NCBI GenBank assembly: GCA_012512505.1
Contig: JAAZEB010000198.1
Location: 1-51,412, forward strand
Source of the DNA: Armatimonadota bacterium
Lineage (GTDB): Bacteria; Armatimonadota; JAAZEB01
Direction: 5' to 3'
DNA length: 51,412 bases
Shown: positions 1 through 51,412 of the stretch, piece by piece
How the letters are laid out: every line of letters starts with the position of its first letter
How positions within the stretch are numbered: the first letter of the stretch is position 1
Made by a program: the position numbers and the translations under genes
Notes under the pieces: model-generated
What the model was told of the DNA's origin: nothing
The model's input: the letters and a program-made list of their open reading frames with translations, nothing else
Databases searched by the model: none

Positions 1-132
1 CCTTTTTCGCGATGATCGCAAATCACTTCACAGCGCCGTCCACGCTCCCCGAAGATCGGTGGGGTAGCATCTCTTCTCTACCATAGTATGCCCGCCGGGG
101 CCGGTCCGGGTCTGCAGAATCGTGGCGAGGTG

Positions 133-1866
133 CTAGGCGCTGCGGCGGTGCCCCTTGTTGGCGGTGAGGGTAACCCCGGGGCTGGACGCCACCGTGTGCG
201 GCTGCGCCACCACGTCGAAGCCGAGCTCCTCCGCTTTGCGTACGAAGTACTCGACGTTCTCCGAGTTGGTCCGGTCGCCCAGGGTCACGCGGTCGTAAGC
301 GTGTTCGAGGGCGATAATGATCGTTTCAGCCATACAGGCTGGGATGTTCCCCGGCCCAAAACCGAGATCGAGGTGGTAGCGGACAGCCTCTCCCGGCATG
401 CGGATAGTTCCGCCCGGGATCACCTTCACGTCGGGGCGTTCGGCGATGACGTTTGGATCCACGTCCGCGGGCCGGCCGATGTCGAAAACGAGCGCATTCT
501 CCTTCAGGTGTCGCGAGTAGATCACCGGGTTGGGGTCGGAGGTGGCGGTGAAGATGATGTCCGCCTCGATCAGCCGGTCGCACCCCACCATCGTCTCAAC
601 CCGCAGCAGCGGGTTGGCCTTCCGCAGCAGGCGGGCGACGTTCTCCAAACGCGCCACATCCGTGCCTACCATCAGCAGGTGGCGCATCATCGGAGCGAGG
701 TCGCGGCAGATCTTCACCCCAACCACGCCGTTGGCGCCAACCACCGCGACGGTAGAAGACTCGAGCTGGTCCGCGACCTGCGCCACCAGCGCGTTCAGGC
801 CGAGCCGGACGCTGCCGGCCGTTAGTGAGCCCCCGTTCGTCACCGGAATCGGCGACTGGCGCTGCACGGCCAGGCCCTTCTCGCCCACCACCGACATGAA
901 CGCCCCCAGGCCCACCACCGAGGCGCCCAATGCGTGCGCTACCTCAGCGGCCTGAACGGCGCGCTTCACGGCCAGTGGCTCGTCACCCTTGATCTGCTCC
1001 GGCAGCAGCGGCACCCCGATCAGGTAGCAGCGCGCCCGCCGGCCGTCGCGGGTGGTGATCCCCGTCACCACGTCGTTCTTCATCGGGCGAATGAAACGCA
1101 CCAGGAAGCGCACCACCGACACCGGCACCCAGCCGCGCAGCCAGGCGAAGCGCCGCGATTGCCACCAATCCTCCGGCACAAACGGGTGGATCACGAAGGC
1201 ACAGGCCACCTCGTCGTCATCAATGTTGGCCAGCGGCACTCGCTCGCCGATGCGCACCTCGGTGCCGTCCAGCAGCCGGCCGATGTTCTCCTTGTGTTTC
1301 CAGACCACGAACAGGAAGGTGGCCAGCGCGAAGAGGCGGTAGGGGCTCTCCAGCGGCACCACCCACACGGTGACCGCCAGCGTTCCGGCGCCTGCCAGCG
1401 ACGCCACCGAGGCATAGCGGGTCGCCACCCGCGTCGCGTACCAAATGCACACCGCCAGCGGCAGCATCCAGGGCGGGATCGCCCCGGTGAGCGTCAGGCC
1501 GAGAAACGACCCCAGCCCCGTCGCCACTGCCTTCCCGCGGGAAAACTTTCGCTCTTTAATATAGAAGAATATAGAGTAGGCGTGGCCCAGCGAGGCCGCC
1601 ATTGCCGTGGCGACCACTGCCCAGGCAGACGCGGTGGTGTAGTGCGCCACCAGGACGGGGCCGAGGCTCTTGGCGGCATCGAGGAGCAGGCAAACCCCGG
1701 CGGTGCCGCGCCCGGCGACGCGCGCGACATTGGACATGCCGATGTTGTGGCTGCCATAATCGCGAATATCGATGCCCCGCAACGCCTTGACCAACAGGTA
1801 GCCGAAGGGGACCGATCCAGCGAGGTAGCCGAGGAGAACAACCGCTGCAGCAGACAGCCCTTGCAT
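133..1866 (-). CDS. plsY: PlsY glycerol-3-phosphate acyltransferase fused to acyl-ACP-reductase-like dehydrogenase
   Basis: 577 aa, more than twice the usual PlsY length (about 200). Residues 1-205 are a multi-helix PlsY domain: motif 1 GSHNIGMSNVAR (from 38), motif 2 GHAYSIF...RGKAVATGLG (94-119, where the usual GGKG is changed) and motif 3 HKENIGRLLDGTE (191-203). PlsY moves acyl groups from acyl-phosphate to sn-1 of glycerol-3-phosphate at the inner membrane. From about residue 216 the protein resembles cyanobacterial long-chain acyl-ACP reductase and related predicted amino-acid dehydrogenases: GLGAFMSVVGEKG (320-332), a Rossmann motif VVGANGVVG (375-383) and PACMAET with Cys511, which aligns by eye with the acylated cysteine of that enzyme. 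Aldehyde or alcohol formation by the second half is inferred. The ATG lies directly behind a strong promoter with no Shine-Dalgarno. It is divergent from tyrS. Confidence 0.85.
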   Translation of the reverse strand: MQGLSAAAVVLLGYLAGSVPFGYLLVKALRGIDIRDYGSHNIGMSNVARVAGRGTAGVCLLLDAAKSLGPVLVAHYTTASAWAVVATAMAASLGHAYSIFFYIKERKFSRGKAVATGLGSFLGLTLTGAIPPWMLPLAVCIWYATRVATRYASVASLAGAGTLAVTVWVVPLESPYRLFALATFLFVVWKHKENIGRLLDGTEVRIGERVPLANIDDDEVACAFVIHPFVPEDWWQSRRFAWLRGWVPVSVVRFLVRFIRPMKNDVVTGITTRDGRRARCYLIGVPLLPEQIKGDEPLAVKRAVQAAEVAHALGASVVGLGAFMSVVGEKGLAVQRQSPIPVTNGGSLTAGSVRLGLNALVAQVADQLESSTVAVVGANGVVGVKICRDLAPMMRHLLMVGTDVARLENVARLLRKANPLLRVETMVGCDRLIEADIIFTATSDPNPVIYSRHLKENALVFDIGRPADVDPNVIAERPDVKVIPGGTIRMPGEAVRYHLDLGFGPGNIPACMAETIIIALEHAYDRVTLGDRTNSENVEYFVRKAEELGFDVVAQPHTVASSPGVTLTANKGHRRSA

Positions 1867-1872
1867 GCAGTG

Positions 1873-1901
1873 ATTCTACCATATGCCGAGGGTGTCTGCA
1901 A
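1873..1901 (-). promoter_or_regulatory. Promoter of the plsY fusion gene, predicted leaderless
   Basis: Read on the minus strand: TTGCAG (1896-1901), a 17-base spacer, then TAGAAT (1873-1878). The A of the ATG (1866) lies seven bases downstream of the -10 hexamer, exactly where transcription should begin, and no ribosome-binding sequence fits. A leaderless mRNA is predicted. Confidence 0.65.
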
Positions 1902-1912
1902 TAGGGGCGCCG

Positions 1913-1942
1913 TTGACCACAGCATGAGGCGCATGTTACAAT
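1913..1942 (+). promoter_or_regulatory. Promoter of tyrS
   Basis: TTGACC (1913-1918), 18-base spacer, TACAAT (1937-1942). Transcription is expected near 1949, about 40 bases ahead of the tyrS start. It faces away from, and interleaves with, the promoter of the divergent plsY fusion. No T-box or other leader fits in the short 5' region. Confidence 0.6.
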
Positions 1943-1987
1943 GCAAGCACGCCCCCTGGGCGACACGATGTGAGAGTGAGCGTTGGA

Positions 1988-3235
1988 GTGAGTAACGTCT
2001 TCCAGTTGCTGCGTGAGCGGGGCTACATTGCCCAGACCTCGGATGATACCGCCGTGGAGGCGTTGTTGTCTGGACAGACCACCCTCTACGAGGGGTTTGA
2101 TCCGACCGGCCGGTCGCTGCATATCGGGCACCTGCTGTCGCTGATGGCGATGCACCACCTGCAGCGCGCCGGGCACCGCGTCCTTTTCCTGCTGGGAGGG
2201 TTCACCGCCATCGTGGGTGATCCAACCGGCAAGTCGGAAACCCGCCAGTTCATCACCCCGGAGGAGGTGCGCGCCAACGGCGAGGCGATGCGCCAGCAGG
2301 TACAGCGCCTCGGCCTCCTCGACTTCGAGGGCTCGACCAACCCAGCGGTGATGCTAAACAACTACGACTGGCTGGACATGAAGCTCTCCGACTACATGCT
2401 CAGCGCCGCCCGCTACTTCAGCGTGAACCGCCTGCTCACTCACGAGACTTACCAGGAGCGCCTCAACCGCCAGGAGCACCTCTCCTTGATGGAGTTTCTC
2501 TACTCCACCCTGCAGGGCTACGACTACCTCTACCTCTACCAGCACCAGGGGTGCCGGCTGCAAATCGGCGGCAACGACCAGTGGCGCAACATCCTTGACG
2601 GCGTGGAGCTGATCCAGTACGTGCTCGGCGAGCAGGCCTACGCGATGACCTTCCCGCTGCTGCTCGACCCCAGCGGCCAGAAGATGGGCAAGACCTCCAC
2701 CGGAATGCGCGTGTGGCTCGATCCCGAACGCACCTCTCCCTTCGAGTACTACCAGTACTGGGTGAACACGCCCGACCAGGACCTGGACCGGAACCTGCGC
2801 CTGTTCACCTTCCTGCCGCTGGAGGAGATCGCCGCGATCACCGCCGGCCACCCGCGCGAGGCCCAGCACCGCCTCGCCTATGAGGCCACGAAGATCGTCC
2901 ACGGCGCGGAGGCCGCCGAACGCGCCCAGGCGGATGCCCGCTCCGCCTTCGCCGCGCAGGCCGCCTTGCCCGCCGACGTGCCCACCGTGCACCTGAGCAG
3001 CGCGGAACTGGCCGAAGGCGTCCGCCTGGTCAACGCCCTGGGCGACAGCGGCCTGGTGAAGTCACGCGGAGAGGCCCGGCGCCTCATTCAGCAGGGGGGC
3101 GTGCGCCTTTGGGACGAGCGCGTCACCGATGTCGACCGCACCTTCTCCCCGGACGATTTCCGCGAGGCTGATGGCGTCCGGGCGGCCCTCCTGCGCGCCG
3201 GCAAGGGGAAAGTACTCAAGGTATTGCTTAGCTGA
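1988..3235 (+). CDS. tyrS: Tyrosyl-tRNA synthetase
   Basis: Class I aminoacyl-tRNA synthetase that charges tRNA-Tyr in the cytoplasm; 415 aa, normal for bacterial TyrS. The catalytic domain carries HIGH in SLHIGHLLSLM (about residue 45) and a KMSKS variant KMGKT followed by the conserved STGMRVWLDP. Tyrosine-pocket sequence GGNDQWRNI is present. The C-terminus is an S4-like RNA-binding domain (LVKSRGEARRLIQQGGVRL). Several GTG codons lie in frame near the start. GTG at 1988 gives the family-typical SNVFQLLRERGYIAQ N-terminus and has GAGAGTGAG seven bases upstream, so it is preferred over GTG 1970. It is monocistronic and convergent with the hemerythrin gene. Confidence 0.95.
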   Translation: MSNVFQLLRERGYIAQTSDDTAVEALLSGQTTLYEGFDPTGRSLHIGHLLSLMAMHHLQRAGHRVLFLLGGFTAIVGDPTGKSETRQFITPEEVRANGEAMRQQVQRLGLLDFEGSTNPAVMLNNYDWLDMKLSDYMLSAARYFSVNRLLTHETYQERLNRQEHLSLMEFLYSTLQGYDYLYLYQHQGCRLQIGGNDQWRNILDGVELIQYVLGEQAYAMTFPLLLDPSGQKMGKTSTGMRVWLDPERTSPFEYYQYWVNTPDQDLDRNLRLFTFLPLEEIAAITAGHPREAQHRLAYEATKIVHGAEAAERAQADARSAFAAQAALPADVPTVHLSSAELAEGVRLVNALGDSGLVKSRGEARRLIQQGGVRLWDERVTDVDRTFSPDDFREADGVRAALLRAGKGKVLKVLLS

Positions 3236-3337
3236 CGAGACGCGCTTGCTCACCCCGCCTCCCGGGGGCGGTCGGCATTGTCGCCGGGGGTGAGGCCGCC
3301 ACCGGCACGGCCCCACCCCCTTGCCTGCCCTCCGAAC

Positions 3338-3898
3338 TCAGGCCGCTACCTTCAGGTAGGTATCGCGCAGGGTGTCGATCAAGGCGTGATACTGCTCGTG
3401 GACGCCCGGCCCGATCCGCTCCGCCTCCACCCGGTCGAACTCGCGCGCCAGGCGCTCGTGCTCCTGGGGTGGGAGCGCCTGCTCGGCCATGGTGAACAAG
3501 ACCAGGTTCTCCTTGTCGATGTGGGCGCGCAGCAGGTGGACGTAGCCACGGGCATCCGCCGCGAACTCGTGCTCGCCCCCCTGCCCGGCGCGCATCCGTG
3601 CCAGCGCCTCGCCCATCCCCTGGATGTAGCGCCGCCCCTCGTCGTGCTCCATCCGCATCACCGCAGTCGGCCCCCCATTGCGCGGGAAGCCGGCCGCCTC
3701 CAGCGCCGGGAAGAGGTGCTCCTCCTCTTTGCCATGGTGGCACTTGTCGGCGAAGGTCCGCAGGAAGTCGAGCACCTGCCCGGCGTGCTCGAGGTTGACG
3801 GCCCGCCCCGCCGCCGCGTCCTCGGCCATCTGTTCCAGCACCGCCAACACCGTCAGGATCCCCTCGTGCTCGTCGCGAAGCTGTTGCGTTGCGTACAT
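3338..3898 (-). CDS. Hemerythrin-like HHE domain protein
   Basis: 186 aa, all-helical, with the His/Glu spacing of the HHE cation-binding fold: LRDEHEGIL near residue 10, KCHHGKEEEHLFP near 55, RMEHDEGRRYI near 85 and LRAHIDKENLVLF near 125. Such proteins bind a di-iron centre and O2 or NO, or act in iron and NO/oxidative-stress handling; the ligand here is unknown. No signal peptide or membrane segment, so it is cytoplasmic. AAAGGAG eight bases before the ATG is a strong ribosome-binding site. Upstream are a TACAAT -10 (3929-3934) and a Crp/Fnr-type palindrome centred near -42, suggesting activation by a Crp/Fnr-family regulator. Confidence 0.88.
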   Translation of the reverse strand: MYATQQLRDEHEGILTVLAVLEQMAEDAAAGRAVNLEHAGQVLDFLRTFADKCHHGKEEEHLFPALEAAGFPRNGGPTAVMRMEHDEGRRYIQGMGEALARMRAGQGGEHEFAADARGYVHLLRAHIDKENLVLFTMAEQALPPQEHERLAREFDRVEAERIGPGVHEQYHALIDTLRDTYLKVAA

Positions 3899-3956
3899 GA
3901 ACCCAACTCCTTTCGCCCTGTTGGGTCCATTGTAGCCGAAGACGCTGGCCGGCTGC

Positions 3957-3972
3957 TGTGACTCAGGTCACG
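3957..3972 (-). promoter_or_regulatory. Crp/Fnr-type operator upstream of the hemerythrin gene
   Basis: Near-perfect palindrome TGTGACTCAGGTCACG, that is TGTGA-N6-TCACG. Its core TGAC-N4-GTCA also fits Dnr/NnrR-like sites. The TACAAT -10 at 3929-3934 (minus) predicts a start near 3922, putting the operator centre close to -42, the class II activation position. There is no good -35, as expected for an activator-dependent promoter. The site overlaps the last codons of rqcH. Confidence 0.5.
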
Positions 3973-5731
3973 CCAGACCCGGCTCGACGTGGAGAGTTTT
4001 CTCGTGGGTGTACTGGACGGTGCCGGGTGGGGAGCCACGGCGCTTGACGACGTACTTGCGCAGGGTGTAGTCGACCGGCACCAGACGGGAGTGCTTGGCG
4101 GTGCTGTGGCGGGCGCACAGCCGGGCCGCCTCCAGCAGCACCGCGTGGGGCACGCGCTCCGGGTGCCTGCCGGTGCGGATGACAACGTGGGCGGAAGTGA
4201 TGCCGCGGGCATGCAGCCAGATGTCGTCCGGGTCGGCGACGCGGGTGGTGAGGTGGTCGTTCTCGGTGGCGTTGCGGCCGAGGAGCACCTCGAAGGCGCC
4301 GAGCTGCCGGCACTGAACGCCGGGGCTCTCCGCGGCGCGGCGCGGCACCGGCGCCGGGCGGCGCTCGCGGAAGAGGCCCAGCTCGTCTAGCAGCGGCGCC
4401 ACCGCCTCCAGCTCCGGCATCGTGGTGGCTGTCTCCACTTGCGGGCGCACCGCCTGCAGCCGCTCCAGGCGGGCCTGCTCTTCCTCCCACTGCCGTTCCA
4501 GGTGCGGCACCGCGTCCACCAGCTTCCGCGCCCGCTTGAACCGCTTCTCCGCCTGCTCTTGCGCCGGCACCGCCGGGTCGAGGGTGAGCGTCACCTCGTG
4601 CTGCTCCGGGTCGTAGAAGTCAACGACGGTGATGCGCTCGGCGCCACGCGGGATGCGCCCCAGGTTGGCGAGGAGCAGGGTGGCCTCGCGCTCCAGGTTG
4701 GGAGCCGCGCGCGCGGCCTCGGTGCCCTCCTCCGCCTCACGGATGCGCCGTTGAGAGAAGCGCACCGCGTCGTCAAGGGCGCGCAGGTACTGCCGGCGCC
4801 GCCCTTCAAACGCCTCGTGGGCAATTCGGTAGGCGAAATAGGCTGCCAGTGCCTCGCTGGCACTGGCGGCGGGCTGCCTCGATCCACCGGCCGGCACCGG
4901 GTCATCCGGCAGAAACGAAACCCCCACCGGCACCCCGCGCGCGTCGAGGAGCACGGCCGGCGCGTAGGTGCTGGGGTCGGCCACGGCGCGCAGGGCCTCC
5001 GCGAGGCAGGTGGGGTCGGCGCGATCACAGCGGCGCCGGATGGCCGCCAGCGCCGTCGGACCCAGCGGATAGGCGCCCAGGAGGCGCTCGTCCAGGGAGG
5101 CCGACGGCGCCTCTGCCAGCAGTGCCGCGACGCTTTCCGGGGTGGCGGCCGCGGGATCGGCCCGGCGGCCGGTGGGCGGCGGGGTGTAGGGCACGCCGGG
5201 GTGAACGGGGCGCAACCGGCTCTCGCGGCTGCTCACCCGCTTGATGGCATCGAGGACCGTGCCTTCGGCGTTGAGGAGCATCAGGTTGCTGTGCTTCCCC
5301 ATCGCCTCCAGCACCAGGCACACCTCCGTCTCCGCGTAGCGGAAGGTGAGGCGCAGCACCCGGTCGAACCCAATCTGCCGCGCCGCGACCAGGATGGCGC
5401 CCTTCAGGTGCTTGCGCAACAGCATGCAGAAGGCCGGCGGCCCACCCCGGTCGGTGGCGGCGCGGGATGGCTCGTCGACCGGAGGTGGCGCCATGGGCGT
5501 CGGGGCTGGGAGAGCCGGCTGGTCTGGCGCGGCCGGCCGGCGGGGTGGGAGGAAGTGGGCGCGGGCGTGGCGAGCATGGACCGACAGCAGGAGATGGCGG
5601 TTCCGGCCGCTAGCCCGGAGGGTGAGCACGACCGTCTCTGCCTCGGGCTGCAGCACCTGCTGCACCTGCCCGCCGGCGCAGGCGTCGATCTCCGCGGCCA
5701 CCGCCGCCATCCCCATGCTGTCGAAGCTCAC
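3968..5731 (-). CDS. rqcH: RqcH / NFACT family ribosome-quality-control protein
   Basis: 587 aa. RqcH binds obstructed 50S subunits carrying peptidyl-tRNA and recruits tRNA-Ala for C-terminal alanine tailing; older names are FbpA or fibronectin-binding protein. An N-terminal NFACT-N domain contains the conserved Asp-Arg pair (GFDRVLRLTF, D123-R124), followed by a charged helical or coiled-coil middle (about 280-430) and a C-terminal NFACT-R/DUF814 domain (DPDDIWLHARGITSAHVVIR onward, about 490-575). A Pro/Ala-rich stretch at about 62-99 is extra relative to the family. The start is GTG 5731, giving the typical MSFD N-terminus. The gene sits 10 bases after ilvD, probably in the same transcript. 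Confidence 0.9.
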   Translation of the reverse strand: MSFDSMGMAAVAAEIDACAGGQVQQVLQPEAETVVLTLRASGRNRHLLLSVHARHARAHFLPPRRPAAPDQPALPAPTPMAPPPVDEPSRAATDRGGPPAFCMLLRKHLKGAILVAARQIGFDRVLRLTFRYAETEVCLVLEAMGKHSNLMLLNAEGTVLDAIKRVSSRESRLRPVHPGVPYTPPPTGRRADPAAATPESVAALLAEAPSASLDERLLGAYPLGPTALAAIRRRCDRADPTCLAEALRAVADPSTYAPAVLLDARGVPVGVSFLPDDPVPAGGSRQPAASASEALAAYFAYRIAHEAFEGRRRQYLRALDDAVRFSQRRIREAEEGTEAARAAPNLEREATLLLANLGRIPRGAERITVVDFYDPEQHEVTLTLDPAVPAQEQAEKRFKRARKLVDAVPHLERQWEEEQARLERLQAVRPQVETATTMPELEAVAPLLDELGLFRERRPAPVPRRAAESPGVQCRQLGAFEVLLGRNATENDHLTTRVADPDDIWLHARGITSAHVVIRTGRHPERVPHAVLLEAARLCARHSTAKHSRLVPVDYTLRKYVVKRRGSPPGTVQYTHEKTLHVEPGLA

Positions 5732-5741
5732 TGCCGCTGGC

Positions 5742-7409
5742 CTACCCCTTCAGCACGGCACCGGTGCTGGCGGAGGTGACCATCTTCTGGTAACGCGCCA
5801 GCCAGCCGCTCTGCACGCGCGACTGCGGTGGCTTCCACTCGGCGCGGCGGCGCGCCAGTTCCTCGTCGCTCAGCTTCACCTCCAGGCGCCGGTTGGTGAT
5901 GTCGATCACCACGTGGTCGCCGTTGCGCAGCAGGCCGATTGGTCCGCCCTCGGCCGCCTCGGGGGAGATGTGGCCGAGGCAGATCCCGCGCGTGCCGCCG
6001 GAGAAGCGGCCATCGGTGATCAGGGCCACCTTCTGGCCCAGGCCCTGGCCGACGATCATCGAGGTGGGCGAGAGCATCTCCGGCATGCCGGGGCCGCCCT
6101 TCGGGCCTTCATAGCGGATCACCACCACGTCGCCGGCCTTCACCCGCCGCTGAGAGATCCCCTCCAGCGCCTCGTCTTGCGAGTCGAACACGACGGCCGG
6201 GCCCTCGTGGCGGGTGATGCCCGGGGCAACGGCACCGGTCTTCAGCACCGCGCCATCCGGCGCCAGGTTGCCGCTGAGGATCGCCAGGCCGCCGGTGGGC
6301 GAGTAGGCGTTCTCCACGGTGCGAATCACGTCCGGGTCGCGGTTTTCGGCGCGGGCGATGCTCTCTCCCAGGGTGCCCAGCGTCACCGTCTTGGCGTCGA
6401 GGTGGAGCACTCCCTCGCGGCGGGCCACCTCCTTCAGGATCGCCATCACCCCGCCGGCGCGGTCCACATCCTCAACGTGGTAAGGCCCAGCCGGGCTCAC
6501 CTTGCAGACGTAGGGCACGCGGTCGGCCAGGGCATCGAGGCGCGACAGCGGGTACTCCACGCCGGCCTCATGCGCCAGCGCCAGGGTGTGCAGGACGGTG
6601 TTGGTCGAGCCGCCCATCGCCATATCGAGGACGAAGGCGTTGTCGATCGCCTCGGGGGTGAGGATGTCACGCGGCTTCAGGTCGGCCTCGATCAGCTTCA
6701 TGATCTGCCGGGCGGCGGCGCGCGCCAGCTCCTGGCGCTGGGGCGAGATCGCCAGGATGGTGCCGTTGCCCGGCAGGGCCAGGCCCAACGCCTCACAGAG
6801 GCAGTTCATCGAGTTGGCCGTGAACATGCCGGAGCAAGAGCCGCAGCCAGGGCAGCCGAAGTCCTCCAGCTCCTTCAGCTCGGTGTCGCCGATCAGGCCG
6901 GCCTGCCGCGCGCCCACGCCCTCGAACACGGAGATCAGATCGACCGTCTTGCCGGACGGGGTGCGCCCGGCGGCCATCGGGCCACCGCTGACGAAGATGG
7001 TGGGCACGTTCAAGCGCATGGCGGCCATCAACATCCCCGGCACGATCTTGTCGCAGTTGGGGATGCAGATCATCGCGTCGAGGCAGTGCGCGGCCATCAC
7101 CGTTTCCACGCAGTCGGCGATCAGCTCGCGGCTGGCCAGCGAGTAGCGCATGCCGAAGTGGCCCATGGCGATGCCGTCATCCACACCGATCGTGTTGAAG
7201 ACGAACGGCACGCCCCCCGCCTCGCGCACCGCCTGCTTCACCACCTCGCCGAACGCGTTCAGGTGGACGTGCCCGGGGATGATATCGAGGTATGAGTTGG
7301 CAATGCCGATGAACGGCTTGTCCATGTCGGCATCGGTGACGCCGACGGCCTTTAGCAGGCTGCGGTGTGGGGCTTTGTCATACCCCTTCTTGATCATGTC
7401 GCTGCGCAT
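5742..7409 (-). CDS. ilvD: Dihydroxy-acid dehydratase
   Basis: 555 aa, the standard length for IlvD/Edd. Catalyses dehydration of 2,3-dihydroxy-isovalerate and 2,3-dihydroxy-3-methylvalerate to the 2-oxo acids of the valine/isoleucine/leucine pathway, using an Fe-S cluster and Mg2+. Visible signatures are [33 protein letters not shown], and C-terminal [23 protein letters not shown] 7409 is chosen because AAGGAG stands six bases before it and the N-terminus [18 protein letters not shown] is family-typical; in-frame sequence upstream is low-quality. It leads an apparent ilvD-rqcH operon. The leader of about 170 nt shows no obvious Ile/Val/Leu codon run or T-box. Confidence 0.96.
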
Positions 7410-7583
7410 CGGTTCTCCTTGTTCGGGGTCACAGAACACTGAGGAATTCGGCCGGGGCCGGAGGCAACACGGGTCGCCGGAACGGCCGGGATCTGCAACC
7501 AGCACGCCTCGCCTGCGGCTCCCCGGGCAAGCGTTCCGCACGCCGCGAGGGCAAGGGCGGTTCGGCGCGGCAAAAGATGCTTC

Positions 7584-7589
7584 ATTATA
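7584..7589 (-). promoter_or_regulatory. Extended -10 promoter of ilvD
   Basis: Minus-strand TGGTATAAT, an extended -10 (TG-N-TATAAT), about 175 bases before ilvD. No recognisable -35 lies 16-18 bases upstream. It falls in the gap between ilvD and the secreted-protein gene. Confidence 0.45.
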
Positions 7590-7622
7590 CCACGAATCGG
7601 CCCCGCCGGGGGCGCCCGCCGG

Positions 7623-9989
7623 CTACAGCGGCGTCGCCAGCCGGGGGCCGCGCGCGCGGATTGCATCCAGGAAGGCGCCCACCGACGAGCGGGCGCCCGG
7701 CGCGGCCAGATCGCGGTAGCCGTGGGGCAGCAGCCAGAGGAGGCACTCCTGCGGCTCAGTCACCGTCACGGTGGTGCGGAAGACCATCGGCAGGTCGATC
7801 CAGTCGGAAGCGTCGTAGTAGCGGGTGAGGTCATAGATCCCGCTGGCGGCGACTTGCCAGCGCCGCTCCAGGGCAACGCCGAGGCCGGCGTTCTCCGCGG
7901 CGGGCCAGGAGAAATCGAACCAGCCAGTGCGGTGGTGGTTGGCCGGCTCAGGCGAGGCGCCCAGGTAGCCGAAGAGGAGGTCGCGATAGTCGCTGCCGTC
8001 CTGGAGGGTGCCGCGCTCCACCTCGCCCCCCACGCCTGCCTGAAGCTGGAAGGTGCCGCCCCGCTGGTCAAAGGCGGCGCCCTCGCGCGTGCTCTCCACC
8101 GCCACCGGGCGCCGAGGGCGGTACTCCCGACGGATGCGGATCAGCGGCACGTCGCGGAAGAAGGCATAGTCGCTGCAGCCTTCCGCTACCTCGGTCGCGA
8201 ACGGCACCCGCACTTTCACGAAGACCGGACCCTCGGTCACGGTGGCGGGGCCGAAGCGATCCACCCCCGGGGCGCGGAACTGCCAGGGCGTCCGCAGCAG
8301 GTTGCGCGCCGCGCCGGCCGGCCGCAGTTCCACCAGCGAGTCGCTTTCCACCTCGAGGACCACCCGATAGTGGCGGGTGGTCAACTCCCACCGGCCAGTG
8401 TGAGTCCGCGGCTTTGGAGCAGCCCCCCGCGGCAGGAGGCGCACGTAGGCCGGCTGCGCAAGCGGCGCGCGCGGCACCCACACGGCGGCGGGGCCTTGCC
8501 GACTCCACTCGCGATCGAGCTGAGCCGGCACCGGCGGGCCCGAAGCGCCCACCGGCTGCACCACCAGACCGGTGTCGGTGGCGCTGCCCGGCGGCGGCGC
8601 GCTCCAGAGGACGCGCTCCGCCAGGGGATCGGCCGGCACCGCCAGCACGCGCCCGGCTCCCTTCGGGGCGACGGCCACCTCCGCCGAAGAGTTGAGGAGC
8701 GTGCTGCCGGGGGCGCGCTCGATGGCCGCCCGCAGCGTGGCCGGATGGGGGAGTGGCGGCAGCGATACCGGCACCACGGCCGCCTTGCCAGGAGCGATGG
8801 CCGGCCCGCCCGCCCGGCCAAGGATCCGGCCCGTGTCGGCAACGCTGACGCGCAGCCGTGCCGGCTGGGAGGGGAGGTTACCGTCGTTGCGCACCGTGGC
8901 CGTCAGCGTTGTTCGGTGCTGCCCGGCGCGGACGCGCGGTGGCTCCGCGAGCGACAGCACGGGGGCAATGAAGTAGTCGTAACAAAGCTGGTCGCACAGA
9001 GCGCGCAGGGCGGGGGTGGCGCCATCAAAATGGAAGAAGGCCACGCCGGGCATCTCCGGGGCGTGCCGCTTGATCGCGGCGAACTGGGCGCGCACCTCGG
9101 CGGCCGTCGGGTCGCGCGGAGCGCCATCGGCACGGGTGTTCACGCCCAGGCCGAGGATCGTCTTCTCCAGCACGCCGGCGTCGCGCGCCGCGCGGATCGC
9201 CGCCTCGATGCGGCCGAGGTGGAAGGAGTGGTAGTTGAGGTAGATCTCAGGCATAAAGAGGTCGGTGGCTTCCTTGAGGGCAACCGCGTCCGCGTGCGGG
9301 AAGCTGCCGATCCCCCACCAGGCAATGAACAGGTCGGGCCGGCGGCGGCGGGTGGCCAACGTCGCCTCGATCAGGGTGCGCCGGATCGCCTCGTCGCCGC
9401 CATACTCATCAATGGCGATCCCGCGCTCGGCATCGCACCACGACTCGACGAAGCGCTCAACGTCCCACTCTTGATAGCAGATGCCGCCCTTCCACTGGCA
9501 GGGGAAGATGCCCCGCTGGAGCAGATCCTCGGCCCCCCCGGAAGGCGCCGTGGTGGTGAGGTTGGCCCAGCGCAGCCCCCGCGGCACGCCGAACCAGGCG
9601 AAGGTCACCGGACGCTCCACCACCGGCACCTGGAGCGGCGGCGCGGCGGCTGGGGTTATGCCCGAGGCGCCCGCGGTGGCGGTGACGCGCACGAGGCCAC
9701 TGCGCGCGGGCGTCCAGCGCAGCCGGGCCGTCGTGGCGGCACCGGGCGCCAGGATGCCCAAGTCGGCGGCGTGCAGCCGCGTCGGCTTCCCACCCTCAGG
9801 CTGCAGGGTGAGGCCTACCCAGGCGCCGGCAAGGGGGGTCGCACCGGTGTTCTGAACGCGGATCCACACCTCGAGCGGACGGGCACGCGCCGGCACCGCC
9901 GGCGTCACCGTCACCGGCCCACAGCGCAGCGCGCCGGCCGCGGGCGAGGCAGCAAGAGCAGCAAGCAGAACGAACCCCGGCAGTCTCAT
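7623..9989 (-). CDS. Secreted CARDB-like / glycosidase-like multidomain protein
   Basis: 788 aa. ATG 9989 opens a signal peptide (MRLPGFVLLAALAASPAAGA). Residues about 25-130 look like a CARDB/Ig-like module (VQNTGATPLAGAWVGL ... LAPGAATTARLRW). About 145-370 resembles a TIM-barrel glycosidase: FAWFGVPRGLRW, a carboxylate cluster ERGIAIDEYGGDEAIRR, RPDLFIAWWGIGSF, LFMPEIYLNYHSF and MPGVAFFHFDGA. A second CARDB-like module follows (about 400-470, TVRNDGNLPSQPARLRVSV). The C-terminal 300 residues are beta-rich (FDFSWPAAENAGLGVALE). Substrate and family are not recognised; carbohydrate binding or cleavage outside the cytoplasm is inferred. Only a weak GGGGGA precedes the ATG. Confidence 0.7.
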   Translation of the reverse strand: MRLPGFVLLAALAASPAAGALRCGPVTVTPAVPARARPLEVWIRVQNTGATPLAGAWVGLTLQPEGGKPTRLHAADLGILAPGAATTARLRWTPARSGLVRVTATAGASGITPAAAPPLQVPVVERPVTFAWFGVPRGLRWANLTTTAPSGGAEDLLQRGIFPCQWKGGICYQEWDVERFVESWCDAERGIAIDEYGGDEAIRRTLIEATLATRRRRPDLFIAWWGIGSFPHADAVALKEATDLFMPEIYLNYHSFHLGRIEAAIRAARDAGVLEKTILGLGVNTRADGAPRDPTAAEVRAQFAAIKRHAPEMPGVAFFHFDGATPALRALCDQLCYDYFIAPVLSLAEPPRVRAGQHRTTLTATVRNDGNLPSQPARLRVSVADTGRILGRAGGPAIAPGKAAVVPVSLPPLPHPATLRAAIERAPGSTLLNSSAEVAVAPKGAGRVLAVPADPLAERVLWSAPPPGSATDTGLVVQPVGASGPPVPAQLDREWSRQGPAAVWVPRAPLAQPAYVRLLPRGAAPKPRTHTGRWELTTRHYRVVLEVESDSLVELRPAGAARNLLRTPWQFRAPGVDRFGPATVTEGPVFVKVRVPFATEVAEGCSDYAFFRDVPLIRIRREYRPRRPVAVESTREGAAFDQRGGTFQLQAGVGGEVERGTLQDGSDYRDLLFGYLGASPEPANHHRTGWFDFSWPAAENAGLGVALERRWQVAASGIYDLTRYYDASDWIDLPMVFRTTVTVTEPQECLLWLLPHGYRDLAAPGARSSVGAFLDAIRARGPRLATPL

Positions 9990-10086
9990 GGCATCCCCCG
10001 AAGGCGAGGCCGACGGCCTCACTGGGGGTTCCTTCGTCACGGCCGGGCCAGGGGCCTGCCGACACTCACGACGGCGGAGGTGGCAC

Positions 10087-10199
10087 TCCCCCGAACTCGG
10101 GGGCAGCCCCACCCCACCGCCGGCAAGATGCCAGCGCTCCTGGGGGACCCGTCTCGGTGTCGAGTGGGTTCCCCCCGAGTTCGGGGGGACAGGGGGGCC
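10087..10199. repeat. Family A nested C/G-run palindromes (cluster 1)
   Basis: Two units: CCCCCGAACTCGGGGG at 10087-10103, and CCCCCCGAGTTCGGGGGG followed by ACAGGGGGGCC at 10171-10199. Each unit is a perfect C-run/G-run hairpin trailed by a second G-run. The same design recurs at 18.6, 39.5 and 45.9 kb, always between genes. Confidence 0.75.
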
Positions 10200-10228
10200 A
10201 ACACCACGCGACGCTCTCCCGAACCCGA

Positions 10229-10654
10229 CTATCGGATGAACTCGATGGGGCAGAGGTTCAGCGGCACGAGACGGTCGAACTCATGGTGATCGGTGGTGAG
10301 CACTGTCGCCCTGAGCCGCCGGGCCAGCGCCAAGCAGAAGGTGTCCGCCACTGCGACAGGGTGGTGAAACGCCTTGAGGAAGGCAGCATCCTGCCAGAGA
10401 GCCGGGTCCAGGTCCGAGCGAGAGACGATGCCGGCGGAGACCAGCATCTCCAGAAGCTGGACGGCCGCGGCCTCTCCGCCCCGGCGCAGGGCGTCATAGT
10501 AGACCTCGTAGACGTTGACCACGTGCGCGAAACAGGGAACGGCACCCTCTGCCAGGACCTGGGCCACCACTTCAGCGCCCTGCTCATCGCACAGGAACGC
10601 CACCATGGCACCGGCATCTAGGACGTAAGCCGAGGGCCGTGCAGTCGCGCCCAT
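10229..10654 (-). CDS. PIN-domain (VapC-like) toxin ribonuclease
   Basis: 141 aa, the usual VapC size. PIN acidic residues are in place: YVLDAGAMVAFL (first Asp near residue 14), VVNVYEVYYDAL (Glu), VAVADTFCLALARRL (Asp) and TTDHHEFDRL (last Asp). VapC toxins are Mg2+-dependent endoribonucleases, commonly cutting tRNA, and are neutralised by the partner antitoxin. The ATG lies 37 bases inside the upstream antitoxin gene, so the two are translated from one message. The RNA target cannot be read from sequence. Confidence 0.85.
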   Translation of the reverse strand: MGATARPSAYVLDAGAMVAFLCDEQGAEVVAQVLAEGAVPCFAHVVNVYEVYYDALRRGGEAAAVQLLEMLVSAGIVSRSDLDPALWQDAAFLKAFHHPVAVADTFCLALARRLRATVLTTDHHEFDRLVPLNLCPIEFIR

Positions 10655-10899
10655 TGGTCTGCCTCCAGAACGATCTCCTCCTGCTTGCGCGCGGCAATCT
10701 CGTCGGAACCAGATAGCATCCCCTTCATGCTTCCGCGTGCCGCGTTCACCCGCGCCCTTCGCTCTTCAGGGGATAGCGGAGCAGCCACCGACGGCGTCGC
10801 TTCGGTGGCAGACAGGCCGCGCAAGAGACGTTCCACGACTCGCAAGTCATCCTCCGATAGCCGGTCGATGAGGTCATGCACTTGCTCCTTGATGCTCAT
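10618..10899 (-). CDS. Antitoxin-like protein partnered with the PIN toxin
   Basis: 93 aa, highly charged and helical (MSIKEQVHDLIDRLSEDDL...). The C-terminal half (KQEEIVLEADQWARLHGP) fits a toxin-wrapping tail. The start is ATG 10899, preceded by GGAGGAGGG at suitable spacing; longer in-frame starts lack such a site. It resembles short antitoxins encoded before PIN toxins, but I cannot place the DNA-binding fold. Assignment rests on size, position and a 37-base overlap with the PIN gene. A TATAAT lies about 55 bases upstream. Confidence 0.7.
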   Translation of the reverse strand: MSIKEQVHDLIDRLSEDDLRVVERLLRGLSATEATPSVAAPLSPEERRARVNAARGSMKGMLSGSDEIAARKQEEIVLEADQWARLHGPRLTS

Positions 10900-10951
10900 C
10901 CGCTTTACCCTCCTCCGCCAACCACGACTGATCTCAATGCGGCGTGAGCCC

Positions 10952-10957
10952 ATTATA
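10952..10957 (-). promoter_or_regulatory. Promoter -10 of the PIN toxin-antitoxin operon
   Basis: Perfect TATAAT on the minus strand, giving a leader of about 45 bases before the antitoxin ATG. The -35 region is weak (CAATCC at 17-base spacing), which would suit an autoregulated operon. Confidence 0.5.
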
Positions 10958-11040
10958 CCGCCGGCCGCGACTCCGGATTGGCGGCGCCACCCAGCTCCAT
11001 CCTGCCGAGGGGAGCCGCCTGCCAGGCCAGCCCCCGGTGT

Positions 11041-11162
11041 AGGACACCGATAGGTCGGATCGCCGGCGTCCCGCCGGCCGACGTAAGACGCCTACCCCCA
11101 CCGTAGGAGGTGTCTCCGAGCCGAGAGGTTGGCGATATCGGCGTCGGAGATCCTCCTACACC
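11041..11162. repeat. Family B dispersed repeat (copy 1) with long inverted arms
   Basis: Contains the family B core GGATCGCCGGCGTCCCGCC (11056-11074), then an imperfect hairpin from GTAGGAGGTGTCTCCGAG to CTCGG-side arm TCGGCGTCGGAGATCCTCC (about 11104-11160). Relatives occur near 23.24, 47.7-47.8 and 51.3 kb. The rest of the gap between leuS and the antitoxin gene has no coding sequence. Confidence 0.7.
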
Positions 11163-11239
11163 AGGTACGGGGTGTTACTCTCCCAGGCAGCTAGCCGGGC
11201 ATGGGGGGCTCCCAGGGCATTATACCACGCCAGGCTCCC

Positions 11240-13855
11240 CTACTTTACCACCAGGTTGACGATGCGGCCGGGCACGACCACTTCCTTCACCAGGATCTTG
11301 TTTTCCAGGATCGCCTTGATGCGGTCGTGGTCCTTGGCGATGGCGAGCACGGTCTCCTTATCCGCATCGGCGGGCACCTCCACCTGGGCGCGCACCTTGC
11401 CGTTCACCTGCACCGGCATCGTGATCAGCGCCTCGACGGTGAGCGCCTCGTCCCACGTCGGCCACGGCTCGTAGGCCAGCGTCTCTTTGTGGCCCAGCGC
11501 CTCCCACAGCTCCTCGGCGAGGTGCGGCGCGTAGGGCGACAGCAGCAGCACGAACGGCTCCAGGACGCTGCGCGGGCGCACCGGCGACTTCGTGACCTCG
11601 TTGACGAAGGTCATCATCGCCGCGATCGCGGTGTTGAAATCCATCGCCTCGGTGTCTTGCGACACCTTCTTGATCGTGCGGTGCAGCAGGCGCATCAGCG
11701 CGTCCGGCGCCGGGTCGTCAGTCACCGTGAAGTTGCCCTGCTCGTCGAAGAAGAGGCGCCACGTGCGCGCCAGGAAGCGCGATACCCCCGAGACGGTCTT
11801 CGTGTTCCAGGGCTTCACCGCCTCCAGCGGGCCCAGGAACATCTCGTAGAGGCGCAGGGCATCGGCGCCGTGCTCGCGCACCACGTCGTCCGGGTTCACC
11901 ACGTTCCCGCGCGACTTGCTCATCTTCTCGGTGAGCTCTTCCAGCTCCAGCTCGGGATACTCCGGGTGATACGGCTTCTCGTCGCGCCAGACCACCTCGC
12001 TCAGCGGCACGTAAACGGCGTTGGCCAGCGAGCCGGTCTCCTTCACGTAGGCACTCTCGCCCTCCAGGCGCACCTCCTTGTAGGACCACGGCCGGCCGTC
12101 GGCAGTGTAGTAGCGGTAGGAGAAGCCGAGGATCATCCCCTGGTTCACCAGGCGCATGAACGGCTCCGGCGTGGAGACCAGGCCGGCGTCGAACAGCACC
12201 TTGTGCCAGAAGCGCGCGTAGAGCAGGTGGAGCACGGCGTGCTCCGCGCCGCCCACGTAGAGGTCCACCGGCATCCAGTACTTCTCTTTCGCCGGCTCCC
12301 ACGCGGCCTGGTCGTTCTTGGGATCCAGGTAGCGCAGGTAGTACCAGCAGGAGCCGGCCCACTGCGGCATCGTGTTCGTCTCGCGCCGGGCGGGATGGCC
12401 GGTCTCCGGGTCAGTGGTGTTCACCCACTCCTCGATGGTCGCCAGGGGCGACTCGCCGGTGCCAGAGGGCTGGTAGCTCTCCACCTCCGGCAGGGTGATC
12501 GGCAGGTACTCCTCCGGCAGCGGCACGGGCGTGCCGTCCTCGCGGAAGACGATGGGGAACGGCTCGCCCCAGTAGCGCTGGCGGGAGAAGAGCCAGTCGC
12601 GCAGGCGGTAGTTGACCGCCTTCTTGCCAATCCCCTTCGCCTCCAGCCACTCGGTGATCTTCTCTTTGGCCTCCGGCGTCTCCAGGCCGTTGAGGCTCAC
12701 CTCGTCGTTGGCGGAGTTGACGTTGGTGCCGTTGCCGGTGTAAGCGGCCTCCTCGACGTTGCCGCCGGCCACCACCTCGACGATCGGCAGGCCGAACTTG
12801 CGAGCGAGCTCCCAGTCGCGCTCGTCGTGGGCGGGCACGGCCATGATGGCGCCGGTGCCGTAGGAGACCAGCACGTAGTCGGCCACCCAGATCGGGATCG
12901 GCTTGCCATTCACCGGATTGATCGCGTAGCCGCCGGTGAAGACACCCGTCTTCTCCTTGGCCAGCTCCGTGCGGTCCATGTCCGACTTGCGCGCCGCGGC
13001 CTCCTGATATGCCTGCACTGCTGGTCGCTGCTCGGGCGTGGTGATCAGCTCCACCAGCGGGTGCTCCGGGGCCAGGACCATGTAGGTGGCGCCAAAGAGC
13101 GTATCCGGGCGCGTGGTGAAGACACGAATGTTGGCGCTGTGGCCCTGGACGGGGAAGTCCACCTCGGCGCCGATGGAGCGACCGATCCAGTTGCGCTGCA
13201 TCTCCTTGATGCTCTCGGGCCACTCGACCAGGTCCAGATCCTCCAGCAGGCGCTCGGCATACGCGGTGATCTTCAGCATCCACTGGCGCATCGGCTTGCG
13301 GATCACCGGATGCCCCCCACGCTCGCTGCGGCCGTCAATCACTTCCTCGTTGGCCAGAACCGTGCCCAGCGCCGGGCACCAGTTCACCGGCACCTCCGCC
13401 ACGTAGGCCAAGCCGCGGTGGTAGAGCTGCAGGAAGATCCACTGCGTCCACTTGTAGTAGCCGGGATCGGTGGTGTTCACCTCGCGATCCCAGTCGTAAG
13501 AGAAGCCAAGCGACTGGATCTGCCGCTTGAACGTCTCGATATTGCGCTGGGTGGTGATCGCCGGGTGGGTGCCGGTATCGATGGCGTACTGCTCGGCGGG
13601 CAGGCCAAAGGCATCCCAGCCCATCGGGTGAAGGACGTTGAAGCCCTTCATCCGCTTGTAGCGCGCCAGGATATCGGTGGCGGTGTAGCCCTCCGGGTGC
13701 CCGACGTGCAGGCCAGCGCCGGAGGGGTACGGGAACATGTCCAGGATGTAGTACTTCGGCCGCGGGTCGAAGTCCACCGCCCGGAAGGTCTTATTCTCCT
13801 CCCAGTAGCGCTGCCACTTCGGCTCGATGACAGAAGGGTTGTACTCTTTAGGCAT
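11240..13855 (-). CDS. leuS: Leucyl-tRNA synthetase
   Basis: 871 aa, normal for bacterial LeuRS. Class I synthetase attaching leucine to tRNA-Leu, with an editing CP1 domain. Landmarks: HIGH-type [20 protein letters not shown] near residue 45; CP1 editing region with [13 protein letters not shown] and [26 protein letters not shown] in [16 protein letters not shown]; and a C-terminal anticodon-binding region ending in the small beta domain ([18 protein letters not shown]). ATG 13855 ([20 protein letters not shown]) has GGAG six bases upstream and matches family starts. The upstream nuclease-like gene ends 8 bases inside leuS, so translation may be coupled. No T-box leader is visible. Confidence 0.97.
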
Positions 13856-14762
13856 TGCTCGCTCCAAGAAGGGCTCGTGTACACTCGGGGCCTTTATGGA
13901 AGGCCTTTGCATACGCGTCCGCCTTTTCCAATGTGCTTAGGATCAGCGGCGTGACTTTGGGAAGCGCTTCAGTCCAGTCCCTCATGCCATGCGCGCATGC
14001 GTAGGCACACACACGGTGGTAAGGCGTTGCCACGTCGTTTTCCCAAACAGGGTCAGCAGTCTTGCCATCGGGGTCTGTAGGGAGAAAGGCATGAGCTGGC
14101 TTCAATGCGGCCCGTATCTCCTCGAGCTCAGGGATATAGAGCTCCCATCCTTTAATCGTCGTATAGCGCCTTCTCCCATCACGCTTCGGCTTGCTGGGAT
14201 ACAGCTCGTCGTACGGTTGGCGGAACCGGCCAACAAGCGCAGATAACAACCGAAGCAAGCGCCTGTTAGATGTATCCTGTTCACGTTCCCACGCATCACG
14301 AATGACCGGGTAAACATTCGCCCACAGCAACTTAAGCACCACGTACGGCGACCACTTCTGATCTTCTCTGACGATGATGTTCACCGTAATCCAATCGGGC
14401 TCAGAATAGGTCTCCGAGTATTTCCGTAATTGCTCCTCTCTATTATCACTCCAAACCTTATGTTCACAAGCGAAGCCGCAGACGCTCCCGGAGCTGACCT
14501 GCGGGAGGTCGGAGGTGTAGAGCACTAAATCCGGCCTAACAGGCCCCGTGGAGGGCTCTTCAATGAAAATCTTATCCGCCCGATCGATTTGCCAAGAATT
14601 GCGGTCAGTGCACCTGGCGAGGAAATTCCAGTAAGCCAATCGGAGGCCAGGCACCTGTTTAAGTATTCGCGCGAAACTCCGGTTGAACTTCACCTCGGGT
14701 GGGTCGTCACTACTCGCGACCATCTCCACCATATCATCGAGCAACACGGACCACTGATCCAT
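13848..14762 (-). CDS. PD-(D/E)XK nuclease-like protein of unknown role
   Basis: 304 aa; I do not recognise a named family. A PD-(D/E)XK signature can be read: [10 protein letters not shown] (Asp78) and, after a beta-turn stretch, [10 protein letters not shown] (Glu100-His-Lys102), the D-X(n)-E-X-K arrangement of restriction-endonuclease-fold proteins. The rest is mixed alpha/beta with aromatic clusters ([38 protein letters not shown]). Base composition is visibly less GC-rich than either neighbour and codon use is less biased, suggesting acquisition. It ends 8 bases past the leuS ATG, and starts just after a decayed nucleotidyltransferase and hicBA. A defence or DNA-repair role is possible but unproven. 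Confidence 0.6.
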
Positions 14763-14769
14763 CGGTAGA

Positions 14770-14944
14770 GACTCCTTCCTTGCCGGGAAGACTCATGTAC
14801 CTTTCGCGCTCGAACTCCCCCAGGAGTTATCCAAGCGGAAGTCCTCGCGCACGGCGGGCCGAAGACCCACAGCTCTCACACGTGGCAGCGCCGGCATAGC
14901 GCGCGGATCTCATCCATCGGCAGGTGCAAGGATGGGTGAAGCAT
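14770..14944 (-). pseudogene. Remnant of an MNT-type nucleotidyltransferase (antitoxin-like)
   Basis: From ATG 14944 a 22-codon frame reads MLHPSLHLPMDEIRALCRRC before a stop at 14876; this is the usual N-terminal helix of minimal nucleotidyltransferases. Beyond the stop, family-like pieces continue in shifted frames: ELWVFG, then AVREDFRLDNS around 14832-14855, then GEFERERYMSL. The GSxxR and paired Asp active site is not intact. At least one stop and two frameshifts make it a decayed copy, probably once paired with a HEPN partner. Confidence 0.55.
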
Positions 14945-14954
14945 CGGCCCATCC

Positions 14955-15179
14955 TCACAGCAGCTGCAGCAGATCCTCCGTGTCCATATCGGCGTCGCGG
15001 AGGATCTTGCGGAGCAAGCCTCGCCCGATGTCCTGCCCCTCGTGAACAGGCACCGTGACAACCCGTCCGTCCTGGTGCTTCAGGCGGGCGTGGCTACCCC
15101 GCTGCCGGACGATTGTGAAGCCCACCCGCTGAAGCACGGCCACGAGTTCATCTGACCTGAGGATGGGAAGGCGGCTCAT
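14955..15179 (-). CDS. hicA: HicA toxin (mRNA interferase)
   Basis: 74 aa, YcfA/HicA family, double-stranded-RNA-binding-like fold. It shows the catalytic-His context RQRGSHARLKHQDGR and the following VTVPVHEGQDIGRGLLRKIL, both family hallmarks. HicA cleaves mRNA and is blocked by HicB. Its ATG overlaps the stop of hicB by four bases (ATGA, 15176-15179), so translation is probably coupled. The order hicB-hicA is the reverse of the E. coli arrangement but common elsewhere. It appears intact. Confidence 0.93.
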   Translation of the reverse strand: MSRLPILRSDELVAVLQRVGFTIVRQRGSHARLKHQDGRVVTVPVHEGQDIGRGLLRKILRDADMDTEDLLQLL

Positions 15180-15388
15180 GGCACCAAGACACGCTGCACG
15201 CCGACAAACTCAGGAATCGTCTCGGTTGCATCGGTATCCTCAAGCGCCAGTTCAATGGCTTCACGGATGTTCGCCATCAGTTCATCCAGCGTCCGGCCCT
15301 GTGCGTAGCAGCCACGGAGCTGAGGCACCTCTCCAACCAGAAAGCCATCCTCATCCTTCTCAATCACCACGTAGAACTCACGCTCCAT
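15176..15388 (-). CDS. hicB: HicB antitoxin
   Basis: 70 aa, short-form HicB: partial RNase H-like fold FYVVIEKDEDGFLVGEVPQL with RGCYAQGRTLDELMANIREAI, a strong family match. It neutralises HicA by covering the active site. No C-terminal ribbon-helix-helix or HTH extension is present, so DNA binding may be absent or need the complex. GGAGGT stands eight bases before the ATG. First gene of the hicBA pair. Confidence 0.92.
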   Translation of the reverse strand: MEREFYVVIEKDEDGFLVGEVPQLRGCYAQGRTLDELMANIREAIELALEDTDATETIPEFVGVQRVLVP

Positions 15389-15441
15389 GGTGGCTTACCT
15401 CCGCTTCTGCATCCCGAAAACCGTCTACCATGCCGTGTTCC

Positions 15442-15830
15442 TCACTCGCCCTCCTCCCTCAGCCACAGGATACCGATCTCCCCCTCAAGGGCGCCGAACT
15501 CCGGGTCGCCGGTGACGGCCTGCGCGCCAAGCGTCTGCGCCAGCGCCGCGGCGAAGCCGTCGGCGAACGAGATGCCGGACGATACCGGTCTCCCCTCCAT
15601 GGCCCGGACTCCCCGGTAGCTGCTGAAGCGCGCTACTACGAACAGGTGCCAACTCACCGGATGCACCACTTAGCCCTGGGGTAGGGACTCCCACGTGCAG
15701 CTTGTTTCACGCCACGCGAAGAGGACCTGCTGTAGGGCAAGTACCGCGATATCGCCAGGCTCCCGATCTCGTAGAGCAGAGGCGCCGGCAGGCCGTAGAG
15801 GACGGCAAAGCAGCAGTCACGCACAAGCGC
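15442..15830 (-). pseudogene. Decayed PIN-domain toxin
   Basis: The open part at 15442-15669 ends in a clear PIN C-terminus: SFADGFAAALAQTLGAQ then VTGDPEFGALEGEIGILWL. The N-terminal half is broken over 15670-15830. Traces such as VLYGLPAPLLYEIGSLAI and VLALQQVLFAWRE can be read, but in different frames with a stop between (TAA near 15672). The first catalytic Asp is not found, so the gene is not expected to be functional. No antitoxin remains beside it. Confidence 0.6.
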
Positions 15831-15954
15831 CCGTCACTCGAAACCGGCCGGGCGCGAGCGCACCACCTTGCGCATCCGAGCAAGGTAGCGCCTGCGGCTG
15901 CCGATCACCGCGCACCTCCCTTTGCCCCATGTGGGCATCGCCGGCCGCTGCTCA

Positions 15955-16686
15955 TCACCGTCGCCCCCCGAAGACCGCCCACATGCCGTGCTCCCACCAC
16001 ACCTGGGCGTCGGGGAAGCCGATCTCGCGGAGCCACTCCACCTGCCGGGCCGCGGGCGTCCAGCGCTCGGTCGGGTTGTGCTCCGGGTCGGGAAGCACGC
16101 GGTCGCAGAAGACCTGCCACAGCGCCAGCCAGTGCGGGCTGACGCGGCGGGCGGCACTCTGGCGGCGGGTGTGCTGATCCCAGCGCTGCAGGTGCTCGGC
16201 CTGCGTCGGCCAGTCGCCCCCCAACACCTCATCGGCGACGGCGATCATCCCGCCGGGGCGCAGAACCTGGTGCACTCGCCGGTAGAGCTCCTGCTTCCCC
16301 TCGTCCGCCAGGTGGTGGATGGCGATGGAAGAGACGACGGCGTCACAGCCATCGGGCACGGCGCGCTGCCAGCCGCCCTCCATGTCGCCCTCCACGTAGG
16401 TTACCCGTCGGCTAAAGCGCGCCAACCGCCGCCCGGCCACCACCCGCATGACCGGCGAGGAGTCGACCCACACCGCACTGGCGTTGGGGAAGCGCACCAA
16501 GATCCGCTCCAGCAGCCGGCCGCCCCCCCCGCCCAGGTCCACCACCCGCAGGGGGGCCTCCTTGGGAAACGCCAGTCGCCTCACGATCTCCGCGTGCAGG
16601 TGCTGATAACAAGGCACCCCCCGCGGCGCCTCCGTGTCATAGGTGAGCGCATAAGTCTCCCAACGTCTTGCCGCGATCTCACTCAT
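15955..16686 (-). CDS. Class I SAM-dependent methyltransferase
   Basis: 243 aa. Rossmann-type methyltransferase: motif I VVDLGGGGGRLLERIL (about residue 45-60), acidic loop VWVDSSPVM, motif II EGDMEGGW, motif IV-like CDAVVSSIAIHHLADEGK, and post-motif LRPGGMIAVADEVLGG. The HHL tail and C-terminal Trp-rich segment (PDAQVWWEHGMWAVFGG) match small-molecule methyltransferases of the UbiE/arsenite type. The substrate is unknown. ATG 16686 is chosen, with GGGAG ten bases upstream; the longer frame would begin at a TTG. It is flanked by the PIN remnant and by leuA. Confidence 0.85.
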   Translation of the reverse strand: MSEIAARRWETYALTYDTEAPRGVPCYQHLHAEIVRRLAFPKEAPLRVVDLGGGGGRLLERILVRFPNASAVWVDSSPVMRVVAGRRLARFSRRVTYVEGDMEGGWQRAVPDGCDAVVSSIAIHHLADEGKQELYRRVHQVLRPGGMIAVADEVLGGDWPTQAEHLQRWDQHTRRQSAARRVSPHWLALWQVFCDRVLPDPEHNPTERWTPAARQVEWLREIGFPDAQVWWEHGMWAVFGGRR

Positions 16687-16805
16687 TCTAACCAAACTCC
16701 CAGAATCATTCAAACACAGGCGCCGTAAAGGCGAAGCATCCGCGCGGGCGGCACCGGGTCACCCCCATGGCAGCAATGGCAGCGAGCCCCGCCGCAATCC
16801 GTGAG

Positions 16806-16891
16806 GCCGGTCGCTGAGACTCATCCCCGCCTCCCGCTTCACCCCGCCGCGACTAGGGCTCGCCAGGAGGCGGGGGCTCTCAGCGACCGGC
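16806..16891. terminator. Long hairpin downstream of leuA
   Basis: Left arm GCCGGTCGCTGAGA with CCCCGCCTCC (16806-16834) pairs with right arm GGAGGCGGGGGCTCTCAGCG to GGC (16866-16891). It lies 20 bases past the leuA stop and could end leuA transcription. There is no long T-run. Confidence 0.5.
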
Positions 16892-16911
16892 TCATCCGGT
16901 TGTCCACGCAC

Positions 16912-18423
<1,512 letters not shown>

Positions 18424-18636
18424 AGTTGTCTCCCCCATGCGCTGTCTACCTTCGTGCCCGTTGTCGCCCGCGGGGCCGCCGCGAAGGCGGAGCGAGCAGA
18501 CGCACGAAGCAGCGCGGTTTCTACCATCGGTCGGTGGCCCAGAGGCCGGAAACAATACCGCCTAAGATCATCCGGGCCTCCCAGGTCACCTGGGTCGCCA
18601 AGGCCCATCTTCATCACCCCCCTTCCTGCCAGCGAT

Positions 18637-18842
18637 AGGGGTTTGGCCCCCCAACCCCCCGAAACCGGGGGGCTTCCGGCGTGGCCCACCACCCCCCGAA
18701 ACCGGGGGGCTTTCGGGGTCTGGCCCCCAACCTCCCCAAAGCCGGGGGGCAACCGGATCCTACTCCCCCCATACTTGGGGGGCCGGGGGGGCTTTCGGAG
18801 CTTACTCCCCCCGATCTCGGGGGGCCGGGGGGGCCGGCCGCC
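18637..18842. repeat. Family A palindrome cluster 2, inside the leuA leader
   Basis: Five tandem but diverged units, e.g. CCCCCCGAAACCGGGGGG twice, CCCCCCATACTTGGGGGG and CCCCCCGATCTCGGGGGG, each followed by a second G-run. The cluster lies between the T-box terminator (18876) and leuA (18423), in a 450-base stretch that otherwise shows no convincing gene or site apart from the leuA ribosome-binding site. A weak frame at 18354-18640 was not accepted as a gene. Confidence 0.8.
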
Positions 18843-18875
18843 ATTCCGAAATCCCAAATCCCAAATCCGAAATGC

Positions 18876-19187
18876 AAAAAGGCCCTTCATCCCCAAAACA
18901 GGGACGAAGGGCCTTCAAAGCCTTCCGCGGTACCACCCTGATTGGCCGGCGCTCGCGCGCGCGACCCCCTTGGCCGCTGCGGCCCCGTCGGGGGCGACAG
19001 CGTCTTCCACTAACGGAGGAAGTTCCCGTCTCAGTCTACTGCCGGGCAAGCCCGATTTCGGTGAGCGACTCCAGGGCGAGTTCAGGCGACCCCTGACGAC
19101 GCCGGTTCCCAGCGACCCGGCTCTCTGGCAGTCCGGTCGGACGCCTTACTACTCCCTATCACAGTCTTTGGGTGTATTCAGTTGTTG
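18876..19187 (-). promoter_or_regulatory. T-box riboswitch (tRNA-Leu), transcriptional
   Basis: Minus-strand leader with all hallmarks. Start is near 19187. Stem I contains AGTA opposite GAA (loop E), then specifier CTC at 19078-19080 followed by G, and a distal arm with AGAGAGCCGGG and GGGAACCGGC. The T-box AGGGTGGTACCGCGG is at 18925-18939, and its pairing strand is TTCGTCCCT. A competing terminator hairpin AAGGCCCTTC/GAAGGGCCTT (18879-18915) ends in TTTTT. CTC is a leucine codon, so uncharged tRNA-Leu(GAG) should favour readthrough into leuA. Confidence 0.93.
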
Positions 19188-19192
19188 CCTTG

Positions 19193-19221
19193 ATTATAGC
19201 CCGCGCCAACCAACGTGTCAA
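19193..19221 (-). promoter_or_regulatory. Consensus sigma70 promoter of the leuA T-box leader
   Basis: TTGACA (19216-19221), 17 bases, TATAAT (19193-19198), read on the minus strand: a perfect consensus. It drives the T-box leader starting near 19187 and strong transcription gated by the riboswitch. Confidence 0.9.
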
Positions 19222-19345
19222 GGGCATTTCCGCCGCTCGGAATACCGATCGTTTGCACGGATCAGTGGCATGCGGTATCAGGGCGCGCCCGCAGTGGCGT
19301 AGCACCACGGCCGGCCGACGCACGGCCTCCGGCTCCCGGCGTCCG

Positions 19346-19765
19346 CTACCGCTGCACGAACTCGAGCAGCACCCCATCGGGATCCACGGCGCAGACGATG
19401 CCGGTCGCGTCCGAGCCGGGGATCGGCTCCGAAAGGAAGCGCACACCCTTTGCCTTCAGCGCCGCGTAGGTCTGCTGCACGTCGGCCACGAAGAAGGTGA
19501 GCCAGCGCACGCCGGCAGCAAACTCCTCCGTGCGGCGAGACGGCGGCGTGGGAATCTCCATCAGCTTGATGAGCGTCTCGCCGGCGCGCAGGCGCACCTG
19601 GCGGAAGCCGCGCGGCGCCAGGCCGGCCCCCACGGCCACCTCCGTCGGGATCTGAATGTCCAGGGCCACCTCCAGGCCCAACTGGTCGCGATAGAAGCGC
19701 AGCGACTCCTCGAAGTGGCTGCAGGTGATGGCAACATCAACGACAGGATGGGTGAGCTCCAACAT
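19346..19765 (-). CDS. VOC / glyoxalase-like protein
   Basis: 139 aa, one vicinal-oxygen-chelate module pair. Residues 1-70 give the first beta-alpha-beta-beta-beta (HPVVDVAITCSHFEESLRFY, typical of VOC domains; RLRAGETLIKLMEIP). Residues 85-139 give the second (LTFFVADVQQTYAALKAKGV ... AVDPDGVLLEFVQR). The final Glu in LLEFVQ is a usual metal ligand. VOC proteins include glyoxalases, dioxygenases and epimerases; the substrate cannot be told. GGAGG six bases upstream fixes the ATG; longer in-frame sequence is an artefact of panE on the other strand. It is divergent from panE. Confidence 0.85.
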   Translation of the reverse strand: MLELTHPVVDVAITCSHFEESLRFYRDQLGLEVALDIQIPTEVAVGAGLAPRGFRQVRLRAGETLIKLMEIPTPPSRRTEEFAAGVRWLTFFVADVQQTYAALKAKGVRFLSEPIPGSDATGIVCAVDPDGVLLEFVQR

Positions 19766-19852
19766 GCTTTTCCTCCCAGCGGTGGCAAGCGCCGGCCGGG
19801 CCGTGGTACCGCGCGGTAGGAGAGCGGCCCCCGGCGCGCGAACCTTCGGCGT

Positions 19853-20911
19853 GTGAAGATCCTCTGCTATGGTGCCGGCGCCGTCGGCAGTTTCCTTGGC
19901 GGCCACCTCTCGGCCGCCGGCCACGACGTGACCCTGGTAGTGCGCCCCACGGCGGTCGCCCCACTGCGGCGCCACGGGCTGGCCCTGGAAGACACCCACG
20001 GGCAGGTGGTCCATGCTCGCCCGCGCATCGTCACCGGCGCCGCGGACCTGTGCCACGACCGGACGCCGCCCGACCTGGTGCTCCTCACCCTCAAGGCATA
20101 CGACGTGGAGGCGGCAATCCCTGGTGTGACCGCGGTGTGCGGGCCAGAAACTTGGGTGGTCTCGCTGCAGAACGGCCTGGGCACCGAGGAGCGGCTGGCT
20201 GAGGCGTTGGGCGCACAGCGGGTGCTGGCCGGCGCCTTCACCCTCAGCGTCAGTGCCGCCACCCCGGGCCAGGTGGTCCAGCACACCACCGCCGGCGGGG
20301 TTTCGCTGGCGGAGCTGGCACCCCTGGCCAAGCGCCCGGCATCGCTGGCGGCCGTGTTCACCTCCGCCGGCCTGCGCGTGCGCTTCTTCCCGAACTGGCG
20401 CGCGCTGAAGTGGTCGAAGCTGCTGCTGAACCTGCTGGCGAACGCCTCCTGTGCCATTGTGGACCTCACTCCGGCGGAGCTGTTCCGGCACCCGGGGCTG
20501 TTCCGGCTGGAGCAGCGAGCGTTTGGCGAGGCCCGCCGCGTGATGCGGCGCCTGCGGCTGCGCCCGGTGGACCTACCCGGCTACCCGGTGCGCCTCCTCT
20601 GCGCCGCGATGGCGCTGCCGGCACCCCTAGCCCGCCCCCTGATCGCCGGGCGCGTCGGCGGCGGTCGCGGCGACAAGCGGCCCTCGCTAGCGCTGGACCT
20701 GGCGCGCGGCAAGCCGCAGTCGGAGGTCTCCTTCCTCAACGGGGCCGTCGCCCGGATCGCCGCCGAACACGGCCTGTGCGCCCCGACAAACGCGCGCCTG
20801 GCCGACACGCTGCAGGCGATCCTCGCCGGCACCACCGACCGCGAGGCCTTCGCCCGGCAGCCGGAGGCGCTGCTCTCGGCGGTGGTAACAACCAGATCCC
20901 AGGGAAGCTAG
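19853..20911 (+). CDS. panE: 2-dehydropantoate 2-reductase
   Basis: 352 aa, slightly longer than typical KPR (about 300). NADPH-dependent reduction of ketopantoate to pantoate in pantothenate/CoA synthesis. N-terminal Rossmann motif CYGAGAVGSFLGGHL (from residue 5), NADPH-binding VVRP, the LLTLKAYDVEAAI segment with the catalytic Lys, the conserved SLQNGLGTEERLAEALG and GAFTLSVSA. The C-terminal helical domain has WSKLLLNLLANASCAI (Lys-Asn pair) and PSLALDLARGKPQSEV. The start is GTG 19853, with no clear ribosome-binding site. Some ApbA/PanE paralogues have other substrates, so identity is likely, not certain. Confidence 0.85.
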   Translation: MKILCYGAGAVGSFLGGHLSAAGHDVTLVVRPTAVAPLRRHGLALEDTHGQVVHARPRIVTGAADLCHDRTPPDLVLLTLKAYDVEAAIPGVTAVCGPETWVVSLQNGLGTEERLAEALGAQRVLAGAFTLSVSAATPGQVVQHTTAGGVSLAELAPLAKRPASLAAVFTSAGLRVRFFPNWRALKWSKLLLNLLANASCAIVDLTPAELFRHPGLFRLEQRAFGEARRVMRRLRLRPVDLPGYPVRLLCAAMALPAPLARPLIAGRVGGGRGDKRPSLALDLARGKPQSEVSFLNGAVARIAAEHGLCAPTNARLADTLQAILAGTTDREAFARQPEALLSAVVTTRSQGS

Positions 20912-21021
20912 GCTCAGGCGTCATCCACCGATGGTTGCCTGGCCGGCCAGGAGGAGGGAGCCCGCGCCGCAAGCGCCTCCCGGGAGGGCTCGACGTGCCC
21001 CGCCGCGAATAGGCGAGCGAG

Positions 21022-22959
21022 ATGAACGCCCCGCGCTCGGAGACCGTTCTCTTCCGCTGGTGGGTTCTGCTGATCGGCATCGCGCTGATCCCGCTGAACA
21101 GCCTCTGGATCGCGCGCGCCGAGGCGCTTGATTACTCCGGCTTCCCCACCTGCATGTCCCTCTTCTACAACGTCATCTTCAGCCTGATGGTGCTCCTGCT
21201 GCTGAACGCCGGCGTGCGCCGGCTGTCGGCCCGGCGGGCGCTGCGCAGCGGCGAGCTGCTGGTGGTCTACGGCATGATGGCGACCGGCTCCAGCCTGGTG
21301 GGGCACGACTACCTGCAGATGCTGGTGCCCACGATCCCCCACGTCGCTTACTTTGCCACGCCAGCCAACGACTGGGAGAACCAGATCGCGCCGCTGCTGC
21401 CGAAGTGGCTGACGATCACGAAGCTGGACGACCGCGTGCGCGCCTACGAGCAGGGGCGCTCGACGCTCTACACCGAGGAGCACCTGCGGTTGTGGCTGGT
21501 GCCGATGGCGTGCTGGAGCATCTTCCTGGTCGCGGTGCTGGGCGCCACCCTATCCCTGGCGCTGCTGCTGCGCCGGCAGTGGGTGGAACACGAGCGCCTC
21601 TCCTACCCAATCGTGCAGATCCCGCTGCTGATCACCGAGGGGGGTGGCGCCAACCCCCTCTTCCGCAACCGCGTCTTCTGGGCGGGCTTTGCGATTGCCG
21701 CCGGGATTGACCTGCTCAACGGAGTGCAGCGCTTCATCCCCTCGCTCCCCGCGGTGCCGGTGAAGGTGCTGGACCTGGCGCCGCACCTGCCGGCGCACCG
21801 CCCCTGGAACGCCATCGGCTGGACCCCTGTCTCGTTCTACCCGTTCGCGATCGGCGTCAGCTACTTCATGCCGACGAACCTGGCGTTCTCAAGCTGGTTC
21901 TTCTACTGGGTGCGCAAGGCCCAGCAGGTGATCGCCGCCGCGCTCGGCTACACCGAGACGCAGCCCTGGTTTCCCTACCTGCGTGAGCAATCGTACGGAG
22001 CTTTCATCGCCCTGTTCGTGGGCGCGCTGTGGCTGAGCCGCGGCTACCTGGCAGGCGTCTGGCGCTCTGCCCTCACCCACAAGGAGGCCGACGATGGGGG
22101 CGTGCGCTATCGAACGATGCTGCTGGCGCTGATCCTCTGCACGGCGGTGATGATCGGCTTTCTGCTGGTGGCGGGAATGACGCCCTGGCTGGCCGTCACC
22201 TACGTACTACTCTACCTGCTGTTCTGCGGCGCGGCGGCGCGCGTGCGGGCGGAGCTGGGGCCGCCATCGCACGAGATCGGCTGGGTGGGCACCAGCTACA
22301 TGCTGATCATGGCGCTGGGAACGACCGCGGTGGGACCACAAAACCTGGCGGTGTTCTCGCTGCTGCACTTTCAGAACCGGATGCACCGCGGACTGCTGAT
22401 GCCCCAGCAGGTGGAAAGCCTGAAGGCCGCGTCGCAGAGTGGCCTGCGCCTGCGCTGGATGGCGGTGGCGCTGGCGCTGGCGGGCGTGGTGGGCGTGGTG
22501 GCGGCGTTCTGGGCGATGCTGCACCTCTCCTACAGCCGCACCTACGCCGGCCCGCACCCGGCGGCGCCCGGCTGCAACTTCGCCAGCGAGCACTTCAACC
22601 AGCTCGCCGCGTGGCTGAGCAACCCGGTGCCGGCAAACCGGGCGGGCCTGTTCGCCATCGCGATCGGCGCGGCGGTCGCGGTGACGTTGTCGCGGCTGAC
22701 AACGCACTTCCTCGGCTTCCCCTTCCACCCGGCCGGCTACGCGCTGGGGATGTCGTTCGGGCTGGACTACATCTGGACGCCGATCCTGATCAGTTGGGCG
22801 GTGAAGGTGTTCGTGCTGCATGGGTGGGGGCTGAAAGGCTACCGTGCCACCCTCCCCTTCTTCGTCGGCCTGGTGATCGGCGAGTTTGTGGTGGGCGGCC
22901 TGTGGAGCTTCCTGCGTGGCATCCTTGGGGTGCAGACGTACACCTTCTACATCTGGTGA
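21022..22959 (+). CDS. Polytopic membrane protein, DUF6785/OPT-like
   Basis: 645 aa with roughly 12-14 hydrophobic helices spread along its length, starting with WWVLLIGIALIPLNSLWIAR at residue 13. A non-membrane segment at about 105-150 precedes TM4. The C-terminal third (HFLGFPFHPAGYALG ... YIWTPILISWAVKVFVLHGWG ... LPFFVGLVIGEFVVGG) recalls oligopeptide-transporter-like proteins and the large DUF6785 proteins common in Armatimonadota and Planctomycetota. A transport function is inferred from fold resemblance; no substrate can be named. Weak ribosome-binding site (GGCGAGCGAG). No partner transport genes adjoin. Confidence 0.7.
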   Translation: MNAPRSETVLFRWWVLLIGIALIPLNSLWIARAEALDYSGFPTCMSLFYNVIFSLMVLLLLNAGVRRLSARRALRSGELLVVYGMMATGSSLVGHDYLQMLVPTIPHVAYFATPANDWENQIAPLLPKWLTITKLDDRVRAYEQGRSTLYTEEHLRLWLVPMACWSIFLVAVLGATLSLALLLRRQWVEHERLSYPIVQIPLLITEGGGANPLFRNRVFWAGFAIAAGIDLLNGVQRFIPSLPAVPVKVLDLAPHLPAHRPWNAIGWTPVSFYPFAIGVSYFMPTNLAFSSWFFYWVRKAQQVIAAALGYTETQPWFPYLREQSYGAFIALFVGALWLSRGYLAGVWRSALTHKEADDGGVRYRTMLLALILCTAVMIGFLLVAGMTPWLAVTYVLLYLLFCGAAARVRAELGPPSHEIGWVGTSYMLIMALGTTAVGPQNLAVFSLLHFQNRMHRGLLMPQQVESLKAASQSGLRLRWMAVALALAGVVGVVAAFWAMLHLSYSRTYAGPHPAAPGCNFASEHFNQLAAWLSNPVPANRAGLFAIAIGAAVAVTLSRLTTHFLGFPFHPAGYALGMSFGLDYIWTPILISWAVKVFVLHGWGLKGYRATLPFFVGLVIGEFVVGGLWSFLRGILGVQTYTFYIW

Positions 22960-23006
22960 ACGCGCCGCGTCGGCCGGCCGCGGCTCCACCCGGCAGGTAC
23001 AGCAGA

Positions 23007-23032
23007 ACGGCCCCCGCCGAAGCGGGAGCCGT
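23007..23032 (-). terminator. Terminator hairpin of the initiator tRNA
   Basis: ACGGCTCCCGC-TTCG-GCGGGGGCCGT read on the minus strand, ten bases past the tRNA CCA, with a UUCG tetraloop. The following TCTGCTGT is only mildly U-rich. It also lies in the convergent gap after the DUF6785 gene. Confidence 0.6.
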
Positions 23033-23041
23033 CAAGGAAAG

Positions 23042-23118
<77 letters not shown>

Positions 23119-23128
23119 ACGCACTCCT

Positions 23129-23157
23129 ATCATACCACGACGCTCCCGCGGTGTCAA
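23129..23157 (-). promoter_or_regulatory. Promoter of the initiator tRNA
   Basis: TTGACA (23152-23157), 17 bases, TATGAT (23129-23134) on the minus strand. The start is expected near 23122, only a few bases before the mature 5' end at 23118. Confidence 0.8.
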
Positions 23158-23189
23158 CCCTCTGCCGCGCCGTTTTCGCGCAAGCGCCC

Positions 23190-23265
23190 CGGAGTGGGAG
23201 CCCGGCCGGGTGGGAACCCAGCCGGAGTGGGAGTCCGGTCGGATCGCCGGCGTCCCGCCGGCCTC
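23190..23265. repeat. Short tandem repeat plus family B core (copy 2)
   Basis: Repeated CCGGAGTGGGAG-CCGG motifs (23190-23240) run into GGTCGGATCGCCGGCGTC (23238-23255), the family B core, then GCCGGCC. It lies between the tRNA promoter and the SLBB-gene promoter. Confidence 0.6.
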
Positions 23266-23285
23266 CTCCGCCTCCTCCGGCTGCC

Positions 23286-23314
23286 TTGCCAGGCAGCCAG
23301 ACCGATGGTATAAT
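23286..23314 (+). promoter_or_regulatory. Promoter of the SLBB gene
   Basis: TTGCCA (23286-23291), 17 bases, TATAAT (23309-23314). Gives a leader of about 30 bases containing AAGGAAGGG before the ATG at 23350. Confidence 0.75.
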
Positions 23315-23349
23315 GCACCAAACCACCCCGGCAAGGAAGGGACGCCGCC

Positions 23350-24264
23350 ATGCAGGCCCGCTGGAGCATCCTCCTCCTCTCGTTTCTGGCGCTGGCAGCC
23401 GCTGGCGCCAGGCAACCTGCCGCCGCGGAGAGCGCCACTCATTACTACATCTGGGGCGAAGTGAAAAACCCCGGCGCCTATCCGCACCGGGGCGACCTCA
23501 CCGTGGCCGACGCAATCACTGCCGCCGGCGGCTTCACCGACGTGGCCAACCGCAACCGCGCCACCCTCACTCGCGGCGAGCGGCAGCTCATCCTCTCGCG
23601 CGAGGATCTCACCCAAACCGGTGCCGATGGGGTCGCCGTCATGGCGGGCGACGTGATCCGCATCGAGACGGGCGCGATCACCGTCGCGGGCGAGGTGCGC
23701 AAACCGGGGGATTACGGTCTCGAACACGCCAGCGTGCGCCAGGCGCTGATCGCCGCCGGCGGCCCAACGCCTCAGGCCGACCTCGACTCGGCCTACATTG
23801 CCCGTGGCGGTAAGGTGATCCGGGTGGATGCCCGCCAGATCCTGGCGGGCGCGGCCGGCGTCGAAAACCCGGCGCTGGAACCAGGTGACGTGCTGCACGT
23901 GCCCAAGGCGGAAGCGCGAGTGACTATCGCCGGTGAGGTACGCCGCCCGGGGCCCTACACGCTGGAACCGGGAAAGCTGGAGCGCCTGGAGGACCTGATC
24001 GCGGCCGCTGGCGGGCCTACGGCAAACGCGCGCACCACGCGCGTGGAGCTGCGACGCGCGCGTCGTGCCGGCGAGCGGGCCACCGTGGAAACGATCAACC
24101 TGGAGGGCCCGCGCGCCGATGAGCTGCAGCGCAACCCGGTGCTGCAAAGTGGCGACCACGTTGTGGTCCCTGCCGCGCGCCGCGGCCGCAGCCTGTCGAT
24201 CAACGACGTCTACCAGATCGGGATCCTGGTCCTCACTCTGATCAGCATCCTCGCCCGGAACTAG
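23350..24264 (+). CDS. SLBB-domain polysaccharide-export-like protein
   Basis: 304 aa. Signal peptide (1-26, ILLLSFLALAAAGARQPAAA), three SLBB beta-grasp repeats beginning YYIWGEVKNPGAYPHRGDL (about 33), ITVAGEVRKPGDYGLEHASV (about 115) and VTIAGEVRRPGPYTLEPGKL (about 195), each with the ALIAAGG-type helix. A C-terminal hydrophobic helix (IGILVLTLISILA) ends the protein. SLBB repeats occur in Wza-like exopolysaccharide channels and related periplasmic proteins. The Poly_export N-terminal domain of Wza is missing, so this is an accessory or non-canonical form. It has its own promoter and lies 2-5 kb from the exosortase operon. Confidence 0.85.
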   Translation: MQARWSILLLSFLALAAAGARQPAAAESATHYYIWGEVKNPGAYPHRGDLTVADAITAAGGFTDVANRNRATLTRGERQLILSREDLTQTGADGVAVMAGDVIRIETGAITVAGEVRKPGDYGLEHASVRQALIAAGGPTPQADLDSAYIARGGKVIRVDARQILAGAAGVENPALEPGDVLHVPKAEARVTIAGEVRRPGPYTLEPGKLERLEDLIAAAGGPTANARTTRVELRRARRAGERATVETINLEGPRADELQRNPVLQSGDHVVVPAARRGRSLSINDVYQIGILVLTLISILARN

Positions 24265-24332
24265 TCGGCCGCGCGCTCGCGCTGCGGGATCCGCGATTGC
24301 CGGCCTTGCGGTGGCCGGCAATCGCAGACACG

Positions 24333-24980
24333 CTAGATTCCGATCGGCTCGATCTGCTCGACGTCCGGCTCGTCGTCGATCCCTTCCAGGTCGAGCTCCT
24401 CGTCGGGCTCGGGGATCTCCGGCAGCGCGGGCGCCAGGCGCCGCGGGGACACCGCTTCTTCCTCTTCAGCATGCGGCGCGCCGGTGAGTGCTTCCGGTTC
24501 CGGCAGGCCGCGGGAGGGAGGAGCGCCCACCTCCAGGGGCCGCCCCCGCCAATCGGCGATCAGGGTGACTTCCTGGCGGGCGCCGCCCTGTGCCGGTACT
24601 TCCTTGTCAAACTGGACGCGGATCAGGTGGCAGCGGCCCCGCTCCTCCGTGCGGCCAACAGCCATACGGAAGATCTGCTCGCGCGGGTCGCGGTGCGTCA
24701 CAACGCCGACGGCCGCCCACACCGGATGGTAAATGCGGTCCCCCTCCTGGTAATCCTCCGTGGGCTGGTAGGGGCGTGCCTCCGGTGCCGCGTCGACCGC
24801 CGGGGGTTCGGCCGATTCCTCGGGCGCGGCCTCGCCGGCAGCCGGCACCGTCAGTTCAGGCGAGCGTGCCTCCGAGGCGAGTGTGTCCCCTTCGGCAGTC
24901 TCCGAGAGGGTGGTGTCAGCCGTCGGCGTCGTTATCTCGTCCGCCGGCACCTCCGGCATCTCGTCTTCCTGTCGTGCCAT
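24333..24980 (-). CDS. Acidic protein with a central CarD/UvrD-tail-like module
   Basis: 215 aa, not a family I can name. Residues 1-70 are acidic, Ala/Pro/Glu/Thr-rich and probably disordered; so is the C-terminus (EEEEAVSP ... ELDLEGIDDEPDVEQIEPI). Between them, about 70-150, is an ordered beta-rich module YQEGDRIYHPVWAAVGVV ... LIRVQFDKEV. Its GDR-x-x-HP-x-(W/F)-x-x-G-x-V pattern resembles the SH3/Tudor-like tails of UvrD/PcrA and CarD proteins, which bind RNA polymerase or nucleic acid. ATG 24980 has AAAGGA six bases upstream. A perfect sigma70 promoter lies about 200 bases upstream. A role in transcription is a guess. Confidence 0.65.
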   Translation of the reverse strand: MARQEDEMPEVPADEITTPTADTTLSETAEGDTLASEARSPELTVPAAGEAAPEESAEPPAVDAAPEARPYQPTEDYQEGDRIYHPVWAAVGVVTHRDPREQIFRMAVGRTEERGRCHLIRVQFDKEVPAQGGARQEVTLIADWRGRPLEVGAPPSRGLPEPEALTGAPHAEEEEAVSPRRLAPALPEIPEPDEELDLEGIDDEPDVEQIEPIGI

Positions 24981-25173
24981 AACCATCCTTTCATCGCCTT
25001 GCGCCCACCGGGCGGCGCTTACCGGTCGCTCGGGGAGTACGCAAGGATCCACCTGGTCAGCGAGGTCTCGGTCTGCAAGCAATCGCGCCGACGCCGGCCG
25101 TGCCAACCGTTGAGGCAGCAGGGTTGCCCCCCGTTCCTGGCGCTCAGAGGAGGCCGGCCGCAAGGCCGGAGTC

Positions 25174-25202
25174 ACTATAGCGAATTCGCTTTTGGTTGTC
25201 AA
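25174..25202 (-). promoter_or_regulatory. Strong sigma70 promoter of the acidic-protein gene
   Basis: TTGACA (25197-25202), 17 bases, TATAGT (25174-25179), minus strand. Start near 25167, leaving a leader of about 185 bases before ATG 24980. The leader is GC-rich without a recognised riboswitch. Confidence 0.8.
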
Positions 25203-25495
25203 GGGATTCGGCGCGGTTTCCCAGCGGTGGTGGCGCCGTGCCAACCGCTCGGCCAGGGCAGGCCCCGGGTGCCCCGGGCCTTGCCGGGAGCGAGCGGGAA
25301 CCCTGGCCCCCCGGCGTTGTCCAATAGAATGGGTCATCGCTGATGACCACAGCCGAGGGGTCGTTGGCCGGGCGGCAGGGCGGCGGACATTCGCCGGCCG
25401 TAGCTGCCCGGTTGGGTTGTCACGGCCATGCGTGGCGGCCCCGTTCATGCGGCACAGGCCGGGAGAGCCTGCGCCAGTGGTAGGGAAGTGAGCTG
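25203..25495. other. Intergenic region with a G/C hairpin
   Basis: No gene seen. It holds an inverted repeat GGCAGGCCCCGGG/CCCCGGGCCTTGCC at about 25257-25284 and, just before the next ATG, AGGGAAG serving the LolA-like gene. No convincing plus-strand promoter could be picked. Confidence 0.5.
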
Positions 25496-26320
25496 ATGAT
25501 TCGGGTGTTTGCCAGGCGGATTGCGCTGGGGAAAGGCCACGGCGCCGGCGAGGCGCCTCGGGGGAAGAGCCGCCGGTGGCAGCAGCCGCTGCGGATCGCC
25601 ATTGCCGTACTGGTAGCCACCTCCGCGGTCTACGGGGTCACCCGCGCCGCGGAGACCACCGAGGTCCCTGCCATCGATCGCTTGCTGGTCACCGAGCTGA
25701 AGGACCTCAAACTGACCGCCGTGCGCAAGGAAGTGAACCTCGAGGAGCTGCGCCGGATCGATCCGGACTACGCCAACGCCTACCGCGTCGGCCGCTCCAC
25801 GATCATGCTGAAGGAGCCGGACAAGTTCCGCATGGACGCGCGCGCGGGGTTCATCAAGTTCGAGTACGTCATCAGCGGGCCGCGCCGGGTGATGCGCGCC
25901 CCGCTGATCCGGCAGATCGATGAGATTGGCGTCGATCCGGGGAAGCGGCAAGGCCCGCTGGAGGTGGGCCTGGTCACGCCCGGCTGCCTGCGAGGCTACG
26001 AGGTGGCGCAGGTGGCCCGCACCCAGGTTGGGGATCGGCCCGCCTACCAGTACCGGCTGACCTACGCGCACGACCACGAGCGCTACGAGCTGGTGTGGAT
26101 CGACGCGGAGCGCAAGCACATCCTGAAGCGCAAGCTGTGGACCAAGTTCCAGGGCGAGTACAAGCTGGAGCTGACCTTCCTGAAGCCGAAGCAGTTCGGC
26201 GACATCTGGATCCCCACCCGCGTGGAGGTGCGCAACGCCCGGGGCGCCCTGGCCGGGGTGACGGAGCAAAGCGACATCACCGTGAACGGCGGGCTGGACG
26301 ACAAGCTGTTCGAGCTGTGA
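25496..26320 (+). CDS. LolA/RseB-like outer-membrane lipoprotein-sorting protein
   Basis: 274 aa. An N-terminal basic stretch and one hydrophobic segment (LRIAIAVLVATSAVYGV, about 32-48) suggest membrane anchoring or export. Residues 90-274 are beta-rich in the LolA-fold style: TIMLKEPDKFRMDARAG, FEYVISGPRRVMRAP, PAYQYRLTYAHDHERYELVW, DAERKHILKRKLW and LTFLKPKQFGDIWIPTRVEV, ending in a typical TVNGGLDDKLFEL. LolA-fold proteins carry lipoproteins or sense lipid signals in the periplasm; the cargo is unknown. AGGGAAG before the ATG acts as ribosome-binding site. It is convergent with the lipoprotein gene at the end of the exosortase operon. Confidence 0.75.
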   Translation: MIRVFARRIALGKGHGAGEAPRGKSRRWQQPLRIAIAVLVATSAVYGVTRAAETTEVPAIDRLLVTELKDLKLTAVRKEVNLEELRRIDPDYANAYRVGRSTIMLKEPDKFRMDARAGFIKFEYVISGPRRVMRAPLIRQIDEIGVDPGKRQGPLEVGLVTPGCLRGYEVAQVARTQVGDRPAYQYRLTYAHDHERYELVWIDAERKHILKRKLWTKFQGEYKLELTFLKPKQFGDIWIPTRVEVRNARGALAGVTEQSDITVNGGLDDKLFEL

Positions 26321-26328
26321 GGAGAGCG

Positions 26329-26376
26329 CCACAAGGCACGCTCAACCGGTTGGTGCCTGTCGGGCGTGCCTTGTGG
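26329..26376. terminator. Bidirectional terminator hairpin
   Basis: CCACAAGGCACGC (26329-26341) pairs with GCGTGCCTTGTGG (26364-26376). It sits in the 73-base gap between the convergent LolA-like gene and the lipoprotein gene. Confidence 0.7.
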
Positions 26377-26393
26377 ACACTCGCCGCCGCGCA

Positions 26394-27047
26394 TCACAGC
26401 AACGTGATGCTCTCGATGATGTCGTCGAAGACCGGCTGCACGCTCTCGAAGACGGCGCGCGGCGCGGTGAAGGTGAAGATCAGGATGATGTCTTCGTCGT
26501 TCGCCGTGTAGACCGTGTAGCGGTGGAACGGCACCACGGTTCCGTCCGGCGCCTCCCAGCTACTCAGGTGCTCGAGCAGCACCGCCGGGCGGCCGCTGAT
26601 CAGGAACGAGCGTCGGTCCACCAGGGTGAACTCGACGAAGAAGTCAGACAGGATCGGCGGCGCCGCATCGGCGTACGCCTCGATGTTTACCTGGCCGATA
26701 AAGCGGTCGTCGGTGATCAGGCCGACGTTGGGGCGGAAGATCTCGCCCTCGGGCAGGGTGCGCTGCACCAGCTCGACGACGCGGTTGCCCAGCGTGGTCA
26801 CATACTGCGGCGGGTCGAACAGGGCGAACTGCTCGGCCGGGAACTGCAGCGAGAACCCCAGCGCGGTGTTGGTATAGGTCTCCGTGCCCGCGCCCGGCGC
26901 CGGCGGGATCACGATCCGGCTCAGGCTGGGCACGTCGGTCATCGGTTCGGTGCCGGCGGGCCGGCCGGTATCTACCAGGCTCGAGCCGCCGCCACATCCG
27001 GCGAGCAGCGCGACCCCAAGCAGCGCGGCCAGCAGGTAGTCTCTCAT
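26394..27047 (-). CDS. Lipoprotein of the exosortase operon (PsbP/MspA-type fold likely)
   Basis: 217 aa. Type II signal with lipobox LLAGCGGGSS (Cys18). After a Pro/Thr-rich linker, a domain YTNTALGFSLQFPAEQFALF ... FVEFTLVDRRSFLISGRPAVL ... HRYTVYTANDEDIILIFTFT resembles PsbP-like or DUF1795-like lipoproteins, with the usual 'GFSLQFP' and 'FDDIIESI' ends. It should be attached to a membrane. Its ATG overlaps the stop of epsI by four bases (27044-27047), making it the last gene of the exosortase operon. Function in surface assembly is inferred only from that position. Confidence 0.75.
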   Translation of the reverse strand: MRDYLLAALLGVALLAGCGGGSSLVDTGRPAGTEPMTDVPSLSRIVIPPAPGAGTETYTNTALGFSLQFPAEQFALFDPPQYVTTLGNRVVELVQRTLPEGEIFRPNVGLITDDRFIGQVNIEAYADAAPPILSDFFVEFTLVDRRSFLISGRPAVLLEHLSSWEAPDGTVVPFHRYTVYTANDEDIILIFTFTAPRAVFESVQPVFDDIIESITLL

Positions 27048-27724
27048 TCTGAACCCTCCTCCTTACCGTGCGAACTAGACTCGGCGGCATGGGCAAGCAA
27101 GCGCAGGAAGCGCGAGCAGCGCGCCAGGGCACGCTGTTCCCCCTCGTGCGCCAGCGTGGTCAGGCGGAAGAAGGCGGCGGGGCCGCCGCCGCCCGGGTGG
27201 AGGGCGCTCTTCAGCACGCCCAGACGGCTGCGGTGCGCCCGCTCCATCGCCGCCATGCCGCCATGCAGATCGGCATACCAGTAAAGCACATACAGGCGAT
27301 AGCCGCCCCGCTCCACCAGCAGGCTTTCTGCCGCCAGCGGCGGCCGGTCCGGATGGAGACGGAGGCTCTCTTGCTGCTTGCGGACCACCGCCCAGCCGGA
27401 AGCCCGGTAGCAAGACTCCGGGTTGTGGAAAGCACTCAGGTCGGTGGCGCTGACCACGGCCAGGTCCACCGCCCGGCCGGCCGGCGCGCCCGGCGGCAGG
27501 TAGCGGCGCATGAGCACCCGACTGCGCGGCAGAAGCGCCGCCTCCTCGGTGGAGACGGGGATGTCGCGGCCCTGCCAGGGGCCGACGCGCAGCGGCACGG
27601 CGGGCAGCCCGGCGGCTGCCGCGTTCCGTTTGGCCCGCAGCACGGCCCGGTCGGTGGCGTAGAGGCCGAGCAGCAGCGCCGTCAGCGCCGCGGTGATCAC
27701 CACGTATCGGTATCTTCCAGCCAT
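27044..27724 (-). CDS. epsI: EpsI-family exosortase-associated protein
   Basis: 226 aa. One N-terminal transmembrane helix (VVITAALTALLLGLYA) then a periplasmic domain with the EpsI hallmarks: LPAVPLRVGPWQGRDIPVS, RRYLPPGA, FHNPESCYRASGWAVV and YVLYWYADLHGG. EpsI domains occur fused to or next to exosortases in exopolysaccharide-linked systems. The ATG lies 28 bases inside the end of the exosortase gene, and its end overlaps the lipoprotein gene by four, so all are translated from one message. Confidence 0.9.
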   Translation of the reverse strand: MAGRYRYVVITAALTALLLGLYATDRAVLRAKRNAAAAGLPAVPLRVGPWQGRDIPVSTEEAALLPRSRVLMRRYLPPGAPAGRAVDLAVVSATDLSAFHNPESCYRASGWAVVRKQQESLRLHPDRPPLAAESLLVERGGYRLYVLYWYADLHGGMAAMERAHRSRLGVLKSALHPGGGGPAAFFRLTTLAHEGEQRALARCSRFLRLLAHAAESSSHGKEEGSE

Positions 27725-28578
27725 CCCAGCACCTTTGCCGTCGCGAACACAGCGACACACGCCAACCCCAGCATGACGAAGCCGGACACCTCGTGAACCT
27801 GCAGCGCCCCCGGCCGGCCCCACCGGTCGGCCGCCGCGGTGATGGCGGCGATCCGCACGGCGTTGGCGGCCAGGCCGATCGGCAGGGCGCTGAGCAGCAG
27901 CACCAGCCTCCGGCCGCGGCTCAGGCGGGAAACGGCGGCCGCGAACGCGGTGAGTGACAGCAGCGATAGGATCGAGCGGAAGCCGCTGCAGGTGCCCCCC
28001 ACGAACAGCGAGAGGTCGGGCAGGTGGATCACCGTGCCTTCCTGCAGGGCATCGATGCCCGCCAGCATCGCCAGGGTGGTCGCCAGGCGGGTGGAGGCCA
28101 ACTGCAGCGGAAAGCTCACCTCGTTGATCAGGTAGCCCGGCAGCGGGCACATCAGCCAGAGGAGCGCCGCCGGCTCGGCCAGCAGCCGCGCCACCGCCGT
28201 TCCGTAGACGGTCAGCACGATCCCCCACAGCGCCACCGGGAACGAGACGCTGGCGAACGCCTCCACCCCCGTTCCGGAAACCCAGGTGGAGGCGATCTTC
28301 AGCAGGCCGGCGGCGGCAACCACCGCGATTCCCAGCCAGGCGGGCTGCCGGCGCGCGGCGGCCAGCCGCTCGCGCCGCAGCCAGATGACCACCGCCGCCA
28401 GCACCGGCACTACCGGGCCGTGGGCGTAGTAGCCCTGGTTGCCGGACCACTCCACGTCCCAGAAGAGGAAGATGTCACGGTACCATCCCGCCAGCAGGGC
28501 GGCCCCCAGCGCGAACGCCAGGTGTGCCCGCCACGGCTGCTCCCGGTCTCCGTCCTTCTCCCTCGGCCTTTTCCCCAT
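27697..28578 (-). CDS. Exosortase (transmembrane transpeptidase)
   Basis: 293 aa, about eight transmembrane helices. The catalytic triad is visible: Cys in GGTCSGFRSILSLLSL, Arg in NAVRIAAIT and His in HEVSGFVML. Early motif YYAHGPVVPVLAAVVIWLRR and PLPGYLINEVSFPLQ are also family-typical. Exosortases process C-terminal sorting signals (PEP-CTERM and relatives) at the inner membrane. ATG 28578 follows GGGAGG at five bases. An alternative ATG at 28665 overlaps the previous gene's stop (ATGA) but adds 29 residues with no family character. No PEP-CTERM-bearing protein was noticed in the window. Confidence 0.92.
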   Translation of the reverse strand: MGKRPREKDGDREQPWRAHLAFALGAALLAGWYRDIFLFWDVEWSGNQGYYAHGPVVPVLAAVVIWLRRERLAAARRQPAWLGIAVVAAAGLLKIASTWVSGTGVEAFASVSFPVALWGIVLTVYGTAVARLLAEPAALLWLMCPLPGYLINEVSFPLQLASTRLATTLAMLAGIDALQEGTVIHLPDLSLFVGGTCSGFRSILSLLSLTAFAAAVSRLSRGRRLVLLLSALPIGLAANAVRIAAITAAADRWGRPGALQVHEVSGFVMLGLACVAVFATAKVLGWLEDTDTW

Positions 28579-28661
28579 CGCAGCCTCCCCACTCCCCCGG
28601 TGCAAGCCGGATCGCAGGCACCCCCAGGCCGACCAGGCACGCCCGGTTAGGCCGGTGGCAC

Positions 28662-29162
28662 TCATTCGGAAGGCACGTGGATCATCTCCAGGTGCTCCAC
28701 CGGCTTGGGCGGCGGCCCAGTGGGCGCCTTGGAGGGCGCCGTCGGCGTGAAGAACGGCCGGGCGGGATCGCCGTTCACCGAGAAGAACACCTCGGTGGTG
28801 CCGAGGCGATAGATGGGCGTGCCTTTGCGCAGGCGCTGCTTGGTCGGGTAGATCCGGCCCTCACTGGTGACGTTGTAGACGGTGTAGTGGTCGGTCTTCG
28901 CCAACCGCTCGGCGCGCAGCCGCTCCGCCAGGTACTTGGGGATCCGCTGCCAGGGCACCCGCAGGTGCCGCCCATACCGTTTCTGCAGCACCGGATCCTG
29001 CTGCACCCGCCGCAGGAACTCCCCGAGGGAGTGCGCCGGCCGCCTCAGAAAGGAGCCTGCTTCCACCGCCGGCGCCGCCGCGAGGCGGCATGGGACCAGG
29101 AGCCCCAGCCCCAGGGCAACGCCGGCCAGAACGACCCGATATCTATGGTTATTTGCACACAT
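28662..29162 (-). CDS. Secreted protein of unknown function heading the exosortase operon
   Basis: 166 aa, no family recognised. Signal peptide about 1-28 (RVVLAGVALGLGLLVPCRLAAA). The mature part is basic and helical at first (LGEFLRRVQQDPVLQKRYGR ... YLAERLRAERLAKTD), followed by a beta-rich stretch (HYTVYNVTSEGRIYPTKQRL ... YRLGTTEVFFSVNGDPA) and a Pro-rich tail. ATG 29162 with GGGGAAG fits the signal peptide better than the longer frame. It is the first gene of the operon with the exosortase, epsI and a lipoprotein. It lacks a C-terminal sorting signal, so it is not an obvious exosortase substrate. Confidence 0.65.
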   Translation of the reverse strand: MCANNHRYRVVLAGVALGLGLLVPCRLAAAPAVEAGSFLRRPAHSLGEFLRRVQQDPVLQKRYGRHLRVPWQRIPKYLAERLRAERLAKTDHYTVYNVTSEGRIYPTKQRLRKGTPIYRLGTTEVFFSVNGDPARPFFTPTAPSKAPTGPPPKPVEHLEMIHVPSE

Positions 29163-29428
29163 AGCTTCCCCCACCGCGACCTGCACGCCCCATGCCAAAG
29201 GAGATTGCCGCGCGGGGCGAGAAGTGTGGCATGGCAAAGTCCTGGTGCCCGGCCGCGCGTTCGGCCGGCAAACACCCTGGGCGGGTGGCGTCCGTTGGGG
29301 GGGCGAGATGGGGTGGCGCCCGTGGGTCAGGGGCGTTGTTTACGGCGCCCCATGAACGGCGCCCCGCAAATGGCGCCACCGTAGACGGCACCCCACAGCC
29401 GCAGCCGGAGCAGCCACCGGGAGGAGCC

Positions 29429-30439
29429 ATGGAGTATCGCACCCTCGGGCGCAGCGGGGTCAAGGTCTCCCGCCTGTGCTTGGGCACGATGATGTTCGGC
29501 GGGCCGACCGACGAACAGGAGTCGACCCGGATCATTCACCGGGCCCTCGATGCCGGGATCAACTTCATCGATACGGCAAATATCTACAACGACGGCGAGT
29601 CGGAACGGGTCACCGGCCGCGCGCTGCAGGGCCGCCGCGATCAGGTGGTGCTGGCGACCAAGGTGCGCTACCCGGTCGGCCCCGGCCCCAACGACGGCGG
29701 GCTGTCGCGCTACCACATCATGAACCAGGTGGAGGCGAGCCTGCGCCGCCTCGGCACCGATCACCTCGATCTCTACTACCTGCACTTTCCAGACTACGAG
29801 ACGCCGCTGGTGGAGTCGCTGCAGGCGTTGGACGACCTGGTTCGGCAAGGGAAGGTGCGCTACATCGGCTGCTCCAACTACTATGCCTGGCAGGTGTGCG
29901 AGGGGTTGTGGTTGAGCGACCGGCACGGCCTGGCTTCGTTCGCCTGCGTGCAGCCGCTTTACAACATCGTCAACCGCGACGCGGAGCTGGAGCTGCTGCC
30001 GCTGTGCCAGGCGCATGGCCTGGGGGTAGTCTCCTACAGCCCGCTGGCCCGGGGGGTGCTCACCGGGAAGTACCGGCCCGGCCAAGAAGCTCCGGCCGAT
30101 TCGCGCGCCGCCCGAGGCGACCGGCGCATCCAGCAAACGGAGCTGCGCGAAGAGAGCTTCCGCGTGGCCGAGAAGCTGAAAGGGCTGGCCGACGCCAAAG
30201 GCTGCACCCTCAGCCAACTCGCCCTCGCCTGGGTGCTGGCCAACCCGCTCGTCACCAGCCCGATCCTCGGCCCGCGCACGATGGCGCAGTTCGAGGACAA
30301 CCTGGGCAGCCTGAACGTGACGATCACCCCCGAGGATGAGCACGCGATCGACCAGCTTGTGCCGCCAGGCGAGCACACCGGCTACGGCTTCAACGACCCG
30401 CAGTACCCGGTGAGGGGGCGCCCCACCCCGACCCGGTGA
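29429..30439 (+). CDS. Aldo/keto reductase
   Basis: 336 aa, standard AKR (beta/alpha)8 barrel, NADPH-dependent. Catalytic Asp-Tyr in INFIDTANIYNDGESE (about residues 50-58), Lys in VVLATKVRYP (about 82) and His in YYLHFPD (about 120). Cofactor loop SYSPLARGVLTGKY and late PILGPRTMAQFEDNL are clear. It resembles the YhdN/YghZ/IolS-type general-stress reductases; the substrate is not determinable. GGGAGG places ATG at 29429. The preceding 266 bases (29163-29428) hold short tandem motifs ACGGCGCCCC/AATGGCGCCAC and no gene. Confidence 0.92.
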   Translation: MEYRTLGRSGVKVSRLCLGTMMFGGPTDEQESTRIIHRALDAGINFIDTANIYNDGESERVTGRALQGRRDQVVLATKVRYPVGPGPNDGGLSRYHIMNQVEASLRRLGTDHLDLYYLHFPDYETPLVESLQALDDLVRQGKVRYIGCSNYYAWQVCEGLWLSDRHGLASFACVQPLYNIVNRDAELELLPLCQAHGLGVVSYSPLARGVLTGKYRPGQEAPADSRAARGDRRIQQTELREESFRVAEKLKGLADAKGCTLSQLALAWVLANPLVTSPILGPRTMAQFEDNLGSLNVTITPEDEHAIDQLVPPGEHTGYGFNDPQYPVRGRPTPTR

Positions 30440-30571
30440 CCAGGATCAGGGGTTGGGCCGGCCCCTCGGGCAGCTCGCGCCCGCTCGGAACGCGGCGAGC
30501 GATCGCCGCTCCATCAACGGCCAGGCATGGTCACCTGGCCGCGCTACGAACGCCTACGAGGGAGATTGCGG

Positions 30572-31957
30572 GTGAACAGTTTCATTTACCTTAGCGCTGA
30601 CGAACAGCGGCGACGGTTGAGCAACATCGCGGTTGCCGAGCAGTCGGTTCGCGGGTGCCTGCGGCGGCACCTGATCACCGACTATCTGCCAGGCCAGGTA
30701 ACCTACAACCTGGGCGAGTACCCCGCGCTGGCCCCCTGGGAGCCGTCCGAGGAGGATGAGCGCCTCCTCGGAGAGTACCGGGCCGCCGGAGTCGAGCTGG
30801 TTCAGCTCCACGAGGAATGGAACGACGCCGAGCGGCTCTTCGGCGGCGACAAGTTCACCCCAACCAACCGCGCCGGCCTGCGCCGCTTCATCGACATGGC
30901 GCATCGCCAGGGCCTGAAAGTGCTTCTCTACGGCTCCACCGGGTTCTTTGAGGAGCGCGACCCAGACTTCCGCCGCGAGTGGGCGCGGGAGGGAAACCAC
31001 CTGGTGGAGGCGTGGTTCCGCTACGCCCACTGCTCGCCCGCCAGCCCATCCTGGCGAGCATACCTGCTCCCCCGCCTGCTGGCCTTGATGGACGAGTGGG
31101 GCGCCGACGGTATCTACGACGACTGCGGCTACAGCCGGGAGGCGTGGAACCTGCCCGCGACCGAGGACGAGGTGCTGGCCTTCGAGGAACGCGCCGACCG
31201 CGACGGCGCGTTCGCCGACCTGCTCGCCCTGGTCTACGCCGCCGTCAAGCAGCGCGGCGGCATCTTCAAGGTCCACATCAGCGGCACCGGCGCACCCCTC
31301 ACCGACCTGCGGGTCTACGACTACCTGTGGGTCGGCGAAGGCATCGCCGACCTGGATGGCCAACGCGAGGTGGTGAAGCACCACTCGCCCTACGTGGTGC
31401 CCGCCTTCGACCTGTCGCGGGCTCGACCGGCAAATGAGGACGAGCTGTACCTGCACGCGATCCCCTACCTGCAGTTTCCCCTCCTCATTGGCGGCCGGCC
31501 GGTCACCGGCGAGCGGATGGTGGTGCCGGGCCTGCAGTACCAGCCCGAGGAGACCGACTTCTGGACGCGGCACATGCGCGCCATCCGCCGCCACTACCTC
31601 GAGCACCCGGAGGGGCCTCACTCTTACGGCTGGTGGGACTCGACGCCGGGGCGCCCCGACGCCTTCGACCGGTTCCGCCACTGGCTGGCGCTGTACCGAC
31701 CGCTGGTGACCCCCGGCACCTGGGCTTACCTGGAGGTGAAAGACTCCGCGCTGTGGCACTCGCCGCTGCCGGAGGGAGTGGTGGCCTCCCTCTTCGCCAA
31801 CCAGGAGCTGTGGTTGGTGCTGGCGAACTACACCCACGCGGCAGTGGAGGTGGCGACGCGCGACCCGTTCGTGCCCGCCGGCGATGCCGTCACTGCCCCA
31901 TCCACGCGCTTCCGCCTGCCGGGGCGCACGCTGCAGATCTTGAGGCGATCATCATGA
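30572..31957 (+). CDS. Glycoside-hydrolase-like TIM-barrel protein, cytoplasmic
   Basis: 461 aa, no exact family recognised. Barrel-like segments with a probable active-site acid: ELVQLHEEWND, GLKVLLYGSTGFFEERD, WGADGIYDDCGYSREAW (Asp cluster near 195), GGIFKVHISGTG, YLWVGEGIADLDG. A C-terminal beta domain follows (SLFANQELWLVLANYTHAAV, about 410-455), as in many alpha-glycosidases. No signal peptide. GTG 30572 is preferred because GAGGGAG lies seven bases upstream; ATG 30527 in the same frame has none. The stop overlaps the next ATG by four bases (31954-31957), pairing it with a ceramidase-like hydrolase. Confidence 0.7.
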   Translation: MNSFIYLSADEQRRRLSNIAVAEQSVRGCLRRHLITDYLPGQVTYNLGEYPALAPWEPSEEDERLLGEYRAAGVELVQLHEEWNDAERLFGGDKFTPTNRAGLRRFIDMAHRQGLKVLLYGSTGFFEERDPDFRREWAREGNHLVEAWFRYAHCSPASPSWRAYLLPRLLALMDEWGADGIYDDCGYSREAWNLPATEDEVLAFEERADRDGAFADLLALVYAAVKQRGGIFKVHISGTGAPLTDLRVYDYLWVGEGIADLDGQREVVKHHSPYVVPAFDLSRARPANEDELYLHAIPYLQFPLLIGGRPVTGERMVVPGLQYQPEETDFWTRHMRAIRRHYLEHPEGPHSYGWWDSTPGRPDAFDRFRHWLALYRPLVTPGTWAYLEVKDSALWHSPLPEGVVASLFANQELWLVLANYTHAAVEVATRDPFVPAGDAVTAPSTRFRLPGRTLQILRRSS

Positions 31958-33282
31958 AGATAGGCTTTGGCAAGAGTGACATCACCCCCCGGGTGGGCGT
32001 TGAGCTGTGTGGCTTCGGACCGTTTCTGAACCGCCGGTCAATCGGCGTGCGCGACCGCCTCTGGGCGCGGGCCATGGCCCTGAGCCAGGGCGGCACCACG
32101 CTCGTGCTGGTGAGCTGCGACCTGATCGGGGTCGGCCGCGAGACCACGCGCGCCGTGCGCCGGTTGGTGAACGAGGCCGTCGGCCTGGAGGAGGCGGCAG
32201 TGATGGTCCACTGCACGCACACCCACAGCGGCCCCGCAACCGACCGGATTCACGGCTGGGGCGTGGTGGACGAGCCCTACCTGGAGGTGCTGCCCCAGCG
32301 CCTCGCCCGCGCGGCAATCACCGCCGTGGAGAGCCTCACCGAGGCCGAACTGCACCACGCCGAGGTGCCCTGCCAGGGGATTGCCCTCAACCGCGAGTAC
32401 GACCGCGATGCCCCACCGCTGGAGGAGGTGCTGCGCGACGACTGGCGCCCTGCCCACCCCGAACTGACCGATGCCACCTGCCACGTCTTCACCGCGACCG
32501 CCGGCGGGAGGCTGCTGGGGTTCGCCAGCAGCTACGGCTGCCACCCGGTCGTCTGCTGTCAGGAGACACGCTACCTGCACGGCGACTTCGTGGGCGTGGC
32601 CACCAACCTGCTGGAGCGCGAGCATCCTGGGTCGGTAGGGCTGTTCCTGCAAGGCGCGCAGGGAGACGTGAACTCCTGCGTGGTTCACAAGCCGGAACCG
32701 GAGTCGCTGCTGGCGCTGGACGTGATCGCCGCCCGCTACGCCAACTGCGTGCGCGCCGGCCTGCGGCAGGCCGCGCCCCTGAAGGTGGATCGCCTGAGCT
32801 GCGCCCTGGAGGAGACCACCTTCGCGCGCGTGCCGGCCGACCGCGAGATGCTGACCCAGTGGCTCGCCGAGCAGGAGCGCGTGGTCCACGCCCCCGGGGC
32901 CAGTGACGCGGAGCACGCGGTGCGGATGGCGACCGTCTACGTGCTGACGCTGCGGAACCTGCTGCGGAAGCTGGATGCCGGCGAGCCATTGGCAACGGCG
33001 ACCGAACTGCAGGCGTTCCAGATCGGGCCGGTGCTCCTCCTCGGCACGCCGTTCGAGGTGTTCCAGCAAGTTAAGCGCGACGCGCTGGCGGCGGTATCCG
33101 CCCCGATCCGGCTGCTGCTGGGGCTGACCAACGACTCGCAAGGCTACGCGCCCGACCGCACCACGGCGGAGCGGGGCGGCTATGCCGCGCAGATGGTGCC
33201 GATCATGAAAGGCTCCTTGCCCTACCAGGACATCCACGGCGAGCTGGTAGCCCGCCTGCGGGAGCTGGCCACCCGCCTCTGA
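31954..33282 (+). CDS. Neutral/alkaline ceramidase-like amidohydrolase
   Basis: 442 aa. N-terminus FGKSDITPRVGVELCGFGP and VSCDLIGVGRE are typical of the neutral ceramidase-like family. Metal-binding His cluster MVHCTHTHSGPATD, SSYGCHPVVCC, then the family mark FLQGAQGDVNS (canonical GAAGDVN). Ends NDSQGYAPD...ERGGYAA, also typical. Classical members hydrolyse ceramide outside the cell; this one is shorter, lacks a signal peptide and the C-terminal Ig-like domain, and thus belongs to the short cytoplasmic branch of unknown substrate. Translationally coupled (ATGA) to the glycosidase-like gene, suggesting consecutive action on one glycoconjugate. Confidence 0.85.
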   Translation: MKIGFGKSDITPRVGVELCGFGPFLNRRSIGVRDRLWARAMALSQGGTTLVLVSCDLIGVGRETTRAVRRLVNEAVGLEEAAVMVHCTHTHSGPATDRIHGWGVVDEPYLEVLPQRLARAAITAVESLTEAELHHAEVPCQGIALNREYDRDAPPLEEVLRDDWRPAHPELTDATCHVFTATAGGRLLGFASSYGCHPVVCCQETRYLHGDFVGVATNLLEREHPGSVGLFLQGAQGDVNSCVVHKPEPESLLALDVIAARYANCVRAGLRQAAPLKVDRLSCALEETTFARVPADREMLTQWLAEQERVVHAPGASDAEHAVRMATVYVLTLRNLLRKLDAGEPLATATELQAFQIGPVLLLGTPFEVFQQVKRDALAAVSAPIRLLLGLTNDSQGYAPDRTTAERGGYAAQMVPIMKGSLPYQDIHGELVARLRELATRL

Positions 33283-33410
33283 GGGCGCCCTGCTGGCAGG
33301 GGGCAGGGTTGGCCGCCGGCCGGCTCATGCCCCCTGTCCATCGGCGGTCCTCTCGATGCCACCTATCCTGCTGCCAGGCGCTGTCCGCGCGCCCCGAGGA
33401 TCGGCCCGGG

Positions 33411-33905
33411 CTACGACCGTCGGCCGGAGGTTGTGGCGGTCGGGCCACACACCGATGGCGGAGGGTGTGCCAGGAGAGCTCCCGTGGGCGCCGGCCGGCA
33501 CACGCCGCGCACGATCGCCAGCAGCTCCGGAATCGGTACCGGCTTGGTAAGCACGGCGGCAACCCCCATGCGCAGCAAGCTCGCGCGCTGCTCCTCGGTA
33601 GCCACCGCGGTGAGCACGACGATGGCGGGCGCCCCCGGCTGAGCCAGAATCCGGCGGGCCACCTCCTCGCCCCCCATGCCGGGCATGCGCAGATCCAGAA
33701 ACACCAATGCGGGGTGGTAGCGCCGAACCAACTCGAGCGCGGCCGCCCCATTCGCGGCCGTCAGAACCCGGTAGCCGTCATCTTCGAGGATGTCGGCGAG
33801 AGTCAAAACTAACAACGGTTCATCATCCACCAGGAGTATGAGCCCTGGGGCCTCCCCGGCACGCCAGGGCTCCTCTTGAACCCCGGCAGACGCCCCTGCC
33901 TGCAT
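33411..33905 (-). CDS. Single-domain response regulator (receiver)
   Basis: 164 aa. One REC domain at about 22-140: acidic pair LLVDDEPLLVLTLADILEDD, phospho-acceptor Asp in LVFLDLRMPGMGGEE, Thr in VVLTAVATEEQ and Lys in VLTKPVPIPELLAIV. No output domain follows; the last 25 residues are Pro/Thr-rich. Such CheY-like proteins relay phosphate or act by protein contact. No histidine kinase is nearby. ATG 33905 is the nearest start; AAAGGA is 13 bases away, farther than ideal. Convergent with the ceramidase-like gene. Confidence 0.88.
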   Translation of the reverse strand: MQAGASAGVQEEPWRAGEAPGLILLVDDEPLLVLTLADILEDDGYRVLTAANGAAALELVRRYHPALVFLDLRMPGMGGEEVARRILAQPGAPAIVVLTAVATEEQRASLLRMGVAAVLTKPVPIPELLAIVRGVCRPAPTGALLAHPPPSVCGPTATTSGRRS

Positions 33906-34211
33906 CCGGCGGCACCATTCCTTTCTGGATCTTCGGTGCCCACCGCGGGAGTAGCCAGAACTACCCGCGCACGTCACGCGCTATATACCCATCACCTGCC
34001 CCCGGCAAACCCAGCGCCGGCCCCCCGCGCCCGCGATCCTGGCAGGAGGCACGCCCGCCGCCCCGAAAACAGCTCACGGCTGCCGGGGCGCGGCGCGGCG
34101 GGTCCCCTGTGAGGCGCGCGGCGGCACGGGGTAGACTGATTCTTGTTGGAGGGGTGGTGGTGACGAACGGGGAGCCGTGCCTCCGTCGTCCGCCTTGGGG
34201 AAAGCGTTCTT
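33906..34211. other. Divergent intergenic region
   Basis: No gene seen in the 306 bases between the receiver gene (minus) and the aminotransferase (plus). A minus-strand TATATA with TTTGCC about 16 bases upstream (near 33980-34005) could serve the receiver gene. An inverted repeat sits around 34050-34085 (CCCCGAAAACAGCTC/TGCCGGGGCG). GGGGAAAG seven bases before 34212 serves the next gene. Confidence 0.4.
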
Positions 34212-35066
34212 ATGGAGGAAGTGGCCTGTCTCAACGGCCGGTTTCTGCCCCTGTCGGAGGCGTGCATCTCCGTCAACGACCGGGGCTTCTTGTTTGGCGA
34301 TAGCATCTACGAGGTGGCGCGCGCCTACCGTGGCCGAATCTGGGCGCTGGACCGCCACCTGGAGCGGCTGCGCCGTAGTCTGACGGCAATCGCCATCACC
34401 GGCGTGGATCTGGATCAGGTGCGCGAGAACATGGTGGAGGCCTATCTGCGCGCCGGCGGCGACGACGCCCTGATCTACGTGCAGATCACCCGGGGGGTAG
34501 CGCCGCGCTCGCACGTGCCGCATCAGCCGCTGGTGCCGACGGTGCTGATCACGGTGCGGCCGGTGGAAGACCTGGCCGGGCGCAGCCGCGAGGCAGGGGT
34601 CTCGGTCATCCTCGTGCCCGAGGTGCGCTGGCAGCGGCGCGACATCAAGTCGACCAACCTGCTGCCAAACATCCTGGCGAAGCAGGAGGCGCACGCCCGC
34701 GGCGCCTACGAGGCGATCTTCGTGACCGACGACGGCTGGGTGAACGAGGGCTCCAGCGCCAACCTCTTCATCGTGCAGGCAGGCGTGGTGCGCACGCCCC
34801 CCAACGGCCCCAGCCTGCTGCCCGGCATTACCCGTGACCTGGTAGTAGAGACGGCCCGCCGCGAGGGGATCCCGATGGAGGAGCTGCCGGTCTCGCGCGA
34901 GGCACTGCTCGCTGCCGACGAGGTCTTCCTGACGAGCACGATGTCTGAGGTGCTCGGGGTCTCCGCCATCGACGGCCAGCTGGTGGCTGACGGCCAGGTT
35001 GGGCCGGTGACGCGCCAGCTTCAGGCCGCCTACCGCGCCCGCGTCGAGGCCGGCGACGATGCCTGA
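34212..35066 (+). CDS. dat: D-amino-acid aminotransferase (class IV)
   Basis: 284 aa, PLP fold-type IV. FGDSIYEVARAYRGRIWALD is the conserved N-terminal segment. RGVAPRSHVP and VPEVRWQRRDIKSTNLLPN are characteristic of D-alanine aminotransferase, with the PLP Lys in RDIKSTNLL. The essential Glu is in GWVNEGSSANLFIV, and LLPGITRDLVVETARREGI with FLTSTMSEVLGVSAID completes the fold. It would interconvert D-alanine, D-glutamate and 2-oxo acids for peptidoglycan. Branched-chain or ADC-lyase activity of this fold is less likely given the RGVAPR motif. The ATG follows GGGGAAAG. Confidence 0.9.
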   Translation: MEEVACLNGRFLPLSEACISVNDRGFLFGDSIYEVARAYRGRIWALDRHLERLRRSLTAIAITGVDLDQVRENMVEAYLRAGGDDALIYVQITRGVAPRSHVPHQPLVPTVLITVRPVEDLAGRSREAGVSVILVPEVRWQRRDIKSTNLLPNILAKQEAHARGAYEAIFVTDDGWVNEGSSANLFIVQAGVVRTPPNGPSLLPGITRDLVVETARREGIPMEELPVSREALLAADEVFLTSTMSEVLGVSAIDGQLVADGQVGPVTRQLQAAYRARVEAGDDA

Positions 35067-35077
35067 GCGGTAGCCTT

Positions 35078-35300
35078 CCCCGGCTGGCCTGGCCCGATCG
35101 CTTGCTGGTGACGCTTGCCCCGGACCCGCTCCTGGGCGGAGCTCGTCGGCCCCGGCTGGCCTGGCCCGGTCGCTTGCTGGTGACGCCGGCCAGCCGAGGG
35201 TCACCCCCAGAGCAGCCAAACCAGGCCAGGACACACGCCAGCCTTGAGGCGATCCACAGCAGCCAGACCAGGACACACGCCAGCCCCTGACCTGCCCACA
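35078..35300. repeat. Local direct duplications after dat
   Basis: A 37-base block (from CCCCGGCTGGCCTGGCCC to GCTTGCTGGTGACGC) occurs at 35078-35114 and again at 35150-35186 with one change. Further on, CAGGACACACGCCAGCC is present twice (about 35236 and 35272). No coding potential is seen. Confidence 0.75.
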
Positions 35301-35312
35301 ATCCGTCATACC

Positions 35313-35501
35313 TTGTCATCCTGAGCGAAGCGAGGGATCTCTACCGCCAGTGCACCGCCCGCCTGTGGCAGAGATCCTTCGCGTCGGACGCTCAGGATGA
35401 CACCGCCTGGCTGCTGGTGGGTAGGTCAGGGGCGCTCCTGTGCCCATCCCCAGCGCCGGCGTGTATCCTTGTCATCCTGAGCGAAGCGAAGGTTCTCTAC
35501 C
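35313..35501. repeat. Family C repeat: CATCCTGAGCGAAGCGA hairpin plus second copy
   Basis: Copy 1 starts TTGTCATCCTGAGCGAAG at 35313 and runs to GGATCTCT; its inverse (AGAGATCC ... GCTCAGGATGACA, 35370-35402) follows after about 25 bases, so a long hairpin can form. A second direct copy begins at 35469. This sequence type is widespread as a dispersed bacterial repeat. With the block before it, it fills the 504-base gap between dat and the sialidase-like gene. Confidence 0.8.
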
Positions 35502-35570
35502 GTCAGGACACCCCCCGCCTGCTGGTAGACAGCTCAGGGGCTCTCCTGGCCTCTCCCCGGCGCCGGCGCG

Positions 35571-36836
35571 CTACTGCACGTTCACCCGGTACAGGACCGG
35601 CTGCTGGTCGGTGTAGCCGATGTTGTAGCGGTAGGTGGGCACCACGATGTCGCCGGTTTCGCGATCCTCAAAGGCCCACCAGTGTGAGAGGTTGATGCCC
35701 TCCTCGTCCGGCTGCTTGGTGTCGAGGGTAATCACGCTCTGCCGGATGAGGAGCAGGCTCTTCGGGTCCACCTCACCGATGACGAGCGGCCAGCGCGGGT
35801 TGTTGCCGCGGCAGTTCTCGGGGCTGATGTTGCCGAGCCAGTAGCAGCGGCCGTTGGAGTGCCTCAGAAGCTGCGACATGGCGCTGGGCGAGAAGAACGG
35901 GGTGCCGTCGTGGTAGGTCCACGGCCGCGGCGGGCTCCAGTGGAAGCCGCCATCGGTCGAGACCGAGTACCACTTGTAGCTGGGGATGCGGAAGTCAGGG
36001 TCCTTGGTGCCGCCATTGCTGCCGCGCATCACGCAGAGGAGACGCCCATCCGGCAGCTCCGCCAGCGTCGGCTCAATCATCCCCCGGGTGGAGCGGGCCG
36101 GGTCGCCCACGATGCGCTCGGCGATCTGCCAGTCGAGGCGGTGGTCCTCCCGCCAACGGCCGATGAGGATCACCACGTCGGTGTAGGTGAAGCCACCGCC
36201 GGGGGAGGCGAGCTTGCCGTCGTCGCCAAGCAGGCAGGCTTGAGCCGGCACCAGGATGTGGCCGCGGCGGGTGCGGATCGGCTGCGAGCCAACGTCGCCG
36301 AGGAAGATGCCGTTCTTGCCCACCCACACGCCCGCGAACGGGTTCTGCGCGGTGTGCCCCTGCTGGATGATCTGCTCGTCGAAGAGGTAGGTTTGGCCGC
36401 CGTCCACCGAGACGCGGTACTTCAGGTAGTAAGTCTCCAGGGCCACGGGCGGCTCGATGATCTTCGGGTCGAGGCCGGGGGTGTCCATCGCCGCGACGAT
36501 GCGCAGCACCTTGCCGTTCACCGGATCGACGAAGGGCGGTGCCGGCTCCCGCCGGTAGCCGTGCGGCAGGCCGCTATCAAAGTCGGGGGTGATCGTCCGG
36601 CGCGACCAGGTGCGCCCGTTGTCGGCGGAGTAGCCCCAAGGGTTGATCATGGCGATGCCCTGCGGCCGCAGGTAGGTGGCGTGGAGCAGCGGCGAGGCTG
36701 CCGGCAGCAGCGTCTTGCTGGCAAGGCGGAGCTTTCCCATCCGTTCTCCCTTCCGCGGCGCGGCCACGCCGGGCAGCGGCGCAGCCAGGGCGATGGTCGC
36801 CACCAGGGTGGTCGCGAGTGTTGCTCTCAACCGCAT
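35571..36836 (-). CDS. Secreted sialidase/BNR-repeat-like protein
   Basis: 421 aa. Signal peptide (MRLRATLATTLVATIALAAP, to about residue 25). Six-bladed propeller character with three Asp-box motifs: YSADNGRTWSRR, VSVDGGQTYLFDE and VSTDGGFHWSPPRPW. RGMIEPTLAELPDGRLLCVM and GEVDPKSLLLIRQ are typical of exo-alpha-sialidase-like (BNR) proteins of environmental bacteria. True sialidase activity needs an Arg triad I cannot place, so another glycan or a binding role is possible. ATG 36836 has AGGAG seven bases upstream. Divergent from the next operon. Confidence 0.8.
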   Translation of the reverse strand: MRLRATLATTLVATIALAAPLPGVAAPRKGERMGKLRLASKTLLPAASPLLHATYLRPQGIAMINPWGYSADNGRTWSRRTITPDFDSGLPHGYRREPAPPFVDPVNGKVLRIVAAMDTPGLDPKIIEPPVALETYYLKYRVSVDGGQTYLFDEQIIQQGHTAQNPFAGVWVGKNGIFLGDVGSQPIRTRRGHILVPAQACLLGDDGKLASPGGGFTYTDVVILIGRWREDHRLDWQIAERIVGDPARSTRGMIEPTLAELPDGRLLCVMRGSNGGTKDPDFRIPSYKWYSVSTDGGFHWSPPRPWTYHDGTPFFSPSAMSQLLRHSNGRCYWLGNISPENCRGNNPRWPLVIGEVDPKSLLLIRQSVITLDTKQPDEEGINLSHWWAFEDRETGDIVVPTYRYNIGYTDQQPVLYRVNVQ

Positions 36837-36973
36837 GGCCCTCTCCTGATTCCGCCGGCTTCCGCCCCAACCCCTCCGGCCCACGATCCAGGCCAGGGGC
36901 ACGGCGGCGTGCCCGGCGCCGCTTAGCCGAAGCGTTCGTGGTCGCGCCTGCTTCTCCCCGTGCGCGCCCTGCC

Positions 36974-37002
36974 TTGACACGCCCGCGCCCCCTCCCTATA
37001 AT
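36974..37002 (+). promoter_or_regulatory. Consensus promoter of the 37 kb operon, near-leaderless
   Basis: TTGACA (36974-36979), 17 bases, TATAAT (36997-37002): perfect consensus. The start is expected at 37009-37010, three or four bases before ATG 37013, leaving no room for a Shine-Dalgarno. Confidence 0.85.
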
Positions 37003-37012
37003 AGCCCCTGAG

Positions 37013-37477
37013 ATGAGTTACTGCATTCGTGTGCTGGCTCCGGTAGAAGAGGTGCCCACGGCCGCCGCGGTAACCCAGGCATTGCACGACGAGGGGTTCG
37101 CCGCGACGGTGAGCGCCACGCCGGCCGCGGAGAACTGGGAGCGGCTGGTGGTGGAGCTTCCCGATCAGCCGCCGGTGACGGTGCGACGCAGCCTGCGGCA
37201 GGGCGAAGAGAACCCCGTCGAGGTGGAGGTGGATGCCTTCCTCGATGAGCTGTTGGAGCTGGAAGAGACGCCGGGCGTGCGGCAGGTGGAAGAGGCGCTG
37301 CGCCGCGCGCGGCAGCTCATCATGCTGGAAGTGCCAGACACCTATGCCTGGGGCCAGGAGCGCACTGTCGTCGACGCCCTGGTGGAGTTGTTCACCGAGC
37401 CCGAGGGCTCACTCATCCAGGCGGACGGCGAAGGCTTCTACGACCGCAAGGGCGACCTGCTGGTGCCGCTGGAGTAA
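37013..37477 (+). CDS. Conserved-looking small protein of unknown function
   Basis: 154 aa, unrecognised. Reads as a compact alpha/beta protein: SYCIRVLAPVEEVPTAAAVT, an LVVELPDQPPVTVRRSL strand pair, then an acidic helical middle (FLDELLELEETPGVRQVEEA) and a C-terminal segment LIQADGEGFYDRKGDLLVPL. Cytoplasmic by composition. It is the first gene of a two-gene unit; the phosphoglucose-isomerase-like gene starts six bases after its stop and borrows the GGAG in its last codons. ATG 37013 is fixed by the consensus promoter immediately upstream. It might act with that partner. Confidence 0.8.
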   Translation: MSYCIRVLAPVEEVPTAAAVTQALHDEGFAATVSATPAAENWERLVVELPDQPPVTVRRSLRQGEENPVEVEVDAFLDELLELEETPGVRQVEEALRRARQLIMLEVPDTYAWGQERTVVDALVELFTEPEGSLIQADGEGFYDRKGDLLVPLE

Positions 37478-37483
37478 ACAGAC

Positions 37484-39418
37484 ATGGCTGATAGCGAGAG
37501 GATCACCCTGGAGGGGGCAGATGGTCCGGCCGTTACGGCGCTGGTGCAGCGCCTGGCTGACCAGGACGTGCTGGGGCAGCTCCTGCGCCGCGAGGGGCGC
37601 ATGGCCGAACTGGCAACCGAGGGCGGCGACATCAAGCTGGACTGGGTGGACGGCGTGGAGAAGGCGCTGGCGCACCCGGAGTGGCTGGCTGCCGCCGAGC
37701 AGGAGGCCACCGATATCCTGCAGATGGGCATCCGGCACGTCATCTGGTCCGGCATGGGCGGCTCGGTGCAGACGGTATATGCCCTGAAGGGGATGGGCTT
37801 CCTCGATACGCCCGAGATCGCTCTCTTCCCGCTCGACAGCACCGACCCCGCCTCCCTGAACCGGGTGCTGCTCGACATTGCCGACCGCGAGCAGGTGAAG
37901 CTGGCCCCGGGAGACACCTTCGCGGCGGAGTTGCGCGGCCTCCTCTCGCGCACGCTGATGATCGGCGTCAGCATGGGGATGACCTCCGAGGAGCCGATCA
38001 CCCACCTGGAGTGGTTCGATGGCCTCCTGCACGAGCACCAGATCCCGGATCCGGGCGCGCACATTCAGGTGATGACCCTGCCCGGCTCCTACCTGGACGA
38101 CTTCGCGCGGCCCCGCGGCTCGCGCATGGTGCCGATTCAGCTTGACGGCGAGAACCACACCGGGGGGCGCATGAGCGCGCCGGCCACCCGCGTCTTCATC
38201 CGGCCGGCGGCGCTGGTGCTGATGGCCCGTGCCCTCAAGCAGGGTGGCACCGCCGACGGCGCTCACCTGGCCCGCCTCCTGGAGCGCGCGCAGGCGCTCT
38301 ACCGGGTGTCCGGCGCCCTGTCGGATGCCGAGCGCCGCGCGGTGACTGAAACCGATCCCTGGCTGCGCCTGGGCGCGGCGATCACCGACGCGGCGCAGGC
38401 GGGTCGCAACAAGGTCTACCTAGTGCTCCCCGACGAGTGGGCCTCGGTGGCGCCGTGGATCGAGCAGGTGGTGGAGGAGAGCCTGGGCAAGCAGGGCCAA
38501 GGGTTCCTCATCTTCTACGGCGAGGCGCTGCGCCCACCCACGCAATACCAGGACGACATGCTCTTCCTGCAGGTGTGGCCCACCAACCTGCCGGAGCCGC
38601 AGGCCGATGCCGTGGATGACCTGCGCGCGGCCGGCAAACCGGTGCTGACACTGCGCATCCCGGTGCAGCCGGTCGAGGGCGTGCCGGGCAGCCTGGCGGA
38701 GGTGGCGGCCCTCTTCCTGGGAATGAAGCTGACGGTGGCTGCCTATGGCTACCTCAACGACATCGTCTTTGCCGGCCAGCCCGCCGTGGAAGCCTACAAG
38801 AAGTATGCGCGCGACCTGCGCGAGGCGCCGGAGGACGTGCCCTTCCCCACCGAGGCGCAGGAGATGGCGCGCTTCCGGTCGCTCACCCTCTACTACGAGT
38901 CGCTGCTGAAGAAGGGCCTGGTGCGCTGGGGTGACCTGCAGACCACCGTGGGCCGGCTGGACGGCGACATGGCTGACGCCGCCGACGTTTACGCCGCCGT
39001 GCTGATGCTGGCGCGCGGCGCCAAGCGCCTGGGCTACCTCGACTTCACCTTCAACGGCGACCTGCCGGACTCGGCGCGAGAGGTGCTGGTGCGCGCCCGG
39101 CAGGTGCTGGGTGCCGAGCACCTGCGCGTGCCGGTGAAGATCCGCACCGGCCCCAGCGACTACCACTCCACCGAGCAGAGCGAGACCGACGGCCCGAACG
39201 AACTGGTGAGCCTGCGGCTGGTGGGGATGCGGCACGTGCCACCGATCGCCGGGCAGTATGATGACAAGTTCCTGCTGGCGCAGGCGCGCGGCACCTGGCA
39301 GGCGATGGAGGATGCCGGCCGCTGGGTCCTGATGCTCACCTTCCCGGAGCTGACCGCCGACGTGGTGGCAGACCTGGACGCCTTCTTCGCCAACGTCGCC
39401 CGCCGCCTGCCGATGTGA
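37484..39418 (+). CDS. Divergent phosphoglucose-isomerase-like SIS protein
   Basis: 644 aa. Aligns by eye with the isomerase half of bifunctional transaldolase/phosphoglucose isomerases: HVIWSGMGGSVQTVYALK (about 87-104), LDSTDPASLN, a second SIS region RNKVYLVLPDEWASVAPW with EQVVEESLGKQGQGF, and a C-terminal HSTEQSETDGPN segment. In active enzymes the first SIS motif is S-K/S-G-T-T-E and the last is HSTGQ-x-HKGG, containing the catalytic Lys. Here these read VSMGMTSEEP and HSTEQSETDG, so signature and catalytic residues are replaced. It probably binds a sugar phosphate but may not isomerise glucose 6-phosphate. Second gene of the operon. Confidence 0.75.
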   Translation: MADSERITLEGADGPAVTALVQRLADQDVLGQLLRREGRMAELATEGGDIKLDWVDGVEKALAHPEWLAAAEQEATDILQMGIRHVIWSGMGGSVQTVYALKGMGFLDTPEIALFPLDSTDPASLNRVLLDIADREQVKLAPGDTFAAELRGLLSRTLMIGVSMGMTSEEPITHLEWFDGLLHEHQIPDPGAHIQVMTLPGSYLDDFARPRGSRMVPIQLDGENHTGGRMSAPATRVFIRPAALVLMARALKQGGTADGAHLARLLERAQALYRVSGALSDAERRAVTETDPWLRLGAAITDAAQAGRNKVYLVLPDEWASVAPWIEQVVEESLGKQGQGFLIFYGEALRPPTQYQDDMLFLQVWPTNLPEPQADAVDDLRAAGKPVLTLRIPVQPVEGVPGSLAEVAALFLGMKLTVAAYGYLNDIVFAGQPAVEAYKKYARDLREAPEDVPFPTEAQEMARFRSLTLYYESLLKKGLVRWGDLQTTVGRLDGDMADAADVYAAVLMLARGAKRLGYLDFTFNGDLPDSAREVLVRARQVLGAEHLRVPVKIRTGPSDYHSTEQSETDGPNELVSLRLVGMRHVPPIAGQYDDKFLLAQARGTWQAMEDAGRWVLMLTFPELTADVVADLDAFFANVARRLPM

Positions 39419-39438
39419 CAGGGGAACGGCTGGGGAAG

Positions 39439-39693
39439 GCCCCCCCCGAAACCGGGGGGGCTTTCGGAGCCCGACCTCGGAGGGTTGCTGGGGAAGGCCC
39501 CCCATCCCCCCGAAACCGGGGGGGCTTTTCGGACCTCACTCCCCCAACCTTGGGGGGTCAGGGGGGCTTTCCCCGCTAGTTCCCCCCAGCATTGGGGGTC
39601 AGGGGGGCTTTCCCCGCTAGTTCCCCCCAGCATTGGGGGGCCAGGGGGGCCTTCCCATCTCCTTCCCCCCGATTTCGGGGGGCCAGGGGGGCC
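39439..39693. repeat. Family A palindrome cluster 3
   Basis: About six units, e.g. CCCCCCCGAAACCGGGGGGG, CCCCCCGAAACCGGGGGGG, CCCCCAACCTTGGGGGG and CCCCCCGATTTCGGGGGG, each with a trailing G-run. A 41-base block is repeated head to tail (39558-39598 and 39599-39639). The 409-base gap between the isomerase-like gene and acnA holds nothing else but a weak promoter. Confidence 0.85.
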
Positions 39694-39706
39694 AACCGCG
39701 GCGCCC

Positions 39707-39736
39707 TTTACGGCGGGGCGCCTTTTGCGGTAAGAT
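39707..39736 (+). promoter_or_regulatory. Possible acnA promoter
   Basis: TTTACG (39707-39712), 18 bases, TAAGAT (39731-39736). A moderate match, and the only one between the repeat cluster and acnA. Leader of about 85 bases. Confidence 0.35.
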
Positions 39737-39827
39737 AGAGGTGCCCCGCCGGGTGCCGGCATCGGTGAGACGTTTCCCCGGACGCGGATGCGAGCGCCCG
39801 CTCGGGAGTAATGAGGAGTGAGCAGAC

Positions 39828-42542
<2,715 letters not shown>

Positions 42543-42560
42543 AGCGGCCCTAGCGGAACC

Positions 42561-42605
42561 AGAGGGCAGCGGGCAGGCCGGCACCGGTCTTGCCTGCCGC
42601 CCTCT
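42561..42605 (+). terminator. Hairpin after acnA
   Basis: AGAGGGCAGCGGGCAGGC (42561-42578) pairs with GCCTGCCGCCCTCT (42592-42605), 19 bases past the acnA stop. Strong stem, no T-run. The gap to 42739 holds no other element seen. Confidence 0.6.
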
Positions 42606-42739
42606 GCGTGCTCCGGGAGGTGAGAAGCGCCGGGCGGTGTTTGGCGTGCAAACCGAATGGGAAGATTCCGGTAACGCCTGGCAGGCTCTCGGCCGGCCGG
42701 CACGAGCGGGGCGTCACGGGACGCGACGATGGGAGAGCG

Positions 42740-42958
42740 ATGGACGTGGCAACCGAGGCGGCGATCCGGGCGCTCCTGGCGGAGCATCCGAATCTGGACG
42801 CGGACGACATCTTGACCCAGGTGCTGGGGCAGCGCGTGCTGCTGCGCGGGCGTGTGCGCACCCAGCGCGAGCGGATGGAGGCCGAAGCGGCGGTGCGCCA
42901 GGTCTACGGCATCGAGCAGGTAGACAACGAGCTGCTGGTGACTGGCGAGCCGATCTGA
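42740..42958 (+). CDS. BON-domain small protein
   Basis: 72 aa consisting of one BON-like alpha-beta module: AAIRALLAEHPNLDADDILT, VLGQRVLLRGRVRTQRERM, AEAAVRQVYGIEQVDNELLV. The pattern 'strand-GxV-helix-V-x-VDNEL' is typical of BON domains of OsmY and secretin-type proteins, which bind membranes or partners. No signal peptide, so cytoplasmic. GGGAG just upstream fixes ATG 42740; in-frame sequence before it is non-coding in character. Followed after 18 bases by another small gene. Confidence 0.75.
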   Translation: MDVATEAAIRALLAEHPNLDADDILTQVLGQRVLLRGRVRTQRERMEAEAAVRQVYGIEQVDNELLVTGEPI

Positions 42959-42976
42959 GGCGGGGCCGAGAGGGCG

Positions 42977-43309
42977 ATGGCAAACGCCTACGAAGACGCG
43001 ATGGAGCAGGCGCTGGGGGATGCCAACGCGCTGGTGCGCCACCTGGAGGGCCTGTCGGGCCGGGCGCACGCCACGCGCGCAGCGATCGACCACGCCCGCC
43101 GGCTGGCCGAGGCGATTGAGCAGGCCGTTTACACGGCGGTGCGCTCCTTCCCGCAGTCAGGCGCCAACGCTGCGGCCTACCAGGCGCTGGAGGGGGTGAG
43201 CAGCCTGCGTGCCGCCGCCGATGGCAACGACCTTGCTCTGATGGAAGCCGCCGCCCACCAAATCCAAGACCACCTCTCCCGGGCGCGCGACCTGGCCGCC
43301 GCCGATTAG
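42977..43309 (+). CDS. Small helical protein of unknown function
   Basis: 110 aa, almost all helix and Ala-rich, with heptad-like spacing (EDAMEQALGDANALVRHLEG ... HARRLAEAIEQAVYTAVRSF ... MEAAAHQIQDHLSRARDLAA). No signal, no cysteine, no motif recognised. It lies 18 bases after the BON gene and is likely co-transcribed. Weak ribosome-binding GAGAGGG upstream. Confidence 0.65.
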   Translation: MANAYEDAMEQALGDANALVRHLEGLSGRAHATRAAIDHARRLAEAIEQAVYTAVRSFPQSGANAAAYQALEGVSSLRAAADGNDLALMEAAAHQIQDHLSRARDLAAAD

Positions 43310-43415
43310 CGTCACGCCGGGAGGCGCTGGGGGCCGGCCGGCAGCGAAGAGCGCCGCGCCGCCCCGATGCCAGGCAGCCTCCCCGAGCCGTTGCCGCAGT
43401 GTGAGGAGTGCCGTG

Positions 43416-43709
43416 ATGGAGGGTCCCAAGCGCCGCTGGAGGTTTGGTCCGAGCGGGCCGGAGGAGGTAGCGCCCCCGCCGGACAGCCCGCAGGAGGCTC
43501 CCAGCTTCGACAGCGCCCGCGTCGAGCGCGAGGCGGAGGCACACTTCACGCCCGGCCCGGACGAACTGGAGGAAGCGCCGCCGCGTGAGGAGGCGCGGTG
43601 GTCGGCACGCCGGCCCGAGGGTCTGGAGGAGGCGCCCCCGGCCAGCGAAGCCGTCTGCCGCGAGGATGCCCTTCTCCCGCCGGAGGAGAGCGGCACCAAC
43701 ATCCAGTAA
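43416..43709 (+). CDS. Small Pro/Glu-rich disordered protein
   Basis: 97 aa: a short basic N-terminus (EGPKRRWRFGPSGPEE) then Glu/Pro/Ala-rich sequence with a repeated 'LEEAPP' motif (at about residues 51, 69). Probably disordered; function unknown. ATG 43416 is chosen for GAGGAG about seven bases upstream; an earlier in-frame ATG (43401) has none. It may be a real small gene in the run after acnA or a chance frame in GC-rich DNA. Confidence 0.45.
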   Translation: MEGPKRRWRFGPSGPEEVAPPPDSPQEAPSFDSARVEREAEAHFTPGPDELEEAPPREEARWSARRPEGLEEAPPASEAVCREDALLPPEESGTNIQ

Positions 43710-43768
43710 GGGGCAGGCGTTCCGGCCAGGGGCGCGTTCGTCCGGGCGCGGCGGTTGGCGGATCGCTC

Positions 43769-44113
43769 CTAACCCGGAGGCCAGCCCAGCCGCCGGCCGC
43801 CGAGCAGGTGGAAGTGAAGGTGATCCACGCTCTGCCCGGCGTCGCGGTTGATGTTGACAGTCACCCGGAAGCCGCTCTCGGCCACGCCTTTGTCTCGGGC
43901 AATCTGGCTTGCCACCCGCAGCAGGTGGCCCACCAACGCCTCGTCTTCAGGGCCAACCGCCAGCAGGTTAGTCAGGTGCTTGCGGGGGATCACCAGGACG
44001 TGGACTGGCGCCTGGGGCCGGATGTCCTCAAACGCCACTGCCTGGTCATCCTCGTAGAGGATCGTTGCCGGAAGCTCGCCGCGGGCGATCCGGCAGAAGA
44101 GGCAATCAGTCAT
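43769..44113 (-). CDS. HIT-family (HinT-like) nucleotide hydrolase
   Basis: 114 aa, normal HinT size. N-terminal Cys pair CLFCRIARGELPATILYEDD, conserved AFEDIRPQAPVHVLVIPRKH, and the catalytic histidine triad in SVDHLHFHLLGGRRLGWPPG. HinT proteins hydrolyse adenosine 5'-phosphoramidates and related NMP conjugates. ATG 44113 overlaps the end of mtaB by eight bases with AAAGG upstream, so it is translationally coupled; co-occurrence of mtaB-like and HIT genes is seen elsewhere. Confidence 0.93.
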   Translation of the reverse strand: MTDCLFCRIARGELPATILYEDDQAVAFEDIRPQAPVHVLVIPRKHLTNLLAVGPEDEALVGHLLRVASQIARDKGVAESGFRVTVNINRDAGQSVDHLHFHLLGGRRLGWPPG

Positions 44114-45452
44114 CGGCTTGCACCTTTCCGAGGAGGCAGCCCGCCTCCACTCCCTCAACGGCTACGTTCACCAGGGTGCCCCGCGCGGCGGGCGTACCGG
44201 TGAAGCGCACCCGCACGTAGTTGCCGGTCAGCCCTTCCTGCCACCCCTGGGAGCCGTGGGGTCCTTCCACCAGCACCGACACCACCCGGCCCAGCCAGCG
44301 CCGCGCGAACGCCTCGCTCTGCTCGTTGCCCAGGCGGATCAACTCGCGGCTGCGGGCCTCGGCCACCGCCTTTGGCACCTGGTCGGGCAGCTCCGCCGCG
44401 GGAGTGAAGGGGCGTGGGGAGTAGCGGAAGACGTGCAGGCGGCTGAACGCCATCTGCTGGCAGAAGTCGCGCGTGGCGGCGAACGCGGCATCGCTTTCGC
44501 CCGGGAAGCCGACGATCACGTCGGTGGTGATGCCGGCCTCGGGAAGGCGGGCCCGGATGCCAGCCACGAGGTCGGCAAAGCGGGCGCTCGTGCCGGGCCG
44601 GCGCATGCGGCGGCGCACGGAGTCGTCGGCGCTCTGCAGCGGCAGGTGGAAGTGGGGACAAAGCACGGGGTTCTCCGCCACCAGAGCCACCAACGCGTCG
44701 GTCACCTGCCAGGGCTCGATCGAGCTGATACGAACGCGGGCGATGCCGGGCACCGCGGCCACGGCGGCAGCGCACTCCGCCAGGCTACTCTGGGGTGACA
44801 GGTCGTGCCCGAAGCTGCCGATGCAAGTGCCGGTGAGCACTACCTCGCGGCAGCCCTCCTCGGCGTGCTGCCGCACCTCGGCGAGGATCTCGGCCAGCGG
44901 CCGGCTGCGCGCCTTGCCGCGGGCATACGGCACCACGCAATAGGCACAGCGATAGTTGCACCCTTCCTCCACCTTCACCACCTGGCGGGTGCGGCCGTTC
45001 GGGGAGACGGGGCGAGCGGGCGAACTGCTGGTGGAGGCTGCGGCCGCCCCAGCCTCCACGGCACCGTTGCGCCGCCCTCCCGGTTCGCGCGAGGCAAGAA
45101 GAGCGCAGACGCGGGCCACGAGCTGGGGCTTCAGGTCGTTGCCGCCGACGAGCTGCACGCCCGGCAGCGCCGCGAAGGCACCGGCGTCCACCCCGGGATA
45201 GCAGCCGGTAGCCACCACCAGCGCCTCGGGGCTGCGGGCCAGCGCCCGGCGTGCCGCGCTGCGGGCTTCACGGTCGGCCTCGGCGGTGACGGTGCAGGTG
45301 TTGATCACGTAGACATCGGCCGGCTCGTGAAACGGCACGAGCTGGAAGCCGGCCGAGGCAAACTCCGCGGCCACCCGGCCGCTGTCGTACTGGTTCGTTT
45401 TGCAGCCCATCGTGTAGAGGGCCACCCGGTATCGCTTCTGGTCTTGAAGCAT
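44106..45452 (-). CDS. mtaB: tRNA t6A37 methylthiotransferase (MtaB-type)
   Basis: 448 aa. Radical-SAM methylthiotransferase adding ms2 to t6A37 of tRNA. N-terminal MTTase domain with three cluster Cys: LYTMGCKTNQYDSG, INTCTVTAEAD and VVATGCYPG. Radical-SAM motif EEGCNYRCAYCVVPYARG (CxxxCxxC), then GFPGESDAAF, and a C-terminal TRAM domain (LTGNYVRVRFTGTP). The early GCKTNQYDSG and CVVPYARGKARSR pattern favours MtaB over MiaB or RimO. An Ala/Ser-rich linker at about 124-150 is extra. ATG 45452 is chosen from family alignment; its ribosome-binding site is weak. It is followed by the HIT gene. Confidence 0.9.
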   Translation of the reverse strand: MLQDQKRYRVALYTMGCKTNQYDSGRVAAEFASAGFQLVPFHEPADVYVINTCTVTAEADREARSAARRALARSPEALVVATGCYPGVDAGAFAALPGVQLVGGNDLKPQLVARVCALLASREPGGRRNGAVEAGAAAASTSSSPARPVSPNGRTRQVVKVEEGCNYRCAYCVVPYARGKARSRPLAEILAEVRQHAEEGCREVVLTGTCIGSFGHDLSPQSSLAECAAAVAAVPGIARVRISSIEPWQVTDALVALVAENPVLCPHFHLPLQSADDSVRRRMRRPGTSARFADLVAGIRARLPEAGITTDVIVGFPGESDAAFAATRDFCQQMAFSRLHVFRYSPRPFTPAAELPDQVPKAVAEARSRELIRLGNEQSEAFARRWLGRVVSVLVEGPHGSQGWQEGLTGNYVRVRFTGTPAARGTLVNVAVEGVEAGCLLGKVQADD

Positions 45453-45467
45453 GGTCTCTAGAAACAG

Positions 45468-45509
45468 GCGCGGCGCGGGCGCCCCGCTTTGGGGCTGCCC
45501 GCGCCGCGC
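45468..45509 (-). terminator. Hairpin between the HTH gene and mtaB
   Basis: GCGCGGCGCGGGCGCCCC (45468-45485) pairs with GGGGCTGCCCGCGCCGCGC (45491-45509) around a five-base loop. It lies 16 bases past the HTH gene stop and just before mtaB, and could terminate or attenuate read-through. No T-run. Confidence 0.6.
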
Positions 45510-45524
45510 TGAAGGAACAAGCAT

Positions 45525-45743
45525 CTACTCCAGTGAATCGGCCAGTTCGCTATCGGCCAGCCCGTTCGCCGGTTCCAGGAGAGCCAGGAGATCCTCGCGG
45601 CGGAAGCGCAGGTCGCGCTCTCCGGCAAGGCGGTAAGCCTTGAGCTTCCCTTTGCGGATGTAACGGCGCAGGGTGCTATCACTAATCTGCAAGTAATCCT
45701 TCGCCTGTTTGGCCGTCATTACTTCTGGTGCCTCGGGGGCCAT
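45525..45743 (-). CDS. Excisionase/MerR-like HTH DNA-binding protein
   Basis: 72 aa: a winged helix-turn-helix of the excisionase family, APEVMTAKQAKDYLQISDST (recognition region SDSTLRRYIRKGKLKAYRLA), then wing and RFRREDLLALLEP. Proteins of this kind regulate transcription or assist recombinases. No integrase or phage gene is nearby, so a chromosomal regulator is more likely. ATG 45743 has AGGAGG eight bases upstream; the ORF extends to 45770 without a better site. Transcribed from TTGACG-N18-TACAAT. Confidence 0.88.
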   Translation of the reverse strand: MAPEAPEVMTAKQAKDYLQISDSTLRRYIRKGKLKAYRLAGERDLRFRREDLLALLEPANGLADSELADSLE

Positions 45744-45790
45744 GTGGCAATCCTCCTCAGGCGGTTCCATTCCCCGTCATCATCGTGCCG

Positions 45791-45820
45791 ATTGTAGCAC
45801 ACCCCACCGTAGCACGTCAA
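45791..45820 (-). promoter_or_regulatory. Promoter of the HTH gene
   Basis: TTGACG (45815-45820), 18 bases, TACAAT (45791-45796), minus strand. Start near 45784, about 40 bases before ATG 45743. Confidence 0.7.
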
Positions 45821-45850
45821 TACTCTCCTTTGTTACCCAATCTAATTTCT

Positions 45851-45924
45851 GCCCCCCTGGCCCCCCAAGGCTGGGAGAACTCGTTGGCCCCCCTGCCCCC
45901 CGATCTCGGGAGCAGGGGGGGGCC
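45851..45924. repeat. Family A palindromes (cluster 4)
   Basis: Two degenerate units: CCCCCCTGGCCCCCCAAGG and CCCCCCTGCCCCCCGATCTC followed by GGGAGCAGGGGGGG. It lies between the HTH-gene promoter and the end of the DUF4091 gene. Confidence 0.7.
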
Positions 45925-45931
45925 ATCCACA

Positions 45932-47605
45932 TTACTGCAAGGCGATGATCGCCTCGGCCATGCGGCGGCGGGCATCAAGCAGCGCCGCGTCGTCGCGGGT
46001 GTACTCCGAGTGGCTCTTCAGCAGCGTCTCGCGGATCTCATTCAGGAGCGCGCGGGCGCTGGCCGCGGCCGGGTTGGCCTCGCCGGCGCGGCGGATCCCC
46101 TCTTCCAGGAGGACGAAGTACTCGTAGTCCTCCGACCCCTTGCGCACCATCTCCCAGCGAATGGAGCTACAGATGCCGTCGTGGCCGGGGTAGACGACGC
46201 ACGGGTCACCGGGTGGCAGGCGCAGCTTGCCGACGGGGAGACGCTCGCTGCTGCCGGTAGCGTTGTTCCAGGGATCGACGCTGCCGGGCACCCCGCTCCA
46301 GCCAGCCCAGTGAGCGTAGCCCCAGTGCAGGTAGCCGGTGGCGGCATAGCGCCAGTTGAGCCAGTGCAGGATGCGCGTCTTCAGCGAGGAGTAGTCCAGG
46401 AAGCGGTTGGGATAGGGGCCTTGCGGCGCCAAGCAGGTGTAGAACCACAGCTCCTCATGCGGCGGCCGCGGCTCGTCGCTCACTTCCTGCACCTGAGGCA
46501 CGCGGATCTCGACGCACCCTTCCACGCCATGGCTCATCACGGCGTCGATGCGGGGCACATCGGGCAGCACCTCGCGCACGAAGGCGGCCAACTCGCGGTA
46601 GGAGGGCTCGTTGGCGGGAATCGGCTCATCCGCCTGGTGGAGGATGAAGCGGTCCCACCACCCCTGCTGCTGCAAGTGAGCCTTCAGCTTCCGTAGGAAG
46701 TCGGTCAACAGCGCGCGCCGGTCGGGGTCACTGATCGGGGCGCGGCCCAGGCGCTCCGGGGTGCCATCTTCAGCGTAGATCGTCAACCCGGAGAAGACGA
46801 ACTCGCTCTCCCAGTCGCCGACGCGCCCGCCCAGGTGGCTCCCCTCGATGCGCTCGGCCACGCCGTAGCGGTCGAACAGGGTGATCCAGCGGTCGAGGTT
46901 GCTGTAGTCGTAGGTATAGCTCATTCCCTGGCGGGAGATGCGCACCAAGTCAAACAGCGGGGTGAGGATCACGTTTTGGCGATGCTCGCCCATGTCGCGC
47001 GCGGCCGACTCGACCAGCTCCCACCACCGCTCGGAGAAGCGCTCCACGCCGTACCAGCGCTCCAAGCAGCCGGTGGAGAACCAGTTGGTGAGCCACAGGC
47101 TCGGCTTGCGCGGCAGGGCAAAGGGAAGCACCCGCACCCGGATCGGCACCTCGGCCGTCTCGCCATCGGCGCGGATCGTCACCATGCCGTGGTACTCGCC
47201 CGCGGGGGCCTCCTCGGGTACGGCCACCGTCACCCACAGTGGCTGAGTCAGGTTCGGCTGCAGCTTCACCACCGGCCACTCGATGAACGGGTCGGGGAAG
47301 AAGCCGGGCGCGCGCCGAATGATGTGCGCCCCGTTGCCGTTGTCGGCGGTGTTCTCGTGCAGCGGCACGTAGCCGACGAAGGCGCCGCGCAGAGCGCTCT
47401 CCGGCAGCAGCGCGCCCCCAGGGCCGACCAACGCCGAGAACGAAAACGACAACTCGCCGACCGGAACCGACGACTGGATGCAGATCTGGGCATCCTCCCG
47501 CTCGTTACGCGCCGCGGCCAGGTCGATCGTCCGCGTGGCGAAGCGCGTGGGCCCATCATCCTGAAAGACCTTCTTCAGGCTGTCCTCAACCCAATACGTC
47601 AGCAT
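45932..47605 (-). CDS. DUF4091-type glycoside-hydrolase-like protein
   Basis: 557 aa, no signal peptide. An N-terminal beta domain (1-165) with ARNEREDAQICIQSSVPVGE and WVTVAVPEEAPAGEYHGMVT matches the Ig-like start of DUF4091 proteins. The central barrel (about 170-420) has RQNVILTPLFDLVRI, DRFILHQADEPIPANEPSYR (probable acid residues Asp-Glu) and LWFYTCLAPQGPYPNRFLDY. The C-terminus has YLHWGYAHWAGW, VYPGHDGICSSIRWEMVRKG and SEDYEYFVLLEE, the usual DUF4091 ending. Polysaccharide hydrolysis is presumed for the family but substrate is unknown. ATG 47605 follows GGGGAGGG. Downstream of, and co-oriented with, the HEAT/DUF1080 gene. Confidence 0.85.
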   Translation of the reverse strand: MLTYWVEDSLKKVFQDDGPTRFATRTIDLAAARNEREDAQICIQSSVPVGELSFSFSALVGPGGALLPESALRGAFVGYVPLHENTADNGNGAHIIRRAPGFFPDPFIEWPVVKLQPNLTQPLWVTVAVPEEAPAGEYHGMVTIRADGETAEVPIRVRVLPFALPRKPSLWLTNWFSTGCLERWYGVERFSERWWELVESAARDMGEHRQNVILTPLFDLVRISRQGMSYTYDYSNLDRWITLFDRYGVAERIEGSHLGGRVGDWESEFVFSGLTIYAEDGTPERLGRAPISDPDRRALLTDFLRKLKAHLQQQGWWDRFILHQADEPIPANEPSYRELAAFVREVLPDVPRIDAVMSHGVEGCVEIRVPQVQEVSDEPRPPHEELWFYTCLAPQGPYPNRFLDYSSLKTRILHWLNWRYAATGYLHWGYAHWAGWSGVPGSVDPWNNATGSSERLPVGKLRLPPGDPCVVYPGHDGICSSIRWEMVRKGSEDYEYFVLLEEGIRRAGEANPAAASARALLNEIRETLLKSHSEYTRDDAALLDARRRMAEAIIALQ

Positions 47606-47699
47606 CGAAACCCTCCCCGCTCCTCGTCCGCGAAGGTATCCGGCAGTGCGCCCCGCGGCGCCAGACGAGGTGCCGTGTCTGCTCGTTGACCGACTCCAA

Positions 47700-47815
47700 A
47701 TCGGCGTTGGAGACGCCCCTACGGCGGCCGGCAAGACGCCGGCGATCCGGCCCATCGGCGTTGGAGACGCCACCTACGGCGGCCGGCAAGACGCCGGCGA
47801 TCCGGCCCATCGGCG
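47700..47815. repeat. Family B tandem copies (copy 3)
   Basis: Two head-to-tail units of about 54 bases (from 47702 and 47756), each CGGCGTTGGAGACGCC ... CTACGGCGGCCGGCAAGACG ... GCGATCCGGCCCAT, in the opposite orientation to the 11 and 51 kb copies. Fills most of the 237-base gap between the DUF4091 and HEAT genes. Confidence 0.85.
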
Positions 47816-47842
47816 TCTCTGCCGCCGATACCGGCTATGGCA

Positions 47843-50800
47843 TCACCGCTTGCTGAGGTCTTTGATGCGGATGTTGCGGAACTCCACCCGCGTGCCATGA
47901 CCCAGGAAGCCGATGTAGCCCTTGGGGCTCTTCAGGCCGGGATGCGGCTGGTGGTCCATCGTCTCAGGGGTGCTCACCTCGTCCAGGTCCGCATCTACGA
48001 TGGTGACGCCGTTCAAGATCACGGTCACCCGCCGCCCATTGGCAATGATCTCCTGCTCGTTCCACTCGCCCACCGGCCGCTGATGCCCGCGCTTGGCAGG
48101 CACCACGCCATAGATCGAGCCGTGGTACTGGTAGGGCTGCAGGTCCTTGTAGACCTCGGCGGAGTCGTCCAGCACCTGGATCTCCATGCCCTGGCCGTAG
48201 GCCGCGTTCCCCCCGTCAAAGCGGATGCCGATCCCGTTGTTGGCTCCGGGCACCAGCTTCACCTCGAACTTGAGGTGGAAGTCGGCATACTGCTCCTCGG
48301 TGTGCAGCACGCCGCCCTTCTCCGGGATGCAGACGATGGCACCGGTCTCCACCACGTAGCCGTCGACCGATCCGGTCCAGCCGGTGAGGTCCTTGCCGTT
48401 GAACAGCGGCACGAAACCCTCCGCGTCCGGCTGGGGGGCCGGCTGCGGCGCCGGGGCCGTGCCGGGGGCATACAGCTTCAGCTCCACCACGTGGACGGCC
48501 CGGTTGGCGCTGTTCTTGAGCACATTCAGACGCACGTAGCGCGCCTCCACCGGCTCAAAGGTGTGCACCACGCCCCGCGGAGTGGCGGGCGTGGTGTTGT
48601 CGCGGGCATCCACCACCGTCTGCCACGTCTGCAGGTCGGTGGAGACATCGAGGGTGTACTGATAGTAGCGGGCGCCATCCCAGTAGAAGTAGACGTGCGC
48701 GGTGTCGATCCGCTCCGGCTTGCCCAGGTCGACGCGCAGCCAGGCGGGGGTGTTGTTCCCGAACCAGGCCGAGCCATCGCGGTTGCGCCAGTTGCCATCC
48801 ACGGCTCGCTCCGGGCGGTGATCGCCCTCGGTGTCCACGGAGGCGACCACCGGCTTGCCCTGGGCCAGGTTCGGGTCATCGGCGGCCGGCAGCGAGGCCA
48901 GGTAGGCGTAGGCTTGGGTGCGCACCTCGCCATCGCGGGCGACCACCGCCACCCGGCGCACCACTTCTACCACGTCGTCACCCTGCAGCGCTTCCTCCTG
49001 GTCGTTGCGGGGCAGGATGATCTTCATCGCCGCCGCGGCGGCCTCGGCGGCCAACGCCGGGTCGTCCAGACAGGGGGCGACCAGCTTCAGGGCGCCCCGG
49101 TCGCGCACGCCGGCCAGCCCGCCCACGGCGAGCTTCTTCTCCTCGGCGCTCGGGGCCAGGGCAAGGGCATTCTGGTAGAGATGCACCGTCTCGGCAACCG
49201 GCCGGTCGGCCGGGAGGGCGATGAGGCGCAGGTAGCCGCGCAGGGCCACGGCACGGTGGGCCACGCTGTCGGCGTTCTTCGCCAGGGCGAGCAGCTCGCC
49301 GGTGGCGGCCGCGTCCGGCCAGGCGGCCAGCGCCTGGATCGCGGCGTCACGGGTGTTGGCGTCGGCGCTCTTCGTCTCGGCAATCAGCGCCTCTAGCGCA
49401 GGCTTTCCGCCCACCTGCGGCAGCACCGCCAACAGGCGAGCCCGGCCAGCGCCGGTCGCCTTCCCCAGGGCGGCCACTACGGCAGCGGCCCGCGCGTCGG
49501 CTTCCGGGAGCCGACGGCACGCGGCCACCACCGCCGCCTCGGCCGCGGCGGCCTCGGCGCCCTCCGGGGCTTTCACCAACAGCTCCACCACCCGCGGCAG
49601 CGACTGCGCCTCGGTCAGCACGCCGAGCGCCTGCAGCGCGGCGATGCGCACGCTGCTCTCGGCGTCGGCGGTGCAGACGAACACCGCTTCAAGGTGCGCC
49701 CGGGCGTGCCGGCTGGCCAGCACTTGCAGCAGCGCCACGCGCGCCGCCGGCGTTGCCTTGGGAAGCGCGGCGGCGATGGCGGCCAGTGGCGCGTCGCCAG
49801 CCTGACGCAGCAGGGCGTTTTGGATCGCGGCGGCTTCCTCGGCGGGCGCGGTGTTGAGCGCCGTGAGGAGGGCGGCGACGGCACGTTCACCGCCGAAGCG
49901 GGCGGCGCTCTCCACGGCGGCCAGGCGCACGCTTTGATCGGCATCCTGCAGCGCGTCGAGGATGGCCGGCAGCGCGCTGGCGTCGCCCCGGTCGGCCAGG
50001 GCGCTGAGGAGGTCGGCACGCAGCGCGGGAGACGCGCTCTTCAGGCGGGCAAGCAGGCCGGGCAGCACTACTTCCGCGGGCAGCGGCTGCATCTGCTTCA
50101 GGGCGGTGCGGCGCACGGCGCGCTCCTCGCTGTCGAGGGCAGCCATCAGGTCCGGCAAGGCGTCCTTGCCCAGCGTCGCGGCCAGCAGCGAGAGCGCGCC
50201 GCAGACTACCGAGTGCTCGCCGGCGGGGGTGCGCTCGGTGATGAGGGTGCGGCAGAGGCGAGCGCACTCCTGCTTGCGGCCGGTCTCCGCCAGTCGTTGG
50301 GCAAAGATGAGGGTGAAAGCGGTGGCCTGGGCGCGGTCGTAGCCGGTCTGCTGAGCGGCAGCCCGCAGCAGCGTCTGGGCAGCGGCCGGGTCACCGATGT
50401 TCGCCAGCGCGTAGAGGGCCGCGCGGCGGGTGTCAGCATCCTCGCTGGCGGCGAAGGGGAGGATCTGCTTGACGGCGGCGCCGGCGCGGAGGTCACCGAG
50501 GGCTCTCAGGATTGTGACCCGGCCAGGGCCGGAAAGATCCGCCAGGGCGCGGCGCAGCGCCGGCACCACGCCGCGGCCGCCGAACGCCACCAGCGCCTGG
50601 GCCGCCGGCTCGCACAGGTCGGGGTCGCGTAGCAGCTTCGCAAGCGGCGCCACTGCTTCTCCCTTGCCGGTGAGCTGCAAGAGGTTCACCAGGAACGTCT
50701 TCACCTGCGGGTGGGTGGCCGTCTCCAGGGCACGCAGCAAGACACGGGCCACCATCGCCCGCTCGCGCTCCGCCCCGGGCCGGCTGACGACGGCGGCCAC

Positions 50801-51049
50801 GTTCTGGAGGGCAGCGCGCGCCTTGGCATCCTCCGCCGAGGGGGGCGCCGTTACCATGCCGGCGACCTGCGCCAGCGCCTCGGGGCCTTGCTTCACCAGC
50901 GCCTCCGCCGCCAGTCGCCCCTCTTCCACCGTGGCGCCCGGCATCTTCGCCAGAAGCTCCGCCACCGACGGCGGCTCTGCCGCAAACCCGAGCGCGTTCA
51001 GCAGCAATAGCAGGCCTACCGCCTGCGCAATGATGGCATTTGTTCGCAT
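47843..51049 (-). CDS. Secreted HEAT-repeat / discoidin / DUF1080 protein
   Basis: 1068 aa. Signal peptide (MRTNAIIAQAVGLLLLLNAL, cleavage after GFAA). Residues 30-700 are HEAT/PBS-lyase-type helical repeats (e.g. PLAKLLRDPDLCEPAAQALV, AASEDADTRRAALYALANIG). About 735-860 is an F5/8 type C (discoidin) module: ERAVDGNWRNRDGSAWFGNN, WLRVDLGKPERIDTAHVYFY, ARYVRLNVLKN. About 880-1068 is DUF1080 (3-keto-disaccharide hydrolase/LamG-like): FVPLFNGKDLTGWTG, NNGIGIRFDGG, EWNEQEIIANGRRVTVILNG, ending GYIGFLGHGTRVEFRNIRIK. Carbohydrate hydrolysis outside the cytoplasm is likely; the HEAT region probably forms a binding scaffold. ATG 51049 has GAGG seven bases upstream. Confidence 0.88.
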   Translation of the reverse strand: MRTNAIIAQAVGLLLLLNALGFAAEPPSVAELLAKMPGATVEEGRLAAEALVKQGPEALAQVAGMVTAPPSAEDAKARAALQNVAAVVSRPGAERERAMVARVLLRALETATHPQVKTFLVNLLQLTGKGEAVAPLAKLLRDPDLCEPAAQALVAFGGRGVVPALRRALADLSGPGRVTILRALGDLRAGAAVKQILPFAASEDADTRRAALYALANIGDPAAAQTLLRAAAQQTGYDRAQATAFTLIFAQRLAETGRKQECARLCRTLITERTPAGEHSVVCGALSLLAATLGKDALPDLMAALDSEERAVRRTALKQMQPLPAEVVLPGLLARLKSASPALRADLLSALADRGDASALPAILDALQDADQSVRLAAVESAARFGGERAVAALLTALNTAPAEEAAAIQNALLRQAGDAPLAAIAAALPKATPAARVALLQVLASRHARAHLEAVFVCTADAESSVRIAALQALGVLTEAQSLPRVVELLVKAPEGAEAAAAEAAVVAACRRLPEADARAAAVVAALGKATGAGRARLLAVLPQVGGKPALEALIAETKSADANTRDAAIQALAAWPDAAATGELLALAKNADSVAHRAVALRGYLRLIALPADRPVAETVHLYQNALALAPSAEEKKLAVGGLAGVRDRGALKLVAPCLDDPALAAEAAAAAMKIILPRNDQEEALQGDDVVEVVRRVAVVARDGEVRTQAYAYLASLPAADDPNLAQGKPVVASVDTEGDHRPERAVDGNWRNRDGSAWFGNNTPAWLRVDLGKPERIDTAHVYFYWDGARYYQYTLDVSTDLQTWQTVVDARDNTTPATPRGVVHTFEPVEARYVRLNVLKNSANRAVHVVELKLYAPGTAPAPQPAPQPDAEGFVPLFNGKDLTGWTGSVDGYVVETGAIVCIPEKGGVLHTEEQYADFHLKFEVKLVPGANNGIGIRFDGGNAAYGQGMEIQVLDDSAEVYKDLQPYQYHGSIYGVVPAKRGHQRPVGEWNEQEIIANGRRVTVILNGVTIVDADLDEVSTPETMDHQPHPGLKSPKGYIGFLGHGTRVEFRNIRIKDLSKR

Positions 51050-51267
51050 CGCACGTCCTCTGTAGCCGACGATCACCCGACCGTGGGGCCGGCACGCCAG
51101 GTCGGCAGCGGAACAACCCACCGCCGCGGCATCGGAAAGCCGCAACTAAGATGCACCCGCGTGGCCTCGGGAAGCCGCTCCGGCGCCGGCCTCCCACCCC
51201 CCCTCTATTCTCGGAACCAGCAAGCGATTCCCTCCCCACCCGCCACCAAGAGCAGCAGACACCCCCG

Positions 51268-51345
51268 CCGTAGGAGGCAACTCCTGACGCCGATGGGTCG
51301 GATCGCCGGCGTCTCGCCGGCCCGCCGCAGGCGTCCCCCACGCTC
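51268..51345. repeat. Family B repeat (copy 4)
   Basis: CCGCCGTAGGAGGCAACTCC, GACGCCGATGGGTCGGATCG and CCGGCGTCTCGCCGGCC in the same order as the other copies. The 363 bases from 51050 to the window end hold no other recognisable gene or site. Confidence 0.75.
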
Positions 51346-51412
51346 GGCGGGCACCCAAAACGGGTGGCAAGAGACCATTTCCAGGGTAGAGCAGCGGAGT
51401 GCCACGGCGACG

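Follow-up and report, generated by a model that had tools for sequence, protein, structure and literature searches.

A gene fusion of a PlsY acyltransferase and an AAR-like reductase domain in Armatimonadota

PlsY is the enzyme that starts membrane-lipid synthesis, while enzymes of the acyl-ACP reductase (AAR) family turn a fatty-acyl thioester into a fatty aldehyde. In the analyzed window, the entire 51,412-nucleotide stretch of an Armatimonadota contig, relatives of both are encoded by one gene, and since gene fusions often join partners from one pathway, the locus raises the question of what these two activities could have in common. The two parts are known and their domain architecture is new; no description of a PlsY-AAR fusion was found in the literature searched.

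An intact frame joins two recognizable folds

The fusion gene and its domains are located as follows.

133..1866, minus strand: plsY-AAR fusion gene, 577 aa (intact ORF, profiles, AlphaFold2 model, five further genomes)
1243..1866, minus strand: PlsY domain, residues 1-208, PlsY2-like subtype (PF02660, TIGR00023, Foldseek 5xj5)
1204..1242, minus strand: interdomain linker, residues 209-221 (77-85% identical to genomes G001 and G002)
208..1203, minus strand: AAR-like (acyl-thioester reductase) domain, residues 222-553 (PigE and TIGR04058 profiles, Foldseek, HHalign)

The frame runs on the minus strand from an ATG at 1866 to a stop at 133-135 and comprises 577 codons without an internal stop, whereas the plus strand carries two stops across the same interval. 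The GC content by codon position (0.68/0.47/0.86) forms a strong coding signature. The single uninterrupted frame described in the initial annotation is thus correct in its coordinates. The gene lies 132 bases from the contig end, as might be expected if an assembly error or frameshift had joined two neighboring genes; however, the frame is intact with its own start and stop, the same fusion occurs in five independent genomes at 50-73% identity, and the two genes are non-adjacent where they are separate, e.g., at 742581 and 2749879 in genome G022. Such an artefact, like mere chance, is therefore ruled out for practical purposes.

The Pfam family G3P_acyltransf (PF02660) spans residues 12-198 of the fusion protein (E 6e-42), and the TIGR00023 PlsY profile scores 139.5 bits, above its cut-off of 137.2, with three of the other fusions slightly under it at 131.8-133.4 bits. 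In the C-terminal part, the top profile match is the reductase part of PigE (NCBIfam; residues 268-551, E 9e-32), ahead of AcACP_reductase (TIGR04058; residues 273-531, E 2.7e-13). The resemblance to acyl-ACP reductase proposed earlier was thus recovered by profile search, but at 49.9 bits against an equivalog cut-off of 449.7 the domain does not qualify as a member of the AcACP_reductase equivalog. The profiles give PlsY and a reductase domain only, with no class III aminotransferase domain in the fusion protein, and its matches among solved structures are aaPlsY, PigE and cyanobacterial AAR.

AlphaFold2 modeling of the fusion was confident (pLDDT 89.8, pTM 0.85). The first-ranked Foldseek match of the model was AAR (6jzu; E 1.7e-16, TM 0.79 on target), followed by a carmabin biosynthesis domain, whose structure was solved with NAD and NADH, and then by aaPlsY (5xj5; TM 0.91 on target, rmsd 1.6), with the seven-TM fold present in the model. 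Profiles, alignment and Foldseek agree that the C-terminal domain is an AAR-fold thioester-reductase relative with the acyl-enzyme cysteine, Cys511 being aligned to AAR Cys294. An unrelated dehydrogenase lacking that cysteine, considered as an alternative identity for this half, can be dismissed, as matches to shikimate and glutamyl-tRNA reductases were weaker and confined to the Rossmann part.

Conservation of the two active sites

The PlsY half carries all three motifs that had been recognized by eye, as supported by column counts as well as by the profile matches.

1720..1755, minus strand: PlsY motif 1, residues 38-49, GSHNIGMSNVAR, with the positions of aaPlsY Ser35, Asn37, Thr41 (Ser45 here) and Arg45 (alignment column counts)
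1516..1587, minus strand: PlsY motif 2 region, residues 94-117, with His95, Lys112 and a loop-3 insertion (alignment, column counts)
1258..1296, minus strand: PlsY motif 3, residues 191-203, HKENIGRLLDGTE, with His191 and Asn194 (column counts)

In aaPlsY, the phosphate clamp consists of Ser35, Arg45, Lys104 and Asn180, and roles are also assigned to His177, His92 and Thr41 (PMC5700162). The side chains that contact glycerol-3-phosphate (G3P) or acyl-phosphate (Ser35, Thr41, Arg45, His92, Lys104, Ser142, His177 and Asn180) are kept in all six fusions, with the qualification that the Thr41 position is Ser in two of them, the window one included, and Thr in the others, and that Ser142 aligns to either Ser153 or Ser156, both invariant in the fusions. 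The fusion PlsY thus resembles aaPlsY (5xj5-5xj9) in fold, motifs and substrate-binding side chains; it differs in the loop-3 insertion, in motif 1 (GSH for GSG), in the "glycine-rich" loop (Gly102 to Arg, Gly105 to Ala) and in bearing a C-terminal reductase. The G3P clamp of aaPlsY, of which motif 3 close to the C-terminus forms part, opens toward the cytoplasm (PMC5700162), and the reductase is accordingly expected on the cytosolic side, with access to ACP and NAD(P)H.

In the PlsY tree, the fusion halves group with a second PlsY type, represented by G006 C38 and G023 C307 (support 94/99), placing the fusion PlsY by sequence in a divergent subtype; the tree includes one row, from G028, taken at wrong coordinates and appearing as a long outlier, and this grouping is less secure than that of the reductase domains. 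The second type (L086:9575-10285 in G006:C38; L092:5859-6500 in G023:C307) occurs in genomes that also have an ordinary PlsY. Its motif 1 reads GSHNIG or GSQSIG, the G006 copy has a loop-3 insertion, and the surrounding genes resemble glycosyltransferases and response regulators.

The reductase half contains the following sites.

718..744, minus strand: dinucleotide-binding motif, residues 375-383, VVGANGVVG (aligned to AAR GATGDIG 162-168)
661..663, minus strand: Thr402, at the AAR Arg189 position (NADPH 2'-phosphate; column counts, alignment to 6jzq)
334..336, minus strand: Cys511, acyl-enzyme cysteine position (aligned to AAR Cys294, 6jzu)
274..276, minus strand: Asp531, at the AAR Arg314 position (NADPH 2'-phosphate; column counts, alignment to 6jzq)

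Both catalytic features of the initial annotation hold: the Rossmann motif at 375-383 aligns to its AAR counterpart, and the ACMAE segment at 510-514 places Cys511 opposite Cys294 of the cyanobacterial enzyme. Gly377, Gly380 and Gly383 are invariant across the six fusions and 20 standalone Armatimonadota AAR-like proteins, and the Cys511 column is Cys in 6/6 and 20/20, respectively.

The cofactor site has diverged. In AAR, the 2'-phosphate of NADPH is held by Arg189, Arg193 and Arg314 (PMC7089970). The corresponding residues of the window protein are Thr402, Arg406 and Asp531, so the three-arginine arrangement is not preserved; profile alignment to 6jzq confirmed the placement of Thr402 and Asp531. 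The Arg189 column is Thr in every fusion and Arg in 19 of the 20 standalone proteins, while the Arg314 column is Asp or Glu in every fusion and Lys or Arg in 19 of 20. With two of three NADPH-phosphate residues altered throughout, the cofactor of the fusion cannot be taken for granted, and the loss of positive charge at the 2'-phosphate site suggests NADH. A related reductase, PtTamH, is NADH-specific and acyl-ACP-dependent (PMC9594044). By residue pattern and analogy, the fusion reductase probably uses NADH.

A rare fusion within a phylum that mostly keeps the genes apart

The fusion was identified in 6 of 291 Armatimonadota genomes examined, distributed over three families: the window genome, G001 and G002 (same family, 71-73% identity to the window fusion), G021 (53%), and G007 and G034 (50-52%). 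In all six it is the sole PlsY and the sole AAR-like gene detected; in the window's own genome, which is 96.9% complete, the whole query matched a single time and a second PlsY or AAR-like gene was not found. In most other genomes of the phylum, PlsY is a protein of its own and residues 222-553 match another, independent one; the two genes frequently lie on different contigs or a long way from each other.

Relative to G001 and G002, dN/dS is about 0.25 for the PlsY half and about 0.15-0.21 for the reductase half, values by which purifying selection acts on both; together with the conserved linker, these low ratios indicate that both halves are maintained. In a tree with the 20 standalone proteins, the six fusion reductases fall into a single clade (support 100/100), separated from the standalone reductases by about 4.7 substitutions per site, compared with 0.3-0.8 for tips within the standalone group. 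On this tree, the fusion reductase is a long branch of single origin. HHalign relates the fusion domain to the standalone family over its whole length (100% probability, E 1e-63). Invariant or nearly invariant positions common to fusions and standalone proteins number 46, among them Cys511, Glu514 and the three glycines, whereas 27 positions (near-)invariant in the standalone family are altered in every fusion. The standalone protein thus shares the catalytic Cys, the glycine motif and the entire domain with the fusion, but is a separate gene, keeps the NADPH-type Arg/Lys residues and usually has the gene of a 305-aa protein beside it.

In 28 of 51 other genomes, the standalone gene is located 3' of the 305-aa-protein gene, on the same strand and within 300 bases. 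The 305-aa protein (start KRVVSVSLGS...; L093:3438-4352 on G000:C273 in the window's genome, and e.g. L058:10435-11364 and L061:8473-9381) was detected in 57 of 61 genomes. Among these are five of the six that carry the fusion, and there its gene is located away from the fusion gene. The protein has no Pfam, NCBIfam or PDB sequence match; its model (pLDDT 94) gave a weak, Rossmann-like fold match (TM about 0.45). Its interpretation as a dead AAR paralogue, based on a Cys-to-Asn match seen by eye, was rejected, as HHalign found no relation and the fold match is weak. One whole genome, G011 (96% complete), yielded zero PlsY or AAR-like matches, yet has the 305-aa protein. In G037, the standalone gene (L063:9322-11190, G037:C43) lies just 3' of a gene that by eye resembles PlsC, itself preceded by genes reading, also by eye, as cmk and aroA. 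The 305-aa neighbor and the PlsC adjacency are leads tying the standalone family to lipid metabolism.

Pathway partners, alternatives and a possible function

PlsX was found in the window genome, G001, G002 and G007, and in two pieces in G021; it was not found in G034, which is 69% complete. Given PlsX, the PlsX/PlsY route is intact, the fusion being its sole detected PlsY, and PlsC-type acyltransferases are present in the fusion genomes. The neighbors of the fusion gene are housekeeping or variable, and neither a lipid operon nor a biosynthetic cluster was seen.

1970-3235: TyrS, adjoining the fusion; ordinary gene (G001 likewise has TyrS close to the fusion, L075)
3338-3898: hemerythrin-like protein; ordinary gene
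3968-5731: NFACT (RqcH-type) protein; ordinary gene

No aldehyde-using partner was found. ADO (PF11266) was detected in 0 of 31 genomes, with a positive S. elongatus control, and an alkane pathway for the fusion aldehyde was discarded. Ger-like ether genes (HGD-D, PF06050) occur in the window genome and G002 and are absent from G001, G007 and G021, i.e., they are not co-distributed with the fusion; the copy in the window's genome lies at G000:C46:8896-9933, and its relation to Ger is putative only. CarF (PF10520) gave no match, but no control matched either, and PF02913 is too general to tell an AGPS-type oxidase. The suggestion in the initial annotation of unusual ether, diol or alkyl lipids found no backing in these genomes: ADO is missing from the 31, and none of the candidate ether-lipid genes follows the distribution of the fusion. 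Its proposal of channeling between the two sites is likewise not supported: PlsY takes its acyl group from acyl-phosphate (PMC5700162) and AAR releases an aldehyde (PMC7089970), so that neither enzyme makes what the other consumes. The simpler idea would be an acyl pool that both halves share at the membrane.

Known systems offer partial parallels. Cyanobacterial AAR (6jzu; TIGR04058) shares with the fusion reductase the fold, the glycine-rich motif and the Cys294-position cysteine, while the fusion has about 22% identity to it, lies under the family cut-off, replaces Arg189 and Arg314 with Thr and Asp/Glu, lacks an ADO partner and is anchored in the membrane through PlsY. PigE, the closest relative of the reductase half, converts a thioester to an aldehyde (PMC8341465). 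PigE and TamH (COG5322 domain) belong to the same reductase superfamily and are likewise joined to another enzyme that processes lipid or alkyl compounds, in their case a PLP aminotransferase rather than a membrane acyltransferase. Proteins of this type show that the reductase and the enzyme of the following step are often one polypeptide (PMC10829540); PlsY cannot fill that place, because it consumes acyl-phosphate. The nearest functional analogy, likened by description, is Myxococcus ElbD and MXAN_1675, which pair acyl reduction with glycerolipid acylation in one protein through FAR1-like and AGPAT/GNPAT-like domains (PMC9131029), not AAR and PlsY. ElbD affects ether-lipid levels, contains ACS and ACP domains in addition and was soluble when purified (PMC9131029).

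Sequence and modeled structure establish the fusion, both folds, the conservation of both active sites, purifying selection, sole-copy status and PlsX; from these we infer activity of both halves, acyl-ACP as substrate and NADH use. We hypothesize, with a modest preference for this reading, that the fusion is a bifunctional membrane enzyme, combining a lysophosphatidate-forming acyltransferase with a fatty-aldehyde-forming reductase. The N-terminal half would use PlsX-made acyl-phosphate to acylate glycerol-3-phosphate and would be the acyltransferase for the first step of the cell's glycerolipid synthesis. In the cytosolic C-terminal half, Cys511 would accept the acyl group of a thioester, most likely of long-chain acyl-ACP. 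A nicotinamide cofactor, probably NADH, would then reduce it, yielding a fatty aldehyde at the surface of the membrane, beside the site of ester-lipid formation. An alkyl, ether or amine-type lipid component would be the likeliest use of that aldehyde. Against the bifunctional reading stand the long branch and the 27 altered residues, by which the reductase chemistry may have changed, as well as the low AcACP_reductase score and the failure to find an aldehyde-using partner; PlsY itself does not use aldehyde.

The same observations would fit an AAR-like half that does not reduce at all and instead senses acyl-ACP (or an acyl-enzyme) and NAD(P)H, adjusting PlsY activity to the redox state or to the supply of acyl groups. 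In its favor, the fusion branch is long, two of the three NADPH-phosphate residues are lost in fusions only, no aldehyde-using partner was found and the domain is joined directly to the committed step of lipid synthesis. However, Cys511, Glu514 and the glycine motif are kept among the family-invariant positions, the PlsY half evolves faster than the reductase domain and NADH-specific members of the fold exist, which makes a pure sensor unlikely. We consider it more improbable still that the reductase acts on another thioester, e.g., of an amino acid or polyketide, as PigE-type relatives do, with PlsY as a membrane anchor only. The lead of PigE over AAR among the profiles favors this, as do plasmid-borne relatives at class III aminotransferase genes, but there is no biosynthetic cluster around the fusion gene and the separate family is near-universal in the phylum, suggesting a core function. 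These plasmid-borne domains were observed in Rhodobacterales (H4-H8 in Leisingera, H10-H12 in Thioclava) and possibly belong to PigE-like pathways. A non-reductive, PlsX-like transfer of the acyl group from acyl-ACP via Cys511 to phosphate or glycerol-phosphate would explain the direct fusion to an acyl-phosphate-requiring PlsY and would make the weakened NADPH site no loss; with a full PlsX in four fusion genomes, on which grounds the fusion was rejected as a PlsX replacement, and an invariant dinucleotide motif, it is very improbable, and to our knowledge no AAR-fold member makes acyl-phosphate.

Extending the bifunctional reading, we tentatively propose, as a possibility more doubtful than bifunctionality itself, that the fusion may be a branch-point enzyme that splits acyl chains between ester-linked lysophosphatidate and aldehyde for alkyl (ether or amine) membrane lipids, in which case the near-universal AAR-like protein and its 305-aa neighbor would act in an undescribed Armatimonadota membrane-lipid pathway. 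The altered NADPH-phosphate site offers a sharp biochemical prediction, namely a preference for NADH. The fusion ties a phylum-wide reductase family, without an assigned role there, to membrane-lipid synthesis; if the reductase domain is active, fatty aldehydes would arise within core glycerolipid synthesis in bacteria that lack ADO, and a search for non-ester lipids in Armatimonadota would have a testable starting point.
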